Positions 1 through 41,823 of a stretch of 41,823 nt of DNA are shown here, one piece after another. Below the pieces are notes generated by a model. The model was given only the letters and a program-made list of their open reading frames with translations, was not told where the DNA came from and did not search any database. Numbering within the stretch: the stretch's first letter is position 1; the number at the start of each line of letters is the position of its first letter. The position numbers and the translations under genes are program-made. The stretch spans positions 1 to 41,823 of IMG/VR virus record IMGVR_UViG_3300042922_000692; one strand, given 5' to 3'. Source of the DNA: a virus.

Positions 1-127
1 TTGCTCCCGCATCTTCGCGACGACGAGCTTCTTGTAAGCCCGGAATGCAGCTTGCAGTTTAGTGGATTGGACGCCCGCGTCTCGAGCAAGATTCATCCAG
101 GTTGCATCCTCTTCGCGGCGTTGACGA
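1..127. repeat. Terminal duplication, left copy
   Basis: Bases 1-127 are identical to 41697-41823. The repeat lies inside a coding region, and joining the two copies gives one uninterrupted reading frame. A 127-base overlap is typical of a circular contig from a k-mer assembler, so this is more likely an assembly overlap than a biological direct terminal repeat. Confidence 0.95.
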
Positions 128-873
128 ATGAGCTCAGGGAAGTTAAAGGGAATCGACTCGAATACCGGCTTCTCGCTGAGAATGAAGGCTTCGATCTTCT
201 CCGGCTCCGGAACATCCTCATCCTCTTCTTCGTCCACTGGATCCGGATCGGTAGGAGCGTCGCCATCCTCGAATTCCACTTCCTCAGAACCCGGTTCCGT
301 TTGCTCGTCAGCTTCGTTTTCGGAAACGATGTCTCGCAGCTCGCCACCGAATGCACCCAGTAATTCCTCTACAAGGTAACGAGTTGGGCCTTCTTTAGGC
401 AAAGGCATCGGACCGATCTCCCGCTTAACTTCATCGACATTCATTCCGAGAACACGTTCTCCGTTTTCCCACTTGAACGGATATTCCGCCTCGCCATCAA
501 CGATGCGGAAGACATACTCCATTGATTCATCCAGTCCTTTAATGACGATTTCCTTCCCCGTGTAATCCCGGCCGGCTTCTTGTTCGAATAGATCGCCGTC
601 ATTGTCGTCTCCGAGCTCTTGCTGCTTAACAGTTTCGACAACGCCGTTATGACTGATCGTTGCTACCAATCCGCGGGAGCTGCCGGATGCCGGCGTGATA
701 TCCATCTCCATCTGCGGGTCGTCGAAGGAAACGCGTAGCTCCTTGTCGATCGAATTCAGGTACCGCTGAGCGAAGACGGCAGCTTCCTTGTTCGAAAGGG
801 ACAACTTGATAACGGTCTTCGACTTATTCGTGCTTACGGCGTCAAGCGTGGCATTGAATACTCGGTTAGTCAT
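1..873 (-). CDS. Acidic early phage protein of unknown function (cut by the contig end)
   Basis: The frame starts with ATG at 873 (MTNRVFNATLDAV) and is open through base 1. Through the circular junction it ends four codons later (GVA-stop) at 41685, giving about 294 residues. The N-terminal half looks like a mixed alpha/beta fold. Residues about 195-230 are very rich in Asp, Glu and Pro. The last 45 residues look helical and could be a small DNA-binding unit (FPELIRQRRED onward). It follows the RusA resolvase gene directly, so a role in replication or recombination is possible, but no family is recognised. An acidic tail is common in ssDNA-binding proteins; that is only a suggestion here. 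Confidence 0.8.
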   Translation of the reverse strand, partial: MTNRVFNATLDAVSTNKSKTVIKLSLSNKEAAVFAQRYLNSIDKELRVSFDDPQMEMDITPASGSSRGLVATISHNGVVETVKQQELGDDNDGDLFEQEAGRDYTGKEIVIKGLDESMEYVFRIVDGEAEYPFKWENGERVLGMNVDEVKREIGPMPLPKEGPTRYLVEELLGAFGGELRDIVSENEADEQTEPGSEEVEFEDGDAPTDPDPVDEEEDEDVPEPEKIEAFILSEKPVFESIPFNFPELIRQRREEDATWMNLARDAGVQSTKLQAAFRAYKKLVVAKMREQ

Positions 874-875
874 GA

Positions 876-1346
876 TTAGAACATCCTCTCAACTGGTTTT
901 ATGGTCACTTCAATTCGTGGCCGATTGCTGTAAAACTTCGAAGCGTAAACGTCGACGACTTGGCTGTCGTCCTTCCAGATCACGGTTTTAAGAGCGTCTT
1001 TGATGCCCTTCAGGTAGTTGTCGACGTCCGGCTTCGTTGTCGGACGAATGAACCCGCATTCTGCGTCCATCGTCTTCGCTTTGCTAAACGACTTCGGAAT
1101 CGGACGGTAGATATAAATCTCCAGGACGAGCGCTTCCTCAAGGAGTTGCTTCGGCGCATGCTCCGCCGCCGCCAGCTTCACATAGTCCTTGTAATCCCGC
1201 GACTTCGCAGGATCGTAGGCTTTAACGAATCCACCGGCCGTCGAGAACCTTGGACGCCCCTGGGCGACTGGATCGCCATAAATCGTGAACGAAATGTCCT
1301 TCGTTACTGGCACTTCGTCCACCCCAGTCCGTACATCACCGGCCAT
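876..1346 (-). CDS. rusA: RusA-family Holliday junction resolvase
   Basis: About 156 residues, normal for RusA. These enzymes are homodimeric, metal-dependent endonucleases that cut Holliday junctions and other branches before packaging. The diagnostic segment KPDVDNYLKGIKDAL is present, with Asp107 and Asp109 as metal ligands and Asp116 further on; KDD follows at about 125-127. The N-terminal strand GDPVAQGRPRF is also typical. The ATG at 1346 has only a weak ribosome site. A GTG eleven codons later is preceded by GGGTGGA, so the true start may be there. It sits between the DnaB helicase block and the acidic protein gene. Confidence 0.88.
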   Translation of the reverse strand: MAGDVRTGVDEVPVTKDISFTIYGDPVAQGRPRFSTAGGFVKAYDPAKSRDYKDYVKLAAAEHAPKQLLEEALVLEIYIYRPIPKSFSKAKTMDAECGFIRPTTKPDVDNYLKGIKDALKTVIWKDDSQVVDVYASKFYSNRPRIEVTIKPVERMF

Positions 1347-1370
1347 AACCTAACGAACGCCTGCGTCGCT

Positions 1371-1625
1371 TCAAGCTTGGAGGTATACTCCGGCCCGTAC
1401 GGTTTCCCCTTGATCGTCAACCGGTATTTGCTTTGCATAGTCCCACTCTCCATCCTCGTATCGTCCTACGACGAGATAAAATTCCGCGTATCCCTCGCCC
1501 ATTTCTTCAAGCGGCAGCTCCGGGAATGCTTCACGGGCTTCGTCCGCTTCCGGGATAACTCCCGTGATCATGTATTGCTGTTTGAGCCACTCATACAAGT
1601 GCCAATGATTCCTGCTGTACGCCAT
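1371..1625 (-). CDS. Small early protein, unknown function
   Basis: 84 residues starting MAYSRNHWHLYEW, with GGGAGA eight bases before the ATG. It overlaps the end of the helicase gene by 35 bases, which points to translational coupling. Rich in aromatic and acidic residues, with no cysteine pairs or membrane segment. No family recognised. Confidence 0.7.
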   Translation of the reverse strand: MAYSRNHWHLYEWLKQQYMITGVIPEADEAREAFPELPLEEMGEGYAEFYLVVGRYEDGEWDYAKQIPVDDQGETVRAGVYLQA

Positions 1626-2964
1626 ATGGATCGTCTCCCTTTCCTGTGATGCGCTGATAGCTCTTCTCGTATTTCATCTTGATTAATCCGGTTGGACCGT
1701 TGCGTTGCTTAGCCACGTTGACCTCGATAACGCCCCTGTCCGGCGTGTCCGGATTGTAATACTCATCCCGGTAAAGCATGATAACTCCATCCGCAACGTT
1801 CGCTAGCCCCGCGCTGCCCGCTAGATCCGAAGTGAATGGCCTCTTATTGTTCCGCGAATCCACTTCCTGTTTGACCTGGGACAATCCGATAACGACGCAA
1901 TCGCATTCCTTCGCGCCCGCCCGGATCTTCTGGGCTACCCGGTGAAGCGCGGAACCGGTATTGTCGTTCTTTTCCGCCGGCTCCTTCACGTCCTGTAGGT
2001 AATCGATGATTACAAGATCCAGCCCTTCTTGCCGTTTCATCCGGCGCATCTCCGAAAGGATATACTCGGCAGTCGCACCGCGTTCGTCGTCGATGTGAAT
2101 CTTGGATACCGTGTTCAAGTGGGATGATATTGAATCGATCTGTATCTGCTGGACGTTCCCCACCCGCATGGCTTGCATGGATACCATCGCGAGATTAGCC
2201 AGCATTCGGTTATAGATCTGATCGATCGTCATCTCAAGACTGAAGATGGCCACTTTGTACCCAAAGCTCGAAACCCTCAGCGCCACTTCAATAGCGAATG
2301 CGGACTTCCCCATACTCGTCCTGGCTCCGACGATGATAAAATCCGTTCGCTGGAATCCGAGAGTCATTCGGTCGATATCCGTCCATCCGGTTCGAAGTCC
2401 GAAGGCAAGAGTCAAGTCTTGCGTTTTCATGACAAATCGTTCGAACCATTCGATCACGTTATTAACGCCGGCCTGCTGCTTTGTTTTCTTTGGCCTAATT
2501 TCTAGCGACATCCGCTCGAATTCGTCCAGCAGTACCTCCAACGATCCGGAAGAAGGATCCTCGAACCGCGGTCGGAACTCCTCCATCAGTTTCAGAGCGT
2601 TGTTCCTGGTATATCCTTCGATCATCGTCTGGATGTGTTGGGGAAATAGCTTGTAATTGGCTAGTTCCTCAGTGGCCAGCTTCGCGACGTACATCACTCC
2701 GCCGACCTTATCCATGTGTTTCTCATACTTTGCGAATATGCTTGTCGGCTCTAGCTCGGCGCCTTCTGTCCGCATTTCGCAGAACCAGCGGAACAATACA
2801 CGATGATAGGGATGACCGAACATCTCCCGGCGAAGCGATGCCATTGCTTCGTCGATCAGCGTTCCATCGTGCAAGATACAGGACAGAATATTTCGTTCAA
2901 GCTGTATAGCAGCCGTTAACTGGTCGTTCGGGTCAAACGGCGGAGGCGGTAACTGCTGTTCCAC
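1591..2964 (-). CDS. dnaB: Replicative DNA helicase, DnaB family
   Basis: 457 residues, the usual length of phage and bacterial DnaB. The family forms hexamers that unwind the fork 5' to 3'. The N-terminal domain (about 15-115) has the typical QLERNILSCILHD opening. The RecA-like domain carries Walker A GARTSMGKS at 213-221. Walker B is VIIDYLQD, with Asp321, and a Gln-containing H3-type motif (VIGLSQVKQEVD) follows. It overlaps the upstream organiser gene by 32 bases. The pairing of organiser then helicase is the standard theta-type phage initiation unit. Confidence 0.95.
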   Translation of the reverse strand: MEQQLPPPPFDPNDQLTAAIQLERNILSCILHDGTLIDEAMASLRREMFGHPYHRVLFRWFCEMRTEGAELEPTSIFAKYEKHMDKVGGVMYVAKLATEELANYKLFPQHIQTMIEGYTRNNALKLMEEFRPRFEDPSSGSLEVLLDEFERMSLEIRPKKTKQQAGVNNVIEWFERFVMKTQDLTLAFGLRTGWTDIDRMTLGFQRTDFIIVGARTSMGKSAFAIEVALRVSSFGYKVAIFSLEMTIDQIYNRMLANLAMVSMQAMRVGNVQQIQIDSISSHLNTVSKIHIDDERGATAEYILSEMRRMKRQEGLDLVIIDYLQDVKEPAEKNDNTGSALHRVAQKIRAGAKECDCVVIGLSQVKQEVDSRNNKRPFTSDLAGSAGLANVADGVIMLYRDEYYNPDTPDRGVIEVNVAKQRNGPTGLIKMKYEKSYQRITGKGDDPYGVQQESLALV

Positions 2965-3898
2965 GTCTTAGTCGATCCTCCTCCCGCATCATCCGTATGA
3001 TCGGATCGTCTTCGTCGAACATCGATTCCGAACCGGATGGTCCTTGCTGTGGTTCGATATCCTTCTCTTTCTTGCATGTCCCACGTTTGCGGAACCCGTT
3101 CAGTACTCCGTTGATATAAGCTAGCGTCCGAACATTCGCCCGGATCGCTTCCTTCATCGCCTCAAGCAGCCATTCACCGCCATAGGTTTCAAACTGGTCT
3201 GTAAGGTCTTCCGCCTCAATCCGAGATACTTTTCCATTCACCGTGAAATCCTCTTCGTAAATCTTGTAGATCTTCCCGAAGGATAGGTCGGCGATAGTTG
3301 CGGAAATCTCTAAAGAACTAGTACTACTGTCTTTAATACTTTCTTTAAAGATCTCTTTAGGAGACTCGGAGCCCGCGTCCTGATTGGGGGAATTGGGGGT
3401 CGAGTTTCCCGTTTCGGGAAGTTTTTCGTTAAAAAGTTTCCTGTTTTGGGAAGCACCTTCTTCCCTTTTTGGGAAGTTTTCATTTTCTGAACTTCCTTTT
3501 TCGGGAAGTTTTTCATTCCCTTTTTGGGAAGTTTTTCGAGCAATGTTTAACCCGATTAAGGATGAAAATTGTTCTTCGTCCCACCCCATAACCGGGCTAA
3601 CTTGCCATTTTTCAAAGTCCTTATTAATCTCGAAAATTTTGCTTTCTCGATCCCAGGTAAGAACCTTGCATTGCTCGAGATACTCCAACTCGCCTTTGAT
3701 TTTCGTTTCTGCTACTCCACATATTTGAAAGTGCCTCATTTTCGGAATAAGAGCACTTTTCGTTTGGCACCCGTACGAGAGTCGCCAGATGAAGAAGAGA
3801 ATGTCCTTTTGTCGCTTCGTGAAGTTGCGGCGGATGATCTCATCCCAAAGTTCTCTGGCTATGCGTACGAATCCGTCTTCTGTCTGCGGGTTGGCCAT
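2933..3898 (-). CDS. Phage replisome organiser / replication initiator with DnaD-like C-terminus
   Basis: 321 residues. The first 120 look like the winged-helix N-terminal domain of phage replisome organisers (EDGFVRIARELWDEIIRR, then FTKRQKDILFFIWRLSYG). A linker follows at about 118-170 whose DNA consists of repeated iterons. The C-terminal third (about 215-280) resembles a DnaD-type helicase-loading domain (FETYGGEWLLEAMKEAIRAN, then LAYINGVLNGF). Such proteins bind iterons inside their own gene and load DnaB, which is encoded immediately downstream. AGGAGG precedes the ATG at 3898. Function is inferred from domain order and context. Confidence 0.85.
   Translation of the reverse strand: MANPQTEDGFVRIARELWDEIIRRNFTKRQKDILFFIWRLSYGCQTKSALIPKMRHFQICGVAETKIKGELEYLEQCKVLTWDRESKIFEINKDFEKWQVSPVMGWDEEQFSSLIGLNIARKTSQKGNEKLPEKGSSENENFPKREEGASQNRKLFNEKLPETGNSTPNSPNQDAGSESPKEIFKESIKDSSTSSLEISATIADLSFGKIYKIYEEDFTVNGKVSRIEAEDLTDQFETYGGEWLLEAMKEAIRANVRTLAYINGVLNGFRKRGTCKKEKDIEPQQGPSGSESMFDEDDPIIRMMREEDRLRRGTAVTASAV
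3409..3535. repeat. Iteron array inside the initiator gene: probable replication origin
   Basis: Five copies of a motif close to CCCTTTTTGGGAAGTTTTTC lie within the initiator gene. The GGGAAG cores start at 3416, 3448, 3471, 3503 and 3526. Spacings alternate 32, 23, 32, 23, so the array has a 55-bp higher-order period. A T-rich, unwinding-prone character fits an origin. Lambda-like and several Gram-positive phages place their origin in the same way inside the initiator gene; assignment here is by analogy. Confidence 0.8.
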
Positions 3899-3920
3899 CC
3901 GCCTCTCCTCCTAAGACTTC

Positions 3921-4529
3921 TTAATTCGCATACCGTAGATCAATCGGGAACGATTCTGCATTAGTCGGCAACCACTTAGGAGCGCCGAACTTCTTCATAT
4001 AGCCCAACTTGTTCAGCCATTCGTCCACCGGCTTCTCCTCATGCATGCGCTGCAAGAGTGCCGCTGTCCCTCGCACGTCATTCATGGCACGATGAGCTCC
4101 AGTAAGCTCGATACCGAGCCTAGGGCAAAGCTCCTCTAGCTTATGAGGATAAACGTAACGATCACGGGCTATCGTGAGCGTATCAAGGAATGAATTATGA
4201 AACGTCTTGCCGCCGATCCGCTGCATAGCGTCGTGAAGGAATCCGGAGTCAAAGATGTAATTATGAGCAACTAGGACACTATCACCCATGATGTTGCGCA
4301 GAATCTTGAAGGCGAGATCCTCGTCCATCGCGTTAACCAACTGGCTAGCATCGATTCCGTGGGCTTCCTGCGCCTTCGGATGAATAAGTACGGTCTGTTT
4401 GACCAATGTGGTGAACGGAGCGATCTCGACGCCGTCGCGGATCCGAAGGGCAGCCATTTCTATTACTCTTTCAGTTTTTGGCGAAATGCCGGTAGTTTCG
4501 AAGTCGAAAATGCAGATATCATTGAGCAT
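3921..4529 (-). CDS. DnaQ-like 3'-5' exonuclease (DEDDh)
   Basis: 202 residues. The fold of the polymerase III epsilon subunit is evident. ExoI is IFDFETTG with Asp9 and Glu11; ExoII is HNYIFDSGFLHD with Asp94; ExoIII is GAHRAMNDV with His146 and Asp151. The family degrades ssDNA or trims 3' ends, using two metal ions. No phage DNA polymerase is seen, so it may proofread for the host replisome or process recombination ends. The start overlaps the upstream gene by 11 bases. Confidence 0.92.
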   Translation of the reverse strand: MLNDICIFDFETTGISPKTERVIEMAALRIRDGVEIAPFTTLVKQTVLIHPKAQEAHGIDASQLVNAMDEDLAFKILRNIMGDSVLVAHNYIFDSGFLHDAMQRIGGKTFHNSFLDTLTIARDRYVYPHKLEELCPRLGIELTGAHRAMNDVRGTAALLQRMHEEKPVDEWLNKLGYMKKFGAPKWLPTNAESFPIDLRYAN

Positions 4530-4881
4530 CGGGTGAGGCCTCCTTCAGTTCGAGATTCAAGCGTTTCCGTTGTTCATTTGAAAGTCCCCATCGGATCATT
4601 TCATCCAACGTTCCACAAACTTCCGCTGTGCCCCATGCTTGGCAATCCCATCCCGTGTAGTCGCATCCCGCGTCTACCATGGCATAACGACCATCTTTGA
4701 GAAGGAACACCCCAAGCCAGTTGGGCCCGTCGTTTTCACCGTCTGCGGTCGCAATAATTTCAACGACATCCTCACGAATGAAAGATTCTGTTGGTACCGG
4801 ATTTGCAAATTTCACAACTATAGGGGATCCAGCTTCGGCGAAGGCATTCTTCCAGTCGTAATCATTCAAACTTTCAAGCAT
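4519..4881 (-). CDS. Early protein of unknown function
   Basis: 120 residues starting MLESLNDYDWKNAFAEAG, with a strong ribosome site (GATAGGAGGTCAAGC before the ATG). A central stretch (NWLGVFLLKDGRYAMVDAGCDYTGWDCQAWG) is rich in Gly, Trp and Cys and looks like a beta-rich fold. No catalytic motif is identifiable. It overlaps both neighbours in the recombination/replication block. Confidence 0.75.
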   Translation of the reverse strand: MLESLNDYDWKNAFAEAGSPIVVKFANPVPTESFIREDVVEIIATADGENDGPNWLGVFLLKDGRYAMVDAGCDYTGWDCQAWGTAEVCGTLDEMIRWGLSNEQRKRLNLELKEASPDAQ

Positions 4882-5089
4882 TGCTTGACCTCCTATCGTC
4901 TCGTAAAAAAATAATCGGATACTTCGCCCGCACGACCGTCCAGCCGGGAAGCCCGCGGGCGAAATACTCTTTAAACTCTCGCATGAAAGCCTGCTTGTCC
5001 GTGTCCTTCAGCGCCCATATACGTTCGCCCACCCCTGATTGAAGGAGTGGACGGCCGTATTCGTCTGGATACTTTACTTCAGCCGGCAT
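4874..5089 (-). CDS. Small early protein, unknown function
   Basis: 71 residues starting MPAEVKYPDEYGRPLL at 5089, overlapping the RecT gene by 11 bases and the next gene by 8. Mostly charged and aromatic, with no recognisable motif. The ribosome site is weak, which fits coupling to RecT translation. Confidence 0.65.
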   Translation of the reverse strand: MPAEVKYPDEYGRPLLQSGVGERIWALKDTDKQAFMREFKEYFARGLPGWTVVRAKYPIIFLRDDRRSSNA

Positions 5090-5975
5090 TTGCGTTTTCG
5101 AACTCTAGCAATGCTGGATCTATTTCGTTTTCGGATTCAGAAGATGCGACCGAGGCTTCCGTCGTCTCACCAGCTTCCGTCCAATCGGTAACATCCACGA
5201 TATCCGACATGTCGTTAGAAACTTCGCGCTTCGTCGTCTCGTCCTGCGAGATCGCCTTCGAGAACTCCACGCTGATCGGCATATATTTCATGAGCCCCTT
5301 CAGCACCGTCTTCTTAGCCATTTCGTCGAAGTGATCCGCCCATGGTCCATAAGACTTGGCTTTGGAGAACTTGTCCCGGTGAATCTCGATATCCTTGCGG
5401 CTCATGACGAGGAATGAATACCCCCCATCTTTGAACTTGGCATAAGCGTAATATTTGGTGATCAGGCCGCGATCGCCGTCAGCCGGTACGTGCTTGAGTT
5501 TCTCTTCGATGCCGTATTCATACTCGAAGGCATCCTTCTCATGAACAGCCTGCGCCATGATACTGCTGATCTGTCCGGTACGGCGAGCAAGCTCGATAAG
5601 TCCCTTATAACCGATCTGGAATTGAGCTTCGTCTACGAATCCGATATCCTTGCCTCGTTCATCCTTCTTCTTATTCCGATAAGGGACGAGGTAAGCATGT
5701 CCGAGAATGGAAGGTTCAAGGCCAAGCTGTGCGCATTGCATGACCGCTCCAAGCAAAGATTCCGGCGTACAGACCTTAAGCTTCGGATTTGTGCGAATAC
5801 TGGTCGTTGCGATCCGAAGGAGACGTTCCGGCGTCATATGCTGCGGAATGGCCTGCGCGATGGCTGGCTTCATCTTCTCGAAGAGATCGGCAATTGTTGG
5901 CGCCTTAGTAGATGGAGCGACCGCCCTGTTCGCTAGAGTACCGGCCAATGCCGTTTGATCAACTTGCTTGGTCAT
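5079..5975 (-). CDS. recT: RecT-family single-strand annealing protein
   Basis: 298 residues from the ATG at 5975. GGAGGCGAAGAATA precedes this ATG, so it is preferred over longer in-frame starts. The core matches RecT: MTPERLLRIATTSIRTNPKL, ESLLGAVMQCAQLGLEP, HAYLVPYRN and FQIGYKGLIELARRTGQI, followed by an acidic variable C-terminus (about 255-298). RecT coats ssDNA and anneals homologous strands. It pairs with the YqaJ exonuclease directly upstream, the two sharing a TAATG stop/start. Confidence 0.96.
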   Translation of the reverse strand: MTKQVDQTALAGTLANRAVAPSTKAPTIADLFEKMKPAIAQAIPQHMTPERLLRIATTSIRTNPKLKVCTPESLLGAVMQCAQLGLEPSILGHAYLVPYRNKKKDERGKDIGFVDEAQFQIGYKGLIELARRTGQISSIMAQAVHEKDAFEYEYGIEEKLKHVPADGDRGLITKYYAYAKFKDGGYSFLVMSRKDIEIHRDKFSKAKSYGPWADHFDEMAKKTVLKGLMKYMPISVEFSKAISQDETTKREVSNDMSDIVDVTDWTEAGETTEASVASSESENEIDPALLEFENANAG

Positions 5976-6844
5976 TATTCTTCGCCTCCAAGTACTTTGA
6001 ATGGCCGAGACTTCGGATTCGTCTTCCAAGTGAATTTCATTTCGCCTTGGTAGTACGCGAGCTCCGCGTCTTCCATGTAACCCTTAATTTGATTCGTCGC
6101 GGTGTCCTTACGCCGCTTGGCATCCTTCTCGTCTGCGCGTGCTGCGTAGAGGTCTTGCATGATTTGATAAGATTCATCCGGAAGATGAACCATTTTGCTA
6201 GGTTGCGAGTTTGGAAAGGTATCTTTGAGGTAATCCGAGTCTTGATGGGAATAGGCCGGCGGGACTTTTGCAAGAACATGCTCGTCCCAGAATGTGCGTT
6301 CGATCGTAATGAGGTTCTTAATGAGCTCCTCATCTCGTTCAATTACACGCCATTGAAAGTCCCATCCACCGATTAAAACGGCGATATACCAGCGATCGGC
6401 GCCAGTAACGGCCATATAGTGGTTGCATTGGAGTACGTACTCCGTGGGGGCTTGTGTACCCTCCCAGTCCGCTTTCGAATATTCGGAGGTATTCTTGCAC
6501 TCCAACCCTGCGTTCTGACCAGGAAGCCAACGATCGATATTCGCGAGCATGAATTTATGCTCTGGATGTTGGAAGATAGCGTTCTGCTTCCAAACCTTTG
6601 TGCTTACTTCTTCAGCGAACCAATCGGCGATTACATCCTCGAGCATTCGCCCTGCTTTCATACGGGGGTTATCCTCTAAAGGCGGTAGCTCGCCGATCTT
6701 ATCCAGGTAAACAGCCATCGGGGATTTGTACCGACTCATTCCGGTAATGGCAGCTACGTCCGAGCCGCCGATGCCTTGTTGGCGGTATTCAAGCCATGAA
6801 TCATGGTCAAGGTTTTTCGTATTAACTAATCGAATTGCTTGCAT
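5975..6844 (-). CDS. yqaJ: YqaJ-type phage exonuclease (RecE/lambda Exo functional analogue)
   Basis: 289 residues. The YqaJ domain occupies about 10-200, with GIGGSDVAAITG at 24-35, the acidic helix AGRMLEDVIADWF including Glu69, Asp104 in the FMLANIDRWLPG segment, and the Glu-x-Lys nuclease pair in GLECKN (Glu115, Lys117). The enzyme resects double-strand ends to give 3' ssDNA for RecT. The C-terminal third is helical. Start and stop codons are shared by one base with both neighbours, showing tight coupling. Confidence 0.95.
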   Translation of the reverse strand: MQAIRLVNTKNLDHDSWLEYRQQGIGGSDVAAITGMSRYKSPMAVYLDKIGELPPLEDNPRMKAGRMLEDVIADWFAEEVSTKVWKQNAIFQHPEHKFMLANIDRWLPGQNAGLECKNTSEYSKADWEGTQAPTEYVLQCNHYMAVTGADRWYIAVLIGGWDFQWRVIERDEELIKNLITIERTFWDEHVLAKVPPAYSHQDSDYLKDTFPNSQPSKMVHLPDESYQIMQDLYAARADEKDAKRRKDTATNQIKGYMEDAELAYYQGEMKFTWKTNPKSRPFKVLGGEE

Positions 6845-7065
6845 TAAAGATCAGCCTCCAATTCAGTGACTCGGTCCTCGAGTTCCTTAATCCGATCGCG
6901 AGATTCTTCAAGCTCCGTTTCAAGCTCTTCAGCCCGTTTGTCCAAAATATTGTATGTGCTTTCTAATTCCTTAAAAATCCTAGGACCAATAAGGTCTTCG
7001 TTATCATCGAGTGTTGTTTCCAGCAATCCCATTAAATTCGAATTCGATCCTCGTACCGTCAACAT
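6844..7065 (-). CDS. Small coiled-coil protein
   Basis: 73 residues starting MLTVRGSNSNLMG, preceded by AGGGAGGGATC. Residues about 30-73 form a strongly charged heptad coiled coil (KRAEELETELEESRDRIKELEDRVTE in part). Its stop overlaps the YqaJ start. It may be an accessory or regulator of the exonuclease; that is context only. Confidence 0.75.
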   Translation of the reverse strand: MLTVRGSNSNLMGLLETTLDDNEDLIGPRIFKELESTYNILDKRAEELETELEESRDRIKELEDRVTELEADL

Positions 7066-7077
7066 GATCCCTCCCTA

Positions 7078-7153
7078 TTGAAATCTTGGCCCTCATCCCT
7101 TAAGATGGGGGCATAGTCGATTTACTGATGACCCGTTCCCGCGGGTCATTTTT
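7078..7153 (+). ncRNA. Possible short rightward RNA with own promoter and terminator
   Basis: On the plus strand TTGAAA (7078-7083) is 17 bases from TAAGAT (7101-7106), a reasonable sigma-A promoter. About 20 bases past the predicted start there is an 8-bp perfect hairpin (7128-7135 with 7142-7149) followed by TTTTTC. On the minus strand the same hairpin lacks a T-run. The result would be an RNA of about 40 nt running against the early operon. It may be a regulator or merely a roadblock; evidence is sequence pattern only. Confidence 0.35.
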
Positions 7154-7440
7154 CATTCCTTGCGTTTGATGGATACCACGATCACGCCCGGCATTATCCC
7201 CGATCGCAAAATGTCCGCGACCGGCTTTACCTGCTTGCTAAGCTTGGCTCCCATCCGCATTCCTTCATCAGCCTTGTCCAGCAACATCGGAACGTCGATT
7301 CCGGTTGCACGTAATCCGATCGATGAGCCAAGAGAAACCGATACGGCTTCAACGAATCGATCGAATTCGACTTCCGGATCTTCCATACACTTGGCGAAGA
7401 ACTTCGTCACCAGTTCGTCCGTCTTGTTCAGGTTATTCAC
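7153..7440 (-). CDS. Early protein of unknown function
   Basis: 95 residues from a GTG at 7440 (preceded by GGGAAGGCAG). Sequence begins MNNLNKTDELVTKFFAKCMED; the rest looks helical with a short hydrophobic C-terminal segment (SGIMPGVIVVSIKRKE). No family recognised. It is separated from the next gene upstream by about 75 bases holding a hairpin. Confidence 0.65.
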   Translation of the reverse strand: MNNLNKTDELVTKFFAKCMEDPEVEFDRFVEAVSVSLGSSIGLRATGIDVPMLLDKADEGMRMGAKLSKQVKPVADILRSGIMPGVIVVSIKRKE

Positions 7441-7476
7441 CTGCCTTCCCTATGTATTGATGCTTGATCGCATCTG

Positions 7477-7506
7477 TGAGGATTAGAGCCGAAGCTCCAC
7501 TCCTCA
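7477..7506. other. Two-step inverted repeat between early genes
   Basis: TGAGGA (7477-7482) pairs with TCCTCA (7501-7506), and inside it GAGC pairs with GCTC around a CGAA loop. No T-run follows on either strand, so it is not a terminator. It may be an RNA hairpin affecting stability or an operator. Confidence 0.4.
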
Positions 7507-7515
7507 GGGACAATA

Positions 7516-7746
7516 TCAAGCTTCTTCGTACTCGACAATTACCGGGCAGTTCACAATAGATCGTACAGTTTGATTCGATTCATCGAGAGCTTCATAACTC
7601 GAGAAAACGTGATCTTCATACTCGGCGGAATAGTCTTTAATCTGAGTGACTAAGATGTCGTTCGTCTTTTCTCCGACTTTGACCCACTCAATCCCGCCAT
7701 CGGGACCTGATACGATAACACCAACTGCTTTTATCCTTCTTGCCAT
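7516..7746 (-). CDS. Small early protein, unknown function
   Basis: 76 residues starting MARRIKAVGVIVSGPDGG, with GATGAGGTGAAATT before the ATG. It looks like a small beta-rich protein (GIEWVKVGEKTNDILVTQIKD). No motif recognised. It follows the 61-codon gene with a 4-base gap. Confidence 0.7.
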   Translation of the reverse strand: MARRIKAVGVIVSGPDGGIEWVKVGEKTNDILVTQIKDYSAEYEDHVFSSYEALDESNQTVRSIVNCPVIVEYEEA

Positions 7747-7750
7747 AATT

Positions 7751-7936
7751 TCACCTCATCGATTTCTCTTTCCGTTGTTCCCGAAGCCATTTCAATGCGG
7801 TCGACCAGGAATCCATCCAGAAGCGCTGCTCCTTATCCCCGATCCGAATCGTGACGATCCTCTCGGTATCATTGCGTTGCATCGTCCCGCCCGACTCAGC
7901 GAGAAGTAGGTGAACCTTATGTTCCGAAGCGCACAA
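7751..7936 (-). CDS. Small early protein, unknown function
   Basis: 61 residues if it starts at the TTG at 7936, which has GGGGAAG eight bases upstream. A GTG at 7945 lacks suitable spacing. The frame reads CASEHKVHLLLAESGG, ending WSTALKWLREQRKEKSMR. A Trp- and charge-rich C-terminus is the only notable trait. Confidence 0.6.
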   Translation of the reverse strand: MCASEHKVHLLLAESGGTMQRNDTERIVTIRIGDKEQRFWMDSWSTALKWLREQRKEKSMR

Positions 7937-7941
7937 GTTGA

Positions 7942-8217
7942 TCACTTCCCCGTCATTGGCGTCTGTGATATAATTGCGACAACGAGAAGCCTTAGTCGGT
8001 CTCTCAAACGAACTCTCCCTGGCCGGAGGGTTTTTTTCATTTCTCTGGGCTCGTCCAGCTCCGCGATCGAATTGTTAATGAAGTCGATTGCCGCCGGCCT
8101 TACCTCTGGATCCACACGATGCGGATGGCTGTGTATCCAATCCCGCTGAAACTGTAATTCCTTCCTCCGCTGATTACTCTGGCGTTCAAGCTCACGCTTC
8201 CTTTTCGTGTTCAACAT
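7942..8217 (-). CDS. Basic early protein, unknown function
   Basis: About 91 residues from the ATG at 8217. Strongly basic at the N-terminus (MLNTKRKRELERQSNQRRKEL), which suggests nucleic-acid binding. The last 30 residues are encoded by DNA that also carries a plus-strand hairpin with a T-run, so part of the C-terminus may be constrained by RNA structure. No family recognised. Confidence 0.55.
   Translation of the reverse strand: MLNTKRKRELERQSNQRRKELQFQRDWIHSHPHRVDPEVRPAAIDFINNSIAELDEPREMKKTLRPGRVRLRDRLRLLVVAIISQTPMTGK
7966..8037 (+). ncRNA. Possible antisense small RNA within an early gene
   Basis: On the plus strand TGATATAAT (7966-7974) is a perfect extended -10. About 40 bases after the expected start, CTCCCTGGCCGGAGGG (8015-8030) forms a short hairpin followed by seven Ts (8031-8037), a terminator pattern. 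No good -35 is seen. A transcript of about 57 nt would be antisense to the 3' part of the basic early gene. The stem is short (4-5 bp), so confidence is modest. Confidence 0.35.
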
Positions 8218-8338
8218 CCTTGTTATCGCTCCAATCATCGAATGAATCTTCCAAATGTGGATGTTCTCTTGGATAATATCTCTCAGGATCGTAACCGGCT
8301 GAATACGCCTCTAAGACCGGGGCTCCTAAACCGCTCAT
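8192..8338 (-). CDS. Small acidic early protein
   Basis: 48 residues, from an ATG at 8338 with a strong ribosome site (GGAAGGTGAGCAAGG before it). It begins MSGLGAPVLEAYSAGYDPER and ends DWSDNKDVEHEKEA. It overlaps the end of the upstream HTH gene by 56 bases and the start of the basic protein gene by 26. The good start site and protein-like composition support it as a real gene. Confidence 0.65.
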   Translation of the reverse strand: MSGLGAPVLEAYSAGYDPERYYPREHPHLEDSFDDWSDNKDVEHEKEA

Positions 8339-8663
8339 CCTTGCTCACCTTCCCATCGTTCGATTTTCGTTGCATACTCGCCGTCGCCAGCGCTTCTTGC
8401 ATAGATCGCATCATCTGCTCGAGCTTCTGCAGCTTCTTCCAGCCTTCCATGCCGCCGGCCAAGTCCATCGTCATGAGGTCCATGCCTTGCGTATAAGCGC
8501 ACCACTGCCGGACGAGTGAATAGGACGCTTGAACCTCGCCGTTCTCGAGTCGTGAAATCATGGATTGATCGAGAATCAGATGCGCAGCCATATCACCCTG
8601 AGTCATTCCGGCTCGGAGTCGACAAGCTCTGAGCAAATCCCCTACAGTTCGGTTTTCCTTCAC
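8283..8663 (-). CDS. XRE-family HTH transcriptional regulator (early operon)
   Basis: 126 residues from a GTG at 8663, chosen because AAGGTGG lies eight bases upstream. The HTH occupies about 7-60: LLRACRLRAGMTQGDMAAHL, then LDQSMISRLENGEVQ. A helical C-terminus (about 75-105) could dimerise. A 19-base inverted repeat directly upstream (8681-8699) is a candidate autoregulatory operator. It lies in the early operon downstream of the Cro-like gene, so it may be a second-tier regulator of early or late genes. Confidence 0.85.
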   Translation of the reverse strand: MKENRTVGDLLRACRLRAGMTQGDMAAHLILDQSMISRLENGEVQASYSLVRQWCAYTQGMDLMTMDLAGGMEGWKKLQKLEQMMRSMQEALATASMQRKSNDGKVSKDERFRSPGLRGVFSRLRS

Positions 8664-8680
8664 GTTTTTCACCACCTTCC

Positions 8681-8699
8681 CTATGCAGATCCCGCATAG
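8681..8699. promoter_or_regulatory. Inverted repeat upstream of the early HTH gene (possible operator)
   Basis: CTATGC (8681-8686) and GCATAG (8694-8699) form a perfect 6-bp inverted repeat with a 7-base spacer, 18 bases before the GTG start of the HTH gene. The size fits an XRE dimer site. It overlaps the ribosome-site region, so binding could block expression. Confidence 0.4.
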
Positions 8700-8773
8700 A
8701 GAACCGTCTGTCATATGCACGAGCGGAACATTATGATGGAATTAACAGATCGATCTCCTCGTACTTCCTCCGC

Positions 8774-8944
8774 TCATCCCGCCGTACGCTTTCCCCCGCG
8801 GCGGGCATTCCCCTTTTCAATTACCTTTAGCCTGTCCGTGACTTCTTTACGAAGGCGCCGAATCGTCTCATCGGATAGCAATTCCGGATTAGAACAATGA
8901 TGACCACTATGAAGCGTTTCTGTTATTGCTCGATCGATTTCCAT
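8774..8944 (-). CDS. Small early protein, unknown function
   Basis: 56 residues from the ATG at 8944 (AGGTG seven bases upstream). Reads MEIDRAITETLHSGHHCSNPEL, followed by a basic helix (SDETIRRLRKEVTDRLKVIEK). It overlaps the previous gene by 38 bases. A longer start at 8974 lacks a ribosome site. No family recognised. Confidence 0.55.
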   Translation of the reverse strand: MEIDRAITETLHSGHHCSNPELLSDETIRRLRKEVTDRLKVIEKGNARRGGKRTAG

Positions 8945-9146
8945 TCTTTTGCACCTGATCCGCGCTATCGCCATGCTGATGACTGCCGTTTTGGATGACT
9001 TGCTCTTCCACCGGAATTTCATCGGCTCTCGCCTGCCCTTTCCCTGGAGATTCAATAATGATCCTCAACGCCCGAAGCATTCGCTCTTTATCTGGTTCGT
9101 AGATCTCGTTTACGATGAACCCCTTCGGGGTTGGAATTGTCCCCAT
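8907..9146 (-). CDS. Small early protein, unknown function
   Basis: 79 residues starting MGTIPTPKGFIVNEIYEPDK, with GTGAGGTGATCAG directly before the ATG. The first 35 residues are ordered-looking (RMLRALRIIIES); the rest is polar and low in hydrophobics. It is the third gene of the leftward early transcript. Confidence 0.7.
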   Translation of the reverse strand: MGTIPTPKGFIVNEIYEPDKERMLRALRIIIESPGKGQARADEIPVEEQVIQNGSHQHGDSADQVQKNGNRSSNNRNAS

Positions 9147-9189
9147 CTGATCACCTCACTTTTGTTTTAATTACTTTCCATTTCCGAAA

Positions 9190-9408
9190 CTACTCCTCCT
9201 GACGACCTGGCGGGTTCCAATTGTCAGCGATCGTCTTGAAGTTCGCCGCGACCATCCTTAGTTCGAGTAGTGTCAACCCCTTGCGTACGACGGCGTGTGT
9301 CATAAAGTCGTTTACCATTTGAGTAATAACCGTAATTCCTGTAGGTATGCCGAACATAGATTCAGAACCTGCAGCAATCTCATCGGAAGTATTAGATTCA
9401 TCCGACAA
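9190..9408 (-). CDS. Small early protein, unknown function
   Basis: 72 residues from a TTG at 9408, preceded by GGGAGGTGATT that overlaps the end of the Cro-like gene. It begins MSDESNTSDEIAAGSESMFG, with a helical hydrophobic middle (ITVITQMVNDFMTHAVV). Second gene after the leftward promoter, a place where phages often put replication or host-takeover proteins. Function unknown. Confidence 0.65.
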   Translation of the reverse strand: MSDESNTSDEIAAGSESMFGIPTGITVITQMVNDFMTHAVVRKGLTLLELRMVAANFKTIADNWNPPGRQEE

Positions 9409-9660
9409 TCAAATCACCTCCCTTCGAAGTCCTTCTGTATTGCATTCCAATACATTTGGATTAAAAAAAATATCACCAAGTGGTTCCTGCAATGCATCCG
9501 ATATCTTGATCATTGTTTCGGAACTAGGAGCATATAACCCGTTCTCAATATGAGATAAGGAAGTTCTAACAACCCCAATCTCATCCGCTAGTTCTTGTTG
9601 TGTGATGTTTTTTTTCCTTCGGATGTTAGCGATATTGTTTCCCAGTGCAACTACGTTCAT
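9409..9660 (-). CDS. Cro-like XRE-family repressor (first gene of the leftward early operon)
   Basis: 83 residues from the ATG at 9660 (AGGTGGTGAGCGAG precedes it). The HTH spans about 5-60: LGNNIANIRRKKNITQQELADE, then VVRTSLSHIENGLYAPS, ending with ALQEPLGDIFF. It is divergent from the rightward repressor gene and transcribed from a TTGACA promoter overlapped by operator repeats. By position it is the lytic-side switch regulator. Confidence 0.9.
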   Translation of the reverse strand: MNVVALGNNIANIRRKKNITQQELADEIGVVRTSLSHIENGLYAPSSETMIKISDALQEPLGDIFFNPNVLECNTEGLRREVI

Positions 9661-9674
9661 CTCGCTCACCACCT

Positions 9675-9765
9675 TGTATTGTTCTTCTAAACACACAATA
9701 CACTATTTATGTTTTGAGTGTCAATACATTTGTTTTGGTACTAAGAACATCTTTTTTATGTATTG
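9675..9765. promoter_or_regulatory. Divergent switch region with four CAATACA operator half-sites
   Basis: The heptamer CAATACA occurs at 9696-9702 and 9722-9728. Its complement TGTATTG occurs at 9675-9681 and 9759-9765. This puts four copies in 91 bases between the divergent regulator genes. The two inner copies overlap the -10 and the -35 of the leftward promoter, as expected for repressor/Cro sites. Confidence 0.7.
9695..9724 (-). promoter_or_regulatory. Leftward early promoter (PL-type)
   Basis: On the minus strand TTGACA (9719-9724) is a perfect -35, separated by 18 bases from TATTGT (9695-9700). It directs the Cro-like gene and the whole early operon. Operator copies at 9696-9702 and 9722-9728 cover both boxes. 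Confidence 0.75.
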
Positions 9766-9816
9766 TTGTGTTTTGCGTCACTGCACATTTATGATGATCT
9801 TGGGCAGGTGGTAGTT

Positions 9817-10191
9817 ATGAAAAATACCGAAGAACTCGGTAAGAAAATCAATCAGCTTAGACTAAAAAATGATCTCTCGCTCAGGGACTTAGCAGAGAGA
9901 TCGGGTGTGAGTTTTTCTTTTATTAATTCAATAGAAAAGAATCGATTTAACGGATCAAGAGAAACAATCGTCTCCATAGCTAATGCGCTTAAAGGAGCGG
10001 ACAAAAATGAACTTTTGTTGCTGGCTGGATTCTCCCCGGACGAGGAACTAATCGGGGAAGACAATTTATTGTTTGACCCAGACGTCCAGTTCATAGCCCG
10101 CGCCAAGAAGGATATGCACCCGAACAAATTCCGCAAAATGATGGAGCTCGCGAAGAAGGCAAAAGAAATGGTGGAGGGGGACGACGACTGA
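9817..10191 (+). CDS. XRE-family phage repressor (CI-like)
   Basis: 124 residues from the ATG at 9817 (AGGTGG upstream). HTH at about 5-62: ELGKKINQLRLKNDLSLRDLAE, then VSFSFINSIEKNRFNGS. The C-terminal part is short and helical (FRKMMELAKKAKEMVEGDDD), with no LexA-like autoprotease domain. Inactivation by cleavage in trans by the ImmA-type peptidase encoded next is therefore expected, as in ICEBs1 and phage 105 systems. First gene of the rightward lysogeny transcript. Confidence 0.9.
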   Translation: MKNTEELGKKINQLRLKNDLSLRDLAERSGVSFSFINSIEKNRFNGSRETIVSIANALKGADKNELLLLAGFSPDEELIGEDNLLFDPDVQFIARAKKDMHPNKFRKMMELAKKAKEMVEGDDD

Positions 10192-10240
10192 ACAACGGCT
10201 CTCCGCATTAGTTCGTCCAGATTTCAAGCGAGCGATCAGC

Positions 10241-11107
10241 ATGGCGAACAGATTATTGCGAGAGCTTGGAAATCCACAGACGCCGATTGATCCAACAGCA
10301 ATTGCTCAAACATTGAATTGCTTGGTCTCATATGAAGATATGGAAGGATTAGCGGAGGGCTATACTGCGAAGGTTCGTAAAAAAGACGGCAGTTATCACT
10401 ATGTGATTTTCGTAGCTACGGATTACGATGTTCGTTTTACTGAGGAAATCTTAAAGCGAAAGCAACGGTACACTATCGCACATGAGATCGGGCATATCAT
10501 CATGCATCATTCATACGATTGGGGAACAATAGACCCGGAATCTGCACTTTACAACCGCCTAGAAGTGGAGGCTAACTGGTTCGCTTCTCGCCTTCTCATC
10601 CCGGATTATGTTTTCGAAAATGTTAACGACCTCGATCCCGATGTGCTGGCCGACAAATGCCTGGTTAACTATTCATCAGCCAAGAAACGTTTAGAGAAGC
10701 TGGACATTCGAATTTCCCAATCGCTGATTAAAGAGGCTTCTGAGAGTTTTATATGGGGTGAACCAGAAGAGATTGAAGACTCAGGCGCTTCTAATCCAAT
10801 TATTGAATATGAGGCGTGGCAATTCGAGGTAGCAGCTGCCTTAAATATAGAAATGATTATCTGTACGCAATGTGGCCAAGTTCACTCCCGAGGACTAATT
10901 GAGATCTTCCCAGTGTGCAACCAGTGTGATGCCATCATTGATATTGAGCCAATCCAGAGTGTGGGCGATCCTGAACCGATTCCCGATAAGCCAATAGATA
11001 TTCCGCAAAAGAAAATTGAAATTCCGTCCCACCCCCGAAATGAAGAGCAGTGGAATCGCAATATGAAGCAATTGGATAAGCTTCGAAGAATATACGGATA
11101 CGATTGA
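10241..11107 (+). CDS. immA: ImmA/IrrE-family metallopeptidase with C-terminal zinc ribbon
   Basis: 288 residues from the ATG at 10241. The zincin motif YTIAHEIGHIIMHH lies at about residue 77-90, with the downstream EVEANWFASRLLIP helix giving the third ligand. ImmA enzymes cleave the XRE repressor encoded beside them. The C-terminal 120 residues carry a CTQCG and CNQC pair about 20 residues apart, a zinc ribbon, and then a Pro-rich linker; this tail is unusual for ImmA. Homology-like sequence (ALVRPDFKRAIS) continues in frame upstream of the ATG without a good start codon, so translation may begin earlier or be coupled to the repressor. Confidence 0.92.
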   Translation: MANRLLRELGNPQTPIDPTAIAQTLNCLVSYEDMEGLAEGYTAKVRKKDGSYHYVIFVATDYDVRFTEEILKRKQRYTIAHEIGHIIMHHSYDWGTIDPESALYNRLEVEANWFASRLLIPDYVFENVNDLDPDVLADKCLVNYSSAKKRLEKLDIRISQSLIKEASESFIWGEPEEIEDSGASNPIIEYEAWQFEVAAALNIEMIICTQCGQVHSRGLIEIFPVCNQCDAIIDIEPIQSVGDPEPIPDKPIDIPQKKIEIPSHPRNEEQWNRNMKQLDKLRRIYGYD

Positions 11108-11144
11108 GGAAACTAGCAAATCCCCCAGCCTATGGGGAATTTTG

Positions 11145-11660
11145 GTGATTACTATGCCTTCAATAGAGATGCATGATCGAATTGTATTTACTGGCCAAGA
11201 ATTAGAAGAAATATATAAAAGATGCGCTCCTCAAGCGATTGCTTGGGCGACGATGTATGGGGGCATAAGCGAGGAACAAAGGAAATCCCTGGATACATAT
11301 ATCGACGAATGGATTTTACGAGATAAATCTGGCTTTGTCAGTAAGTTCATTGATCGCAAAGAACGGGGTGCAGTAGCACAAGAACTATCAGATCAATATT
11401 TAAGGAGATTTGCGAAGTTATCAGGACTCATAGAAGTAAAAAACCATTTTGGTTATGGACCAATTACTGATGACGAAGTTGTTGTAACGCTTATTAACAA
11501 GCCATCTTTCAGATGGTTATCACCTTCTTATGATAAATATTTTGTACTGAAAACTAAATCAATACACAGACTTGAAGGCCATGTATTGGATTTCAGAATA
11601 TGGACAAATGGAGCAGTATTACTTTTTCAAAAAGATCATGTCAGGTTCGAATTTCTATGA
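11145..11660 (+). CDS. Unknown protein in the lysogeny module (possible moron)
   Basis: About 171 residues from a GTG at 11145, seven bases after GGGG; an ATG at 11154 gives MPSIEMHDRIVFTGQELEE. AT-rich relative to the early and late genes. The first half is helical (EEIYKRCAPQAIAWATMYGG); the second half is beta-rich (FVLKTKSIHRLEGHVLDFRI). No membrane segment or catalytic motif is recognised. A CCCC/GGGG hairpin just upstream (11122-11137) could hide the ribosome site. It may be lysogenic cargo acting with the DUF4062 gene. Confidence 0.7.
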   Translation: MITMPSIEMHDRIVFTGQELEEIYKRCAPQAIAWATMYGGISEEQRKSLDTYIDEWILRDKSGFVSKFIDRKERGAVAQELSDQYLRRFAKLSGLIEVKNHFGYGPITDDEVVVTLINKPSFRWLSPSYDKYFVLKTKSIHRLEGHVLDFRIWTNGAVLLFQKDHVRFEFL

Positions 11661-11848
11661 AATCTTCTCAAATTAACCACGCCTTCCTCTACCACCTCCC
11701 CATCGAAGTCTGGTTCAAAGGCGAGCTGATCGGAGAAGGAGAAATCCAGCGTCATACTCGTGACGACGTCGTTATCAAGGGTATGCATTACCTGAAGAGG
11801 AACTGTGATTTTCGATTACATAACTCCACTACTAAGGAGAGTATCTAA
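11657..11848 (+). CDS. Small protein of the lysogeny module
   Basis: 63 residues. Its ATG overlaps the previous stop (ATGA). Reads MKSSQINHAFLYHLPIEVWF, then KGELIGEGEIQRHTRDDVVIKG: a compact, possibly SH3- or Hfq-like beta sheet, a resemblance only. Its codon use is GC-richer than both flanking genes, so it may belong to the phage core while the neighbours were acquired. Confidence 0.65.
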   Translation: MKSSQINHAFLYHLPIEVWFKGELIGEGEIQRHTRDDVVIKGMHYLKRNCDFRLHNSTTKESI

Positions 11849-11851
11849 AGC

Positions 11852-12841
11852 ATGGCTAAGCCACGAATCTTTGTCAGTTCTACTTATTACGATCTTAAAC
11901 ATATTCGTAGCAATCTTGAAAACTTTATTCATTCTTTCGGATACGACTCTGTATTATTTGAAAGAGGCGATATCCCATTTTTTCATGAAAACCCATTAGA
12001 TGAATCTTGTTATACTGAAATCGATAATTGTCATATGCTTGTTCTTATAATCGGTGGCCGGTATGGAAGTGCAACTTCATCTGAAAAAAAAGCAGATGAT
12101 AATACATTACCGGAGAAATTCAATTCAATTACAAAGAGAGAGTATGAAACTGCTCGAGAGAAAGATATACCAATATTTATTTTTGTCGAAAAAAATGTGA
12201 TGGCAGAATATTATACTTACAAACAAAACAGAGGAAATAACTCTATTAATTATGCTCATGTAGATAACATAAATATTTTTGTACTCCTAGATGATATTCT
12301 TTCACAGAGAAGGAATAACCTCACCAAGGAATTTGAAAATTTCGAGGATATCTCATCATGGTTGAGGGATCAATGGGCAGGCTTATTTGCTGAAGCATTA
12401 ATTCTAAAAAGTACAGATAAGAATCTCAAGGATATGACCATTAAAATAGATGAACTCTCTCAAATAACTGAAGCGATGAAAGAATATACTGAGTCATTAA
12501 TGAGGAAGATTCAACCTGAAAATTTCGAAAAAATTATAAGCGAACATGAAAGAAAAATTGAAACAAATAGAATCAAAAAATTTGCTAAAGAAGATTTGAT
12601 TGATTATCTTATTCAAAAATCAAAAGATCCAGACTATGCAAGAAAGGAAATCAATATTGCAAGAGCATTTGTAATCATGCGCGATTGCGATAACTTAGCC
12701 GACTTCATGAAAAAAATAGATTTCAAAAAAGAATTCATAGATTTCTTTTACATTAATAACAAATCCGCCGCCGATAGAGATTACGACAACATAAAACATC
12801 TATATTTCTCTGAAGAAGAAGTTGCTGCAACCACTAATTAA
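11852..12841 (+). CDS. DUF4062-domain protein (candidate defence/immunity cargo)
   Basis: 329 residues. The N-terminal 120 match DUF4062: KPRIFVSSTYYDLKHIRSNL at the start, CYTEIDNCHMLVLIIGGRYGS at 53-73, and SITKREYETARE at 92-103, the conserved alpha/beta core. In other proteins this domain, TIR-like in size and layout, sits in front of STAND NTPase or effector modules. The remaining 200 residues are helical and charged, with no ATPase motif or membrane span. The gene is markedly AT-rich, lies between the immunity genes and the integrase, and ends at a terminator. Lysogen-expressed superinfection defence is an inference. Confidence 0.85.
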   Translation: MAKPRIFVSSTYYDLKHIRSNLENFIHSFGYDSVLFERGDIPFFHENPLDESCYTEIDNCHMLVLIIGGRYGSATSSEKKADDNTLPEKFNSITKREYETAREKDIPIFIFVEKNVMAEYYTYKQNRGNNSINYAHVDNINIFVLLDDILSQRRNNLTKEFENFEDISSWLRDQWAGLFAEALILKSTDKNLKDMTIKIDELSQITEAMKEYTESLMRKIQPENFEKIISEHERKIETNRIKKFAKEDLIDYLIQKSKDPDYARKEINIARAFVIMRDCDNLADFMKKIDFKKEFIDFFYINNKSAADRDYDNIKHLYFSEEEVAATTN

Positions 12842-12842
12842 T

Positions 12843-12867
12843 AAGCCCTCACCGGGCTTTTTCTTTT
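12843..12867 (+). terminator. Intrinsic terminator after the DUF4062 gene
   Basis: AAGCCC (12843-12848) pairs with GGGCTT (12854-12859) around TCACC, followed by a T-rich run. It separates the immunity transcript from the integrase gene, whose ribosome site follows immediately. Confidence 0.85.
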
Positions 12868-12881
12868 AAGGAGGAACGACC

Positions 12882-15017
12882 ATGGTTGCAGTTTCCAAAG
12901 ACATCGACAAGACCATAAATGCCGTCCAGGGCGTCCACCTTTACGCGCGCGTATCGTCCGAGGATCAGCAGGATCGTGAGACGATCGAGAACCAGATTGA
13001 ATTCGGAACGAAGTATTGCGACCTCCACAAGCTCCACATTGAGGGCTGGTTTAAGGATGACGGTGTCTCCGGAACAATTCCACTCGAGCAGCGTCCCGAC
13101 GGCGGCCGGCTAATTGAAGATGCCAAAGCAGGCAGAGTAAAGACGGTCCTCATTTTCAACATGAAGCGCCTCGGCCGTAAAGCTCGCGTTACCCTGGACG
13201 CCGTTTATCAGCTCGAGCAGTACGGTGTAAAAGTAAAGAGTATGACGGAACCTTTCGACACGAGCGATCCGGTCGGGCGGTTCATCATCACAGTTTTGGC
13301 CGGACAAGCTGAGCTCGACCGGGACACCATGCTCGAGACACTCTGGCACGGCGCTAACCGGGCTGCTCGCCTCGGTAAGTGGCTAGGCGGCATTGTCCCG
13401 TTCGGATACCGCAAGAATGACGATGGCTTCATAGAAGTCTCTGAGGAGCCTCTGCCGGGCAAGCCAGATATGACGGAGCCGGACGTAATCCGCCTCATGT
13501 TCGATCTGATCGCGGATCAGAAATGGTCGTCGATCAAAGTGGCGGACTACTTTAACGCCTTAACCATCCCTCCCTCTTACGTTCGCGATGGCCGTAAAGT
13601 CCGGAAGGGAAAGCGTAAAGAGCAGACGGCCGGCGTCTGGACACCTGGTCGAATCACAAATATGATCAGAAGCTCGACTTACAAGGGGATTCACATCTAC
13701 GGTAAGCGATCTACGAAGGATCGGGAGTTAATCGAACGCGAAGTACCGGCGATCGTTTCTGAGGATCAGTGGGAGCGTGCTCAGCTTGTGCTGACCAATA
13801 ACCAAATCGATTCGTTTAAGAACGCCACGAGGAATTATTTGCTTCGCGGATTGGTTCGATGCGGAAAGTGTGGACTTAATTATCATGGCACGAAGTTCCG
13901 CGATAAGGTTTATTATGTCTGCAATGGGAAAATGGCATACAGAGGGCCGGCACAAGGGAAGTGTGAATCTAGAAATGTCCCTGCTTTGTGGCTGGAGGAC
14001 TATGTGTGGTCGAAGTGTGTGGAATTTATCGAAAACCCCGGAGAGCTCATCAAAGAACTCAGCGCGGCCATGGAAGTCCGCAAGTCATCGAAGGAGAAGT
14101 TCGAGGAAGAACGGCAACTCATCATCAAAGCTTTGAACGAGAAGGATGAGGAGAAGCAAGAGATCCTCGCTCTATTCCGCAAGAAGATCATCACGGCCGC
14201 TGACGTCGAAGCCCAACTGCAGGAAATGATGTACGAACGCGTCTCCCTCGAGCAGCGGATCCGGGATCTCGAGCAACAGATCGTAAACGAGGAAGGAATG
14301 CTTGATAAATTCGATTCCGCGGAATTGCTCCTCGCCCAGATGAAGCAGAAGCTCGACAATGATCCGTCGTTCGAAACCAAACGAGAAATCGTTAAAACAT
14401 TAGTCAATGAAATCTTAATCGATTCCAAAGATCCAGATGGTCCGGATGACGATGGTGGGAACGATGATGGCCCTCGGAAGCCTAAATCACCGGTGACCGT
14501 TAATGTCCGGTTCACCTTCAGTAATTTCAAGGTTGATTCACGAACCCCTGTCCGTGCAATTAATAACCTTGAAATATACATAGAGCGTCGGACTTCCGCT
14601 CCACATCAAAGAGAAGTCACTGGTGAACCCGACGAAACGCCGGGAGCGAGGCTTCGTCATACTCGTATGTTACGTAATTATTCGATTTCTTACCTTGGCA
14701 GCATCGCAGGTTTGTCTGAGCAATCGATAATTGTAACAGAGTTAAGAAATAACATCCCCAATCCCCAAACGCTCCGGAAGCTCGCGAATGCATTGAAGGT
14801 GCCTATTTGTTATTTGGGTTGCTTCGAGATACTCCCGGAGGACACGCTCGCGAATAAAATCCGTAAGGCTCGCCTTTACATGGGCTATACGAAACAAGAG
14901 TTTGCTGAATTAATTGGATCTGATGCGAAGTCCGTTCGTTATTGGGAGAGAGGTTCGAGGATACCTTCTGATAGGTTCATGCCTTTAATAGAAGAATCAC
15001 TTCAGATACTTTCATGA
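12882..15017 (+). CDS. int: Large serine integrase with tandem C-terminal XRE-type HTH domains
   Basis: 711 residues, longer than typical large serine recombinases. AAGGAGGAACGAC precedes the ATG. The resolvase domain (17-165) has the catalytic YARVSSEDQQ, with Ser25. A Recombinase domain spans about 190-300. The zinc ribbon starts CGKCG (about 327-331), with further cysteines near 345 and 360, and a coiled coil follows at about 385-470. After an acidic Asp/Gly/Pro linker (about 513-537) come two HTH_XRE-like units. The first (596-642) has LGSIAGLSEQSIIVTELRN; the second (655-695) has RKARLYMGYTKQEFAELIG and VRYWERGSRIPS. The enzyme would integrate the phage at attP/attB; the HTH tail is unusual. 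Its 3' end overlaps a convergent gene by 6 bases. Confidence 0.95.
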   Translation: MVAVSKDIDKTINAVQGVHLYARVSSEDQQDRETIENQIEFGTKYCDLHKLHIEGWFKDDGVSGTIPLEQRPDGGRLIEDAKAGRVKTVLIFNMKRLGRKARVTLDAVYQLEQYGVKVKSMTEPFDTSDPVGRFIITVLAGQAELDRDTMLETLWHGANRAARLGKWLGGIVPFGYRKNDDGFIEVSEEPLPGKPDMTEPDVIRLMFDLIADQKWSSIKVADYFNALTIPPSYVRDGRKVRKGKRKEQTAGVWTPGRITNMIRSSTYKGIHIYGKRSTKDRELIEREVPAIVSEDQWERAQLVLTNNQIDSFKNATRNYLLRGLVRCGKCGLNYHGTKFRDKVYYVCNGKMAYRGPAQGKCESRNVPALWLEDYVWSKCVEFIENPGELIKELSAAMEVRKSSKEKFEEERQLIIKALNEKDEEKQEILALFRKKIITAADVEAQLQEMMYERVSLEQRIRDLEQQIVNEEGMLDKFDSAELLLAQMKQKLDNDPSFETKREIVKTLVNEILIDSKDPDGPDDDGGNDDGPRKPKSPVTVNVRFTFSNFKVDSRTPVRAINNLEIYIERRTSAPHQREVTGEPDETPGARLRHTRMLRNYSISYLGSIAGLSEQSIIVTELRNNIPNPQTLRKLANALKVPICYLGCFEILPEDTLANKIRKARLYMGYTKQEFAELIGSDAKSVRYWERGSRIPSDRFMPLIEESLQILS

Positions 15018-15278
15018 AAATAGATCACGTTCCCAATGAGGCTTCGATTTTTCCTTTACATAAGATAGAGTCGTAGGACTTCCTATCTTCATGGCCAAAT
15101 GGTTTTCAGGATCCCAAACGATAAAATGCTTGTCCGCCAGCTCCTGCAATGAATCAGTTATCTGTTTCCGGGACCACTTCAATCTGCGGACAAGCTCGTC
15201 GATCGATTGCGGCCGTCCATACAGGCGATGATGATGAAATAAAATAGTCAGCAATTTCCTAGGCTTATCATCCAGCAT
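15012..15278 (-). CDS. SOS-regulated winged-helix protein (candidate RDF/excisionase or antirepressor)
   Basis: 88 residues from the ATG at 15278 (GGAGG nine bases upstream). Residues 5-60 read as a winged helix: RKLLTILFHHHRLYGRPQSI, DELVRRLKWSRKQITDSLQE, then a wing at DKHFIVWDPENHLAMKIG. The promoter contains a LexA-type box in its spacer. The gene converges on, and overlaps by 6 bases, the integrase gene, so its mRNA would be antisense to it. Size, DNA-binding fold, SOS control and position fit a recombination directionality factor or antirepressor. Both are inferences. Confidence 0.8.
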   Translation of the reverse strand: MLDDKPRKLLTILFHHHRLYGRPQSIDELVRRLKWSRKQITDSLQELADKHFIVWDPENHLAMKIGSPTTLSYVKEKSKPHWERDLFS

Positions 15279-15308
15279 GGGTCGTACCTCCGTTATATTT
15301 GTACGATC

Positions 15309-15338
15309 ATTATATTACGAACATTCGTTCTTGTTCAA
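15309..15338 (-). promoter_or_regulatory. Promoter of the winged-helix gene
   Basis: On the minus strand TTGAAC (15333-15338) and TATAAT (15309-15314) are separated by 18 bases, a strong sigma-A promoter about 30 bases upstream of the start codon. Confidence 0.8.
15318..15331. promoter_or_regulatory. LexA/DinR (SOS) box
   Basis: CGAACATTCGTTCT lies between the -10 and -35 boxes. It matches the Firmicute LexA consensus CGAACRNRYGTTYG at 12 of 14 positions, including both CGAAC and GTTC half-sites with correct spacing. LexA bound here would occlude RNA polymerase; DNA damage would release it. Confidence 0.75.
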
Positions 15339-15345
15339 GAAACAG

Positions 15346-15375
15346 AAAAAGCCCGCTCGATTAGAGCAGGCTTTT
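15346..15375. terminator. Intrinsic terminator at the end of the late operon
   Basis: AAGCCCGCTC (15349-15358) pairs with GAGCAGGCTT (15364-15373) in a 10-bp stem with one G-U pair. A T-run follows on the minus strand. The amidase stop codon sits in the loop. It insulates the late operon from the SOS promoter. Confidence 0.85.
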
Positions 15376-16251
15376 CGCTTTCATGAATGTATATACGATC
15401 AATAGTTTCCGGAGTGCTTCCTTTGCATACTTCCCGCCTTTAACCAACGTATCGTAAAGGCTGAGAATCTTGGCCACGATGCCGGCGGCTGTCACTTCCC
15501 CCATATATCCGATTTGCGGCAATACATCCGCGAGCCAAAGCAGTTTTTCCTCCGCCGCTTTCCCCCACTTTGGATCTACGAGCTTACCGCCGAGATCCCG
15601 AGAGCGTTCCGTTGCCGCATACGCCTTCGCGTAGTCCCCATTCCCACCGCGTTGGTAATCGATGTACTCCTCGAACATCTCGAGCGTCATTCCATCCGCC
15701 TTCGCCAGCGTGTTATACAACCGAGTCCAAGGAAACTTTAGCCCTGGACAAAAAGGTTTCCGAACAGGATCAATCTGGAAGTGTCCGAGAACGTAATATG
15801 GGTTCAATTGTATCCGGTACCCAAATTCATTTTGACACTCCTCCTGAATATATTTGTGAAGCCAAGCGCTGCTCCAGAACTGTGGTTCAGTAAGATCACC
15901 ATCGACTCCATGACCGGCATATCCTTCGTGCTCAATTCCCACGCAATAAAGATTCGGGTTTACGCCCATCTGCTGAACGAGAGGTTGTTTACTAGCCTTT
16001 ATGGCCTCCGCAGTCAGGCCCTGCGTATACGCCGCTCTACTAAGTCGCACATACTGATGGATAATGCCGTCACGTCCGACGCCGTAATGACTGGAGCCGG
16101 GAGCGTTTGGATTTGCAAAGGTGTTGTACATACTTCCCATTGTTCCGACACTAATATGATCAACAATTGCGATTGGAACGTAAGCTTTGTTGTTTCGGAT
16201 CCGTGCGTCGTGCTTTGTGATCTTATCGCCGCGCCAAATCATTTCAACCAT
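15361..16251 (-). CDS. Endolysin: N-acetylmuramoyl-L-alanine amidase (Amidase_2/PGRP fold)
   Basis: 296 residues from the ATG at 16251 (GAGGAGGCGCGTACC upstream). The zinc amidase core occupies about 1-190. Ligands fit His32 (AIVDHISVGT), His157 (VLGHFQIDP) and Cys168 (KPFCPG); Glu107 in VGIEHEGYAG fits the catalytic acid. It cuts the amide between MurNAc and L-Ala. Residues about 195-296 are helical and resemble no known wall-binding repeat I can name. It is the last gene of the late operon, after holin-like genes. Confidence 0.93.
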   Translation of the reverse strand: MVEMIWRGDKITKHDARIRNNKAYVPIAIVDHISVGTMGSMYNTFANPNAPGSSHYGVGRDGIIHQYVRLSRAAYTQGLTAEAIKASKQPLVQQMGVNPNLYCVGIEHEGYAGHGVDGDLTEPQFWSSAWLHKYIQEECQNEFGYRIQLNPYYVLGHFQIDPVRKPFCPGLKFPWTRLYNTLAKADGMTLEMFEEYIDYQRGGNGDYAKAYAATERSRDLGGKLVDPKWGKAAEEKLLWLADVLPQIGYMGEVTAAGIVAKILSLYDTLVKGGKYAKEALRKLLIVYTFMKAKSLL

Positions 16252-16264
16252 GGTACGCGCCTCC

Positions 16265-16654
16265 TCAGTACAGATTCCGAGCGTCTGCACCCTCAGCTTC
16301 CGCTTGCTTGACATCCTTATTCGCTTCAAGGTAATTGGCACCAGTTACACCTGCAGCCACCGCAAGTAGAATCTCCGTAGACAAACCGAGCTTGAATAAC
16401 TCATCCAGGACAACGCAAAGAAAAGCGACTGCCGTGAAGATGAGCTTCCTCGAGTTCAGACGAAAGCCCGAAGGTAAGCCATTAGCATCTCTTACAACCG
16501 TGACGAGCTCTTGAGATTTGAAATAGCCGATCAGTAGGACTGCCGCGGCAATGAGGTTTGCAGGATCGATCTCGAAACCAAAATAGCGATTAACCGCGGC
16601 GATAATGACGGCGCCGAATGCCGTAAGAGAATCAGGCTTGATCCATTTTTTCAT
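16265..16654 (-). CDS. Holin-like membrane protein
   Basis: 129 residues from the ATG at 16654. GGAGGAAGATACAC precedes this ATG, so it is a genuine start even though the frame stays open far upstream. Four hydrophobic segments lie near 10-24, 33-46, 70-87 and 90-107, and the tail is charged. Directly upstream of the endolysin. A holin role is inferred from topology and place. Confidence 0.8.
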   Translation of the reverse strand: MKKWIKPDSLTAFGAVIIAAVNRYFGFEIDPANLIAAAVLLIGYFKSQELVTVVRDANGLPSGFRLNSRKLIFTAVAFLCVVLDELFKLGLSTEILLAVAAGVTGANYLEANKDVKQAEAEGADARNLY

Positions 16655-16814
16655 GTGTATCTTCCTCCATTGGTTTGAAATTGTGGTAGATGACATTCCC
16701 CGGGCGACTGCAGCGCGGACATGCAATGATTCCGCCCATGATAATAAAAAGAACGCCTTGCGCGCTCGCGTTGAGCCGCTCGACGTCCTCGAGATAACTG
16801 CATTTTCCGGACAC
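16632..16814 (-). CDS. Small protein with CPRC motif overlapping the lysis genes
   Basis: 60 residues in a different frame, from a GTG at 16814 with GGTGGAG five bases upstream. It contains a hydrophobic stretch (AQGVLFIIMGGIIACPRC) and then SRPGNVIYHNFKPMEEDTH. It overlaps the holin start by 23 bases. Its composition looks more protein-like than the competing frame across the same DNA. It may be a separate gene or the C-terminus of the upstream protein after a frameshift. Confidence 0.5.
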   Translation of the reverse strand: MSGKCSYLEDVERLNASAQGVLFIIMGGIIACPRCSRPGNVIYHNFKPMEEDTHEKMDQA

Positions 16815-17053
16815 GCCGGCTCCACCCCCATAGCCGTCATCATGCGGCGTTGGTTCTCCATAATAAGATGTTGATTAGCCACGTACTCCCGAACCTCTTT
16901 TTCATCACTGAATAGGAACGGGAAGTACCGTTTTAGACTCGATCGGATCTTCCGCTGCTTTAACGCAACATATATCAAGGTACCGACCGTACCAAGAGAA
17001 AGTCCGTTTTTCCATATCGCATGGGCGAGCTCGAGGATCGCATCATACCACAT
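16655..17053 (-). CDS. Membrane-anchored lysis-cassette protein; frame runs open into the holin
   Basis: Starts at the ATG at 17053 (GGGAG nine bases upstream): MWYDAILELAHAIWKNGLSL. One membrane segment (about 15-34) is followed by a basic stretch, RYFPFLFSD and a helical region to about residue 90. No stop occurs before the holin, so in principle a 263-residue fusion is encoded. The last 40 codons before the holin give unnatural-looking sequence, and a better-looking frame opens at 16814. Real C-terminus uncertain. It resembles XhlA-type holin partners in layout only. Confidence 0.55.
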
Positions 17054-17198
17054 CGCGATCACACTCCCAGACAACAGGAACAGACCCCGGAAGCAGCAAC
17101 ATCGTCGCTATCCAAGGCCCGCATAAGTCCGCGATCAGGCGGAGGCTTTCGTCCGTGAAATCCGATTCTAAGAATTCGATTTCGTCCATCTCGATCAT
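17043..17198 (-). CDS. Small acidic/hydrophobic protein of the lysis cassette
   Basis: 51 residues from the ATG at 17198, preceded by GGAAGGAGTGCTGCC. Begins MIEMDEIEFLESDFTDESLR, with a hydrophobic second half (WIATMLLLPGSVPVVWE) that could insert in the membrane. Overlaps the next gene by 11 bases. Confidence 0.65.
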   Translation of the reverse strand: MIEMDEIEFLESDFTDESLRLIADLCGPWIATMLLLPGSVPVVWECDRDVV

Positions 17199-17222
17199 GG
17201 CAGCACTCCTTCCGCTGGAATC

Positions 17223-17249
17223 AAAAAGAGCCCCCGGTTAAGGGAGCTC
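17223..17249 (-). terminator. Intrinsic terminator in the late operon
   Basis: On the minus strand a GAGC/CCC arm (from 17249) pairs with GGG/GCTC (to 17228) and is followed by TTTTTG. The stop codon of the 48-residue gene lies inside it. Lysis genes lie downstream, so readthrough or antitermination is needed. Confidence 0.7.
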
Positions 17250-17384
17250 ATCATCGGCGTAGCCGCTATCAGTCTGATATTCATAGTAGTCCTGGCCACG
17301 CCCGCCACTGCCGTCACCCATCGTCCAAAGATAGAGGATGATGACGCTGATGACGATCAGCACTTCTGCTGTGCGCTGCTTCAT
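17238..17384 (-). CDS. Small single-span membrane protein
   Basis: 48 residues from the ATG at 17384. Reads MKQRTAEVLIVISVIILYLW, a clear membrane segment at 7-22, then a Gly/Asp/Tyr-rich tail. It lies between the ejection protein and lysis genes, so it may be a lysis accessory or pinholin-type protein. The ribosome site is weak (AGTAGGA). Confidence 0.6.
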   Translation of the reverse strand: MKQRTAEVLIVISVIILYLWTMGDGSGGRGQDYYEYQTDSGYADDELP

Positions 17385-17393
17385 CGTAGTATC

Positions 17394-20300
17394 CTACTTT
17401 CCAACGGCTTTGCGTGCGTTCTCGTTCATTTTAGCATCCAATTCGTCCAACTGCGAGCGTTTTTCTTTGGCTGATAGCGTCTTACTACGTTGAACTTCCT
17501 TGTACGCTCGGGAAAGTTTATCGATTTCTTTCTTGTAAGATTTGATTTCCTTGTACGCACTCGCTTGATCGGGCGGCAGATCCTTTTCGTTGAAGTCGGC
17601 GGAAGCCTTAGCAGAATCAAGCTTCTCCCACTTCCGATAGAATTCCTCTCGGATCTGTCCGCCGCCGGCCGTTGATACGAAGAAGGAACGGAAGAACGGA
17701 TCCTCCGTCCATTTCTTCTCAGGACGCACAACTTCTTTCCCGCCTTTAACAGTATCTATGCCCTTATCGATCAAGTCCACAGCGTACTGTCCGAGCCCGG
17801 CCGTATATCCCTTGATCGTGTTGTCGATAATCCGCGGGCTTGCCGCCTTTGTTTTCCCCATACCAATCGAATCCATAAAACCGCCGATTTCTTTGGACAG
17901 TTCGCTCGTATAGATGCCGTACTGATCCTTCTTCTCTAATCGTTGCTCTCCTCGCGGTACGACAGGTGCATCGCGGAAGAACGAATGATTGGTCATTGCC
18001 TCAAGCAGCGGAGAGAGTGCGGTCAGCATCACTGGCGGCGTCATAGACTCGGCAGTTGCCCGGCCGTAACCTTTGAAAGCATCTGGGTCGTTTTTCTGAA
18101 TCCATCGTAACATTCGCTCCGTGCTGGTAGAAAAGAGCATTCCCGCCTCGAATGGCTTCGGGATACGCACGAACTCATTGATCCCCGGAATTCCAATAAT
18201 GAAGAAGGTATCCTTCTGCCATTGCGGTATGTTGTCGTATTCCTTCTTCATATCATCCGGAAGGTTTTGATTCCAGTAATAGATACCCGTAGCAGGGGCA
18301 ACCAATGTCGTGAAAGCCCTGGTTAAGAACGACGCCGGGTTATCCTTAAGAGATCGAATCATCTTATCCGATCCCTGCAATGAAGCATTAAGGAAAGCCA
18401 CTGCTCGGTTTGCTTGCCGGACCGAACTTCCCGCACGATTGAAGTCCATCAAATCTCGAGCTGTATACGCTGCTTCCTCGATATCCCCCGTCTTTTTAAG
18501 CACCTTGTTGAACGCTCCGACTTTTGTAGACAACTCCGATATCTCCGCGCCTTTCCGAAGGATACCAACAGTTCCCTTGACTGCTTTATATCCGGAGAGA
18601 TACTTGGCCAGCTCCGCTGGACTTGTGACGACGTTCATTGCCTTATCCTTCAAGCTTTTCTTAAAGACGGTTTCCAATGCTTCCCGGCTAACATCCCGGT
18701 CAAGTGACATCATCGTGCTCATGGCACCGCCGCTATTCACGAATTTCTCGAAGACATCTGACTTGGTGACCGTGTGGAAGAAGCCCTTAAAGAAGTCGAG
18801 CGGATTAAAGCCGTATTTCGTGCTGTTAATTATGGCACCCATGACATCTCGAAACGCATTCCGAATCATGAATTCAGGTGTTAAAGTCGCTCCAGCACGA
18901 AGGATGCCGGCAGCCCCGCCTAGAAACTTGATCAAACTATTCGAACTTTCATGATCGAGCGATAGCATGGCATTATAGAGCTCAGGATCCCGTATTTTGT
19001 AAGATTGCTTCTTACCTTTCTGCCACACATCAACAATGTGCTCCTTGCCCGACTTACCTCCAGGGACATGCTCAACCCACGCGCCGGCTCCATCAACCTT
19101 TGCAAGATCTGAGAGTTGCAGTCCGACCTTGTTCTTCGCCACTGAGTTCATGACAAGGAATGTGTTCTTCACCATAGACTCAAGTGGATTGATGATCGTT
19201 CTCGTGCTACCTTCTTCACTCATACGCTTAACCGGGTTCATTAAGTTAGCGAATCCGTTACCCGATCCATATCCCCCGTTCTTAAAACCGGCAACAGCGT
19301 CATCGTCAAAGTAGCGAAGGAATGGTACATAGTTCGGATATTTCTTTCCAAGGGCATCAACTGATTCTCTTGTATAAATCTGAGCTTCGACCAACAGATC
19401 CATTAGAGCATTATTGTACTTAACGATTTCTTTTTGAGCCTTTTGAACCGCTTGGTTGCCGCCCCATTTCTGGATTACAGCTGCCATCTGAGAATCCGAG
19501 AAAGGAACTTCTTTGCCGTGTAACTTTTTTAGATCGCGAGCATGAACGGCCGCAAGGTATGTTGCAAAATCATCTTGTTTCATTCCGATTTTCTCAAGCG
19601 GCTGAACAATCGTTCGTAATCCATTTGCCAACTTATTTCCTTTGGAATCGAATATCCCACGCGTAGCCGCCATTTTCGCCTGTTCCCCAACTCCGCGGGA
19701 AAGCCTTGCTAATTTGTACATGGACTTCGATCCAATGCCAATAGCGCCCTTCAACGACTTCTCAAGAAGGGCGATCGGATTAAGGTCGTCGAAGAAGCGC
19801 GTATACAGTTTAGACCGTGAAGCCCCCTTACCTTGGGTAGCCCCTTCATGATCAAGCATTCCTTTGGCTTGATTGTATTCTCCCTGATCGAGCCAAGTTT
19901 TGATGTCTTTTTGCACGTTGCTTAGCCCTTTTTGTACGTTCTTCGGTAATTGCCGTTCCAGGAACGCTGTAAAGTTTGGAGCCAATTGACGAGCCTGTTG
20001 CGGATCGGACAGGGATATCCGCATATACTCCGCAATCCCCTCATCATGCCACTGTCCCCGCGGATACTGCCGGTAAGGATGAACGCCCATCGTATTCATC
20101 ATATTGATGAGCTCCGGCTCATACTGCGGATCTAACAGCCCGTGTTTCTTCGTCAAGTGATGACCGATCTCATGTGCGATGGTGTCGTAGTCTTGTGCGG
20201 CAGCCGATCGAATAACTTCCGGCTGAACCTTGTAAACCCCGAGAACTCCCTTGCCGCCGCCAGTACGCCCTGTATCGATCGTGATCCCTAGATTTTGTTT

Positions 20301-21770
20301 GATGTTATTCACGAGTTTCGTACGAGTAATCGTCTTCTTAGGATTGACCGGGACTGAAGGAGCCGGCGGTGTTAGTATCTGATGCTGCTGTGTTGATTGT
20401 GCCACCCCGGACACCGGCGTCGGAGCTGCCTGCGGTGGAACTGGCGGATTTGCCTTGGCCTGAGCTCCGGGAACGACACGACCTTGAACACCTTCCGGAA
20501 GTTGCTGCCGGATCTGTCCGCGGCTTGCCTCGAGTGTAGCCGCCACCTGTTGAAGTGCAGAACGCTCGGCCGGATCCGTCGCAGAATCCATCATGCCGCG
20601 AATCGATGCGAGTTCACCGTCGATATCCGCAATATCCGCTGGTTTCCAGGGTGGAATTACGCCGGCGTCGTCATCTACATATCCCGACTTAACGTGTTCA
20701 TCAGCAAGAGCCCGAAGCTCTTTAACCGAAGGCTTGCGGCCCTTGTCAGCAAAGAAGTCACGATACCAACGAGGATTGCTGGAAACCCGCCCGACCCGAT
20801 CGACAACCTCACCGCTAATCGGATCGCGGATGATCGTTCCCTGAGCGACCCCGCCGCGTTCGTCCATCTGCTTTTTAAGCAATTGGAACTGACTCTCTAC
20901 AGCATCGTTATATTGCTGCTGAATTCCTTCCCAACGCTTGAAGTTTCCCGCGAGCTCATCCCCCTTATTTGCGGCTGGGGAAGGTTGCAGTTCTTGAACA
21001 ATTCGATCAATAGGATGGACAGTATCCCCACGCGGACCGGTCATCTCCCCAATAAACTCATCAAGCGTTTGATTAAGCCCGCGCTGCTTAACATTCCTTA
21101 CAAGAGTTTTCGCTCCTTGAGCTACAGCCGGGACAGCGCCGCCAACGGCCCCACCGAATACCGCACCAAGCAAAGCGTCCTCCTCTAAGTGGTCAGCTTG
21201 CGGGTCTCTGGCCAGAGCATTACCGACAGAAAGCGGAGCTCCTACTGCAGCCTCCTTGACCGCCTCCGTTGCTACTCGGGGGAGCAGCTTCGAGCTGTTA
21301 CCAACGGACGGAGCCAATCGGCTGATCAATGCTCCAGTCCCCTTTGTCGCCGCATTGACTGCGGTCAATCCACCGCCTGGCGTATATAGCTCCTGAGCAA
21401 CGTCCGCGAATGGTTTAGTTTCCTTCGAAAGCCAATCAAGTCCGCGAAGAACACGCCCAACAACAGGGATATTCCTTCCGTTGTCTTCGTCCCATTTCGC
21501 TTGCTCAGCCTCTTTGATTTTCTCCTGAGCCTGAACAGCTTGCCCTCGTGCTTGAGCATCAGAAAAGGCGGTCTTTACTTGACCGCCCACCTTATCCCCT
21601 ATTTTCTTGACTGTTTTCGCTACGGATCCGGCAGCCTTAACGAGCTGCTCTCCATCAGCTTTATCCTTAGCAGCCATGTAATCCTTCAAAGCTGCCTTGC
21701 CCGAATCGTTGAGCTGTTCAAGTTTGACCTTTCCGGATTTCACTTCACGGTATAGTTTCTCCGCACTCAT
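17394..21770 (-). CDS. Large virion ejection protein with zincin metallopeptidase motif
   Basis: 1458 residues, the largest gene. GGGGTGAGGTC precedes the ATG. Residues 1-110 are helical and charged. A zincin motif, YDTIAHEIGHHLTKKHG, lies near residue 530, with a downstream DEGIAEYMR segment that fits a third ligand. The C-terminal half (about 780-1330) resembles the large helical domains seen in polyvalent proteins and podovirus internal virion proteins. Examples are FMIRNAFRDVMGAIINSTKY and NYVPFLRYF. The C-terminus is a charged coiled coil. In a podovirus of a Gram-positive host such a protein would be ejected to cross the wall and membrane; the peptidase may open peptides. Family assignment is partial. 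Confidence 0.8.
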   Translation of the reverse strand: MSAEKLYREVKSGKVKLEQLNDSGKAALKDYMAAKDKADGEQLVKAAGSVAKTVKKIGDKVGGQVKTAFSDAQARGQAVQAQEKIKEAEQAKWDEDNGRNIPVVGRVLRGLDWLSKETKPFADVAQELYTPGGGLTAVNAATKGTGALISRLAPSVGNSSKLLPRVATEAVKEAAVGAPLSVGNALARDPQADHLEEDALLGAVFGGAVGGAVPAVAQGAKTLVRNVKQRGLNQTLDEFIGEMTGPRGDTVHPIDRIVQELQPSPAANKGDELAGNFKRWEGIQQQYNDAVESQFQLLKKQMDERGGVAQGTIIRDPISGEVVDRVGRVSSNPRWYRDFFADKGRKPSVKELRALADEHVKSGYVDDDAGVIPPWKPADIADIDGELASIRGMMDSATDPAERSALQQVAATLEASRGQIRQQLPEGVQGRVVPGAQAKANPPVPPQAAPTPVSGVAQSTQQHQILTPPAPSVPVNPKKTITRTKLVNNIKQNLGITIDTGRTGGGKGVLGVYKVQPEVIRSAAAQDYDTIAHEIGHHLTKKHGLLDPQYEPELINMMNTMGVHPYRQYPRGQWHDEGIAEYMRISLSDPQQARQLAPNFTAFLERQLPKNVQKGLSNVQKDIKTWLDQGEYNQAKGMLDHEGATQGKGASRSKLYTRFFDDLNPIALLEKSLKGAIGIGSKSMYKLARLSRGVGEQAKMAATRGIFDSKGNKLANGLRTIVQPLEKIGMKQDDFATYLAAVHARDLKKLHGKEVPFSDSQMAAVIQKWGGNQAVQKAQKEIVKYNNALMDLLVEAQIYTRESVDALGKKYPNYVPFLRYFDDDAVAGFKNGGYGSGNGFANLMNPVKRMSEEGSTRTIINPLESMVKNTFLVMNSVAKNKVGLQLSDLAKVDGAGAWVEHVPGGKSGKEHIVDVWQKGKKQSYKIRDPELYNAMLSLDHESSNSLIKFLGGAAGILRAGATLTPEFMIRNAFRDVMGAIINSTKYGFNPLDFFKGFFHTVTKSDVFEKFVNSGGAMSTMMSLDRDVSREALETVFKKSLKDKAMNVVTSPAELAKYLSGYKAVKGTVGILRKGAEISELSTKVGAFNKVLKKTGDIEEAAYTARDLMDFNRAGSSVRQANRAVAFLNASLQGSDKMIRSLKDNPASFLTRAFTTLVAPATGIYYWNQNLPDDMKKEYDNIPQWQKDTFFIIGIPGINEFVRIPKPFEAGMLFSTSTERMLRWIQKNDPDAFKGYGRATAESMTPPVMLTALSPLLEAMTNHSFFRDAPVVPRGEQRLEKKDQYGIYTSELSKEIGGFMDSIGMGKTKAASPRIIDNTIKGYTAGLGQYAVDLIDKGIDTVKGGKEVVRPEKKWTEDPFFRSFFVSTAGGGQIREEFYRKWEKLDSAKASADFNEKDLPPDQASAYKEIKSYKKEIDKLSRAYKEVQRSKTLSAKEKRSQLDELDAKMNENARKAVGK

Positions 21771-21781
21771 GACCTCACCCC

Positions 21782-22927
21782 TTATTTGAGGTATTGCCTA
21801 ATCTCATCATCCTCAACTTTTTGTTCACCATCTTTGCCAGTCAGCTTACCCCACGCTCCGCTCACTAGGTCCTTTATGAAGTCTCCAGCATTCGAATACG
21901 CGGCATTTATACTGTAATAGTTGTAAAGCTGGCTTCTCTGAGCATCGGGAAGCCCCATACTATCGATATATGCCTTGATAGCCTTAGGATCTGTGATGGT
22001 CCGTTTACCATCAGCATATTGCGTATAAAGGCTATTGATATTGCTGATGACCGTATTCAGGTTGGCCGGCTTCGCGCTCGATCCGCCACCACTTCCGCCC
22101 CCACCGCCTCCGCCAGAAGAGATTCGGCTTTCTCTCGAGCGGTCAAGGTTGTATGCCCGATCACTCTCTAAGATGCCGCGATCGTAATTGCGATCGGATT
22201 CGAGTACGCCTCGATCGAATCCTCTGTCTGACTCAAGGACTCCGCGATTGAATCCACGATTGGATTCAAGTACTCCTCTATCAAAATTCCTCTTGTCTAC
22301 GCCCTGCTCCCAATTAAAGCTCTTATCTCGGAAGAGATTATCCAGCCCTAGTTGATTTTGGCTATCCTGTCTACCGAGGAGGCTCGCTAATCCAGACAAT
22401 TGATCTTGATTCGCCCGATAGTTCATATTGAGCTCATTGGCGAACTGATCATATGCTTGAGCGTATAATTGCGGAACGAGTTGGCCCGATACCTTGGCAC
22501 GCTCTTGTTGCTGGATCTGCGCGGCGCGATCGCCCATGATGGATCCGTTCTCAATTCCTCTACTTGCGAGATTTGCAAGTACGTTACCTGTCCCTTGTTC
22601 GGCTGCCTGATCGGCAAGCTTCATACTCTGAATGTACCGTTGGTCCGTTTCCGGGTTAAACGAGAATGTCGGCATTTCGAATGGCTTGGACAGCGCCTGC
22701 TCGAGCTGCGTCATTAGGTTGTTGCTTCTGTCTTGACCGGTCATCTGGTTTCCTGATTGACTCGAATTGAAAGGATTCAACGTGTAATTCGCCCTTTTCG
22801 AATCTGCAAGCAACCTCGACATTAAATCCTGATCATTGCTTTCGTTTGCTGCTTGCCACCGGTTATTCTGACTGGCAACATAGTTGTCTTTGCCACCATA
22901 TTTCGCGAAGGTAGGAACCACTGCCAT
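21782..22927 (-). CDS. Virion/ejection-associated protein with hendecad repeats
   Basis: 381 residues from the ATG at 22927 (GAGGAGTGATATCG upstream). Residues about 80-200 are helical and Gln-rich. Four near-perfect 11-residue repeats follow (RGFDRGVLESD type), encoded at about 22155-22296. A glycine/serine hinge and a C-terminal helical domain come next. Hendecads typically form right-handed coiled coils. Position before the large ejection gene suggests a partner in the internal core or ejection tube. Confidence 0.75.
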   Translation of the reverse strand: MAVVPTFAKYGGKDNYVASQNNRWQAANESNDQDLMSRLLADSKRANYTLNPFNSSQSGNQMTGQDRSNNLMTQLEQALSKPFEMPTFSFNPETDQRYIQSMKLADQAAEQGTGNVLANLASRGIENGSIMGDRAAQIQQQERAKVSGQLVPQLYAQAYDQFANELNMNYRANQDQLSGLASLLGRQDSQNQLGLDNLFRDKSFNWEQGVDKRNFDRGVLESNRGFNRGVLESDRGFDRGVLESDRNYDRGILESDRAYNLDRSRESRISSGGGGGGGSGGGSSAKPANLNTVISNINSLYTQYADGKRTITDPKAIKAYIDSMGLPDAQRSQLYNYYSINAAYSNAGDFIKDLVSGAWGKLTGKDGEQKVEDDEIRQYLK

Positions 22928-22939
22928 CGATATCACTCC

Positions 22940-23125
22940 TCACATTTTTTCGACGGCTTCACGAGCTAGCCGTAGCTTATCGAGATTCTTCTTAATCTCC
23001 GTTTCTGCTTCCGTCTCTTCCGCTGCTACGGCTGCTGTTAAGTCCATCTCCATTTCGAAGATCCGCTCGTCGTAGATGTTAAGCCGATTCTTTTTCTTTG
23101 CATCGCGATCTTTCTTGGCCAACAT
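22940..23125 (-). CDS. Small coiled-coil protein
   Basis: 61 residues from the ATG at 23125 (GGGAGGGAAACGC upstream). Highly charged heptads (MLAKKDRDAKKKNRLNIYDE, then ETEIKKNLDKLRLAREAVEK). It may be a small virion or chaperone protein; function unknown. Confidence 0.65.
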   Translation of the reverse strand: MLAKKDRDAKKKNRLNIYDERIFEMEMDLTAAVAAEETEAETEIKKNLDKLRLAREAVEKM

Positions 23126-23143
23126 GCGTTTCCCTCCCACAGG

Positions 23144-23172
23144 AAAATAAAGAGCCTACCAATGGCAGGCTC
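23144..23172 (-). terminator. Intrinsic terminator after the stalk-protein gene
   Basis: GAGCCTACC and GGCAGGCTC (23152-23172) form a 9-bp stem with one wobble, followed on the minus strand by TTTATTTT. It closes a one-gene unit within the late operon. Confidence 0.85.
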
Positions 23173-23185
23173 TTCTGAATAAGTG

Positions 23186-23722
23186 CTATTGATTCGATTC
23201 AAGATCGGCTTTAATGGCTCTAAGGCGCACAAGCTCTGCTTCTTTATCCTTGAAGTATTTTTCCCACTTTTCCAACTGCTCGGGATTGGCTCCATCTCTT
23301 ACGAGATCATCGTACATTAGTTTGTATGCACGCATTTCTGACTCTATACTTTTTATCAAACTATTAACTGATTCTAGAGTATATTCTGATTTTGGCTCTT
23401 CAATCGGTATTGAGGTAGGCGGTGTTTCTGTCGGAACCGGCTGTTCCGTCTCTTCCACTGGCTGCACCTCCGATCGTTTCGTGAAGATGACTTCCTTGTT
23501 TACAAATGCGACATCATATCCTACAGCGTCCGCAAGTGCTCTGTTCGGAGTCGTAGTCTGTCCGTCGATGGCTAACGCTTTCGCATCAAGTTTCTTCCCG
23601 TCTACCTTGATCACGTATTCTGCTTGGACCTTCTTGCCCACCTTGGAAATCGAATCCGCAATGGCTTGTCCCGAAAACATTAGTAATGCGCCAATAATAA
23701 TGCCGATGACAATTTTCTTCAT
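23186..23722 (-). CDS. Secreted stalk-domain protein (lysogenic-conversion moron)
   Basis: 178 residues. A Sec signal peptide is evident (MKKIVIGIIIGALLMFSGQA, cleavage near 22). Residues about 36-87 resemble the copper-amine-oxidase N-terminal stalk domain common in Paenibacillus surface proteins (KVDGKKLDAKALAIDGQTT). A Pro/Glu/Thr linker and a charged coiled coil (about 115-178) follow. It has its own extended -10 promoter and its own terminator amid virion genes. It probably acts at the cell envelope of the lysogen or infected cell. Confidence 0.8.
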   Translation of the reverse strand: MKKIVIGIIIGALLMFSGQAIADSISKVGKKVQAEYVIKVDGKKLDAKALAIDGQTTTPNRALADAVGYDVAFVNKEVIFTKRSEVQPVEETEQPVPTETPPTSIPIEEPKSEYTLESVNSLIKSIESEMRAYKLMYDDLVRDGANPEQLEKWEKYFKDKEAELVRLRAIKADLESNQ

Positions 23723-23752
23723 GAAATCGCCTCGATCCCTATTTTTGGCTAC

Positions 23753-23761
23753 ATTATACCA
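23753..23761 (-). promoter_or_regulatory. Extended -10 promoter for the stalk-protein gene
   Basis: On the minus strand TGGTATAAT is a perfect extended -10 just upstream of the stalk gene (start 23722). No good -35 is seen at 17 bases. It would let the gene be expressed without the late promoter. Confidence 0.6.
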
Positions 23762-23763
23762 TT

Positions 23764-24540
23764 TTACGGAATGTTCACGGTAGCCAATGTAGATCCGTTA
23801 GCCGCGAACAACTTTAGATTGCGAGTTCCCGGATCGAAACCCATGTTAATTCCAAATCCATTAACGTATGTGACATCGGCTTTTGAACTTAGTGCAGTCA
23901 CGCTTGCCTTAGCGTCTAAAGCTTGTTGGAGGGTTTGTGTTTCGGCATAATTGTAGAGGGTGCTCCAATCAGTTTTCACCCTAAACCCACCTATTGTTAA
24001 GGTTGATGTCCCTGCACTGATGAACATGTCCCCTGCTGAAAGAATAGTAAATCTTTGAGCTGGATCATCGATATACATAATTGAGTACATCGGGATGCTG
24101 TCATCTTTGAAAAGTAATGCAGGTACACTGCGCGTACCATCCATCGCTACCATACTGATATATTTGTTCGCATCAGTATAGGCTCCGAACAAAGAGCTTG
24201 TAGGATCCATCTTAATAAGCGGATAAGTCCCGTTACTGCTCTGAATCAACGCCCCCGTCATCACCGACTTACCACTCTTATGCACCCGCCAAGGAGCAGT
24301 GTCCTTATTCGTGCTTCCCGCCCAAAATCGAACAGGATCAGTTCCGGTTGGATCCGAAGACATCCCGACATCTCCGCCCCTGGACTGGAAGAGCGTTTCG
24401 CTTACGTTATAGCCCCCAATCTCCCGAACGTTCTTGCTAGATAGGTTCCCGTTTAAGATCCAATTAACGTCCTTCTGTAGCTTTGCGACAAGGTCTTGTA
24501 GATCCTCGAGATTTTCGTCTCCTGTTACTTGTCCCGGCAT
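23764..24540 (-). CDS. Tail appendage / fibre-like protein
   Basis: 258 residues from the ATG at 24540, which has AGAGGAG ten bases upstream (a GTG at 24549 is too close). A short coiled coil at the N-terminus (ENLEDLQDLVAKLQKDVNWI) would trimerise. A beta-rich body follows, with repeated short strands, and a second coiled segment (TLQQALDAKASVTALSSKAD) before a small tip domain. This layout is common in tail fibres. It may attach to the gp10-like nozzle encoded upstream. Confidence 0.75.
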   Translation of the reverse strand: MPGQVTGDENLEDLQDLVAKLQKDVNWILNGNLSSKNVREIGGYNVSETLFQSRGGDVGMSSDPTGTDPVRFWAGSTNKDTAPWRVHKSGKSVMTGALIQSSNGTYPLIKMDPTSSLFGAYTDANKYISMVAMDGTRSVPALLFKDDSIPMYSIMYIDDPAQRFTILSAGDMFISAGTSTLTIGGFRVKTDWSTLYNYAETQTLQQALDAKASVTALSSKADVTYVNGFGINMGFDPGTRNLKLFAANGSTLATVNIP

Positions 24541-24558
24541 CTCTGCCACACTCCTCTC

Positions 24559-25980
24559 CTACGTAATCGGAAGTTCTATTTGATCCCACGCCGACTCGTA
24601 GATCGTGGCCGGTCCTGTCCAAGCGATACGCTGCCGAAGGAATCTTGCGTTGCCCATCGTAGTCGGAGCGATCGGCATGCGCTTCGAGACGATATTGGCT
24701 TCCGAACTGAGAGATCCGGTAAGCTTCCACCCCGTCTCCCCCGTCGGCTGATCATTAATATAGAACTGAACCGCGCTACCAACCGGTTTATCGACCGTCA
24801 CCCATAGCCCACGCCACCGGACGAGCTGACCCATCGAGCGCGCGCCGAACGGTTTGGAGTCCCATAGGCATGTGATTGGAGCGCCGGCGTCCGTCGTACC
24901 ACCCAAACGAAGCACATGGCCCTGCGCATCGGCCATGTACAACGACTCGCCCATCTTGGCAAACATGACTGCCTGAATGTCTTCCCAGACGTTCCAGACC
25001 TTTTCTATCGTATCGTATACAAGGATCGTATCCGGCGCCGTCGCGCTGGATCCCATCGGCAAGGCGACGTACAAGAAACGTCCATCTGCGCCGATGCAGC
25101 TGGTCTGCTTGGCCGCCTTGTTCATATTATCGACGTACCATTGCACCGCGGCTGAGAACTCCTTACGCGGGCGGACACCGCCGGCATATTGATAGATACC
25201 TGTTTCATCAAGGAAATACATGATGCCTCCGAGCGTGGTCATAGACTGGTCGTTCAGGCCACCGATATCCGTTCCAACTGGCTCATATGAGAAATCCCCT
25301 ACATTTGAGCCGTATAGTTCCCACGTCGAGCTCGGAAACTGAATCGTAACGTGTCCAACGCCCGCCTTCATCCCGCAAATCGTTTCTCCCTCCGGTACGT
25401 TCTTATCTAGGAACCCCCCGTCCGCGTCCGACTGCTGAACGAGGTTCCAGTTGTCCGCGATCCCTACCGGAGAATAATAAGTCCTGATCCCTTGCGCGCA
25501 ATAGAGGCGGTTGCTGTGCGTCTCAATGAAGTTCCCGCCCGCCGGTGCCGTCGCGAGGTTACTCACCGTGGTCCCATCGTACTTCTGGATCGGATCGACA
25601 CCGTTGCTGCCGATCAAGTTGATTCCGGACAGGTTTCCCTTATAGTTGACAAACGACCAGGTCGCCGTTGTACTGAGCCCGCTCTTGAGAGGAGCAGACC
25701 ACGCGCTCCCCGTCCAGCGACGCCATGTCCCATCGTTAAATACGGCGTGGATCTCCGTGTCCTTCCATATCCCAATACCTAGAACCTTTGTCCCAATAGC
25801 CGCGCCTAAAACAGAAAACCCCGGCCGAGTGGTCATGGCTGGGGCTTTCGTCGATATGGTATTCTTCGTCCGCGGGGAAAACGACGGATCGAGCGAGAAT
25901 GGGTCGAGCTTGTTCGATCCTCTGAAATTCTTGATCGCGTGGGATGGTTCCTTTGGCGGTATTCGTGGCCAGTAGGCCAT
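24559..25980 (-). CDS. P22 gp10-like tail nozzle / packaged-DNA stabilisation protein
   Basis: 473 residues, matching the size of P22 gp10-type proteins. Repeated WD-like or kelch-like beta blades are visible: AVFNDGTWRRWTGSAW, LIGSNGVDPIQKYDG, PSSTWELYGSNVGDFSYEPV, GGIMYFLDETGIYQYAGG and LVYDTIEKVWNVWED. The family seals the portal channel after packaging and builds the tail tube of podoviruses. AAGGGGGACTTTAC precedes the ATG. Confidence 0.85.
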   Translation of the reverse strand: MAYWPRIPPKEPSHAIKNFRGSNKLDPFSLDPSFSPRTKNTISTKAPAMTTRPGFSVLGAAIGTKVLGIGIWKDTEIHAVFNDGTWRRWTGSAWSAPLKSGLSTTATWSFVNYKGNLSGINLIGSNGVDPIQKYDGTTVSNLATAPAGGNFIETHSNRLYCAQGIRTYYSPVGIADNWNLVQQSDADGGFLDKNVPEGETICGMKAGVGHVTIQFPSSTWELYGSNVGDFSYEPVGTDIGGLNDQSMTTLGGIMYFLDETGIYQYAGGVRPRKEFSAAVQWYVDNMNKAAKQTSCIGADGRFLYVALPMGSSATAPDTILVYDTIEKVWNVWEDIQAVMFAKMGESLYMADAQGHVLRLGGTTDAGAPITCLWDSKPFGARSMGQLVRWRGLWVTVDKPVGSAVQFYINDQPTGETGWKLTGSLSSEANIVSKRMPIAPTTMGNARFLRQRIAWTGPATIYESAWDQIELPIT

Positions 25981-26021
25981 GTAAAGTCCCCCTTTCTTTA
26001 CTGCGCATAATCGTCCTTTTG

Positions 26022-27698
26022 TTACACTAGATTATCTGAAACATATTTCTTAGGTGATGTGATGTTGTCAGATACTCCTAACGTACCCTTCAGCACATTA
26101 TCCTTACAAATTACATAGTCGGACGTTGGGGCTAAATAAATACCGTAATCTCCGCTGATGTTGATTACATTATTTGAGGTTATTGTTACATTCGTTGCAG
26201 CGGCAGAATTGAAGATGCCTTTCTTGAACGTTCCATTTTGACCATCTATAAGCGTGTTGCTAATCTTGATGTTACTTCCTCCTGATATACGTATGCCTGA
26301 TTTTGTAGATCCTGAGGAAACACCATTTAATCCAAACTCAAGAATTTGGGAATTCGATATAAGACAGCTAGCACACGACGTGATACCTATTCCGTCACCC
26401 TTCGTACCCCATATACGCGCATTGTCAATTGTTACATCACAACTCGCTGCGTTAATGGTTATCGCATTGGCATTGGTTGCAGCATTATAACCATCCTTAG
26501 ATACAAATTCACAATTCAGTATCTTAGCTCCGAATGACGTGCCTGTTATTACGATGGGGGAAATACACTCGTCGAATCCACACTTTTCAAGGGTAATTAC
26601 GCTAGCCCCCTCCAAGGATGCGCCTATGCCATATCCAAACATAAATGCGTTTGTTATTTTACTCCAATCAGCTCTTTTAATCACGAATGCCTTGGCGTTA
26701 ATCTGTACCCATTCACGTAAAGATTGTACAGCTTCCGGATAATATTTAGGGCTGAAATGAACATTCTCTATCTTGTCTACATCGACACCGTTGGCTAAGA
26801 TAACTCCGGTAAATAAAGGGTAACCGTATAAATTTTGAGCTATCAAGGTCGTATGGCTTCCTATTAGAGTGGTTGTGTCTATAGCGATATAAGAGTTAAT
26901 AAACACGACATCACGGACAAGTTGGTCTCCGCTGTACTCGTCGATTTTGATAGATGCTGGATATGCCGTAGGTGTACCAGCGGTCTTTTGATTTGGGTAA
27001 AAGAAGAAAATACGCTCAAATGAAGTGCCTGATCTCATAATGACCGCAGGGCTAGTGAGGTCTGTACAATATAGATAGCTGCCTTGCTTACGATCGTAGA
27101 ACGATCCGCTTGTAATCGGATTTGCACCAACGATTGATACGTGAGCGTGTAACAATAGGCTTTTAACGAGATACGTTCCTGGAGGAAGATATACTATGCC
27201 GCCATTTAACGATGTTACAACATAATTTATACATGCCTGTATTGCCGCAGTATCATCAGAAACTCCATTTCCGACAGCCGCAACTAGCGGAACAGGAGGA
27301 AATTTAACGTTTATCTCCATACTTGAAAAGCGGTTCGTTGTATCCACTTCTAACTGTGTCAAATCCGCCTTAAGCGCAGCATCGCTCCCTAGATTGGAGA
27401 TCTCCCCTACATATCCCCCGACGAACGTGGAATTGTCCCCGACAAAGTCTACCTGATCCGCATTGACCAACGCCGATACAAAATACTGGCCATGTGGGAA
27501 GAAAATTGTCCGACGCCCTGCCGCGATGGCTTTATTGATGAGCGCCTGCAGAGCGCTTGTATTGTTGGTCACGCCGTCTCCGGTAATGCCATAATTCGTT
27601 ACAACGTACATCAGACCGCCCCAGATTCGCTGGACGTCCGCGGCGTCCGCTAGCTGACCGGCGATCAGTTCGGCATTTGTACCGTATCCGTAACTCAT
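26022..27698 (-). CDS. Tailspike with duplicated pectate-lyase-type segment
   Basis: 558 residues. Residues about 35-95 (GDGVTNNTSALQALINKA and following) and about 140-200 (GNGVSDDTAAIQACINYV and following) are two copies of the Pectate_lyase_3 opening. A right-handed beta helix with many short coils follows to about 530 (ISNTLIDGQNGTFKKGIFNS). Such proteins form trimers that bind or cleave surface polysaccharide. The catalytic residues cannot be fixed by eye. It is the likely receptor-binding protein and host-range determinant. Confidence 0.88.
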   Translation of the reverse strand: MSYGYGTNAELIAGQLADAADVQRIWGGLMYVVTNYGITGDGVTNNTSALQALINKAIAAGRRTIFFPHGQYFVSALVNADQVDFVGDNSTFVGGYVGEISNLGSDAALKADLTQLEVDTTNRFSSMEINVKFPPVPLVAAVGNGVSDDTAAIQACINYVVTSLNGGIVYLPPGTYLVKSLLLHAHVSIVGANPITSGSFYDRKQGSYLYCTDLTSPAVIMRSGTSFERIFFFYPNQKTAGTPTAYPASIKIDEYSGDQLVRDVVFINSYIAIDTTTLIGSHTTLIAQNLYGYPLFTGVILANGVDVDKIENVHFSPKYYPEAVQSLREWVQINAKAFVIKRADWSKITNAFMFGYGIGASLEGASVITLEKCGFDECISPIVITGTSFGAKILNCEFVSKDGYNAATNANAITINAASCDVTIDNARIWGTKGDGIGITSCASCLISNSQILEFGLNGVSSGSTKSGIRISGGSNIKISNTLIDGQNGTFKKGIFNSAAATNVTITSNNVINISGDYGIYLAPTSDYVICKDNVLKGTLGVSDNITSPKKYVSDNLV

Positions 27699-27705
27699 CC
27701 ACTCA

Positions 27706-28278
27706 TCACTCCACTCTCATTTCTGTAGGTGCTGGCTCGCGATTCGCTTCTTTGAACTCTTCGATTTCTTCGTCATACTGCGCAATGAAGCCGTTCGCGA
27801 CGTCAAACTCCTTGTTTACTTCGGCCATGTCCTTGCAGAGCCCGTATACGAGAACCAATGGGAAGTCTGGATCGAACACCGGGAAGTTCGTGATCGTTGC
27901 AAGTGTCGGCTTCACCGGCTCCAAGTAGTGGAACAGATGCAGTCCCCCAGGGATGTCCTGTTCCGGAGTAGGATATACCCCGATCGAGTCCCGATATGTG
28001 TAAAGGAAAGGCGGCTGTGCGATCTTATCGTTGATGTCCTCGTACTCGTAGTACTTCCCGGCGTAGATCGCTTGGAAGATCTTCGAATAATGGAACGCTA
28101 GAGGAAATAACATTTTCCCTGCCACCACGTCGAATACAGTTGCTGTCTTACGGCGGTAGATCGTCCGCATTAGCTTTCGCTCGCGAAGGTAGATCTTCAA
28201 AAGCTTGGACTCGAGCGTCAACCCGTTCGGGTACCTCTCGTCCGCCTCCGTGATGATTTCTTGATAACTCATAGCCAT
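27706..28278 (-). CDS. Head-to-tail adaptor protein
   Basis: 190 residues (MAMSYQEIITEADERYPNGL), with AGGGGTGATATAAGA before the ATG. The family-like start 'QEIITEADERYPN...L...KLLKIYLRER' resembles podovirus/siphovirus adaptor proteins that bind below the portal. Its place between capsid genes and the tail genes supports this. Assignment is by context and general resemblance. Confidence 0.7.
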   Translation of the reverse strand: MAMSYQEIITEADERYPNGLTLESKLLKIYLRERKLMRTIYRRKTATVFDVVAGKMLFPLAFHYSKIFQAIYAGKYYEYEDINDKIAQPPFLYTYRDSIGVYPTPEQDIPGGLHLFHYLEPVKPTLATITNFPVFDPDFPLVLVYGLCKDMAEVNKEFDVANGFIAQYDEEIEEFKEANREPAPTEMRVE

Positions 28279-28303
28279 TTCTTATATCACCCCTTGAACG
28301 TAG

Positions 28304-28330
28304 AAAAGGCAGGACAACGGATGCCCTGCC
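28304..28330 (-). terminator. Intrinsic terminator between head and tail genes
   Basis: GGCAGG (28308-28313) pairs with CCTGCC (28325-28330). The minus strand continues with TTTT. Essential tail genes lie downstream. Confidence 0.7.
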
Positions 28331-28349
28331 TCGGATAGAGTGCGTTTGC

Positions 28350-28595
28350 TTATTCCTTTGGCGGATCTACAGGAGGCTCTTGCTCGCCCACCTTGGTAAC
28401 TTCGACGATCGACGTTCCGAAGAGACGATGCTTCTTCAGGTATGCGATCTTGTCCTTGTCGGTCGTCTCGAATTCTCCGTTCTCGAAACGGATATGTTCG
28501 CCCGGAACGGGATAAGGAATGCCTTCGACGATAGATACACGTGCTGGCTTGATACATAGTACTTGATTTGGGCAGCGTGCTTGGAATTTTGCCAT
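28350..28595 (-). CDS. Small head-associated protein
   Basis: 81 residues starting MAKFQARCPNQVLCIKPARV, with AGGGTG before the ATG. A compact beta-rich unit (EHIRFENGEFETTDKDKIAYL) is followed by an acidic Pro-rich tail. Small genes after the capsid gene often encode head decoration or completion proteins. Function inferred from place. Confidence 0.65.
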   Translation of the reverse strand: MAKFQARCPNQVLCIKPARVSIVEGIPYPVPGEHIRFENGEFETTDKDKIAYLKKHRLFGTSIVEVTKVGEQEPPVDPPKE

Positions 28596-28635
28596 TATGG
28601 TTCACCCTTTCAGAAATAAGTAGTCGATATGATGA

Positions 28636-29790
28636 CTAGCTCGTTACGCCCGTTAGTACTGCATGCTTCTCAGGATTGCGAACTTCAAGACCGGCTTCCG
28701 TGATGTACTGATCGGTACGACCGTCGGCGTCGTTCGCTTGGATGTTAGTCTCGAGTTTCGTATCCCGGCCTTCCAACGGACGATATTTGATAGCAGCAGG
28801 GTCAAGAATAATGCCGTATCCACCATATACCGCACCCTCGAGAATGTGCTGGTAGTTCATGATGTTGTAAACGCCGAATGGAGTGATATAACGGAAGATC
28901 TCCAACCCGTATTCCTTGGCTTGTTGGTTTAGTTGTAGCTTAGCGATCGCCCAGCTATTAATGACGGACAACAAGCGTGCGGACGCCAGGATAATCTTGT
29001 CCTTGCTTCCATACTTGAAGACGACTTCCGAGATGTTATTGTCAAACTCGGACTGCGTAAGAGCTCCGCCAGCATCGTAGTTGTTTTTATTCAGGAAGCT
29101 AAGAACGCCGCCCGTTGCACGCTTCGGTTTGGATCCAGTTAAATCCTCTTTCCGTTCACCAAACACAAATCCGCGAGCCATATCGATCTTGTGTTGTACG
29201 CCGCCTTTGGCTTGTTGGTAGGAAAGATCTTTGCCACCATACATCTTCGTAGCAGCTTGGGTGTTCGTCACACCAAAGGGAGTTTTGAAAATTTGCGTAT
29301 AGTTGTACTTGGCCACTTCTTGCGTGGATCTGAGTTCCCGAGTACCCCCGCCCTCTTCATTGACACCGCCGATGATGACGAGCGGATCGTTGTCGACCAA
29401 TGCCGCAGCGGCCGTAAGTCCATAACCACGAACTACAGTCAGCGTTTGCGTCCCAGCGTTGATCGCAGTTACAAGCATGACCTCGCCAGTCCGCGGCACT
29501 TTTACCACATCGTTGACGGAGAAATACGAAGCATTGTCTACGACTAGCGCGGTAATTCCGGATGCATATCCGGCTGCTGCATTAATGGCATCCCAACGCG
29601 GCAATAGGTCATCTTCCAACCACTCGAATTTCGGGTTACGTGCCGCCTCCGTATTGCGCTTGGCGATTTTCAGAAATGACATGAACGGCTCTTCATTTGG
29701 TTGCAAGAGTCCGATCTTCTCGCTCATATCGATAACGAGTTTATTCTGCGTAATATTACGCGTGTCGCGAGTTCCTTGTACTACAGCCAT
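28636..29790 (-). CDS. Major capsid protein, DUF5309 / SU10-type (HK97 fold)
   Basis: 384 residues. The start MAVVQGTRDTRNITQNKLVI and KIGLLQPNEEPFMSFLK match the opening of DUF5309-type capsid proteins. FGVTNTQAATKMYGG, RGFVFGERKEDLTG and the C-terminal DPAAIKYRPLEGRDTKLETN are also typical. It polymerises on the scaffold protein encoded upstream. CAAGGAGTGATCGAGC precedes the ATG. Confident as capsid; the exact subfamily should be confirmed. Confidence 0.9.
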   Translation of the reverse strand: MAVVQGTRDTRNITQNKLVIDMSEKIGLLQPNEEPFMSFLKIAKRNTEAARNPKFEWLEDDLLPRWDAINAAAGYASGITALVVDNASYFSVNDVVKVPRTGEVMLVTAINAGTQTLTVVRGYGLTAAAALVDNDPLVIIGGVNEEGGGTRELRSTQEVAKYNYTQIFKTPFGVTNTQAATKMYGGKDLSYQQAKGGVQHKIDMARGFVFGERKEDLTGSKPKRATGGVLSFLNKNNYDAGGALTQSEFDNNISEVVFKYGSKDKIILASARLLSVINSWAIAKLQLNQQAKEYGLEIFRYITPFGVYNIMNYQHILEGAVYGGYGIILDPAAIKYRPLEGRDTKLETNIQANDADGRTDQYITEAGLEVRNPEKHAVLTGVTS

Positions 29791-29818
29791 GCTCGATCAC
29801 TCCTTGATTAATATAGTG

Positions 29819-30676
29819 TTATCCGAAGATCCCGCCGCCTCTTCCTGCAGCGAGGATGTTGTCTACCATTTCCTGCTCTTCCGTCTTGGCTGGAGCAGAC
29901 TGCTTCTTGGCTCCACCCTTCGCTCCAAGTCCTTGCTTGGATTGACGTGTGCGCTCAGATTCTGAACGGCCAGCAGCCTTACCTTTTTCGAACGCTTTGG
30001 AAACCGTATCGCCGAACGCCTCTCGCGCGGCAAAACGCATGATCTTATCCGTTGGGTTTCTGAGTAAATCCGGATTCCCAACCTCATCCGCGAATTCCCG
30101 AACCTTATCGACCAGTTGCTTGAGCCCTTCCTCGGTACCGACTTGAGGATAGCTCTTCGCAATGTTCGAAATATGTGAGGAAAGCGATTGGCTTCGACGT
30201 TCCTCGAAGATCGGTGCGGTGCGATCGTTGACGATATGCCCGATTACGGCTTCCATCGTCGCCAATGGATTATCCCGGAATCTCTCCCAGAACACGTTGT
30301 TCAGATCAGGCTGCTGCGTTTGTTCCCCTGGTTGCTGTACAACAGCCGTCTGGTTCGCAGGCTGTTGTTGCTGCCCGCCGCTGGAACGGCTTTGATGGAA
30401 CTGACGCTCAAGTTCCTTGTATCCTTTCACAAGATCCTCTGGCGTCTTATACTTTCCTGCCAACAGTTCCTCGGAGTGTTCCTCTTCCTGATCTTCATCA
30501 GCATCGGAGTCCGTCGTGTCGGCATTATCTTCACTTTCTTGCTCATCCTCGGAATCGACGTCTTGATCGTTGTCAAAATCCTCTTCGTTTTCGGTCTCAA
30601 CGGCTGTTTCCTCGTCGTGTCCTTCCGGGGACTCGGAATATACAGGTATCGTTTCATCTCCGAAAATTCCTGGCAT
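29819..30676 (-). CDS. Scaffolding protein
   Basis: 285 residues from the ATG at 30676 (AAAGGAGCATTACT upstream). Residues about 12-80 are extremely rich in Asp and Glu. A conserved-type LLAGKYKTPEDLVKGYKELE segment follows, then a Gln-rich linker and a basic helical C-terminus (about 230-285). Acidic N-terminus, helical core and a basic C-terminal capsid-binding end match phage scaffolds. Lies directly before the capsid gene. Confidence 0.85.
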   Translation of the reverse strand: MPGIFGDETIPVYSESPEGHDEETAVETENEEDFDNDQDVDSEDEQESEDNADTTDSDADEDQEEEHSEELLAGKYKTPEDLVKGYKELERQFHQSRSSGGQQQQPANQTAVVQQPGEQTQQPDLNNVFWERFRDNPLATMEAVIGHIVNDRTAPIFEERRSQSLSSHISNIAKSYPQVGTEEGLKQLVDKVREFADEVGNPDLLRNPTDKIMRFAAREAFGDTVSKAFEKGKAAGRSESERTRQSKQGLGAKGGAKKQSAPAKTEEQEMVDNILAAGRGGGIFG

Positions 30677-30705
30677 AGTAATGCTCCTTTCAATATGTGG
30701 AATAT

Positions 30706-30726
30706 AAAAAGACGCCCGAAGGCGTC
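30706..30726 (-). terminator. Intrinsic terminator upstream of the scaffold gene
   Basis: On the minus strand GACGCC, a TTCG loop and GGCGTC (30711-30726) are followed by TTTTT. A UUCG tetraloop makes this a very stable hairpin. Confidence 0.85.
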
Positions 30727-30776
30727 CAACCACCGAAGTGGGATGTGGGAACGGATTCTCACCGGACCCACGGATG
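30727..30776 (-). other. Structured RNA leader before the scaffold gene
   Basis: Between the upstream stop and the terminator the minus-strand RNA can form two further hairpins. GTGGG/CCCAC contains an inner CGG/CCG stem, and a CCAC/GTGG stem has a UUCG loop. With the terminator, three stems follow one another in about 70 bases. They may control readthrough into the head genes. Confidence 0.4.
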
Positions 30777-31229
30777 TTACTTAATCAAGGATTTCATTTC
30801 CTCAAGCTCACTTGTAATCATATCCCTGACATTGACTCCCGAGTTTTGCGCCTGGATCAAAGAGTCCAAGAACATGCGACGTTGATAAATGCTGTCCTCT
30901 GCGGAAGTATAGGACGCAGAATCAAGACCATTCAACTGCATAATCGGCTCGAGCCTGCGCGGTTCCGCATCCTTGTTAAGCTGAATGCCAGGTACGAAAG
31001 ATAAAGCTTCGGCCACAGCGTATGATCCATCTGGATTACGCTGTTGCGTTGAAACCTGTACAAGGCATCCCCCTTCGACGTTGCATACCTTCGTCGATTT
31101 CATCCAACCTTGTTCCTTAGACGAAGCTTTGCAAAGAAGCGCAAACGTATCTCCGTCCCCTGATACGATAATGTCCGATACCTTGGTCTTTGCATCCTCC
31201 ACGCTTGTAACACTCAAATCCTTATTCAT
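30777..31229 (-). CDS. Head-region accessory protein, unknown function
   Basis: 150 residues from the ATG at 31229, which has GAGAGGGG ten bases upstream (a start at 31238 is too close). Begins MNKDLSVTSVEDAKTKVSDI. The N-terminal half is beta-rich with a GDGDTFALLCKASSKEQGWMKS segment; the C-terminal half is helical. Overlaps the previous gene by 8 bases. Possibly a minor head protein. Confidence 0.7.
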   Translation of the reverse strand: MNKDLSVTSVEDAKTKVSDIIVSGDGDTFALLCKASSKEQGWMKSTKVCNVEGGCLVQVSTQQRNPDGSYAVAEALSFVPGIQLNKDAEPRRLEPIMQLNGLDSASYTSAEDSIYQRRMFLDSLIQAQNSGVNVRDMITSELEEMKSLIK

Positions 31230-31437
31230 CTTCTTCATTCCCCTCTCGAATAGTTTGATCAATATGATTAAGCACCGACTCGAGCGATTCTACCGCCCCG
31301 CGGTGCTGTTGAACCTCTTCCCACGTCTTGCAATCCATCAGACGACCGCGATGATAACCAATCTTGCTGCGGATCTCCACCTCGAGAAGCTGCCAACCTT
31401 CCGTCTGGATCATGTAGCGATATGCTTGCGGATCCAC
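31222..31437 (-). CDS. Small head-region protein
   Basis: 71 residues (MDPQAYRYMIQTEGWQLLEV), a charged helical protein. Phages with P22-like portals often carry such a small gene right after the portal gene. It is 3 bases from the portal stop. Confidence 0.65.
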   Translation of the reverse strand: MDPQAYRYMIQTEGWQLLEVEIRSKIGYHRGRLMDCKTWEEVQQHRGAVESLESVLNHIDQTIREGNEEDE

Positions 31438-31440
31438 GCG

Positions 31441-33444
31441 CTACACCCCCACCCCGGCCATCTGCATGCCTTGCTCCTGCATCATCGCCGCATTAGCTCC
31501 GCCAGCTTCGGGAGGCGCGCCAGCATCAGGAGGTTGACCGCCGGGAGGAAGCCCACCTTGTGGTGGAGCGCCGCCCTGCGATTGCGTCAACACTGCGGCA
31601 ATGATCTGTTGAGCCTGCGGCGGAAGCGTTGCAAGCCATTCCTGAACAGCCTGCATCTTAATCACGCCCGCGAGCTCATCATCTGACGGTAGCAAATCAT
31701 CCGTTTCGGTAATATCGAACGATTCATAGACGATCTTCATCAAATTGCGACGCTTGCCCGGGAACTGCTGATAGAACGGATCCTGCCGGAACATGCCGTA
31801 TAGCTCCACCATCCGCTGCTTGTACGCTTCCTTGTTCGCCATTGGTTCGACGCTGGATCCGGACGGACTGAGATGAAATTCGCCCTGGATCTCTTCCGGT
31901 GTGATCACAGGCCATTCGGATTCGTCTTGGTCAAATAGTGGAAGCATACGGACGTCGTCGATATACTGCTGATTCATCTGGACCATCTTCCGCGTGATCC
32001 GGACGAGTAGCTTCTTCTCGATGGACGAGATAACCTTCTTGAACCGGATGGAGGCGTTATTGTCCTTGGCCATCGATTCCGTCGCCGTGCCGCTATTACC
32101 GGTTCCCATGACGATATCGTGAGCGCCAACCGTATCCCGGATGTCCTGCTTGATGATCTGTTCCTGGTTAAAGGAGCCCGCAAGCGCGCCATCAGGAGCA
32201 GCAAGAACATCGACATCATCCATTTTCTGCACTTCTATAATCCCGTTTTGCTTCCAAACGAGCTGATTCTTGTCGATTTCTGCCCCGCGGCGCATCTTAA
32301 ACATCCGCCGCATGGAGTGGGAACGGTAGTCGATCCGCTGGTTCCTCTCAACGTTGAGCTCGTCCTGCAGATCCTCGGTGATCTCCATGATACCGATCCC
32401 GTAGAACTCTCCCGGAACCTTCGAATAGACTTCCTTGTCGTAAGGCTTGGATTTGTGCCAGTACGGATTCGGCCCTTCTGCGACAATCTGCTTCCGGTTC
32501 AGGATCAGGACGCGCTTATCGTCCTCCCAGTAGTAGGTGAGCTGATAAAGGTCGTCCTCATGCCCGTTCGATTCCTGGTCATCGCTCGTAGGAAGCCCGA
32601 TCGCCGTCTGCCGGTAGTTCCGCGCTTCATTTGTACGGGCATCCTTCGGAAGCCGCTTCCAATCGACAGAGATAAGGCCTTCCTTCTCCATTTCTTTTAG
32701 ATCGGCCTTGGACTTGTAGACATCATGGCCACAATACCGGGCATCATCGACATTCGTGCCATTCGGATCCGCATAAAAAAGCCCGAGATCGAGGAAAGCG
32801 ACTTCGGGATCATCGTATGATTTCTTAGACTCGGTCACTTCGACGTAATCCGTGACCGGAGTTACGCCATCTTCTTCAAGAAGCGGCATCTCCACTCCAT
32901 CCTGACCGAACTCGCCGGACATGACAGTTTGACGTTCCTTCCGAATAATTTCCTTCTCCCGATAGCACCATCCCGTAAATGATACGGTCGTACCGTAAAT
33001 AGCCAGGATCTTCAACCCGTCATCGAATACGTCCTGGATATCCATCGGCACATTCATCTGATAATCGATGAGCGTCTCCATCTTCTTGGCTGCCGTTTCC
33101 CAAGGCTTGTCTTTAGCGCGAAGCATGTCCATGAGCTGCTGTGGATCCATGCCGGAGGTTCCCGGCGGCATTCCCTTCATACTCACGTAAGGACGCGCCG
33201 CGAATAGCGTCTCGATCAAACGCGGAAGCACGGTCTCAACCATCGTAAATCCGTATGGTATAGAGATGTTCGAGCGGTCGATCCGCGGCTTCTTGGTACG
33301 TGGGTCGATGATCTGATCCCGGATGTTCCGGTAGCGCTTATACCATGCGAGCCATTTATCGCGCCAATACGCATCGCGCTTCTGCTCGGCATAGTCGATA
33401 CGATTAATGTATTTCGACAAGTTCTTCTGAGAAATCTTGGCCAG
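31441..33444 (-). CDS. Portal protein (P22-type head-to-tail connector)
   Basis: About 667 residues, in the size class of P22-like portals. The frame contains NISIPYGFTMVETVLPRLIE near the start, a long beta/alpha wing, and DIVMGTGNSGTATESMAKDN near the crown, typical of this portal type. A Gly/Pro/Gln-rich tail ends the protein. The only start with proper ribosome-site spacing is a CTG at 33444 (AAAGGAG eight bases upstream). In-frame GTG 33453 overlaps that site, and TTG 33465 lies in a terminator. The portal forms the dodecameric DNA channel. Confidence 0.93.
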   Translation of the reverse strand: MAKISQKNLSKYINRIDYAEQKRDAYWRDKWLAWYKRYRNIRDQIIDPRTKKPRIDRSNISIPYGFTMVETVLPRLIETLFAARPYVSMKGMPPGTSGMDPQQLMDMLRAKDKPWETAAKKMETLIDYQMNVPMDIQDVFDDGLKILAIYGTTVSFTGWCYREKEIIRKERQTVMSGEFGQDGVEMPLLEEDGVTPVTDYVEVTESKKSYDDPEVAFLDLGLFYADPNGTNVDDARYCGHDVYKSKADLKEMEKEGLISVDWKRLPKDARTNEARNYRQTAIGLPTSDDQESNGHEDDLYQLTYYWEDDKRVLILNRKQIVAEGPNPYWHKSKPYDKEVYSKVPGEFYGIGIMEITEDLQDELNVERNQRIDYRSHSMRRMFKMRRGAEIDKNQLVWKQNGIIEVQKMDDVDVLAAPDGALAGSFNQEQIIKQDIRDTVGAHDIVMGTGNSGTATESMAKDNNASIRFKKVISSIEKKLLVRITRKMVQMNQQYIDDVRMLPLFDQDESEWPVITPEEIQGEFHLSPSGSSVEPMANKEAYKQRMVELYGMFRQDPFYQQFPGKRRNLMKIVYESFDITETDDLLPSDDELAGVIKMQAVQEWLATLPPQAQQIIAAVLTQSQGGAPPQGGLPPGGQPPDAGAPPEAGGANAAMMQEQGMQMAGVGV

Positions 33445-33467
33445 AGTGCTCACTCCTTTCTTCAAAC

Positions 33468-33489
33468 AAAAAGACCGCCATTGGCGGTC
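33468..33489 (-). terminator. Intrinsic terminator upstream of the portal gene
   Basis: GACCGCCA and TGGCGGTC form a near-perfect 8-bp palindromic stem (33473-33489), followed on the minus strand by TTTTTG. It overlaps the stop of the small upstream gene. Confidence 0.9.
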
Positions 33490-33727
33490 AATAGTTTGGA
33501 GTCGATACTTTCTTTATAGGATCTCGGTCGACAGGCTGATTTTCGGCATCAGCAGCCCATTTTTCTTTGAGCGATGCATAATGATTGTTGTAATCGAACC
33601 CTAAGGCTTCCTTGACTCGTTCAACTCGTTCCTCAAATTCCTGCCTGGTGCAAATATTGTGATAATCTTCACCGGCATTTTGATCGACAAGGTTAAGCAA
33701 TTCAAATAGTACTTCATCCTTTTCCAT
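33488..33727 (-). CDS. Small protein between large terminase and portal (possible moron)
   Basis: 79 residues (MEKDEVLFELLNLVDQNAGE), helical and acidic, with AGGTGTTGCTT before the ATG. A TATAAT box (33748-33753) lies 20 bases upstream and a strong terminator directly follows, so it may be an independent unit. No family recognised. Confidence 0.65.
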   Translation of the reverse strand: MEKDEVLFELLNLVDQNAGEDYHNICTRQEFEERVERVKEALGFDYNNHYASLKEKWAADAENQPVDRDPIKKVSTPNY

Positions 33728-33747
33728 TTAAGCAACACCTCACGACC

Positions 33748-33753
33748 ATTATA
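33748..33753 (-). promoter_or_regulatory. Possible -10 element for the 79-residue gene
   Basis: TATAAT on the minus strand; the matching -35 position (TTTCGG, 17 bases upstream) is poor. It would be an activator-dependent or weak promoter if used. Confidence 0.3.
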
Positions 33754-33754
33754 A

Positions 33755-35443
33755 TTAATATCCTGTGTTTCCGAAAGCTGGCTCATAATCCGGCTCGTAA
33801 TTGTATTCGGGTGCCAACTGCATCGACTGCTGCCCACGCGCCTGATGAGCGATCGCAAGTGCCATGATCAAATCGTCATGCTTACCCGGAGACGCTTCAG
33901 GCTTCCCTGTCGGTCCGCGAACGAACGATAACATCTCGTACAACGTCGGCAAATCGTTGATCAGGTGGATGGACTCCCGCACGATCGTCACGAGCTCTGC
34001 GATGATGACTGGCCGGGTGACTGTCGTCGTCCTGAAGCCGTGCTTCGTTTGCTCCGGCTCATTGTAGTCGTCGATATTCTCGCGCCGAAACTGGTTGTAG
34101 TAGCCGAGGCGCTCGAGCTCCTTGATCGGATGAAGGTCGAAGTTCATCTCGATCGACAGCAACGCATTATTGAAGTGCTTGCCGAAGCAATACTGCTGTT
34201 TGGCATAGAGATCCGTGTCGCTATGGCCGTGCCAGACCGCGACCTGCTCGCCGGTGATGTTATCAAGCATCTGTCCGGCGCTGTAGTCCTTGCCGCCCTC
34301 CGCTGTATCTCCGCCATCCACGTATGGACGCCGACGCTCTGGATACTTATAGATCGTGACGACGCCGTTCGGATCCGGTAGGAAGCGAATAGAATCGTCG
34401 ATGATCCGTTCTCCTTTGTAATCAAAGACGAAATTCCCACGGACCGGCTTCTGAACGGCATACTTCGCCTCGAGGAACTCGATCCGTGCCATAACCTTCT
34501 TCTGATCGAAGACGGGAGCGCCGGTATTCAGGAATGCCTCGAGATCGTTCGCAGGGTATTCCTGCTTGAACATGTCCTCTTTTGATCGATCCGGCGTCTG
34601 CGGCATCTCCGCGATCTTCCAGCGACGCCATTTGATCTGTTCCGGCGTCCAACCGTACTTGCTTACGCCTTCCTGCTCGTCCTCGCTGTAGTCGCCAAGC
34701 GATTCCCCAGTAGCAAGCTCGAGGCGGTACTCGGGATGCTGATGCCAGGCGTAGAAGTGCGCCTTCCAGTTGTTCTTGCCCTTCTTGCCGTCCTCGTAAG
34801 TCTGGTGATAGTAGTTGCCGACGCCATTGGCCGTACTCTCGATAACGATCTCACCGTCGAAAGGAACGGCCTGCAGCAACCCCGTCATGAGCTCTTCAGG
34901 GTTTGGCCAGAACGCGACCTCGGAACACAGCAGATAGTTGATCGTCTGCGAACGTCCGAATTTATCTGATCCCGCGGTACCGACGTAGATCCGCGAGTTA
35001 TTGCCGGCGAAGAAGTATTCCTTCCGATTCCCGTATTTCGGCTTGTTCTTGCCGCCATTGAGCTGCTCCTTCTTCGCTTCCGGAAGGCGCTCGTACATAA
35101 GCTGAACAGCCTGGAACATCTTCTGCGTGGAGTCGGCGTCGTGGGCAATGATAACGGCCGTGACGTTCTCCTCGTTTATGACGCATTCAAAAAACCTCCC
35201 AATGCTCTGGGTTGAGAACCCGAGCTGGCGAGGTTTTAGGATGATGTCGCGTTTCGTCTTCTCCATCCAGTACAGCGCTTGGATCGGGTTGAAGACGAGA
35301 TTAATGACCTTTTTATCCTTTGTGCGAATGAAGAGGCGTTCCTCAATGTATGTTCGCGGATCGCGAACCCATTTCGGCGTGTTCTTGACCTTGGCCTGTT
35401 CTTTTATCCGGTCATGGATCTTGGCGAGTAGCACATCTCTCAT
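33755..35443 (-). CDS. terL: Terminase large subunit (ATPase/nuclease)
   Basis: 562 residues. Walker A-like KPRQLGFST at 70-78, Walker B LLCSEVAFW at 173-181, a coupling motif near VIESTANGVG (about 202-211), and a C-terminal RNase-H-like nuclease with DGGDTAEGGKDYSAG and HDDLIMALAIA. It pumps DNA into the prohead and cuts it. The ATG at 35443 is only one base from GGAGG, so a GTG three codons later (35434) may be the real start. A headful mechanism would fit the circular assembly. Confidence 0.96.
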   Translation of the reverse strand: MRDVLLAKIHDRIKEQAKVKNTPKWVRDPRTYIEERLFIRTKDKKVINLVFNPIQALYWMEKTKRDIILKPRQLGFSTQSIGRFFECVINEENVTAVIIAHDADSTQKMFQAVQLMYERLPEAKKEQLNGGKNKPKYGNRKEYFFAGNNSRIYVGTAGSDKFGRSQTINYLLCSEVAFWPNPEELMTGLLQAVPFDGEIVIESTANGVGNYYHQTYEDGKKGKNNWKAHFYAWHQHPEYRLELATGESLGDYSEDEQEGVSKYGWTPEQIKWRRWKIAEMPQTPDRSKEDMFKQEYPANDLEAFLNTGAPVFDQKKVMARIEFLEAKYAVQKPVRGNFVFDYKGERIIDDSIRFLPDPNGVVTIYKYPERRRPYVDGGDTAEGGKDYSAGQMLDNITGEQVAVWHGHSDTDLYAKQQYCFGKHFNNALLSIEMNFDLHPIKELERLGYYNQFRRENIDDYNEPEQTKHGFRTTTVTRPVIIAELVTIVRESIHLINDLPTLYEMLSFVRGPTGKPEASPGKHDDLIMALAIAHQARGQQSMQLAPEYNYEPDYEPAFGNTGY

Positions 35444-35451
35444 TCCTCCGT

Positions 35452-36102
35452 TCAGTTTAATCGATCAATCTTTCTCCTAGATTTATTATGCTTGGAATAA
35501 TAAACATAATCGTCTATGAATTCCTTCATTAAAGGAGAAACTGAATGATTGTGCTTGTTAAAAATATCTATTATTTGCGATTCTGTTGGGTAATTAGTTG
35601 ATTCCCAATCCATCAATGATTGGAGATCACCGGGAATATACAAATTTTCTTTTGTAATTTCACGAATAATTTTGTGTAAAAAGTCCCATACATGATATCG
35701 ATAAAACCTATTTATTGCGTTTGTATAATTAGCTGAAGAATCAATACCAACTTCGCTAGCACTTGTAGATAGTTCTTCTAATATTCGATGCTTTTCACCA
35801 AATCCAATACTCGCAGCTTGTCTACCAGATAAGGTTAAGTTCTCAATTCCTAAATTAATTAATGGTTCTGTAATTTTCTTTACTCGATCTAAAGTAGCGT
35901 AGGCTTCATTAATTGCTTCCCGCATTTTTGCGCTAAATCCTCCGCCACTAAATTCCGCAATTTTATCAATGTTCATAAACGCTGCAGCTATTGCTCCCAT
36001 AACAATCGCCAAACCCATCTCAACAGACTGCCCTTTGTACCCGAAGTAGAGACCTGGAATTAATAGAATTAGTAACATAATTACATTCTTCGCGACCTTC
36101 AT
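35452..36102 (-). CDS. Two-span membrane protein inserted between terminase genes (moron)
   Basis: 216 residues. Two membrane segments at about 7-22 (VIMLLILLIPGLYFGY) and 29-47 (MGLAIVMGAIAAAFM), then a large helical cytoplasmic domain (ESTNYPTESQIIDIFNKHNH near the end). The gene is strikingly AT-rich compared with both terminase genes and splits them. A short inverted repeat lies in front of its start. Topology, composition and position suggest a cargo gene such as a superinfection-exclusion or abortive-infection protein; no family is recognised. Confidence 0.8.
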   Translation of the reverse strand: MKVAKNVIMLLILLIPGLYFGYKGQSVEMGLAIVMGAIAAAFMNIDKIAEFSGGGFSAKMREAINEAYATLDRVKKITEPLINLGIENLTLSGRQAASIGFGEKHRILEELSTSASEVGIDSSANYTNAINRFYRYHVWDFLHKIIREITKENLYIPGDLQSLMDWESTNYPTESQIIDIFNKHNHSVSPLMKEFIDDYVYYSKHNKSRRKIDRLN

Positions 36103-36120
36103 TGGATAGCCCCCAAATAT

Positions 36121-36137
36121 GATAGTATAGGACTATC
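36121..36137. promoter_or_regulatory. Inverted repeat in front of the membrane moron
   Basis: GATAGT (36121-36126) and ACTATC (36132-36137) form a perfect inverted repeat with spacer ATAGG. On the minus strand TATACT lies within it and could be a -10, without a good -35. An operator or promoter element is possible. Confidence 0.4.
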
Positions 36138-36163
36138 TTAGACAAAAATTTACAAACAGACAA

Positions 36164-36871
36164 TCACCCTTCCTCATACCCCCTCAATTCTTTCTGCTGC
36201 TCCACGATCCGTTGTAATCTCGGGTTAGCCGCGATCTGCTCCTCCGCAATCTCGAACGCCTCAGGCGACGCCTTCTTGAACACATCCATGAACAACTGCA
36301 AGTACTCCTGAATGAGCTTAAACTCGAATGCCTTCTCCCGCAGCTCGCTCATAAACTGAGAATTCTGACGGAGCTCCCGGTTCAGCGTGGTGATCGCCGT
36401 GATGTTCCGCCGCATCTCCTCCACGAAGCTGATCTTCCACCGGCTGAGGTAATCGGGATCCGCGCCTTCCACATCCAATACCTTCTCGACGAGCGCCGTC
36501 AAACGTCCATCTACCATATCCGGAAGTCCATCGACGAAAACGAAGCGATCGTACAGCGCTGCTGTGGTCTTGTATTGAAGCTCAATGATATCCAAGTCGT
36601 AGTTAACGATCCGCTCGACGCGCCCGCTCACCTGGACGACTGCCGCCTTCTTTTTCTCGACCGGTACGGAAGTCCGCGGCGTATCGAATTTGCTGGACTC
36701 CATATATCGGAAGACAGCGTTGTGCGAAACGTCCTCGCCCTTATCGCCTCGGTTCCGCATCTCCTTGGTACATTCAGCAGCTATCTGACGGGAAGAAGTG
36801 ATTCCCTGGCTTAAACATCTGGCGACGATGTGCTGAAGCTCAAGCAGTTCTATTTTACTCGGCCTGCCCAT
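36164..36871 (-). CDS. terS: Terminase small subunit (probable)
   Basis: 235 residues from the ATG at 36871 (AAAGGAGAGTGGCAAG upstream; longer in-frame starts run through hairpins and repeats of the leader). An N-terminal HTH-like region (MGRPSKIELLELQHIVARCL, then GITSSRQIAAECTKEM) would bind the packaging site. A helical oligomerisation segment at about 140-210 and a charged C-terminus (RLQRIVEQQKELRGYEEG) would contact TerL. Assigned mainly from position before terL and domain layout. Confidence 0.75.
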   Translation of the reverse strand: MGRPSKIELLELQHIVARCLSQGITSSRQIAAECTKEMRNRGDKGEDVSHNAVFRYMESSKFDTPRTSVPVEKKKAAVVQVSGRVERIVNYDLDIIELQYKTTAALYDRFVFVDGLPDMVDGRLTALVEKVLDVEGADPDYLSRWKISFVEEMRRNITAITTLNRELRQNSQFMSELREKAFEFKLIQEYLQLFMDVFKKASPEAFEIAEEQIAANPRLQRIVEQQKELRGYEEG

Positions 36872-36890
36872 CTTGCCACTCTCCTTTATC

Positions 36891-37013
36891 GTTTCGAAAC
36901 GAATGTCATCGGTGTCTCGCTTTAACGAGACAGCGAATGAAAAAAACGACCCTTTGCCTAGTGGCATCAGATCGTTCTTTGTTTCGATACGCGTTTCGAT
37001 ACATCTATATATA
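36891..37013. promoter_or_regulatory. Late-operon leader: GTTTCGAWAC repeats and TATATATA box
   Basis: The 10-mer GTTTCGAWAC occurs at 36891-36900 (palindromic form), 36981-36990 and 36993-37002, the last two as adjacent direct repeats 12 bases apart. TATATATA (37006-37013) could be a -10 for leftward transcription, with no -35 match. This looks like an activator-dependent late promoter or the packaging recognition site. A GTCTCG/CGAGAC hairpin (36914-36931) lies in the same leader. Confidence 0.5.
36940..36976 (-). terminator. Intrinsic terminator/attenuator in the late leader
   Basis: On the minus strand AACGATC pairs with GGTCGTT, with an inner GCC/GGC stem, followed by TTTTTT. It lies between the late -10-like box and the small terminase gene, so late transcripts must pass it. 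Confidence 0.7.
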
Positions 37014-37030
37014 GGTGGCTTTCGTAAGGT

Positions 37031-37065
37031 AAAAAAATAGAGCAGCGAGGGAAGCCCTCCTGCTC
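37031..37065 (-). terminator. Intrinsic terminator after the sigma-like regulator gene
   Basis: GAGCAG/CTGCTC and GAGGG/CCCTC form a long stem with a short loop, followed by TATTTTTTT on the minus strand. It ends the early/middle transcript before the late leader. Confidence 0.9.
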
Positions 37066-37072
37066 CTTTCGT

Positions 37073-37621
37073 TTAATTGAAGTCAAAGAGATCACCCTGC
37101 ATCATAATCTTGCTGATCTTCCTTCGAGCAGATTCGACCAACGATTGAATGCTTCCTTTCTCCACTCCCCGGATCCGCGCCGCCTCCGCGAATGGTAATC
37201 CCTGCCCGATAACCATCACATATGCGTCTCGCTCCTTCTCTGTGAGCTGTCCGAGCACGTTCTCAACCTTTGCCCGGTCTTCATCTGTGATGCCCTCAGC
37301 ATGGATGCTCCCGATCGTCCCTCCGCTTTGTCTGGTATAGGACTGTAAGACGATCGGATCCACGGGACGCTCCCGCTGGTAAGCTGAGCGACGTTCGATG
37401 CCGCGACGGTTACCCGGCCGCCTCCCTGTCTCCAACCATTCGCTAACGTAGTCGCATTCGCTGATCATTCCCCCAATGATCTCGCGTTCCGCCTTGTCCT
37501 GCGTGCGTGCGAGCAACGCCCGCGTCTTATTCCCCGATCGACGATAGTTCTCCGCCGTCGCCGGCCCGAGGTTCATGATGGTGACTCCCCCGGTATATGT
37601 GTACAGATGCCCGATCGCCAT
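37073..37621 (-). CDS. Sigma-70 region-4-like late transcription regulator (ArpU/positive-control type)
   Basis: 182 residues from the ATG at 37621 (AGGGGG six bases upstream); an ATG at 37576 with GGGGGAG is an alternative. The segment CDYVSEWLETGRRPGNRRGIER is typical of positive-control sigma-like phage proteins. The C-terminus is a sigma region 4-type HTH (LTEKERDAYVMVIGQGLPFA, then EKGSIQSLVESARRKISK). Last gene before the late operon, so it probably activates the late promoter just downstream. Confidence 0.85.
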   Translation of the reverse strand: MAIGHLYTYTGGVTIMNLGPATAENYRRSGNKTRALLARTQDKAEREIIGGMISECDYVSEWLETGRRPGNRRGIERRSAYQRERPVDPIVLQSYTRQSGGTIGSIHAEGITDEDRAKVENVLGQLTEKERDAYVMVIGQGLPFAEAARIRGVEKGSIQSLVESARRKISKIMMQGDLFDFN

Positions 37622-37646
37622 CGTAATCCCCCTCTCTCCTGATGGG

Positions 37647-37666
37647 AAAAGCCCTCCGTAGAGGGC
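37647..37666 (-). terminator. Intrinsic terminator after the coiled-coil gene
   Basis: GCCCTC (37651-37656), a CGTA loop and GAGGGC (37661-37666), with TTTT following on the minus strand. Confidence 0.8.
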
Positions 37667-37672
37667 CATTCA

Positions 37673-38632
37673 TTATCGTTGGAACGTTAATCCCGCGATT
37701 CGCTCTTCAACGCTGTTTTTCCATTCTTCCAGCTCGGTTACTCTTGCTTCGAGCGAAGGTACTTCTCCTGCCACTTCCACAGCCTTGTCTCCTTCATCCA
37801 ATCTGCCGGCGTCGTGTGCATCCTCGTCCACAGGAAATCGCTCATCCTCCGTCGCTGCCGCTGCTTCAGCTTCGGCTGGAGACGTTGGGAACTGGAGTGG
37901 AGCATGGCCAATGCGGGCAAGACTCTTATTGAGCTGATCCAGGCGTTCCTGCTCGAGCCGCGCAATGCGTTCTTCCTCCGTCTCAGGCTTAAGCGTAGAG
38001 GTAAGGACGAGCCCTCCACCCGCGCCGCCGCTTGTCCGGGAACGATACGTCCGGAGCATTCCCTCGAGCTCGTCGATCTGCCCTTTCAGGCTCATTACTT
38101 CGCTTCTCGCTTTGTCACGATCGGCTTCGGCTTCTTCCTTCGCTACGACGGCGTTATCGCGCTTAGACTCGACGTCGATCAATTGCTCTTGAGCGACAAG
38201 CTTCTCGTTAACCGCACGGATCACCTTGGCGTCTGAATCCTCGAGCTTCGATTCGAGAGCAGCGACCTGGTCGATTAGTTCGGCCTTGCTCTCCTCGATC
38301 AAACGAATGCGGTCCGTATGCTCTGCCTGCAACTTGGCCAGCTCATCATTATGCTGCGAGAACTGGAACTCCTTGATCTGGCGAAGAAGGCTTCTGACTT
38401 CCTCGTTCGCCCCTACAACGCCCCAACGAAGGTCGTAGTCTTCCGGGAGCTGTATCTCTGCTACCTCGGCCGCTTGACGTTGCAGACGATCTTCTGACTC
38501 GTGTTGCGCTTTAATCTGTGCTTGCTCCTGCTCAATCACCGTCTGGCGGAACCTATCGTCCGCATTGTTCGGGTTGAGCGCTTGTTTCTCAGCTTCCAGT
38601 GCTTCGTAACGTTTTTGTTGCTCTTCGTTCAT
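37673..38632 (-). CDS. Long coiled-coil protein, unknown function
   Basis: 319 residues from the ATG at 38632 (AGAGGAG about ten bases upstream). Residues about 1-210 are nearly continuous charged coiled coil (EEQQKRYEALEAEKQALNP at the start). A Gly-rich break (RTSGGAGGGLVLTST) follows, then an Ala/Glu-rich segment and a final helix (EARVTELEEWKNSVEERIA). It lies upstream of the late regulator. It may be structural, organising DNA or membrane, or a host-takeover protein. Confidence 0.75.
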   Translation of the reverse strand: MNEEQQKRYEALEAEKQALNPNNADDRFRQTVIEQEQAQIKAQHESEDRLQRQAAEVAEIQLPEDYDLRWGVVGANEEVRSLLRQIKEFQFSQHNDELAKLQAEHTDRIRLIEESKAELIDQVAALESKLEDSDAKVIRAVNEKLVAQEQLIDVESKRDNAVVAKEEAEADRDKARSEVMSLKGQIDELEGMLRTYRSRTSGGAGGGLVLTSTLKPETEEERIARLEQERLDQLNKSLARIGHAPLQFPTSPAEAEAAAATEDERFPVDEDAHDAGRLDEGDKAVEVAGEVPSLEARVTELEEWKNSVEERIAGLTFQR

Positions 38633-38762
38633 TCGGCTTCGTCTCCTCTTTGATCGGGGCGATCGGGATGAGGATCGCCGCCGGCATAATTGTCTTTCCG
38701 ACCAGTAACCAGTAATCGCCATGCTGTTGCCACTCTCGATCCGTAAAGTTTGCTTCTCTCAA
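38589..38762 (-). CDS. Small protein, unknown function
   Basis: 57 residues from a TTG at 38762 with GGAGG seven bases upstream. Reads REANFTDREWQQHGDYWLLV, then GKTIMPAAILIPIAPIKEET. It overlaps the coiled-coil gene by 44 bases. The strong ribosome site supports it. Confidence 0.5.
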   Translation of the reverse strand: MREANFTDREWQQHGDYWLLVGKTIMPAAILIPIAPIKEETKPNERRATKTLRSTGS

Positions 38763-38795
38763 TCGATCGCCTCCGTTATAATAGATTTGTCGAAG

Positions 38796-39413
38796 CTATT
38801 TCTCTTCCTCGGTCCTTGTGGCCGGGGTTTTTGTTTTTCTAACTCTATCGAGCAAAGCAGCAATTTTAAGAACAATCTCATCCCGCGGAGTTTCATTTAT
38901 TTCTATTGATCCGAATGTCTCTAGGATGTAATTATTCAGACCGACTAATTCATCCCTTCTCTCCAACGACCGCCCGACAGCCTTATCTGCCATCTCTTGA
39001 AGCTTATCAATCCGATCAAGAGCATCTCCATAAGCATCCAGTACGGCGTCGATTTCTTCTTCGGCACAACTGGTTATCGGGATCATTCCCGGAACCAACC
39101 TGCTGAACAGAATTCCTTCCGACGAGCGAATTACGCTACCCTTTCGAAGTGGAAACTCACGTTCTTCAAACGGATCTTCCTCTGCTTCCTCTACGCTCCA
39201 ACCCGCGTAATGCTCATGTCCTTCCGTATACATCACCGATGTCACATGACCGATATTCGGGACCGGCATTCCTCCGGACCGGATGATGTGATCTACTCGG
39301 AACTTGAATTCGTGCTTGTCACCATTCACGGCGTGCTCGAGCTGCGTCACCAGCCATTCGACGCCCATTTCCCTGTATACGAATTGCTTGCCGTTCTTGC
39401 CGTTAACGTTCAT
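38796..39413 (-). CDS. Early protein of unknown function
   Basis: 205 residues starting MNVNGKNGKQFVYREMGVEW, with AAGGAGGATTCCC before the ATG. The first 110 residues are beta-rich; the rest is helical with a coiled coil (DALDRIDKLQEMADKAVGRS) and a basic C-terminus. No family recognised. Confidence 0.7.
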   Translation of the reverse strand: MNVNGKNGKQFVYREMGVEWLVTQLEHAVNGDKHEFKFRVDHIIRSGGMPVPNIGHVTSVMYTEGHEHYAGWSVEEAEEDPFEEREFPLRKGSVIRSSEGILFSRLVPGMIPITSCAEEEIDAVLDAYGDALDRIDKLQEMADKAVGRSLERRDELVGLNNYILETFGSIEINETPRDEIVLKIAALLDRVRKTKTPATRTEEEK

Positions 39414-39439
39414 GGGAATCCTCCTTCGCTTAATCTTCG

Positions 39440-39745
39440 TTATGCGACAACTACGCGCAAAATAAATTCTTTGACTTTTTCAACTTCGCCGTCATCGATT
39501 ATGATTTCTTCATATGAACTTGTTGCATAGAAGCTAATTGTTTCATGAACAAACTCCTGCACCATACCTTCCATATCCTCGGGGTACTCCGCATCAGAAT
39601 GCCAATCTGCCCAATTCAATGCGTTTTCTTTGCTAAATTCAAACTCCCTTTCCTTGCTCGTTTGAGGATTAGGAAGCTTCTGATTGCAACAAGAACAGTA
39701 ATTTTTTTCAGTTTTATATTTCACGACAATGGTTTCATTAAGCAT
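39440..39745 (-). CDS. Small protein with CxxC motif
   Basis: 101 residues from the ATG at 39745 (AAGGAAG eight bases upstream; longer starts lack a site). Begins MLNETIVVKYKTEKNYCSCC, a CSCC cluster that could bind zinc, then an acidic helical middle and a beta end (EIIIDDGEVEKVKEFILRVV). Member of a run of small zinc-type early proteins. Confidence 0.65.
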   Translation of the reverse strand: MLNETIVVKYKTEKNYCSCCNQKLPNPQTSKEREFEFSKENALNWADWHSDAEYPEDMEGMVQEFVHETISFYATSSYEEIIIDDGEVEKVKEFILRVVVA

Positions 39746-39770
39746 TTCTTCACTTCCTTCGCATAATGGG

Positions 39771-40010
39771 TCATTCCAGAAGATCGCCGTCGAATTTGCT
39801 ACCGCACATAGGGCAGTAATTTGGAACCTGAACGCCCTGATTCGTATATCCATATCCCTGTCTATTGCAATCTCCGACGAATGTCCAATGACATTTCATG
39901 CATTCACAAATCGTAAATGACGTAGTGCGTTCGTCTTCTGAAAACTCTGTATTTAGCAACCACACGTCGAGCTCGCGAATAAATTTCACTTTTGTTGTTT
40001 CCACGTTCAT
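39771..40010 (-). CDS. Zinc-ribbon protein
   Basis: 79 residues from the ATG at 40010. CECMKC and CPMCGSKF form a four-cysteine zinc ribbon spaced by about 30 residues. Such small ribbons bind nucleic acids or proteins. A GTG at codon 3 is an alternative start given the ribosome-site spacing. Confidence 0.75.
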   Translation of the reverse strand: MNVETTKVKFIRELDVWLLNTEFSEDERTTSFTICECMKCHWTFVGDCNRQGYGYTNQGVQVPNYCPMCGSKFDGDLLE

Positions 40011-40036
40011 CACCCTTCCTGCGCAAAATGTGTCTT

Positions 40037-40255
40037 CTACGTATCCTCCCGTTCAGCATCTTTACGACGTTTTTCCGAAATCCACCACGACCACTCCACG
40101 CGCTGCGTATGATCGTCTGGATAAATCGTAATCAACGTTTCATTCTCAAACTTCACAAGCGCATCGGCCTCAGCAGTTTCAAACGATTCCGTTTCGAAAT
40201 CGCCCCCGTACACCTCGCCTGTCTGCTTGCTACATAGCCTCGCAATAAATTTCAT
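40037..40255 (-). CDS. Small acidic protein, unknown function
   Basis: 72 residues (MKFIARLCSKQTGEVYGGDF), with GGAGCTGAAGAT before the ATG. A small beta sheet with acidic character is likely. It may be an inhibitor or DNA-mimic-like protein, but no specific support exists. Confidence 0.65.
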   Translation of the reverse strand: MKFIARLCSKQTGEVYGGDFETESFETAEADALVKFENETLITIYPDDHTQRVEWSWWISEKRRKDAEREDT

Positions 40256-40259
40256 ATCT

Positions 40260-40463
40260 TCAGCTCCTAACTAATTGCTTACCAAGCCCCTGCAGCTCCC
40301 GCCCGACCAAACACTCCCGATTGCAGTAACCGTCAATCTTCGCGTAGTTTCCGGAGTTCACACTCGCTGCCGGCATCTTCCTTCGTTCGCATTCCGCGCA
40401 TACACCGTCCAAAAGCTTTCTGATCTGAAGGACGGTTGCAGAGCGATTATCACGTACGATCAC
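40260..40463 (-). CDS. Small zinc-finger protein
   Basis: 67 residues from a GTG at 40463, overlapping the previous gene by 4 bases. CAECERRK and YCNRECLVGRELQGLG give a CxxC...CxxxC zinc-finger pattern, seen in several small phage proteins. Probably binds nucleic acid. Confidence 0.7.
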   Translation of the reverse strand: MIVRDNRSATVLQIRKLLDGVCAECERRKMPAASVNSGNYAKIDGYCNRECLVGRELQGLGKQLVRS

Positions 40464-40657
40464 GTCGAAACCACGACCCTCGTGAGCTTATCTATGATGA
40501 CCTCGATATCATGTTCGACTTCGTTCATATCCGCGATCTTGATCGGATCCGGGACAGCGGCAACGTCGAGATACAGACGGGCTATTCCTATTTGGTCTTT
40601 GGCTTTGTTCAGTGTCCGTTTAACCTGGTCAATGCGCTGCTGATCGTGTTTATTCAT
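40460..40657 (-). CDS. Small helical protein, unknown function
   Basis: 65 residues from the ATG at 40657 (GAGGTGTGGA directly upstream; chosen over the ATG at 40675). Reads MNKHDQQRIDQVKRTLNKAK, then two further helices (EVEHDIEVIIDKLTRVVV). Short helical bundle. Confidence 0.65.
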   Translation of the reverse strand: MNKHDQQRIDQVKRTLNKAKDQIGIARLYLDVAAVPDPIKIADMNEVEHDIEVIIDKLTRVVVST

Positions 40658-40671
40658 TCCACACCTCACAT

Positions 40672-41271
40672 TCATGTACAGGATTTATTCTTGGCTCTTT
40701 TTCTATCTCCGATCTTTTGATAGATATTCGCCACAATGATACCTGTCCTTGTAAAATCGGCGTTGTGTTGGATCAATCTCTTTCTGTTCAACGTGGCCAG
40801 TAGCTTACGAGAAACGAGAATTAGATTTTCCTGATCAAAGTTGCGACGATTCTTATCTCCGAATATAACGGCGTATCCTTTGGGTACCGGTCCGTTATGA
40901 CTTTCCCATTCGAGAATATGCTTTCCCTTCCACTTGTTTGGATCGGCGATCTTAATGTCGACGTAGTCATCACCATTGACTCTTTCGCTGCCTACGGGAA
41001 CATAGTTGTAAGGCTTGTGACCCTTTTTAAAGTGTGTAGCTACTCCTCCACGGGAGATGCCTTTTTTACCTTTGTTTACTGGTATGTGTCCATGCTCAAA
41101 TTTTCCGGTTAATCCGCTGCTTATCTTGTTGTTTTTCTTGAACGCTTTAAGTTGAGCCATCCTTACATTTAACTCAAATTTTCTATTGAATAACTCCGTT
41201 AAATCGGCATTACTTCTTCCAGGCACATTCGATCTAATAAATTCCTTTTGCACTGGCGTGAACTGGAACAT
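40672..41271 (-). CDS. HNH homing-type endonuclease
   Basis: 199 residues. The HNH core reads ILEWESHNGPVPKGYAVIFG, then DKNRRNFDQENLILVSR; the usual first His of the HNH appears as ILEWE here, while His127 (SHNG), and the later Asn residues, are present. The N-terminus (MFQFTPVQKEFIRSNVPGRS) is an HTH-like module, and FKKGHKPYNYVPVGSERVNG is typical of phage HNH enzymes with this layout. It probably nicks DNA and may be a selfish insertion among early genes. The start abuts the preceding stop. Confidence 0.85.
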   Translation of the reverse strand: MFQFTPVQKEFIRSNVPGRSNADLTELFNRKFELNVRMAQLKAFKKNNKISSGLTGKFEHGHIPVNKGKKGISRGGVATHFKKGHKPYNYVPVGSERVNGDDYVDIKIADPNKWKGKHILEWESHNGPVPKGYAVIFGDKNRRNFDQENLILVSRKLLATLNRKRLIQHNADFTRTGIIVANIYQKIGDRKRAKNKSCT

Positions 41272-41505
41272 TTATCCACCCTCCAGCATTTTCGGCACTT
41301 TTGTGTCCGCATTCATGCTGTCATCCACGAGTTTTTGAGCTTGTAACACAAGGGACCCGTTTGCTATGATCTGATGCGCCACGCTTGTTACTGCCCTCGA
41401 TCTGCTAATTTCTTCTGCCAACGCTTCTCCAGTCAAATCCTCGTTGGATAATTGCTCAAGTTGTGCGAATAAATGATTGTTTAGATCACCTAAGGTGTTT
41501 CTCAT
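41272..41505 (-). CDS. Small conserved-looking phage protein
   Basis: 77 residues (MRNTLGDLNNHLFAQLEQLS), all helical. It starts in an ATGA overlap with the upstream gene. The phrase-like LGDLNNHLFAQLE...VLQAQK pattern is familiar from many phage early regions, but no function is known to me. Confidence 0.75.
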   Translation of the reverse strand: MRNTLGDLNNHLFAQLEQLSNEDLTGEALAEEISRSRAVTSVAHQIIANGSLVLQAQKLVDDSMNADTKVPKMLEGG

Positions 41506-41681
41506 CTTGGCCCCTCCCCTCGCGGCTGCTCAAACGGCTGGAACACCGTCGCCTTATCAAAATCATCATCCGTGGCCAAGCGGATGACGAATGCTTGGCC
41601 ACGGATCAGGTAGATTCTTTCTTCCGTTCCCTCAAGGGCGAGCAGCTCGTCCTCGAAGGGTATCTTCGTTTGATTACTCAT
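41502..41681 (-). CDS. Small early protein
   Basis: 59 residues from the ATG at 41681, four bases after the stop of the acidic protein gene (41685). Reads MSNQTKIPFEDELLALEGTE, then ERIYLIRGQAFVIRLATDDD. A beta-hairpin-like small protein, coupled to the next gene by a 4-base overlap. Confidence 0.65.
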   Translation of the reverse strand: MSNQTKIPFEDELLALEGTEERIYLIRGQAFVIRLATDDDFDKATVFQPFEQPRGEGPR

Positions 41682-41684
41682 ATC

Positions 41685-41823
41685 TTAGGCCACTCCTTGC
41701 TCCCGCATCTTCGCGACGACGAGCTTCTTGTAAGCCCGGAATGCAGCTTGCAGTTTAGTGGATTGGACGCCCGCGTCTCGAGCAAGATTCATCCAGGTTG
41801 CATCCTCTTCGCGGCGTTGACGA
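41685..41823 (-). CDS. 3' end of the acidic early protein (second copy across the junction)
   Basis: This is the C-terminal part of the gene that begins at 873, repeated here because the contig ends overlap. The frame ends in REQGVA then TAA at 41685-41687. It stops four bases before the ATG of the next small gene (41681). It should not be counted as a separate gene. Confidence 0.85.
   Translation of the reverse strand, partial: RQRREEDATWMNLARDAGVQSTKLQAAFRAYKKLVVAKMREQGVA
41697..41823. repeat. Terminal duplication, right copy
   Basis: Exact second copy of bases 1-127. Circularising at this overlap gives a unique molecule of 41,696 bp. Confidence 0.95.

Follow-up and report, generated by a model that had tools for sequence, protein, structure and literature searches.

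A large serine integrase gene with a predicted internal attP, probably split on integration with removal of a tandem helix-turn-helix tail

The serine integrase gene of the window (the whole stretch of 41,823 nucleotides that was analysed) carries a predicted phage attachment site within its own coding sequence, and it almost certainly encodes two isoforms set by the state of the phage DNA, with integration at attP splitting the gene and excision restoring its tail. In the free phage, reading would run through attP (codons 556/557) into a C-terminal helix-turn-helix (HTH) tail to give a protein of about 700 amino acids. The attB lies in the host gene yifB/comM, at about the MNPCPCG codons, and its recombination with attP would cut the integrase gene (int) at attP. 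In the prophage, attR would then hold a complete body of about 530-560 residues followed by out-of-frame host residues, the tail DNA would pass to attL, where it would mostly lack a start codon and a ribosome-binding site, and excision would rebuild the tailed gene. The tail may be a module that binds phage DNA and is needed only before integration, where it would repress early or lytic transcription or limit its own operon until integration is finished; its loss would leave a standard integrase able to excise with a directionality factor. This splitting switch, together with the tail as a pre-integration DNA-binding regulatory module, is the best explanation overall, with a probability of roughly 0.85. 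The features of the gene are as follows.

12870..12874, + strand: ribosome-binding site GGAGG, read from the sequence
12882..15017, + strand: large serine integrase (LSR) gene in its free-phage form, body and tandem HTH tail, 711 aa, ATG start
12939..13382, + strand: catalytic resolvase domain, residues 20-167 (Pfam PF00239, 1.7e-27)
13482..13799, + strand: recombinase domain, residues 201-306 (Pfam PF07508, 1.9e-14)
13839..14018, + strand: zinc-ribbon domain, residues 320-379 (Pfam PF13408, Zn_ribbon_recom, 1.2e-11)
14043..14354, + strand: coiled coil, residues 388-491 (AlphaFold helices 388-433 and 439-491)
14493..14513, + strand: last strand of the LSR body, residues 538-544 (AlphaFold)
14523..14630, + strand: disordered linker holding attP, residues 548-583 (AlphaFold pLDDT below 50)
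14527..14572, + strand: predicted attP, a 46-bp imperfect inverted repeat TCAAGGTT...TG...AACCTTGA within the coding sequence, aligned with the reconstructed attP of relatives
14549..14550, + strand: predicted crossover dinucleotide TG, between P556 and V557 (attP alignment; the Harrison prophage diverges here)
14640..14819, + strand: HTH domain 1, residues 587-646 (HTH_19; AlphaFold)
14847..15011, + strand: HTH domain 2, residues 656-710 (HTH_3; AlphaFold)

The large serine recombinase domain set is complete, consisting of the resolvase catalytic domain, the recombinase domain, the zinc ribbon, and the coiled coil, and the PHROG 95 integrase profile covers residues 18-550. By its domains the protein is a large serine recombinase, for which recombinase activity is predicted. 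An initial annotation of this DNA had described an integrase body followed by two XRE-type HTH domains in an architecture that is not the textbook one; Pfam, AlphaFold, and a fold search bear out both points, and the tail is indeed a tandem of two XRE HTH domains. The acidic stretch at about residues 513-537, which had been taken for the linker, is an insertion before the last body strand (538-544) that is absent from the Harrison integrase, and the linker lies at about 548-583. The same layout of body and HTH tail is encoded by phage Harrison (695 aa) and by IMG/VR contig L017 (711 aa), which rules out a chance fusion; the Harrison/Paisley tailed integrase of 695 aa is 53% identical to that of the window. 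A frameshift that splits off the tail as its own gene, which the initial annotation considered capable of undoing its reading, was looked for and is ruled out because three phage-form genes read through. The C-termini of the phage-form integrases (...ESLQILS, ...IIKILHM, and ...KFMEILE) were inspected and carry no LAA-like or ssrA-like degradation tag.

The fold of the tail relies on concordant searches and predictions. With the tail searched alone, Pfam returns an HTH_3 match at residues 660-708 (8.7e-15) and an HTH_19 match at 588-644 (4.9e-7; 30.0 bits against a cut-off of 30.2). The AlphaFold prediction, built with 21 homologues, has a mean pLDDT of 86.6, with values of about 90 or more across most of 585-711, and places nine helices in two HTH bundles (587-646 and 656-710); an alignment mixing bodies and tails aligned poorly and was left out of the analysis. 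In a Foldseek search, P22 c2, 434 Cro, and SinR lie at 1.3-1.4 A over 60-63 residues, and no tail match reaches E 0.001, an expected outcome for folds this short. The tail is thus predicted to be an XRE/Cro-type tandem of the HTH_3-type five-helix fold. Tandem XRE HTHs in known families are sequence-specific DNA binders. The dN/dS of the tail is 0.17-0.26 in resolvable pairs and 0.07-0.28 among Brevibacillus tails; at about 0.1-0.25, tails are kept by purifying selection. The HTH cores are conserved over 21 phages, and the HTH2 core (K/D...NWE) is conserved across phages with differing repressors.

A further proposal had the tail recognizing operators of the phage's own repressor. In a low-power comparison of tails with CI-like repressors, own and shuffled similarity were alike (fractions 0.26-0.68), and for the Cro-like repressor the equally low-powered comparison gave a weak own-versus-shuffled signal (0.04-0.15; n = 6). 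This test being negative, the idea that the tail descended from or co-evolves with the CI- or Cro-like repressor of its own phage was rejected. As the tail is no closer to the repressor of its own phage than to those of others, the same operators are not implied, and the proposal is left unsupported.

In chromosomes, body and tail are found apart. All chromosomal relatives in the 35-66% range of body identity end close to residue 530-560, with unrelated C-termini, and a tail-only model run on the genomes of these truncated relatives gave a strong separate tail match in nearly all. In a sample of 400 Paenibacillaceae genomes, with a close integrase defined by E below 1e-240, all 12 close integrases end before the tail and none is full length: 11 end at model position 533-553 of 696, and one is broken earlier, at 459. 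In all 12 of these genomes the tail is strongly matched as a segment of its own (model about 538-696), which in nine lies on the same contig and strand as the body, 38-106 kb upstream, at the other prophage end. The approximately 100 other serine recombinases in the Paenibacillaceae set give matches over the body alone. The Brevibacillaceae and Thermoactinomycetales samples display the same split, as do the relatives examined among the few present in Clostridia. Several genomes are drafts, in which body and tail ends are sometimes on different contigs. Scans of viral contigs with the single sequence of the full protein or of the tail found no matches; a two-sequence alignment as the query gave a viral-contig match where these did not.

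Two of the chromosomal loci deviate in arrangement. In one genome (G003; L038 and L095), ~104 kb separates the tail end from the body end, double the length of a usual prophage, and the locus may hold two tandem elements at yifB/comM. In another (G145, contig C172; L084 and L109), a good tail is present at the left end, and at the matching half of yifB/comM unrelated sequence carrying a MerR-like gene stands in place of the body; this is a decayed prophage.

The half-sites of the window attP are symmetric at 12 of 22 positions, a level that only 0.15% of shuffles reach. Reconstructed attP sites in relatives are likewise inverted repeats, with a central TG or CA; sites with TG are inserted into yifB/comM in the sense orientation and those with CA in the antisense orientation, a pairing predicted by the central-dinucleotide rule for serine integrases. 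The att sites are short and quasi-symmetric, as in large serine recombinases, with a 2-bp crossover predicted at the central dinucleotide. A search for the shared core by longest common substring failed in five pairs, and alignment on the central dinucleotide was used instead. The codons of attP double as protein sequence, the conserved motif around T-x-V-R-x-x-N-N/T being the translated attP repeat. In the AlphaFold model, the cut point falls in the disordered linker directly after the last body strand.

Comparison of attR and attL reveals a short common core. When the attR sequence left of the core was fused to the attL sequence right of it, an open, in-frame tailed integrase of 675-719 aa resulted in all 18 scripted pairs (15 in the main set, two Clostridium, and Acetoanaerobium), and two further Brevibacillus pairs read by eye agree. 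The chance of an in-frame join is one third per pair, and the pairs share ancestry and are not fully independent. The rejoined set spans Paenibacillus to Clostridium, including Brevibacillus, Thermoactinomycetaceae, a Desulfoscipio MAG, and Acetoanaerobium. The reciprocal join restores an unbroken yifB/comM across the codons for MNPCPCG, and the left half of the rebuilt host gene scores 421.9 bits against the TIGR00368 cut-off of 362.4. The Harrison virion genome is 99.96% identical to P. larvae prophage contigs over 7,588 bp up to the core, past which Harrison reads into the tail and the P. larvae prophage switches to yifB/comM-like sequence. This before-and-after pair is, at the level of sequence, the best single proof of gene splitting.

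On the attR side, the whole serine-integrase body is kept and is followed by 3 to about 170 out-of-frame host residues. On the attL side, the tail frames are open and intact, and a start codon paired with a Shine-Dalgarno sequence occurs in the linker of three of 21 ordinary tails, at differing positions; in sense-orientation attL, the yifB/comM frame meets a stop just past the core. Intact tails under purifying selection would be selected for a role in the free phage or, in a minority, possibly as a separate protein. Six Brevibacillus genomes harbor an intact tail without an integrase body: L104, L105 (G833), L106 (G815), L107 (G821), L108 (G811), and L112 (G844). In all five loci checked, the tail neighbors a surplus C-terminal half of yifB/comM in antisense orientation; two of the genomes (G811 and G815) also have an intact copy of this gene elsewhere. 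The body-less tails have dN/dS values mostly of 0.1-0.25, and the five scanned all have a Shine-Dalgarno sequence with ATG or CTG in the linker. Such a tail is possibly a standalone regulator gene, and these features suggest that the tail can be useful without the integrase in this lineage.

The immunity genes of the window lie upstream of int.

9409..9696, - strand: Cro-like XRE regulator, divergent
9763..10191, + strand: CI-like XRE regulator, upstream of int on the same strand
10241..11107, + strand: ImmA/IrrE-type M78 peptidase

The repressor gene of the window is intact. The CI-like repressor gene and int share a strand; the gap between them is 1 bp in Harrison and holds three genes in the window. 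With int downstream of the repressor, the body may be made in lysogens too, in which case integration would be the step that strips DNA binding from the integrase. A terminator-like hairpin with a T-run lies at window 12843-12859, directly before the int ribosome-binding site, and hence int may depend on read-through or on its own promoter; a promoter scan around int in the window stayed at chance level. A gene between the immunity genes and int (window 11852-12841) encodes a DUF4062-domain protein and is a possible accessory or defence gene. In Harrison (L002), a gene annotated as a toxin in GenBank is located at 14063-16040, in the same region as int. Further along the window, on the minus strand (17394-21770), a 1458-aa protein contains an LPD38 domain (large polyvalent protein).

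What the tail does can be explained in several ways, of which regulation and tethering in recombination both fit the data. A DNA-binding regulatory module needed only before integration is inferred at about even odds. A more specific version, in which the serine integrase doubles as a phage-state-specific repressor whose tailed form blocks early genes and whose repressor part is deleted by integration, is tentative, at rather below even odds; if true, it couples lysogeny establishment to recombination in one protein. A role in recombination itself is somewhat unlikely: the tail would tether full-length integrase to phage DNA or help the attP synapse and so favor integration, and the truncated form would be tuned for excision with a directionality factor. 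The tailed form exists exactly when attP exists, the linker is long and flexible, and the HTH2 core is conserved although the phage repressors differ, all of which fit such a role. However, known serine integrases need no tail, and conserved tails in the body-less Brevibacillus elements suggest a role independent of the integrase. The effects that the initial annotation had envisaged, on the integrase's own regulation or on attachment-site use, are both possible.

The same body-less elements, with their linker start signals, together with the open tail frames and purifying selection in prophages, lend something to the view that lysogens also produce the tail, as a small regulator protein of its own translated from attL; given that start signals are found in so few of the other tails and at differing positions, and that the comM frame stops just past the core in sense-orientation attL, this is improbable. 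It is quite improbable that the tail is a passive by-product of a frame left open through attP, or a mere stability or autoinhibitory element: it is dispensable for the recombinase fold and attP is placed where an LSR body naturally ends, but its dN/dS is low, its HTH cores are conserved, and its predicted fold is repressor-like. The permanent fusion assumed by the initial annotation, a DNA-binding extension reading repressor operators, does have two genuine HTH domains, yet its static form is refuted by the split Paenibacillaceae genes and the attP reconstruction, and the lack of kinship between the tail and its own repressor adds to the case against a reading that is now scarcely credible.

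Integrases with the same LSR body, such as those of SPbeta (YokA), TP901-1, phiC31, and A118, act on short quasi-symmetric att sites at which the central dinucleotide sets orientation. None of them has an HTH tail, and their attP is not known to lie inside the coding sequence; the window int gene differs in both respects.

Two known systems each share one feature with that of the window, which fails the other defining features of both. In the archaeal 'suicidal' (SSV-type) tyrosine integrases, attP lies in the gene and integration splits it, which is reported to inactivate the enzyme; according to a 2021 review, recombinases that disrupt their own gene occur only in archaea (PMC8371274). An attP inside the integrase gene and a gene split to both element ends are common to both systems; unlike the SSV type, the window encodes a bacterial serine enzyme with the whole catalytic body on one side, and the DNA-binding tail alone would be removed. 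In mycobacteriophage BPs and its relatives, which have a tyrosine integrase, a tRNA attB, and a rep-int arrangement, attP is located in the repressor gene and integration drops a C-terminal ssrA-like degradation tag (PMC9262239, PMC4557955). As in this integration-dependent immunity, integration would remove a C-terminal part so that phage and prophage forms differ; in contrast to it, attP lies in int, the repressor gene is whole, and what would be lost is a folded tandem HTH module.

No earlier report of an attP inside a serine integrase gene was found in the open-licence papers searched. Durrant et al. reconstructed attP and attB for thousands of LSRs and found competence genes enriched among the targets; a term search of their main text gave no mention of helix-turn-helix, and no passage that it brought up describes an attP inside an LSR gene (PMC10083194). 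Since their sequences come from integrated copies, these would represent the truncated form. For P. larvae phages, published gene lists include integrase and serine-recombinase genes but neither attachment sites nor a tail (PMC6070908, PMC11860570).

Self-splitting recombinase genes have been described as exclusive to archaea, and here the splitting would extend to a broad Bacillota phage lineage and to a serine integrase that is not killed by it; integration-dependent protein switching was previously known for repressors in a group of mycobacteriophages. The integrase protein itself would report whether the phage is free or integrated, which opens to experiment how an integrase can sense the integration state of its phage and whether the tail governs direction or gene control. 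Serine recombinases of this clade that are collected from integrated genomes are truncated and end in host-encoded residues, and tools that call prophage boundaries can cut such elements wrongly, as in GenBank PP197248. The prophage ends of this record (L035), deposited as the 'complete genome' of Acetoanaerobium phage ANDSL2_ph1, are set wrongly when compared with NZ_CP154629 (L103): ~0.5 kb of host yifB/comM falls inside the record, and ~3.5 kb of phage DNA that contains the integrase tail is left outside it. ANDSL2_ph1 was accordingly rejected as a tail-less phage, the tail being present in the chromosome at the true left end. The plasmid collection lists the 2.6-Mb replicon NZ_CP154629 as a plasmid.

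What the first reader, a model, noticed from the sequence alone, without database searches (positions are those of the whole stretch)
15012..15338. SOS-controlled winged-helix gene antisense to the integrase: candidate excision switch
A LexA-type box (CGAACATTCGTTCT) sits between TTGAAC and TATAAT of a leftward promoter. The only gene it drives encodes an 88-residue winged helix whose end overlaps the integrase end. DNA damage would thus produce a small DNA-binding protein beside, and a transcript against, the integrase. That fits a recombination directionality factor or an antirepressor and would tie excision directly to the host SOS response.
Basis: partly seen in the sequence, partly recalled or inferred. 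Interest (0 to 1): 0.78.

Follow-up and report, generated by a model that had tools for sequence, protein, structure and literature searches.

The report
SOS-switched DNA-binding gene beside self-splitting integrase
A small phage gene next to the integrase carries a conserved DNA-damage switch and is predicted to encode a LexA-like DNA-binding protein, and the neighbouring integrase gene appears to contain the phage's own attachment site, so that in related prophages integration cuts a DNA-binding tail off the enzyme.

Summary
An 88-codon gene (15278-15012, minus strand) has a ribosome site, a TTGAAC/TATAAT promoter and a LexA-type box in the promoter spacer. One box alone is not significant; conservation decides it: in 24 of 43 clusters of relatives (window included) a perfect GAACN4GTTC core lies upstream, against 1 of 345 control ORFs. 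The predicted fold is a winged helix whose six best structural matches are LexA DNA-binding domains, within a tie. Relatives sit in Paenibacillus phages, plasmids and chromosomes, with tyrosine, serine or no detected integrase, so an integrase-specific excision factor is unlikely. I read it as an SOS-induced, RecA-insensitive, LexA-like regulator; its target is unknown. The antisense-to-integrase idea fails in related prophages, because the attachment site lies inside the integrase gene (core 14549-14557 here). In 7 of 8 such prophages, joining host flanks restores a comM-like open frame and joining phage ends gives a 704-727 codon integrase frame with a tandem helix-turn-helix tail (random junctions do both in 18 of 2092). 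Integration thus cuts the tail off the recombinase; the SOS gene stays with the tail. Mx8 is a bacterial precedent; I found none for a serine integrase.

The parts
15012..15278 (-). SOS-controlled small winged-helix gene (88 aa, LexA-DNA-binding-domain-like)
   Evidence: (phrog_3502, E 7e-7)
15287..15291 (-). ribosome-binding site GGAGG, 8 nt before ATG
   Evidence: read
15318..15331 (.). LexA (SOS) box CGAACATTCGTTCT in the promoter spacer
   Evidence: conserved upstream of relatives
15309..15338 (-). promoter TTGAAC-18-TATAAT
15346..15376 (-). terminator-like hairpin between the endolysin gene and the SOS gene
12882..15017 (+). large serine recombinase (integrase), 711 aa, with C-terminal tandem helix-turn-helix tail: fused (free-phage) form
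14528..14571 (.). inferred attP inside the integrase gene: core TGTCCGTGC 14549-14557, arms CAAGGTT 14528-14534 and AACCTTG 14565-14571
   Evidence: by homology with prophages of relatives
14550..15014 (+). integrase tail (residues 557-711, HTH domains at about 588-644 and 660-708) that is a separate open frame in lysogens of relatives
15361..16341 (-). endolysin (Amidase_2), at the end of a run of leftward genes
9763..10191 (+). XRE-type repressor (ImmR-like)
   Evidence: ImmR likeness recalled
10241..11107 (+). ImmA/IrrE-type metalloprotease (Peptidase_M78), a separate candidate route for damage induction
   Evidence: role recalled from ICEBs1/phi105

Best explanation
The gene belongs to a family of LexA-controlled genes found in Paenibacillus phages, plasmids and chromosomes. 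LexA sits in the promoter spacer and keeps the gene off; DNA damage releases it. The product is a winged helix like the DNA-binding half of LexA but without the RecA-sensitive protease half, so once made it should persist during SOS. The most likely mechanism is DNA binding as a second-tier repressor or timing regulator of the damage response or of lytic or lysis genes; this step is inferred. It is not an integrase partner in general. Its overlap with the integrase reflects gene order: lysis genes, then this gene, then the attP-int region. Here attP itself lies inside the integrase gene, so in related lysogens the SOS gene is beside the cut-off tandem-HTH tail and far from the recombinase (shown by sequence in relatives, inferred for this phage).
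For: Box in promoter. Box conservation, 24 of 43 clusters against 1 of 345 controls. The box lies 29-84 bp before the start in most single-gene members, or about 220-300 bp before it when a small upstream ORF overlaps the gene start. LexA-like fold: top Foldseek hits 3k2z and 3jsp; VIA-align Z 10.2-10.8 for six LexA entries, rmsd 1.5-2.3 over 65-70 residues. True LexA_DNA_bind-only proteins occur in the same slot in L145 (E 2.5e-22, perfect box) and just before the relative in L003 (E 8.5e-16). A YolD gene (PF08863, E 1.7e-23 for the one member searched), a damage-linked family, is one or two genes downstream in 11 loci. Elements of different integrase types carry the gene. Split integrase and restored comM-like frame in 7 of 8 prophages against 18 of 2092 random junctions.
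Against: Resemblance to LexA is weak by sequence: Pfam LexA_DNA_bind 11.9 bits against a cut-off of 23.7 and only fifth in the list, after HVO_A0114, Imm1, DprA_WH and TrmB, all below cut-off; in NCBIfam the archaeal Lrs14 (3.2e-5) and Sta1 families rank above lexA (0.029), all below cut-off. No Foldseek hit reaches E 0.001, and Z differences under 1 from other winged helices count as ties. The presumed recognition helix is the most variable of four segments measured (mean entropy 2.42 bits against 1.27 for helix 1), so members do not share one obvious DNA site and may not all bind DNA. No target operator was looked for systematically or found. 8 of 43 cluster representatives have no box within one core mismatch in 350 bp. 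In 3 of 7 lysogens the detached tail has no in-frame ATG, GTG or TTG within 35 nt of the core.
Confidence: 0.6

Rival explanations
1. Recombination directionality factor: damage-induced protein binds the serine integrase and switches it to excision.
For: Gene abuts the integrase here; a relative was found near the tail at 4 of 9 prophage ends of this integrase type.
Against: Of 29 virus or phage records with the gene, 15 have PF00589, 8 have PF07508, one of these both, and 7 neither (some records are fragments and some PF00589 matches are frames of only about 190 aa). Also on plasmids and at a shared chromosomal place. Harrison, with a related integrase, has no family member in the 14-kb stretch searched. 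In Fern a separate gene is annotated as possible excisionase.
Confidence: 0.07
2. Antirepressor or lytic activator: the SOS-made winged helix counteracts the 9763-10191 repressor or turns on lytic promoters, like Tum of phage 186 (recalled).
For: SOS control, and presence in viral contigs and phages.
Against: Also at a shared chromosomal place and in plasmid stretches that list no phage lytic genes (only 12-16 kb seen). This phage already carries an ImmR/ImmA-like pair. No antirepressor family matched.
Confidence: 0.15
3. Accessory factor of an SOS mutagenesis system: works with YolD and a Y-family polymerase rather than as a promoter-bound regulator.
For: YolD-type gene one or two genes downstream in 11 loci. 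YolD proteins are proposed UmuD counterparts of LexA-controlled Y-family polymerases (PMC6511836, passages). An ORF of about 65 aa or more that resembles WYL/YolD-type barrels by eye lies just upstream in 28 loci.
Against: I recognised no Y-family polymerase among the neighbours that I read or searched by family; this was not a complete scan. This phage has no YolD gene beside it. Two members of the upstream ORF family had no Pfam match.
Confidence: 0.15
4. Antisense switch: the SOS transcript silences the integrase mRNA.
For: Convergent 6-bp overlap and no minus-strand terminator-like site found between 14500 and the gene.
Against: In related lysogens only the tail, not the recombinase, lies downstream; on the plasmids shown no integrase gene overlaps it.
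Confidence: 0.05

Closest known systems
LexA DNA-binding domain (E. coli 3jso/3jsp, T. maritima 3k2z)
   Same: Predicted winged-helix fold over residues 1-66/70, rmsd 1.5-2.3; SOS box control of the gene
   Different: 88 aa, no protease/dimer domain; Pfam LexA_DNA_bind below cut-off; variable helix 3
PHROG 3502 and 'MarR family' genes of Fernvirus phages (Fern, BN12)
   Same: Homologous protein, same slot beside the integrase region, LexA boxes upstream of the two-gene unit
   Different: Fern and BN12 have a tyrosine-type integrase (PF00589 match) and an upstream partner ORF of 64-65 aa; the window has neither
Integrase of Paenibacillus phages Harrison and Paisley
   Same: 52.7% identity over residues 18-710 including the HTH tail; Harrison has the attP-like core inside the gene
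   Different: No member of the SOS gene family in the 14-kb Harrison stretch; a different 78-aa gene is adjacent
Phage Mx8 IntP (Myxococcus), cited in PMC4383910
   Same: Bacterial phage integrase extending across attP; by its title, integration alters the C-terminal region (passage and reference title seen; paper not held)
   Different: Islander uses 'integrase' for tyrosine recombinases only; here a large serine recombinase loses a discrete tandem-HTH domain
Archaeal 'suicidal' integrases (SSV1 type), PMC8371274
   Same: attP inside the integrase gene, gene split by integration (passages)
   Different: Archaeal tyrosine enzymes split so that the catalytic C-terminal part is cut off; here the catalytic part stays whole
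Integration-dependent immunity of mycobacteriophage BPs, PMC4557955
   Same: attP inside a regulatory ORF, so integration changes a protein's C-terminus (passages)
   Different: There the repressor, here the integrase, is changed

Membership tests
LexA (SOS) regulon gene | GAACN4GTTC-type box overlapping the promoter | tested here: met
LexA (SOS) regulon gene | LexA binding and induction by DNA damage | not testable with these tools
   needs gel shift and RNA measurement
LexA repressor family | LexA_DNA_bind domain above curated cut-off | tested here: not met
   11.9 bits against 23.7; lexA NCBIfam 13.9 against 110.95
LexA repressor family | C-terminal self-cleaving protease domain | tested here: not met
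   88 aa, no such domain matched
LexA repressor family | LexA-type winged-helix fold | tested here: inconclusive
   best six matches are LexA, Z 10.2-10.8, next 9.9: within a tie
PHROG 3502 / Paenibacillus SOS winged-helix family | Significant profile match over the winged helix | tested here: met
   E 7e-7. The invariant M1 L2 D4 R7 K8 are no independent support, because the loci were fished with that motif; L47 and W55 (98% each) are outside it
Serine-integrase recombination directionality factor | Tied to one integrase type | tested here: not met
Serine-integrase recombination directionality factor | Turns attL x attR recombination on | not testable with these tools
   needs in vitro assay
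Large serine recombinase (integrase) | Resolvase, Recombinase and zinc-ribbon domains | tested here: met
Suicidal (SSV-type) integrase | attP inside the integrase gene | tested here: met
   in relatives; attP-like site in the window
Suicidal (SSV-type) integrase | Tyrosine recombinase | tested here: not met
   serine recombinase domains
Suicidal (SSV-type) integrase | Integration separates the catalytic part | tested here: not met
   the one lysogen enzyme searched keeps all three recombinase domains (L142)
Integration-dependent immunity (BPs type) | attP inside the repressor gene | tested here: not met
   attP-like site is in the integrase gene; repressor at 9763-10191 is elsewhere

The most novel reading that the evidence does not exclude
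Integration itself resets the integrase. The free phage makes a 711-aa enzyme with a tandem-HTH tail; the lysogen makes a tail-less enzyme of roughly 520-610 aa and may make the tail as a free DNA-binding protein from the interrupted comM-like gene. The tail acts as a built-in directionality or repression module, and the SOS gene that converges on the detached tail (LexA-like protein plus antisense transcript) relieves it after DNA damage, so that excision is tied to SOS through the tail rather than through the recombinase.
Probability: 0.15. Interest if true: 0.9.

Novelty: new variant of a known kind. Interest (0 to 1): 0.64.

Why it matters
Serine integrases are one-way tools whose directionality is a live question in phage biology and genome engineering. 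A natural family in which integration swaps the enzyme's C-terminus gives two forms, tailed and tail-less, that can be compared directly in vitro. The SOS gene family adds a LexA-controlled DNA-binding protein of unknown function, widely conserved in Paenibacillus, that is shared by hosts, plasmids and phages.

Tried and rejected
Single-sequence searches with the 88-aa protein found nothing in viral or genome contigs or in phages and two weak plasmid hits; these opened the family through P0003 and alignment A2. Alignment A1 found nothing in viral contigs. The integrase as a query found no confirmed viral contig. Against 392 genomes of the order, the 88-aa protein alone matched 46 at E 0.001. 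Sequence search against solved structures gave only weak hits (best E 0.014, a SarA homologue; LexA third, 0.21). The other two GAACN4GTTC sites (15877, 19604) lie inside the endolysin and a 1458-aa ORF and were set aside. RDF, antisense-to-integrase and LexA-family membership were rejected as explained. G327 is kept in the count as the one failure of 8 (no core found; the junctions look inverted). G086 was not in the joining test because its contigs end near the junctions; G352 and G210 were not fetched. Tail-like matches also occur in two listed genomes without a close integrase hit (G044, G316), so a tail-like ORF alone is not proof of a split integrase. Two loci with short proteins (L066, L093) were dropped before the 43-cluster count. 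Literature: 10 of 10 searches used; papers were seen only as search listings or found passages, none in full. PMC178153 (Mx8) is not held, so its content rests on its title and the Islander sentence. Mx8 does not fit the review's statement that self-disrupting integrases are exclusively archaeal.
Full report
What was checked. The window is a 41,823-base virus record. The reported gene is present as described: 88 codons on the minus strand (15278-15012), ribosome site GGAGG 8 nt before the ATG (read), promoter TTGAAC-18-TATAAT, and a LexA-type box in the spacer. It overlaps the integrase end by 6 bp. A terminator-like hairpin separates it from the endolysin gene. The minus-strand ORFs listed further left, down to the repressor region, all lie antisense to plus-strand genes (the longest 193 aa, 14000-14581); I took them as chance and tested one of them (9852-10208, no Pfam match).

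Is the box more than chance? Alone, no: three GAACN4GTTC sites in the window against 0.88 expected, and 7 of 100 shuffles give as many. Relatives decide. The protein matched PHROG 3502 (unknown function, E 7e-7) and weakly two Paenibacillus plasmid proteins. Starting from one of these I reached Fernvirus phages and more plasmids, then 54 loci in genome contigs and 27 in viral contigs. Of 89 loci in all (54 + 27 + 7 named plasmid or phage loci + the window; some are copies of each other), 46 have a perfect core and 73 have at most one mismatch within 350 bp upstream; random stretches of the same loci give 0.66% and 9.1% of 14,588. After clustering at 70% identity (87 loci, 43 clusters, first member by name taken), 24 and 35 of 43, against 1 and 31 of 345 upstream regions of other ORFs; one-sided Fisher p about 2e-25 and 6e-24. 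Two arrangements recur: the box directly before the gene, or before a small upstream ORF that overlaps the gene start (this ORF family is in 28 loci). SOS control of the family is therefore strongly supported by sequence; LexA binding itself is not shown.

What the protein is. AlphaFold2 with 44 family members gives a winged helix (pLDDT about 79-90 up to residue 60, tail below 60). By sequence it is below the LexA cut-offs, and other winged-helix families score slightly better, also below cut-off. It has no protease half. Two related loci support a link with LexA: in G086 the gene in the same slot, with a perfect box, encodes a true LexA DNA-binding domain alone (E 2.5e-22), and in the P. polymyxa plasmid pAP1 such a domain-only gene (E 8.5e-16) directly precedes the relative. 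Against a shared LexA-box target, helix 3 is the most variable of the four segments measured.

Where the family lives. It occurs in P. larvae Fernvirus phages, in Paenibacillus plasmids, downstream of an amidase-like gene in 18 loci (the label amidase is by eye, and two neighbouring families were confirmed as holins), and at a shared chromosomal place in L025, L028, L030, L031, L033, L034 and L046 (P. polymyxa-group species by recall). YolD-type genes lie one or two genes downstream in 11 loci; YolD is a proposed UmuD counterpart under LexA control (PMC6511836, passages). Of 29 virus or phage records with the gene, 15 have a PF00589 match, 8 a PF07508 match, one both and 7 neither; several are fragments. 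Taking the 19 IMG/VR records whose integrase frame is at least 370 aa, the gene lies within 10 kb of the record end opposite to the integrase in 14, and mid-record in 5 (my arithmetic; record ends are IMG/VR's). So the usual order seems to be lysis genes, this gene, attachment site, integrase, and the gene and the integrase are neighbours when the genome is circular. A dedicated excision factor would not be expected to follow elements with different integrase chemistries, plasmids and chromosomes.

The larger finding: the attachment site is inside the integrase gene. The integrase (711 aa) is a large serine recombinase with two C-terminal helix-turn-helix domains. In 344 Paenibacillaceae genomes, 11 close homologues (57-67% identity) all match only up to residue 454-560, and each of these 11 genomes has a separate match to residues of about 554-710. 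In 8 of the 11 the two pieces lie on one contig and strand, 38-104 kb apart, tail first; in G086, G352 and G210 they are on different contigs. I fetched both ends for the 8 plus G086. The ends share CTTGTCCGTGCGGAT(A) in two prophages and a 10-nt core in two more; in the other three the core was placed with up to two mismatches. The motif TGTCCGTGC is at 14549 in the window, once on the plus strand. Joining the host flanks at this motif restores an open frame of 533-586 codons in 7 of 8; joining the phage ends gives an integrase frame of 704-727 codons in the same 7 (stop-to-stop lengths). Random junctions within 150 bp do both in 18 of 2092. G327 fails: no core was found and the junctions look inverted. 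The host gene is comM-like: in one prophage each, the left part matches Mg_chelatase (3.6e-76, L131), the right part Mg_chelatase_C (4e-28, L142), and the detached tail HTH_3 twice (L131); the crossover falls in the codons for NPCPCG in 6 of 7. The name comM is my recall; the domains are. The window and Harrison sites and the 7 rebuilt ones share a dyad centred near the core (window weakest, 16 of 500 shuffles as good; others 0-4 of 500). The window and phages Harrison and Paisley carry the fused form, as expected of unintegrated DNA, and the window has no comM-like gene (only weak ATPase-type matches, best E 0.003). For this exact phage no lysogen was seen, so its attP is inferred by homology.

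What follows for the reported gene. In lysogens of this integrase type the SOS gene stays beside the detached tail, convergent with it: a family member was found at 4 of 9 prophage ends (G366, G108, G066, G343), each with a box within one core mismatch, and a LexA-domain gene at a fifth (G086); none was found at G221, G209, G280 or G327 in the stretches fetched. Its transcript would run against the tail and towards comM, not against the recombinase. Whether the tail is made in lysogens is uncertain: an in-frame ATG, GTG or TTG lies within 35 nt of the core in 4 of 7 and further away in 3.

Mechanism. Shown by sequence: conserved SOS box, presence across phages, plasmids and chromosomes, and loss of the integrase tail on integration in relatives. 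Predicted: winged-helix fold. Inferred: LexA represses the gene; its product binds DNA and, lacking the cleavable half, acts during SOS as a second-tier regulator. The phage also has an ImmR/ImmA-like pair (9763-11107), a known route for damage induction in other elements (recalled), so this gene need not be the induction trigger. The role of the tail (autoregulation, site choice or directionality) is open.

Novelty. The SOS gene is a new member, of unknown function, of a known kind (LexA-regulon DNA-binding protein). The integrase arrangement is a new variant of a known kind: Islander's authors note that Mx8 and SSV integrases extend across attP (PMC4383910, passages); a review calls self-disrupting integrases exclusively archaeal (PMC8371274, passages); BPs-type phages place attP in the repressor (PMC4557955, passages). 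In two P. larvae phage surveys a term search found no attP (PMC6070908; PMC11860570), and in the second no SOS or LexA. My searches showed no serine integrase with attP inside its gene among the listings and passages seen; only open-licence papers are held, so this is weak evidence of absence.

Noticed in passing
window 11852-12841: DUF4062 gene (E 5e-21) just before the integrase, same strand; possible cargo or defence gene.
   Followed up: no
L145 2987-3253 (G086): An 89-codon open frame with a LexA DNA-binding domain only and a perfect LexA box, in the slot beside the detached integrase tail.
   Followed up: partly
L143/L144 (G327): Integrase and tail 104 kb apart with junctions that look inverted; possible inversion after integration, or inverted insertion.
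   Followed up: partly
L007 5814-6011, L012 5811-6008 and the 28 loci of cluster 1: A small ORF (65 aa in Fern) that overlaps the start of the winged-helix gene and lies behind the same SOS boxes; looks like a short WYL/YolD-type barrel by eye, no Pfam match for two members, PHROG 6785.
   Followed up: partly
L066 and L093: A genome contig labelled Pseudoxanthomonas carries the same locus as viral contig L093 and shares neighbour families with Paenibacillus loci; it may be a contaminant.
   Followed up: no
L080 8714-9517; cluster 20 (5 loci): Actin-like (ALP_N) genes a few genes from the SOS gene suggest that some carriers are phage-plasmids.
   Followed up: no
attL ends in L129-L142: The truncated comM-like frame stops 9-54 nt after the start of the core and overlaps the tail reading frame, so the tail might be translated by coupling to comM in some hosts.
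   Followed up: partly
G044 C76 and G316 C172: Tail-like tandem-HTH frames (271 and 259 aa open) without a close integrase hit listed in the same genome: remnants, or independent proteins.
   Followed up: no
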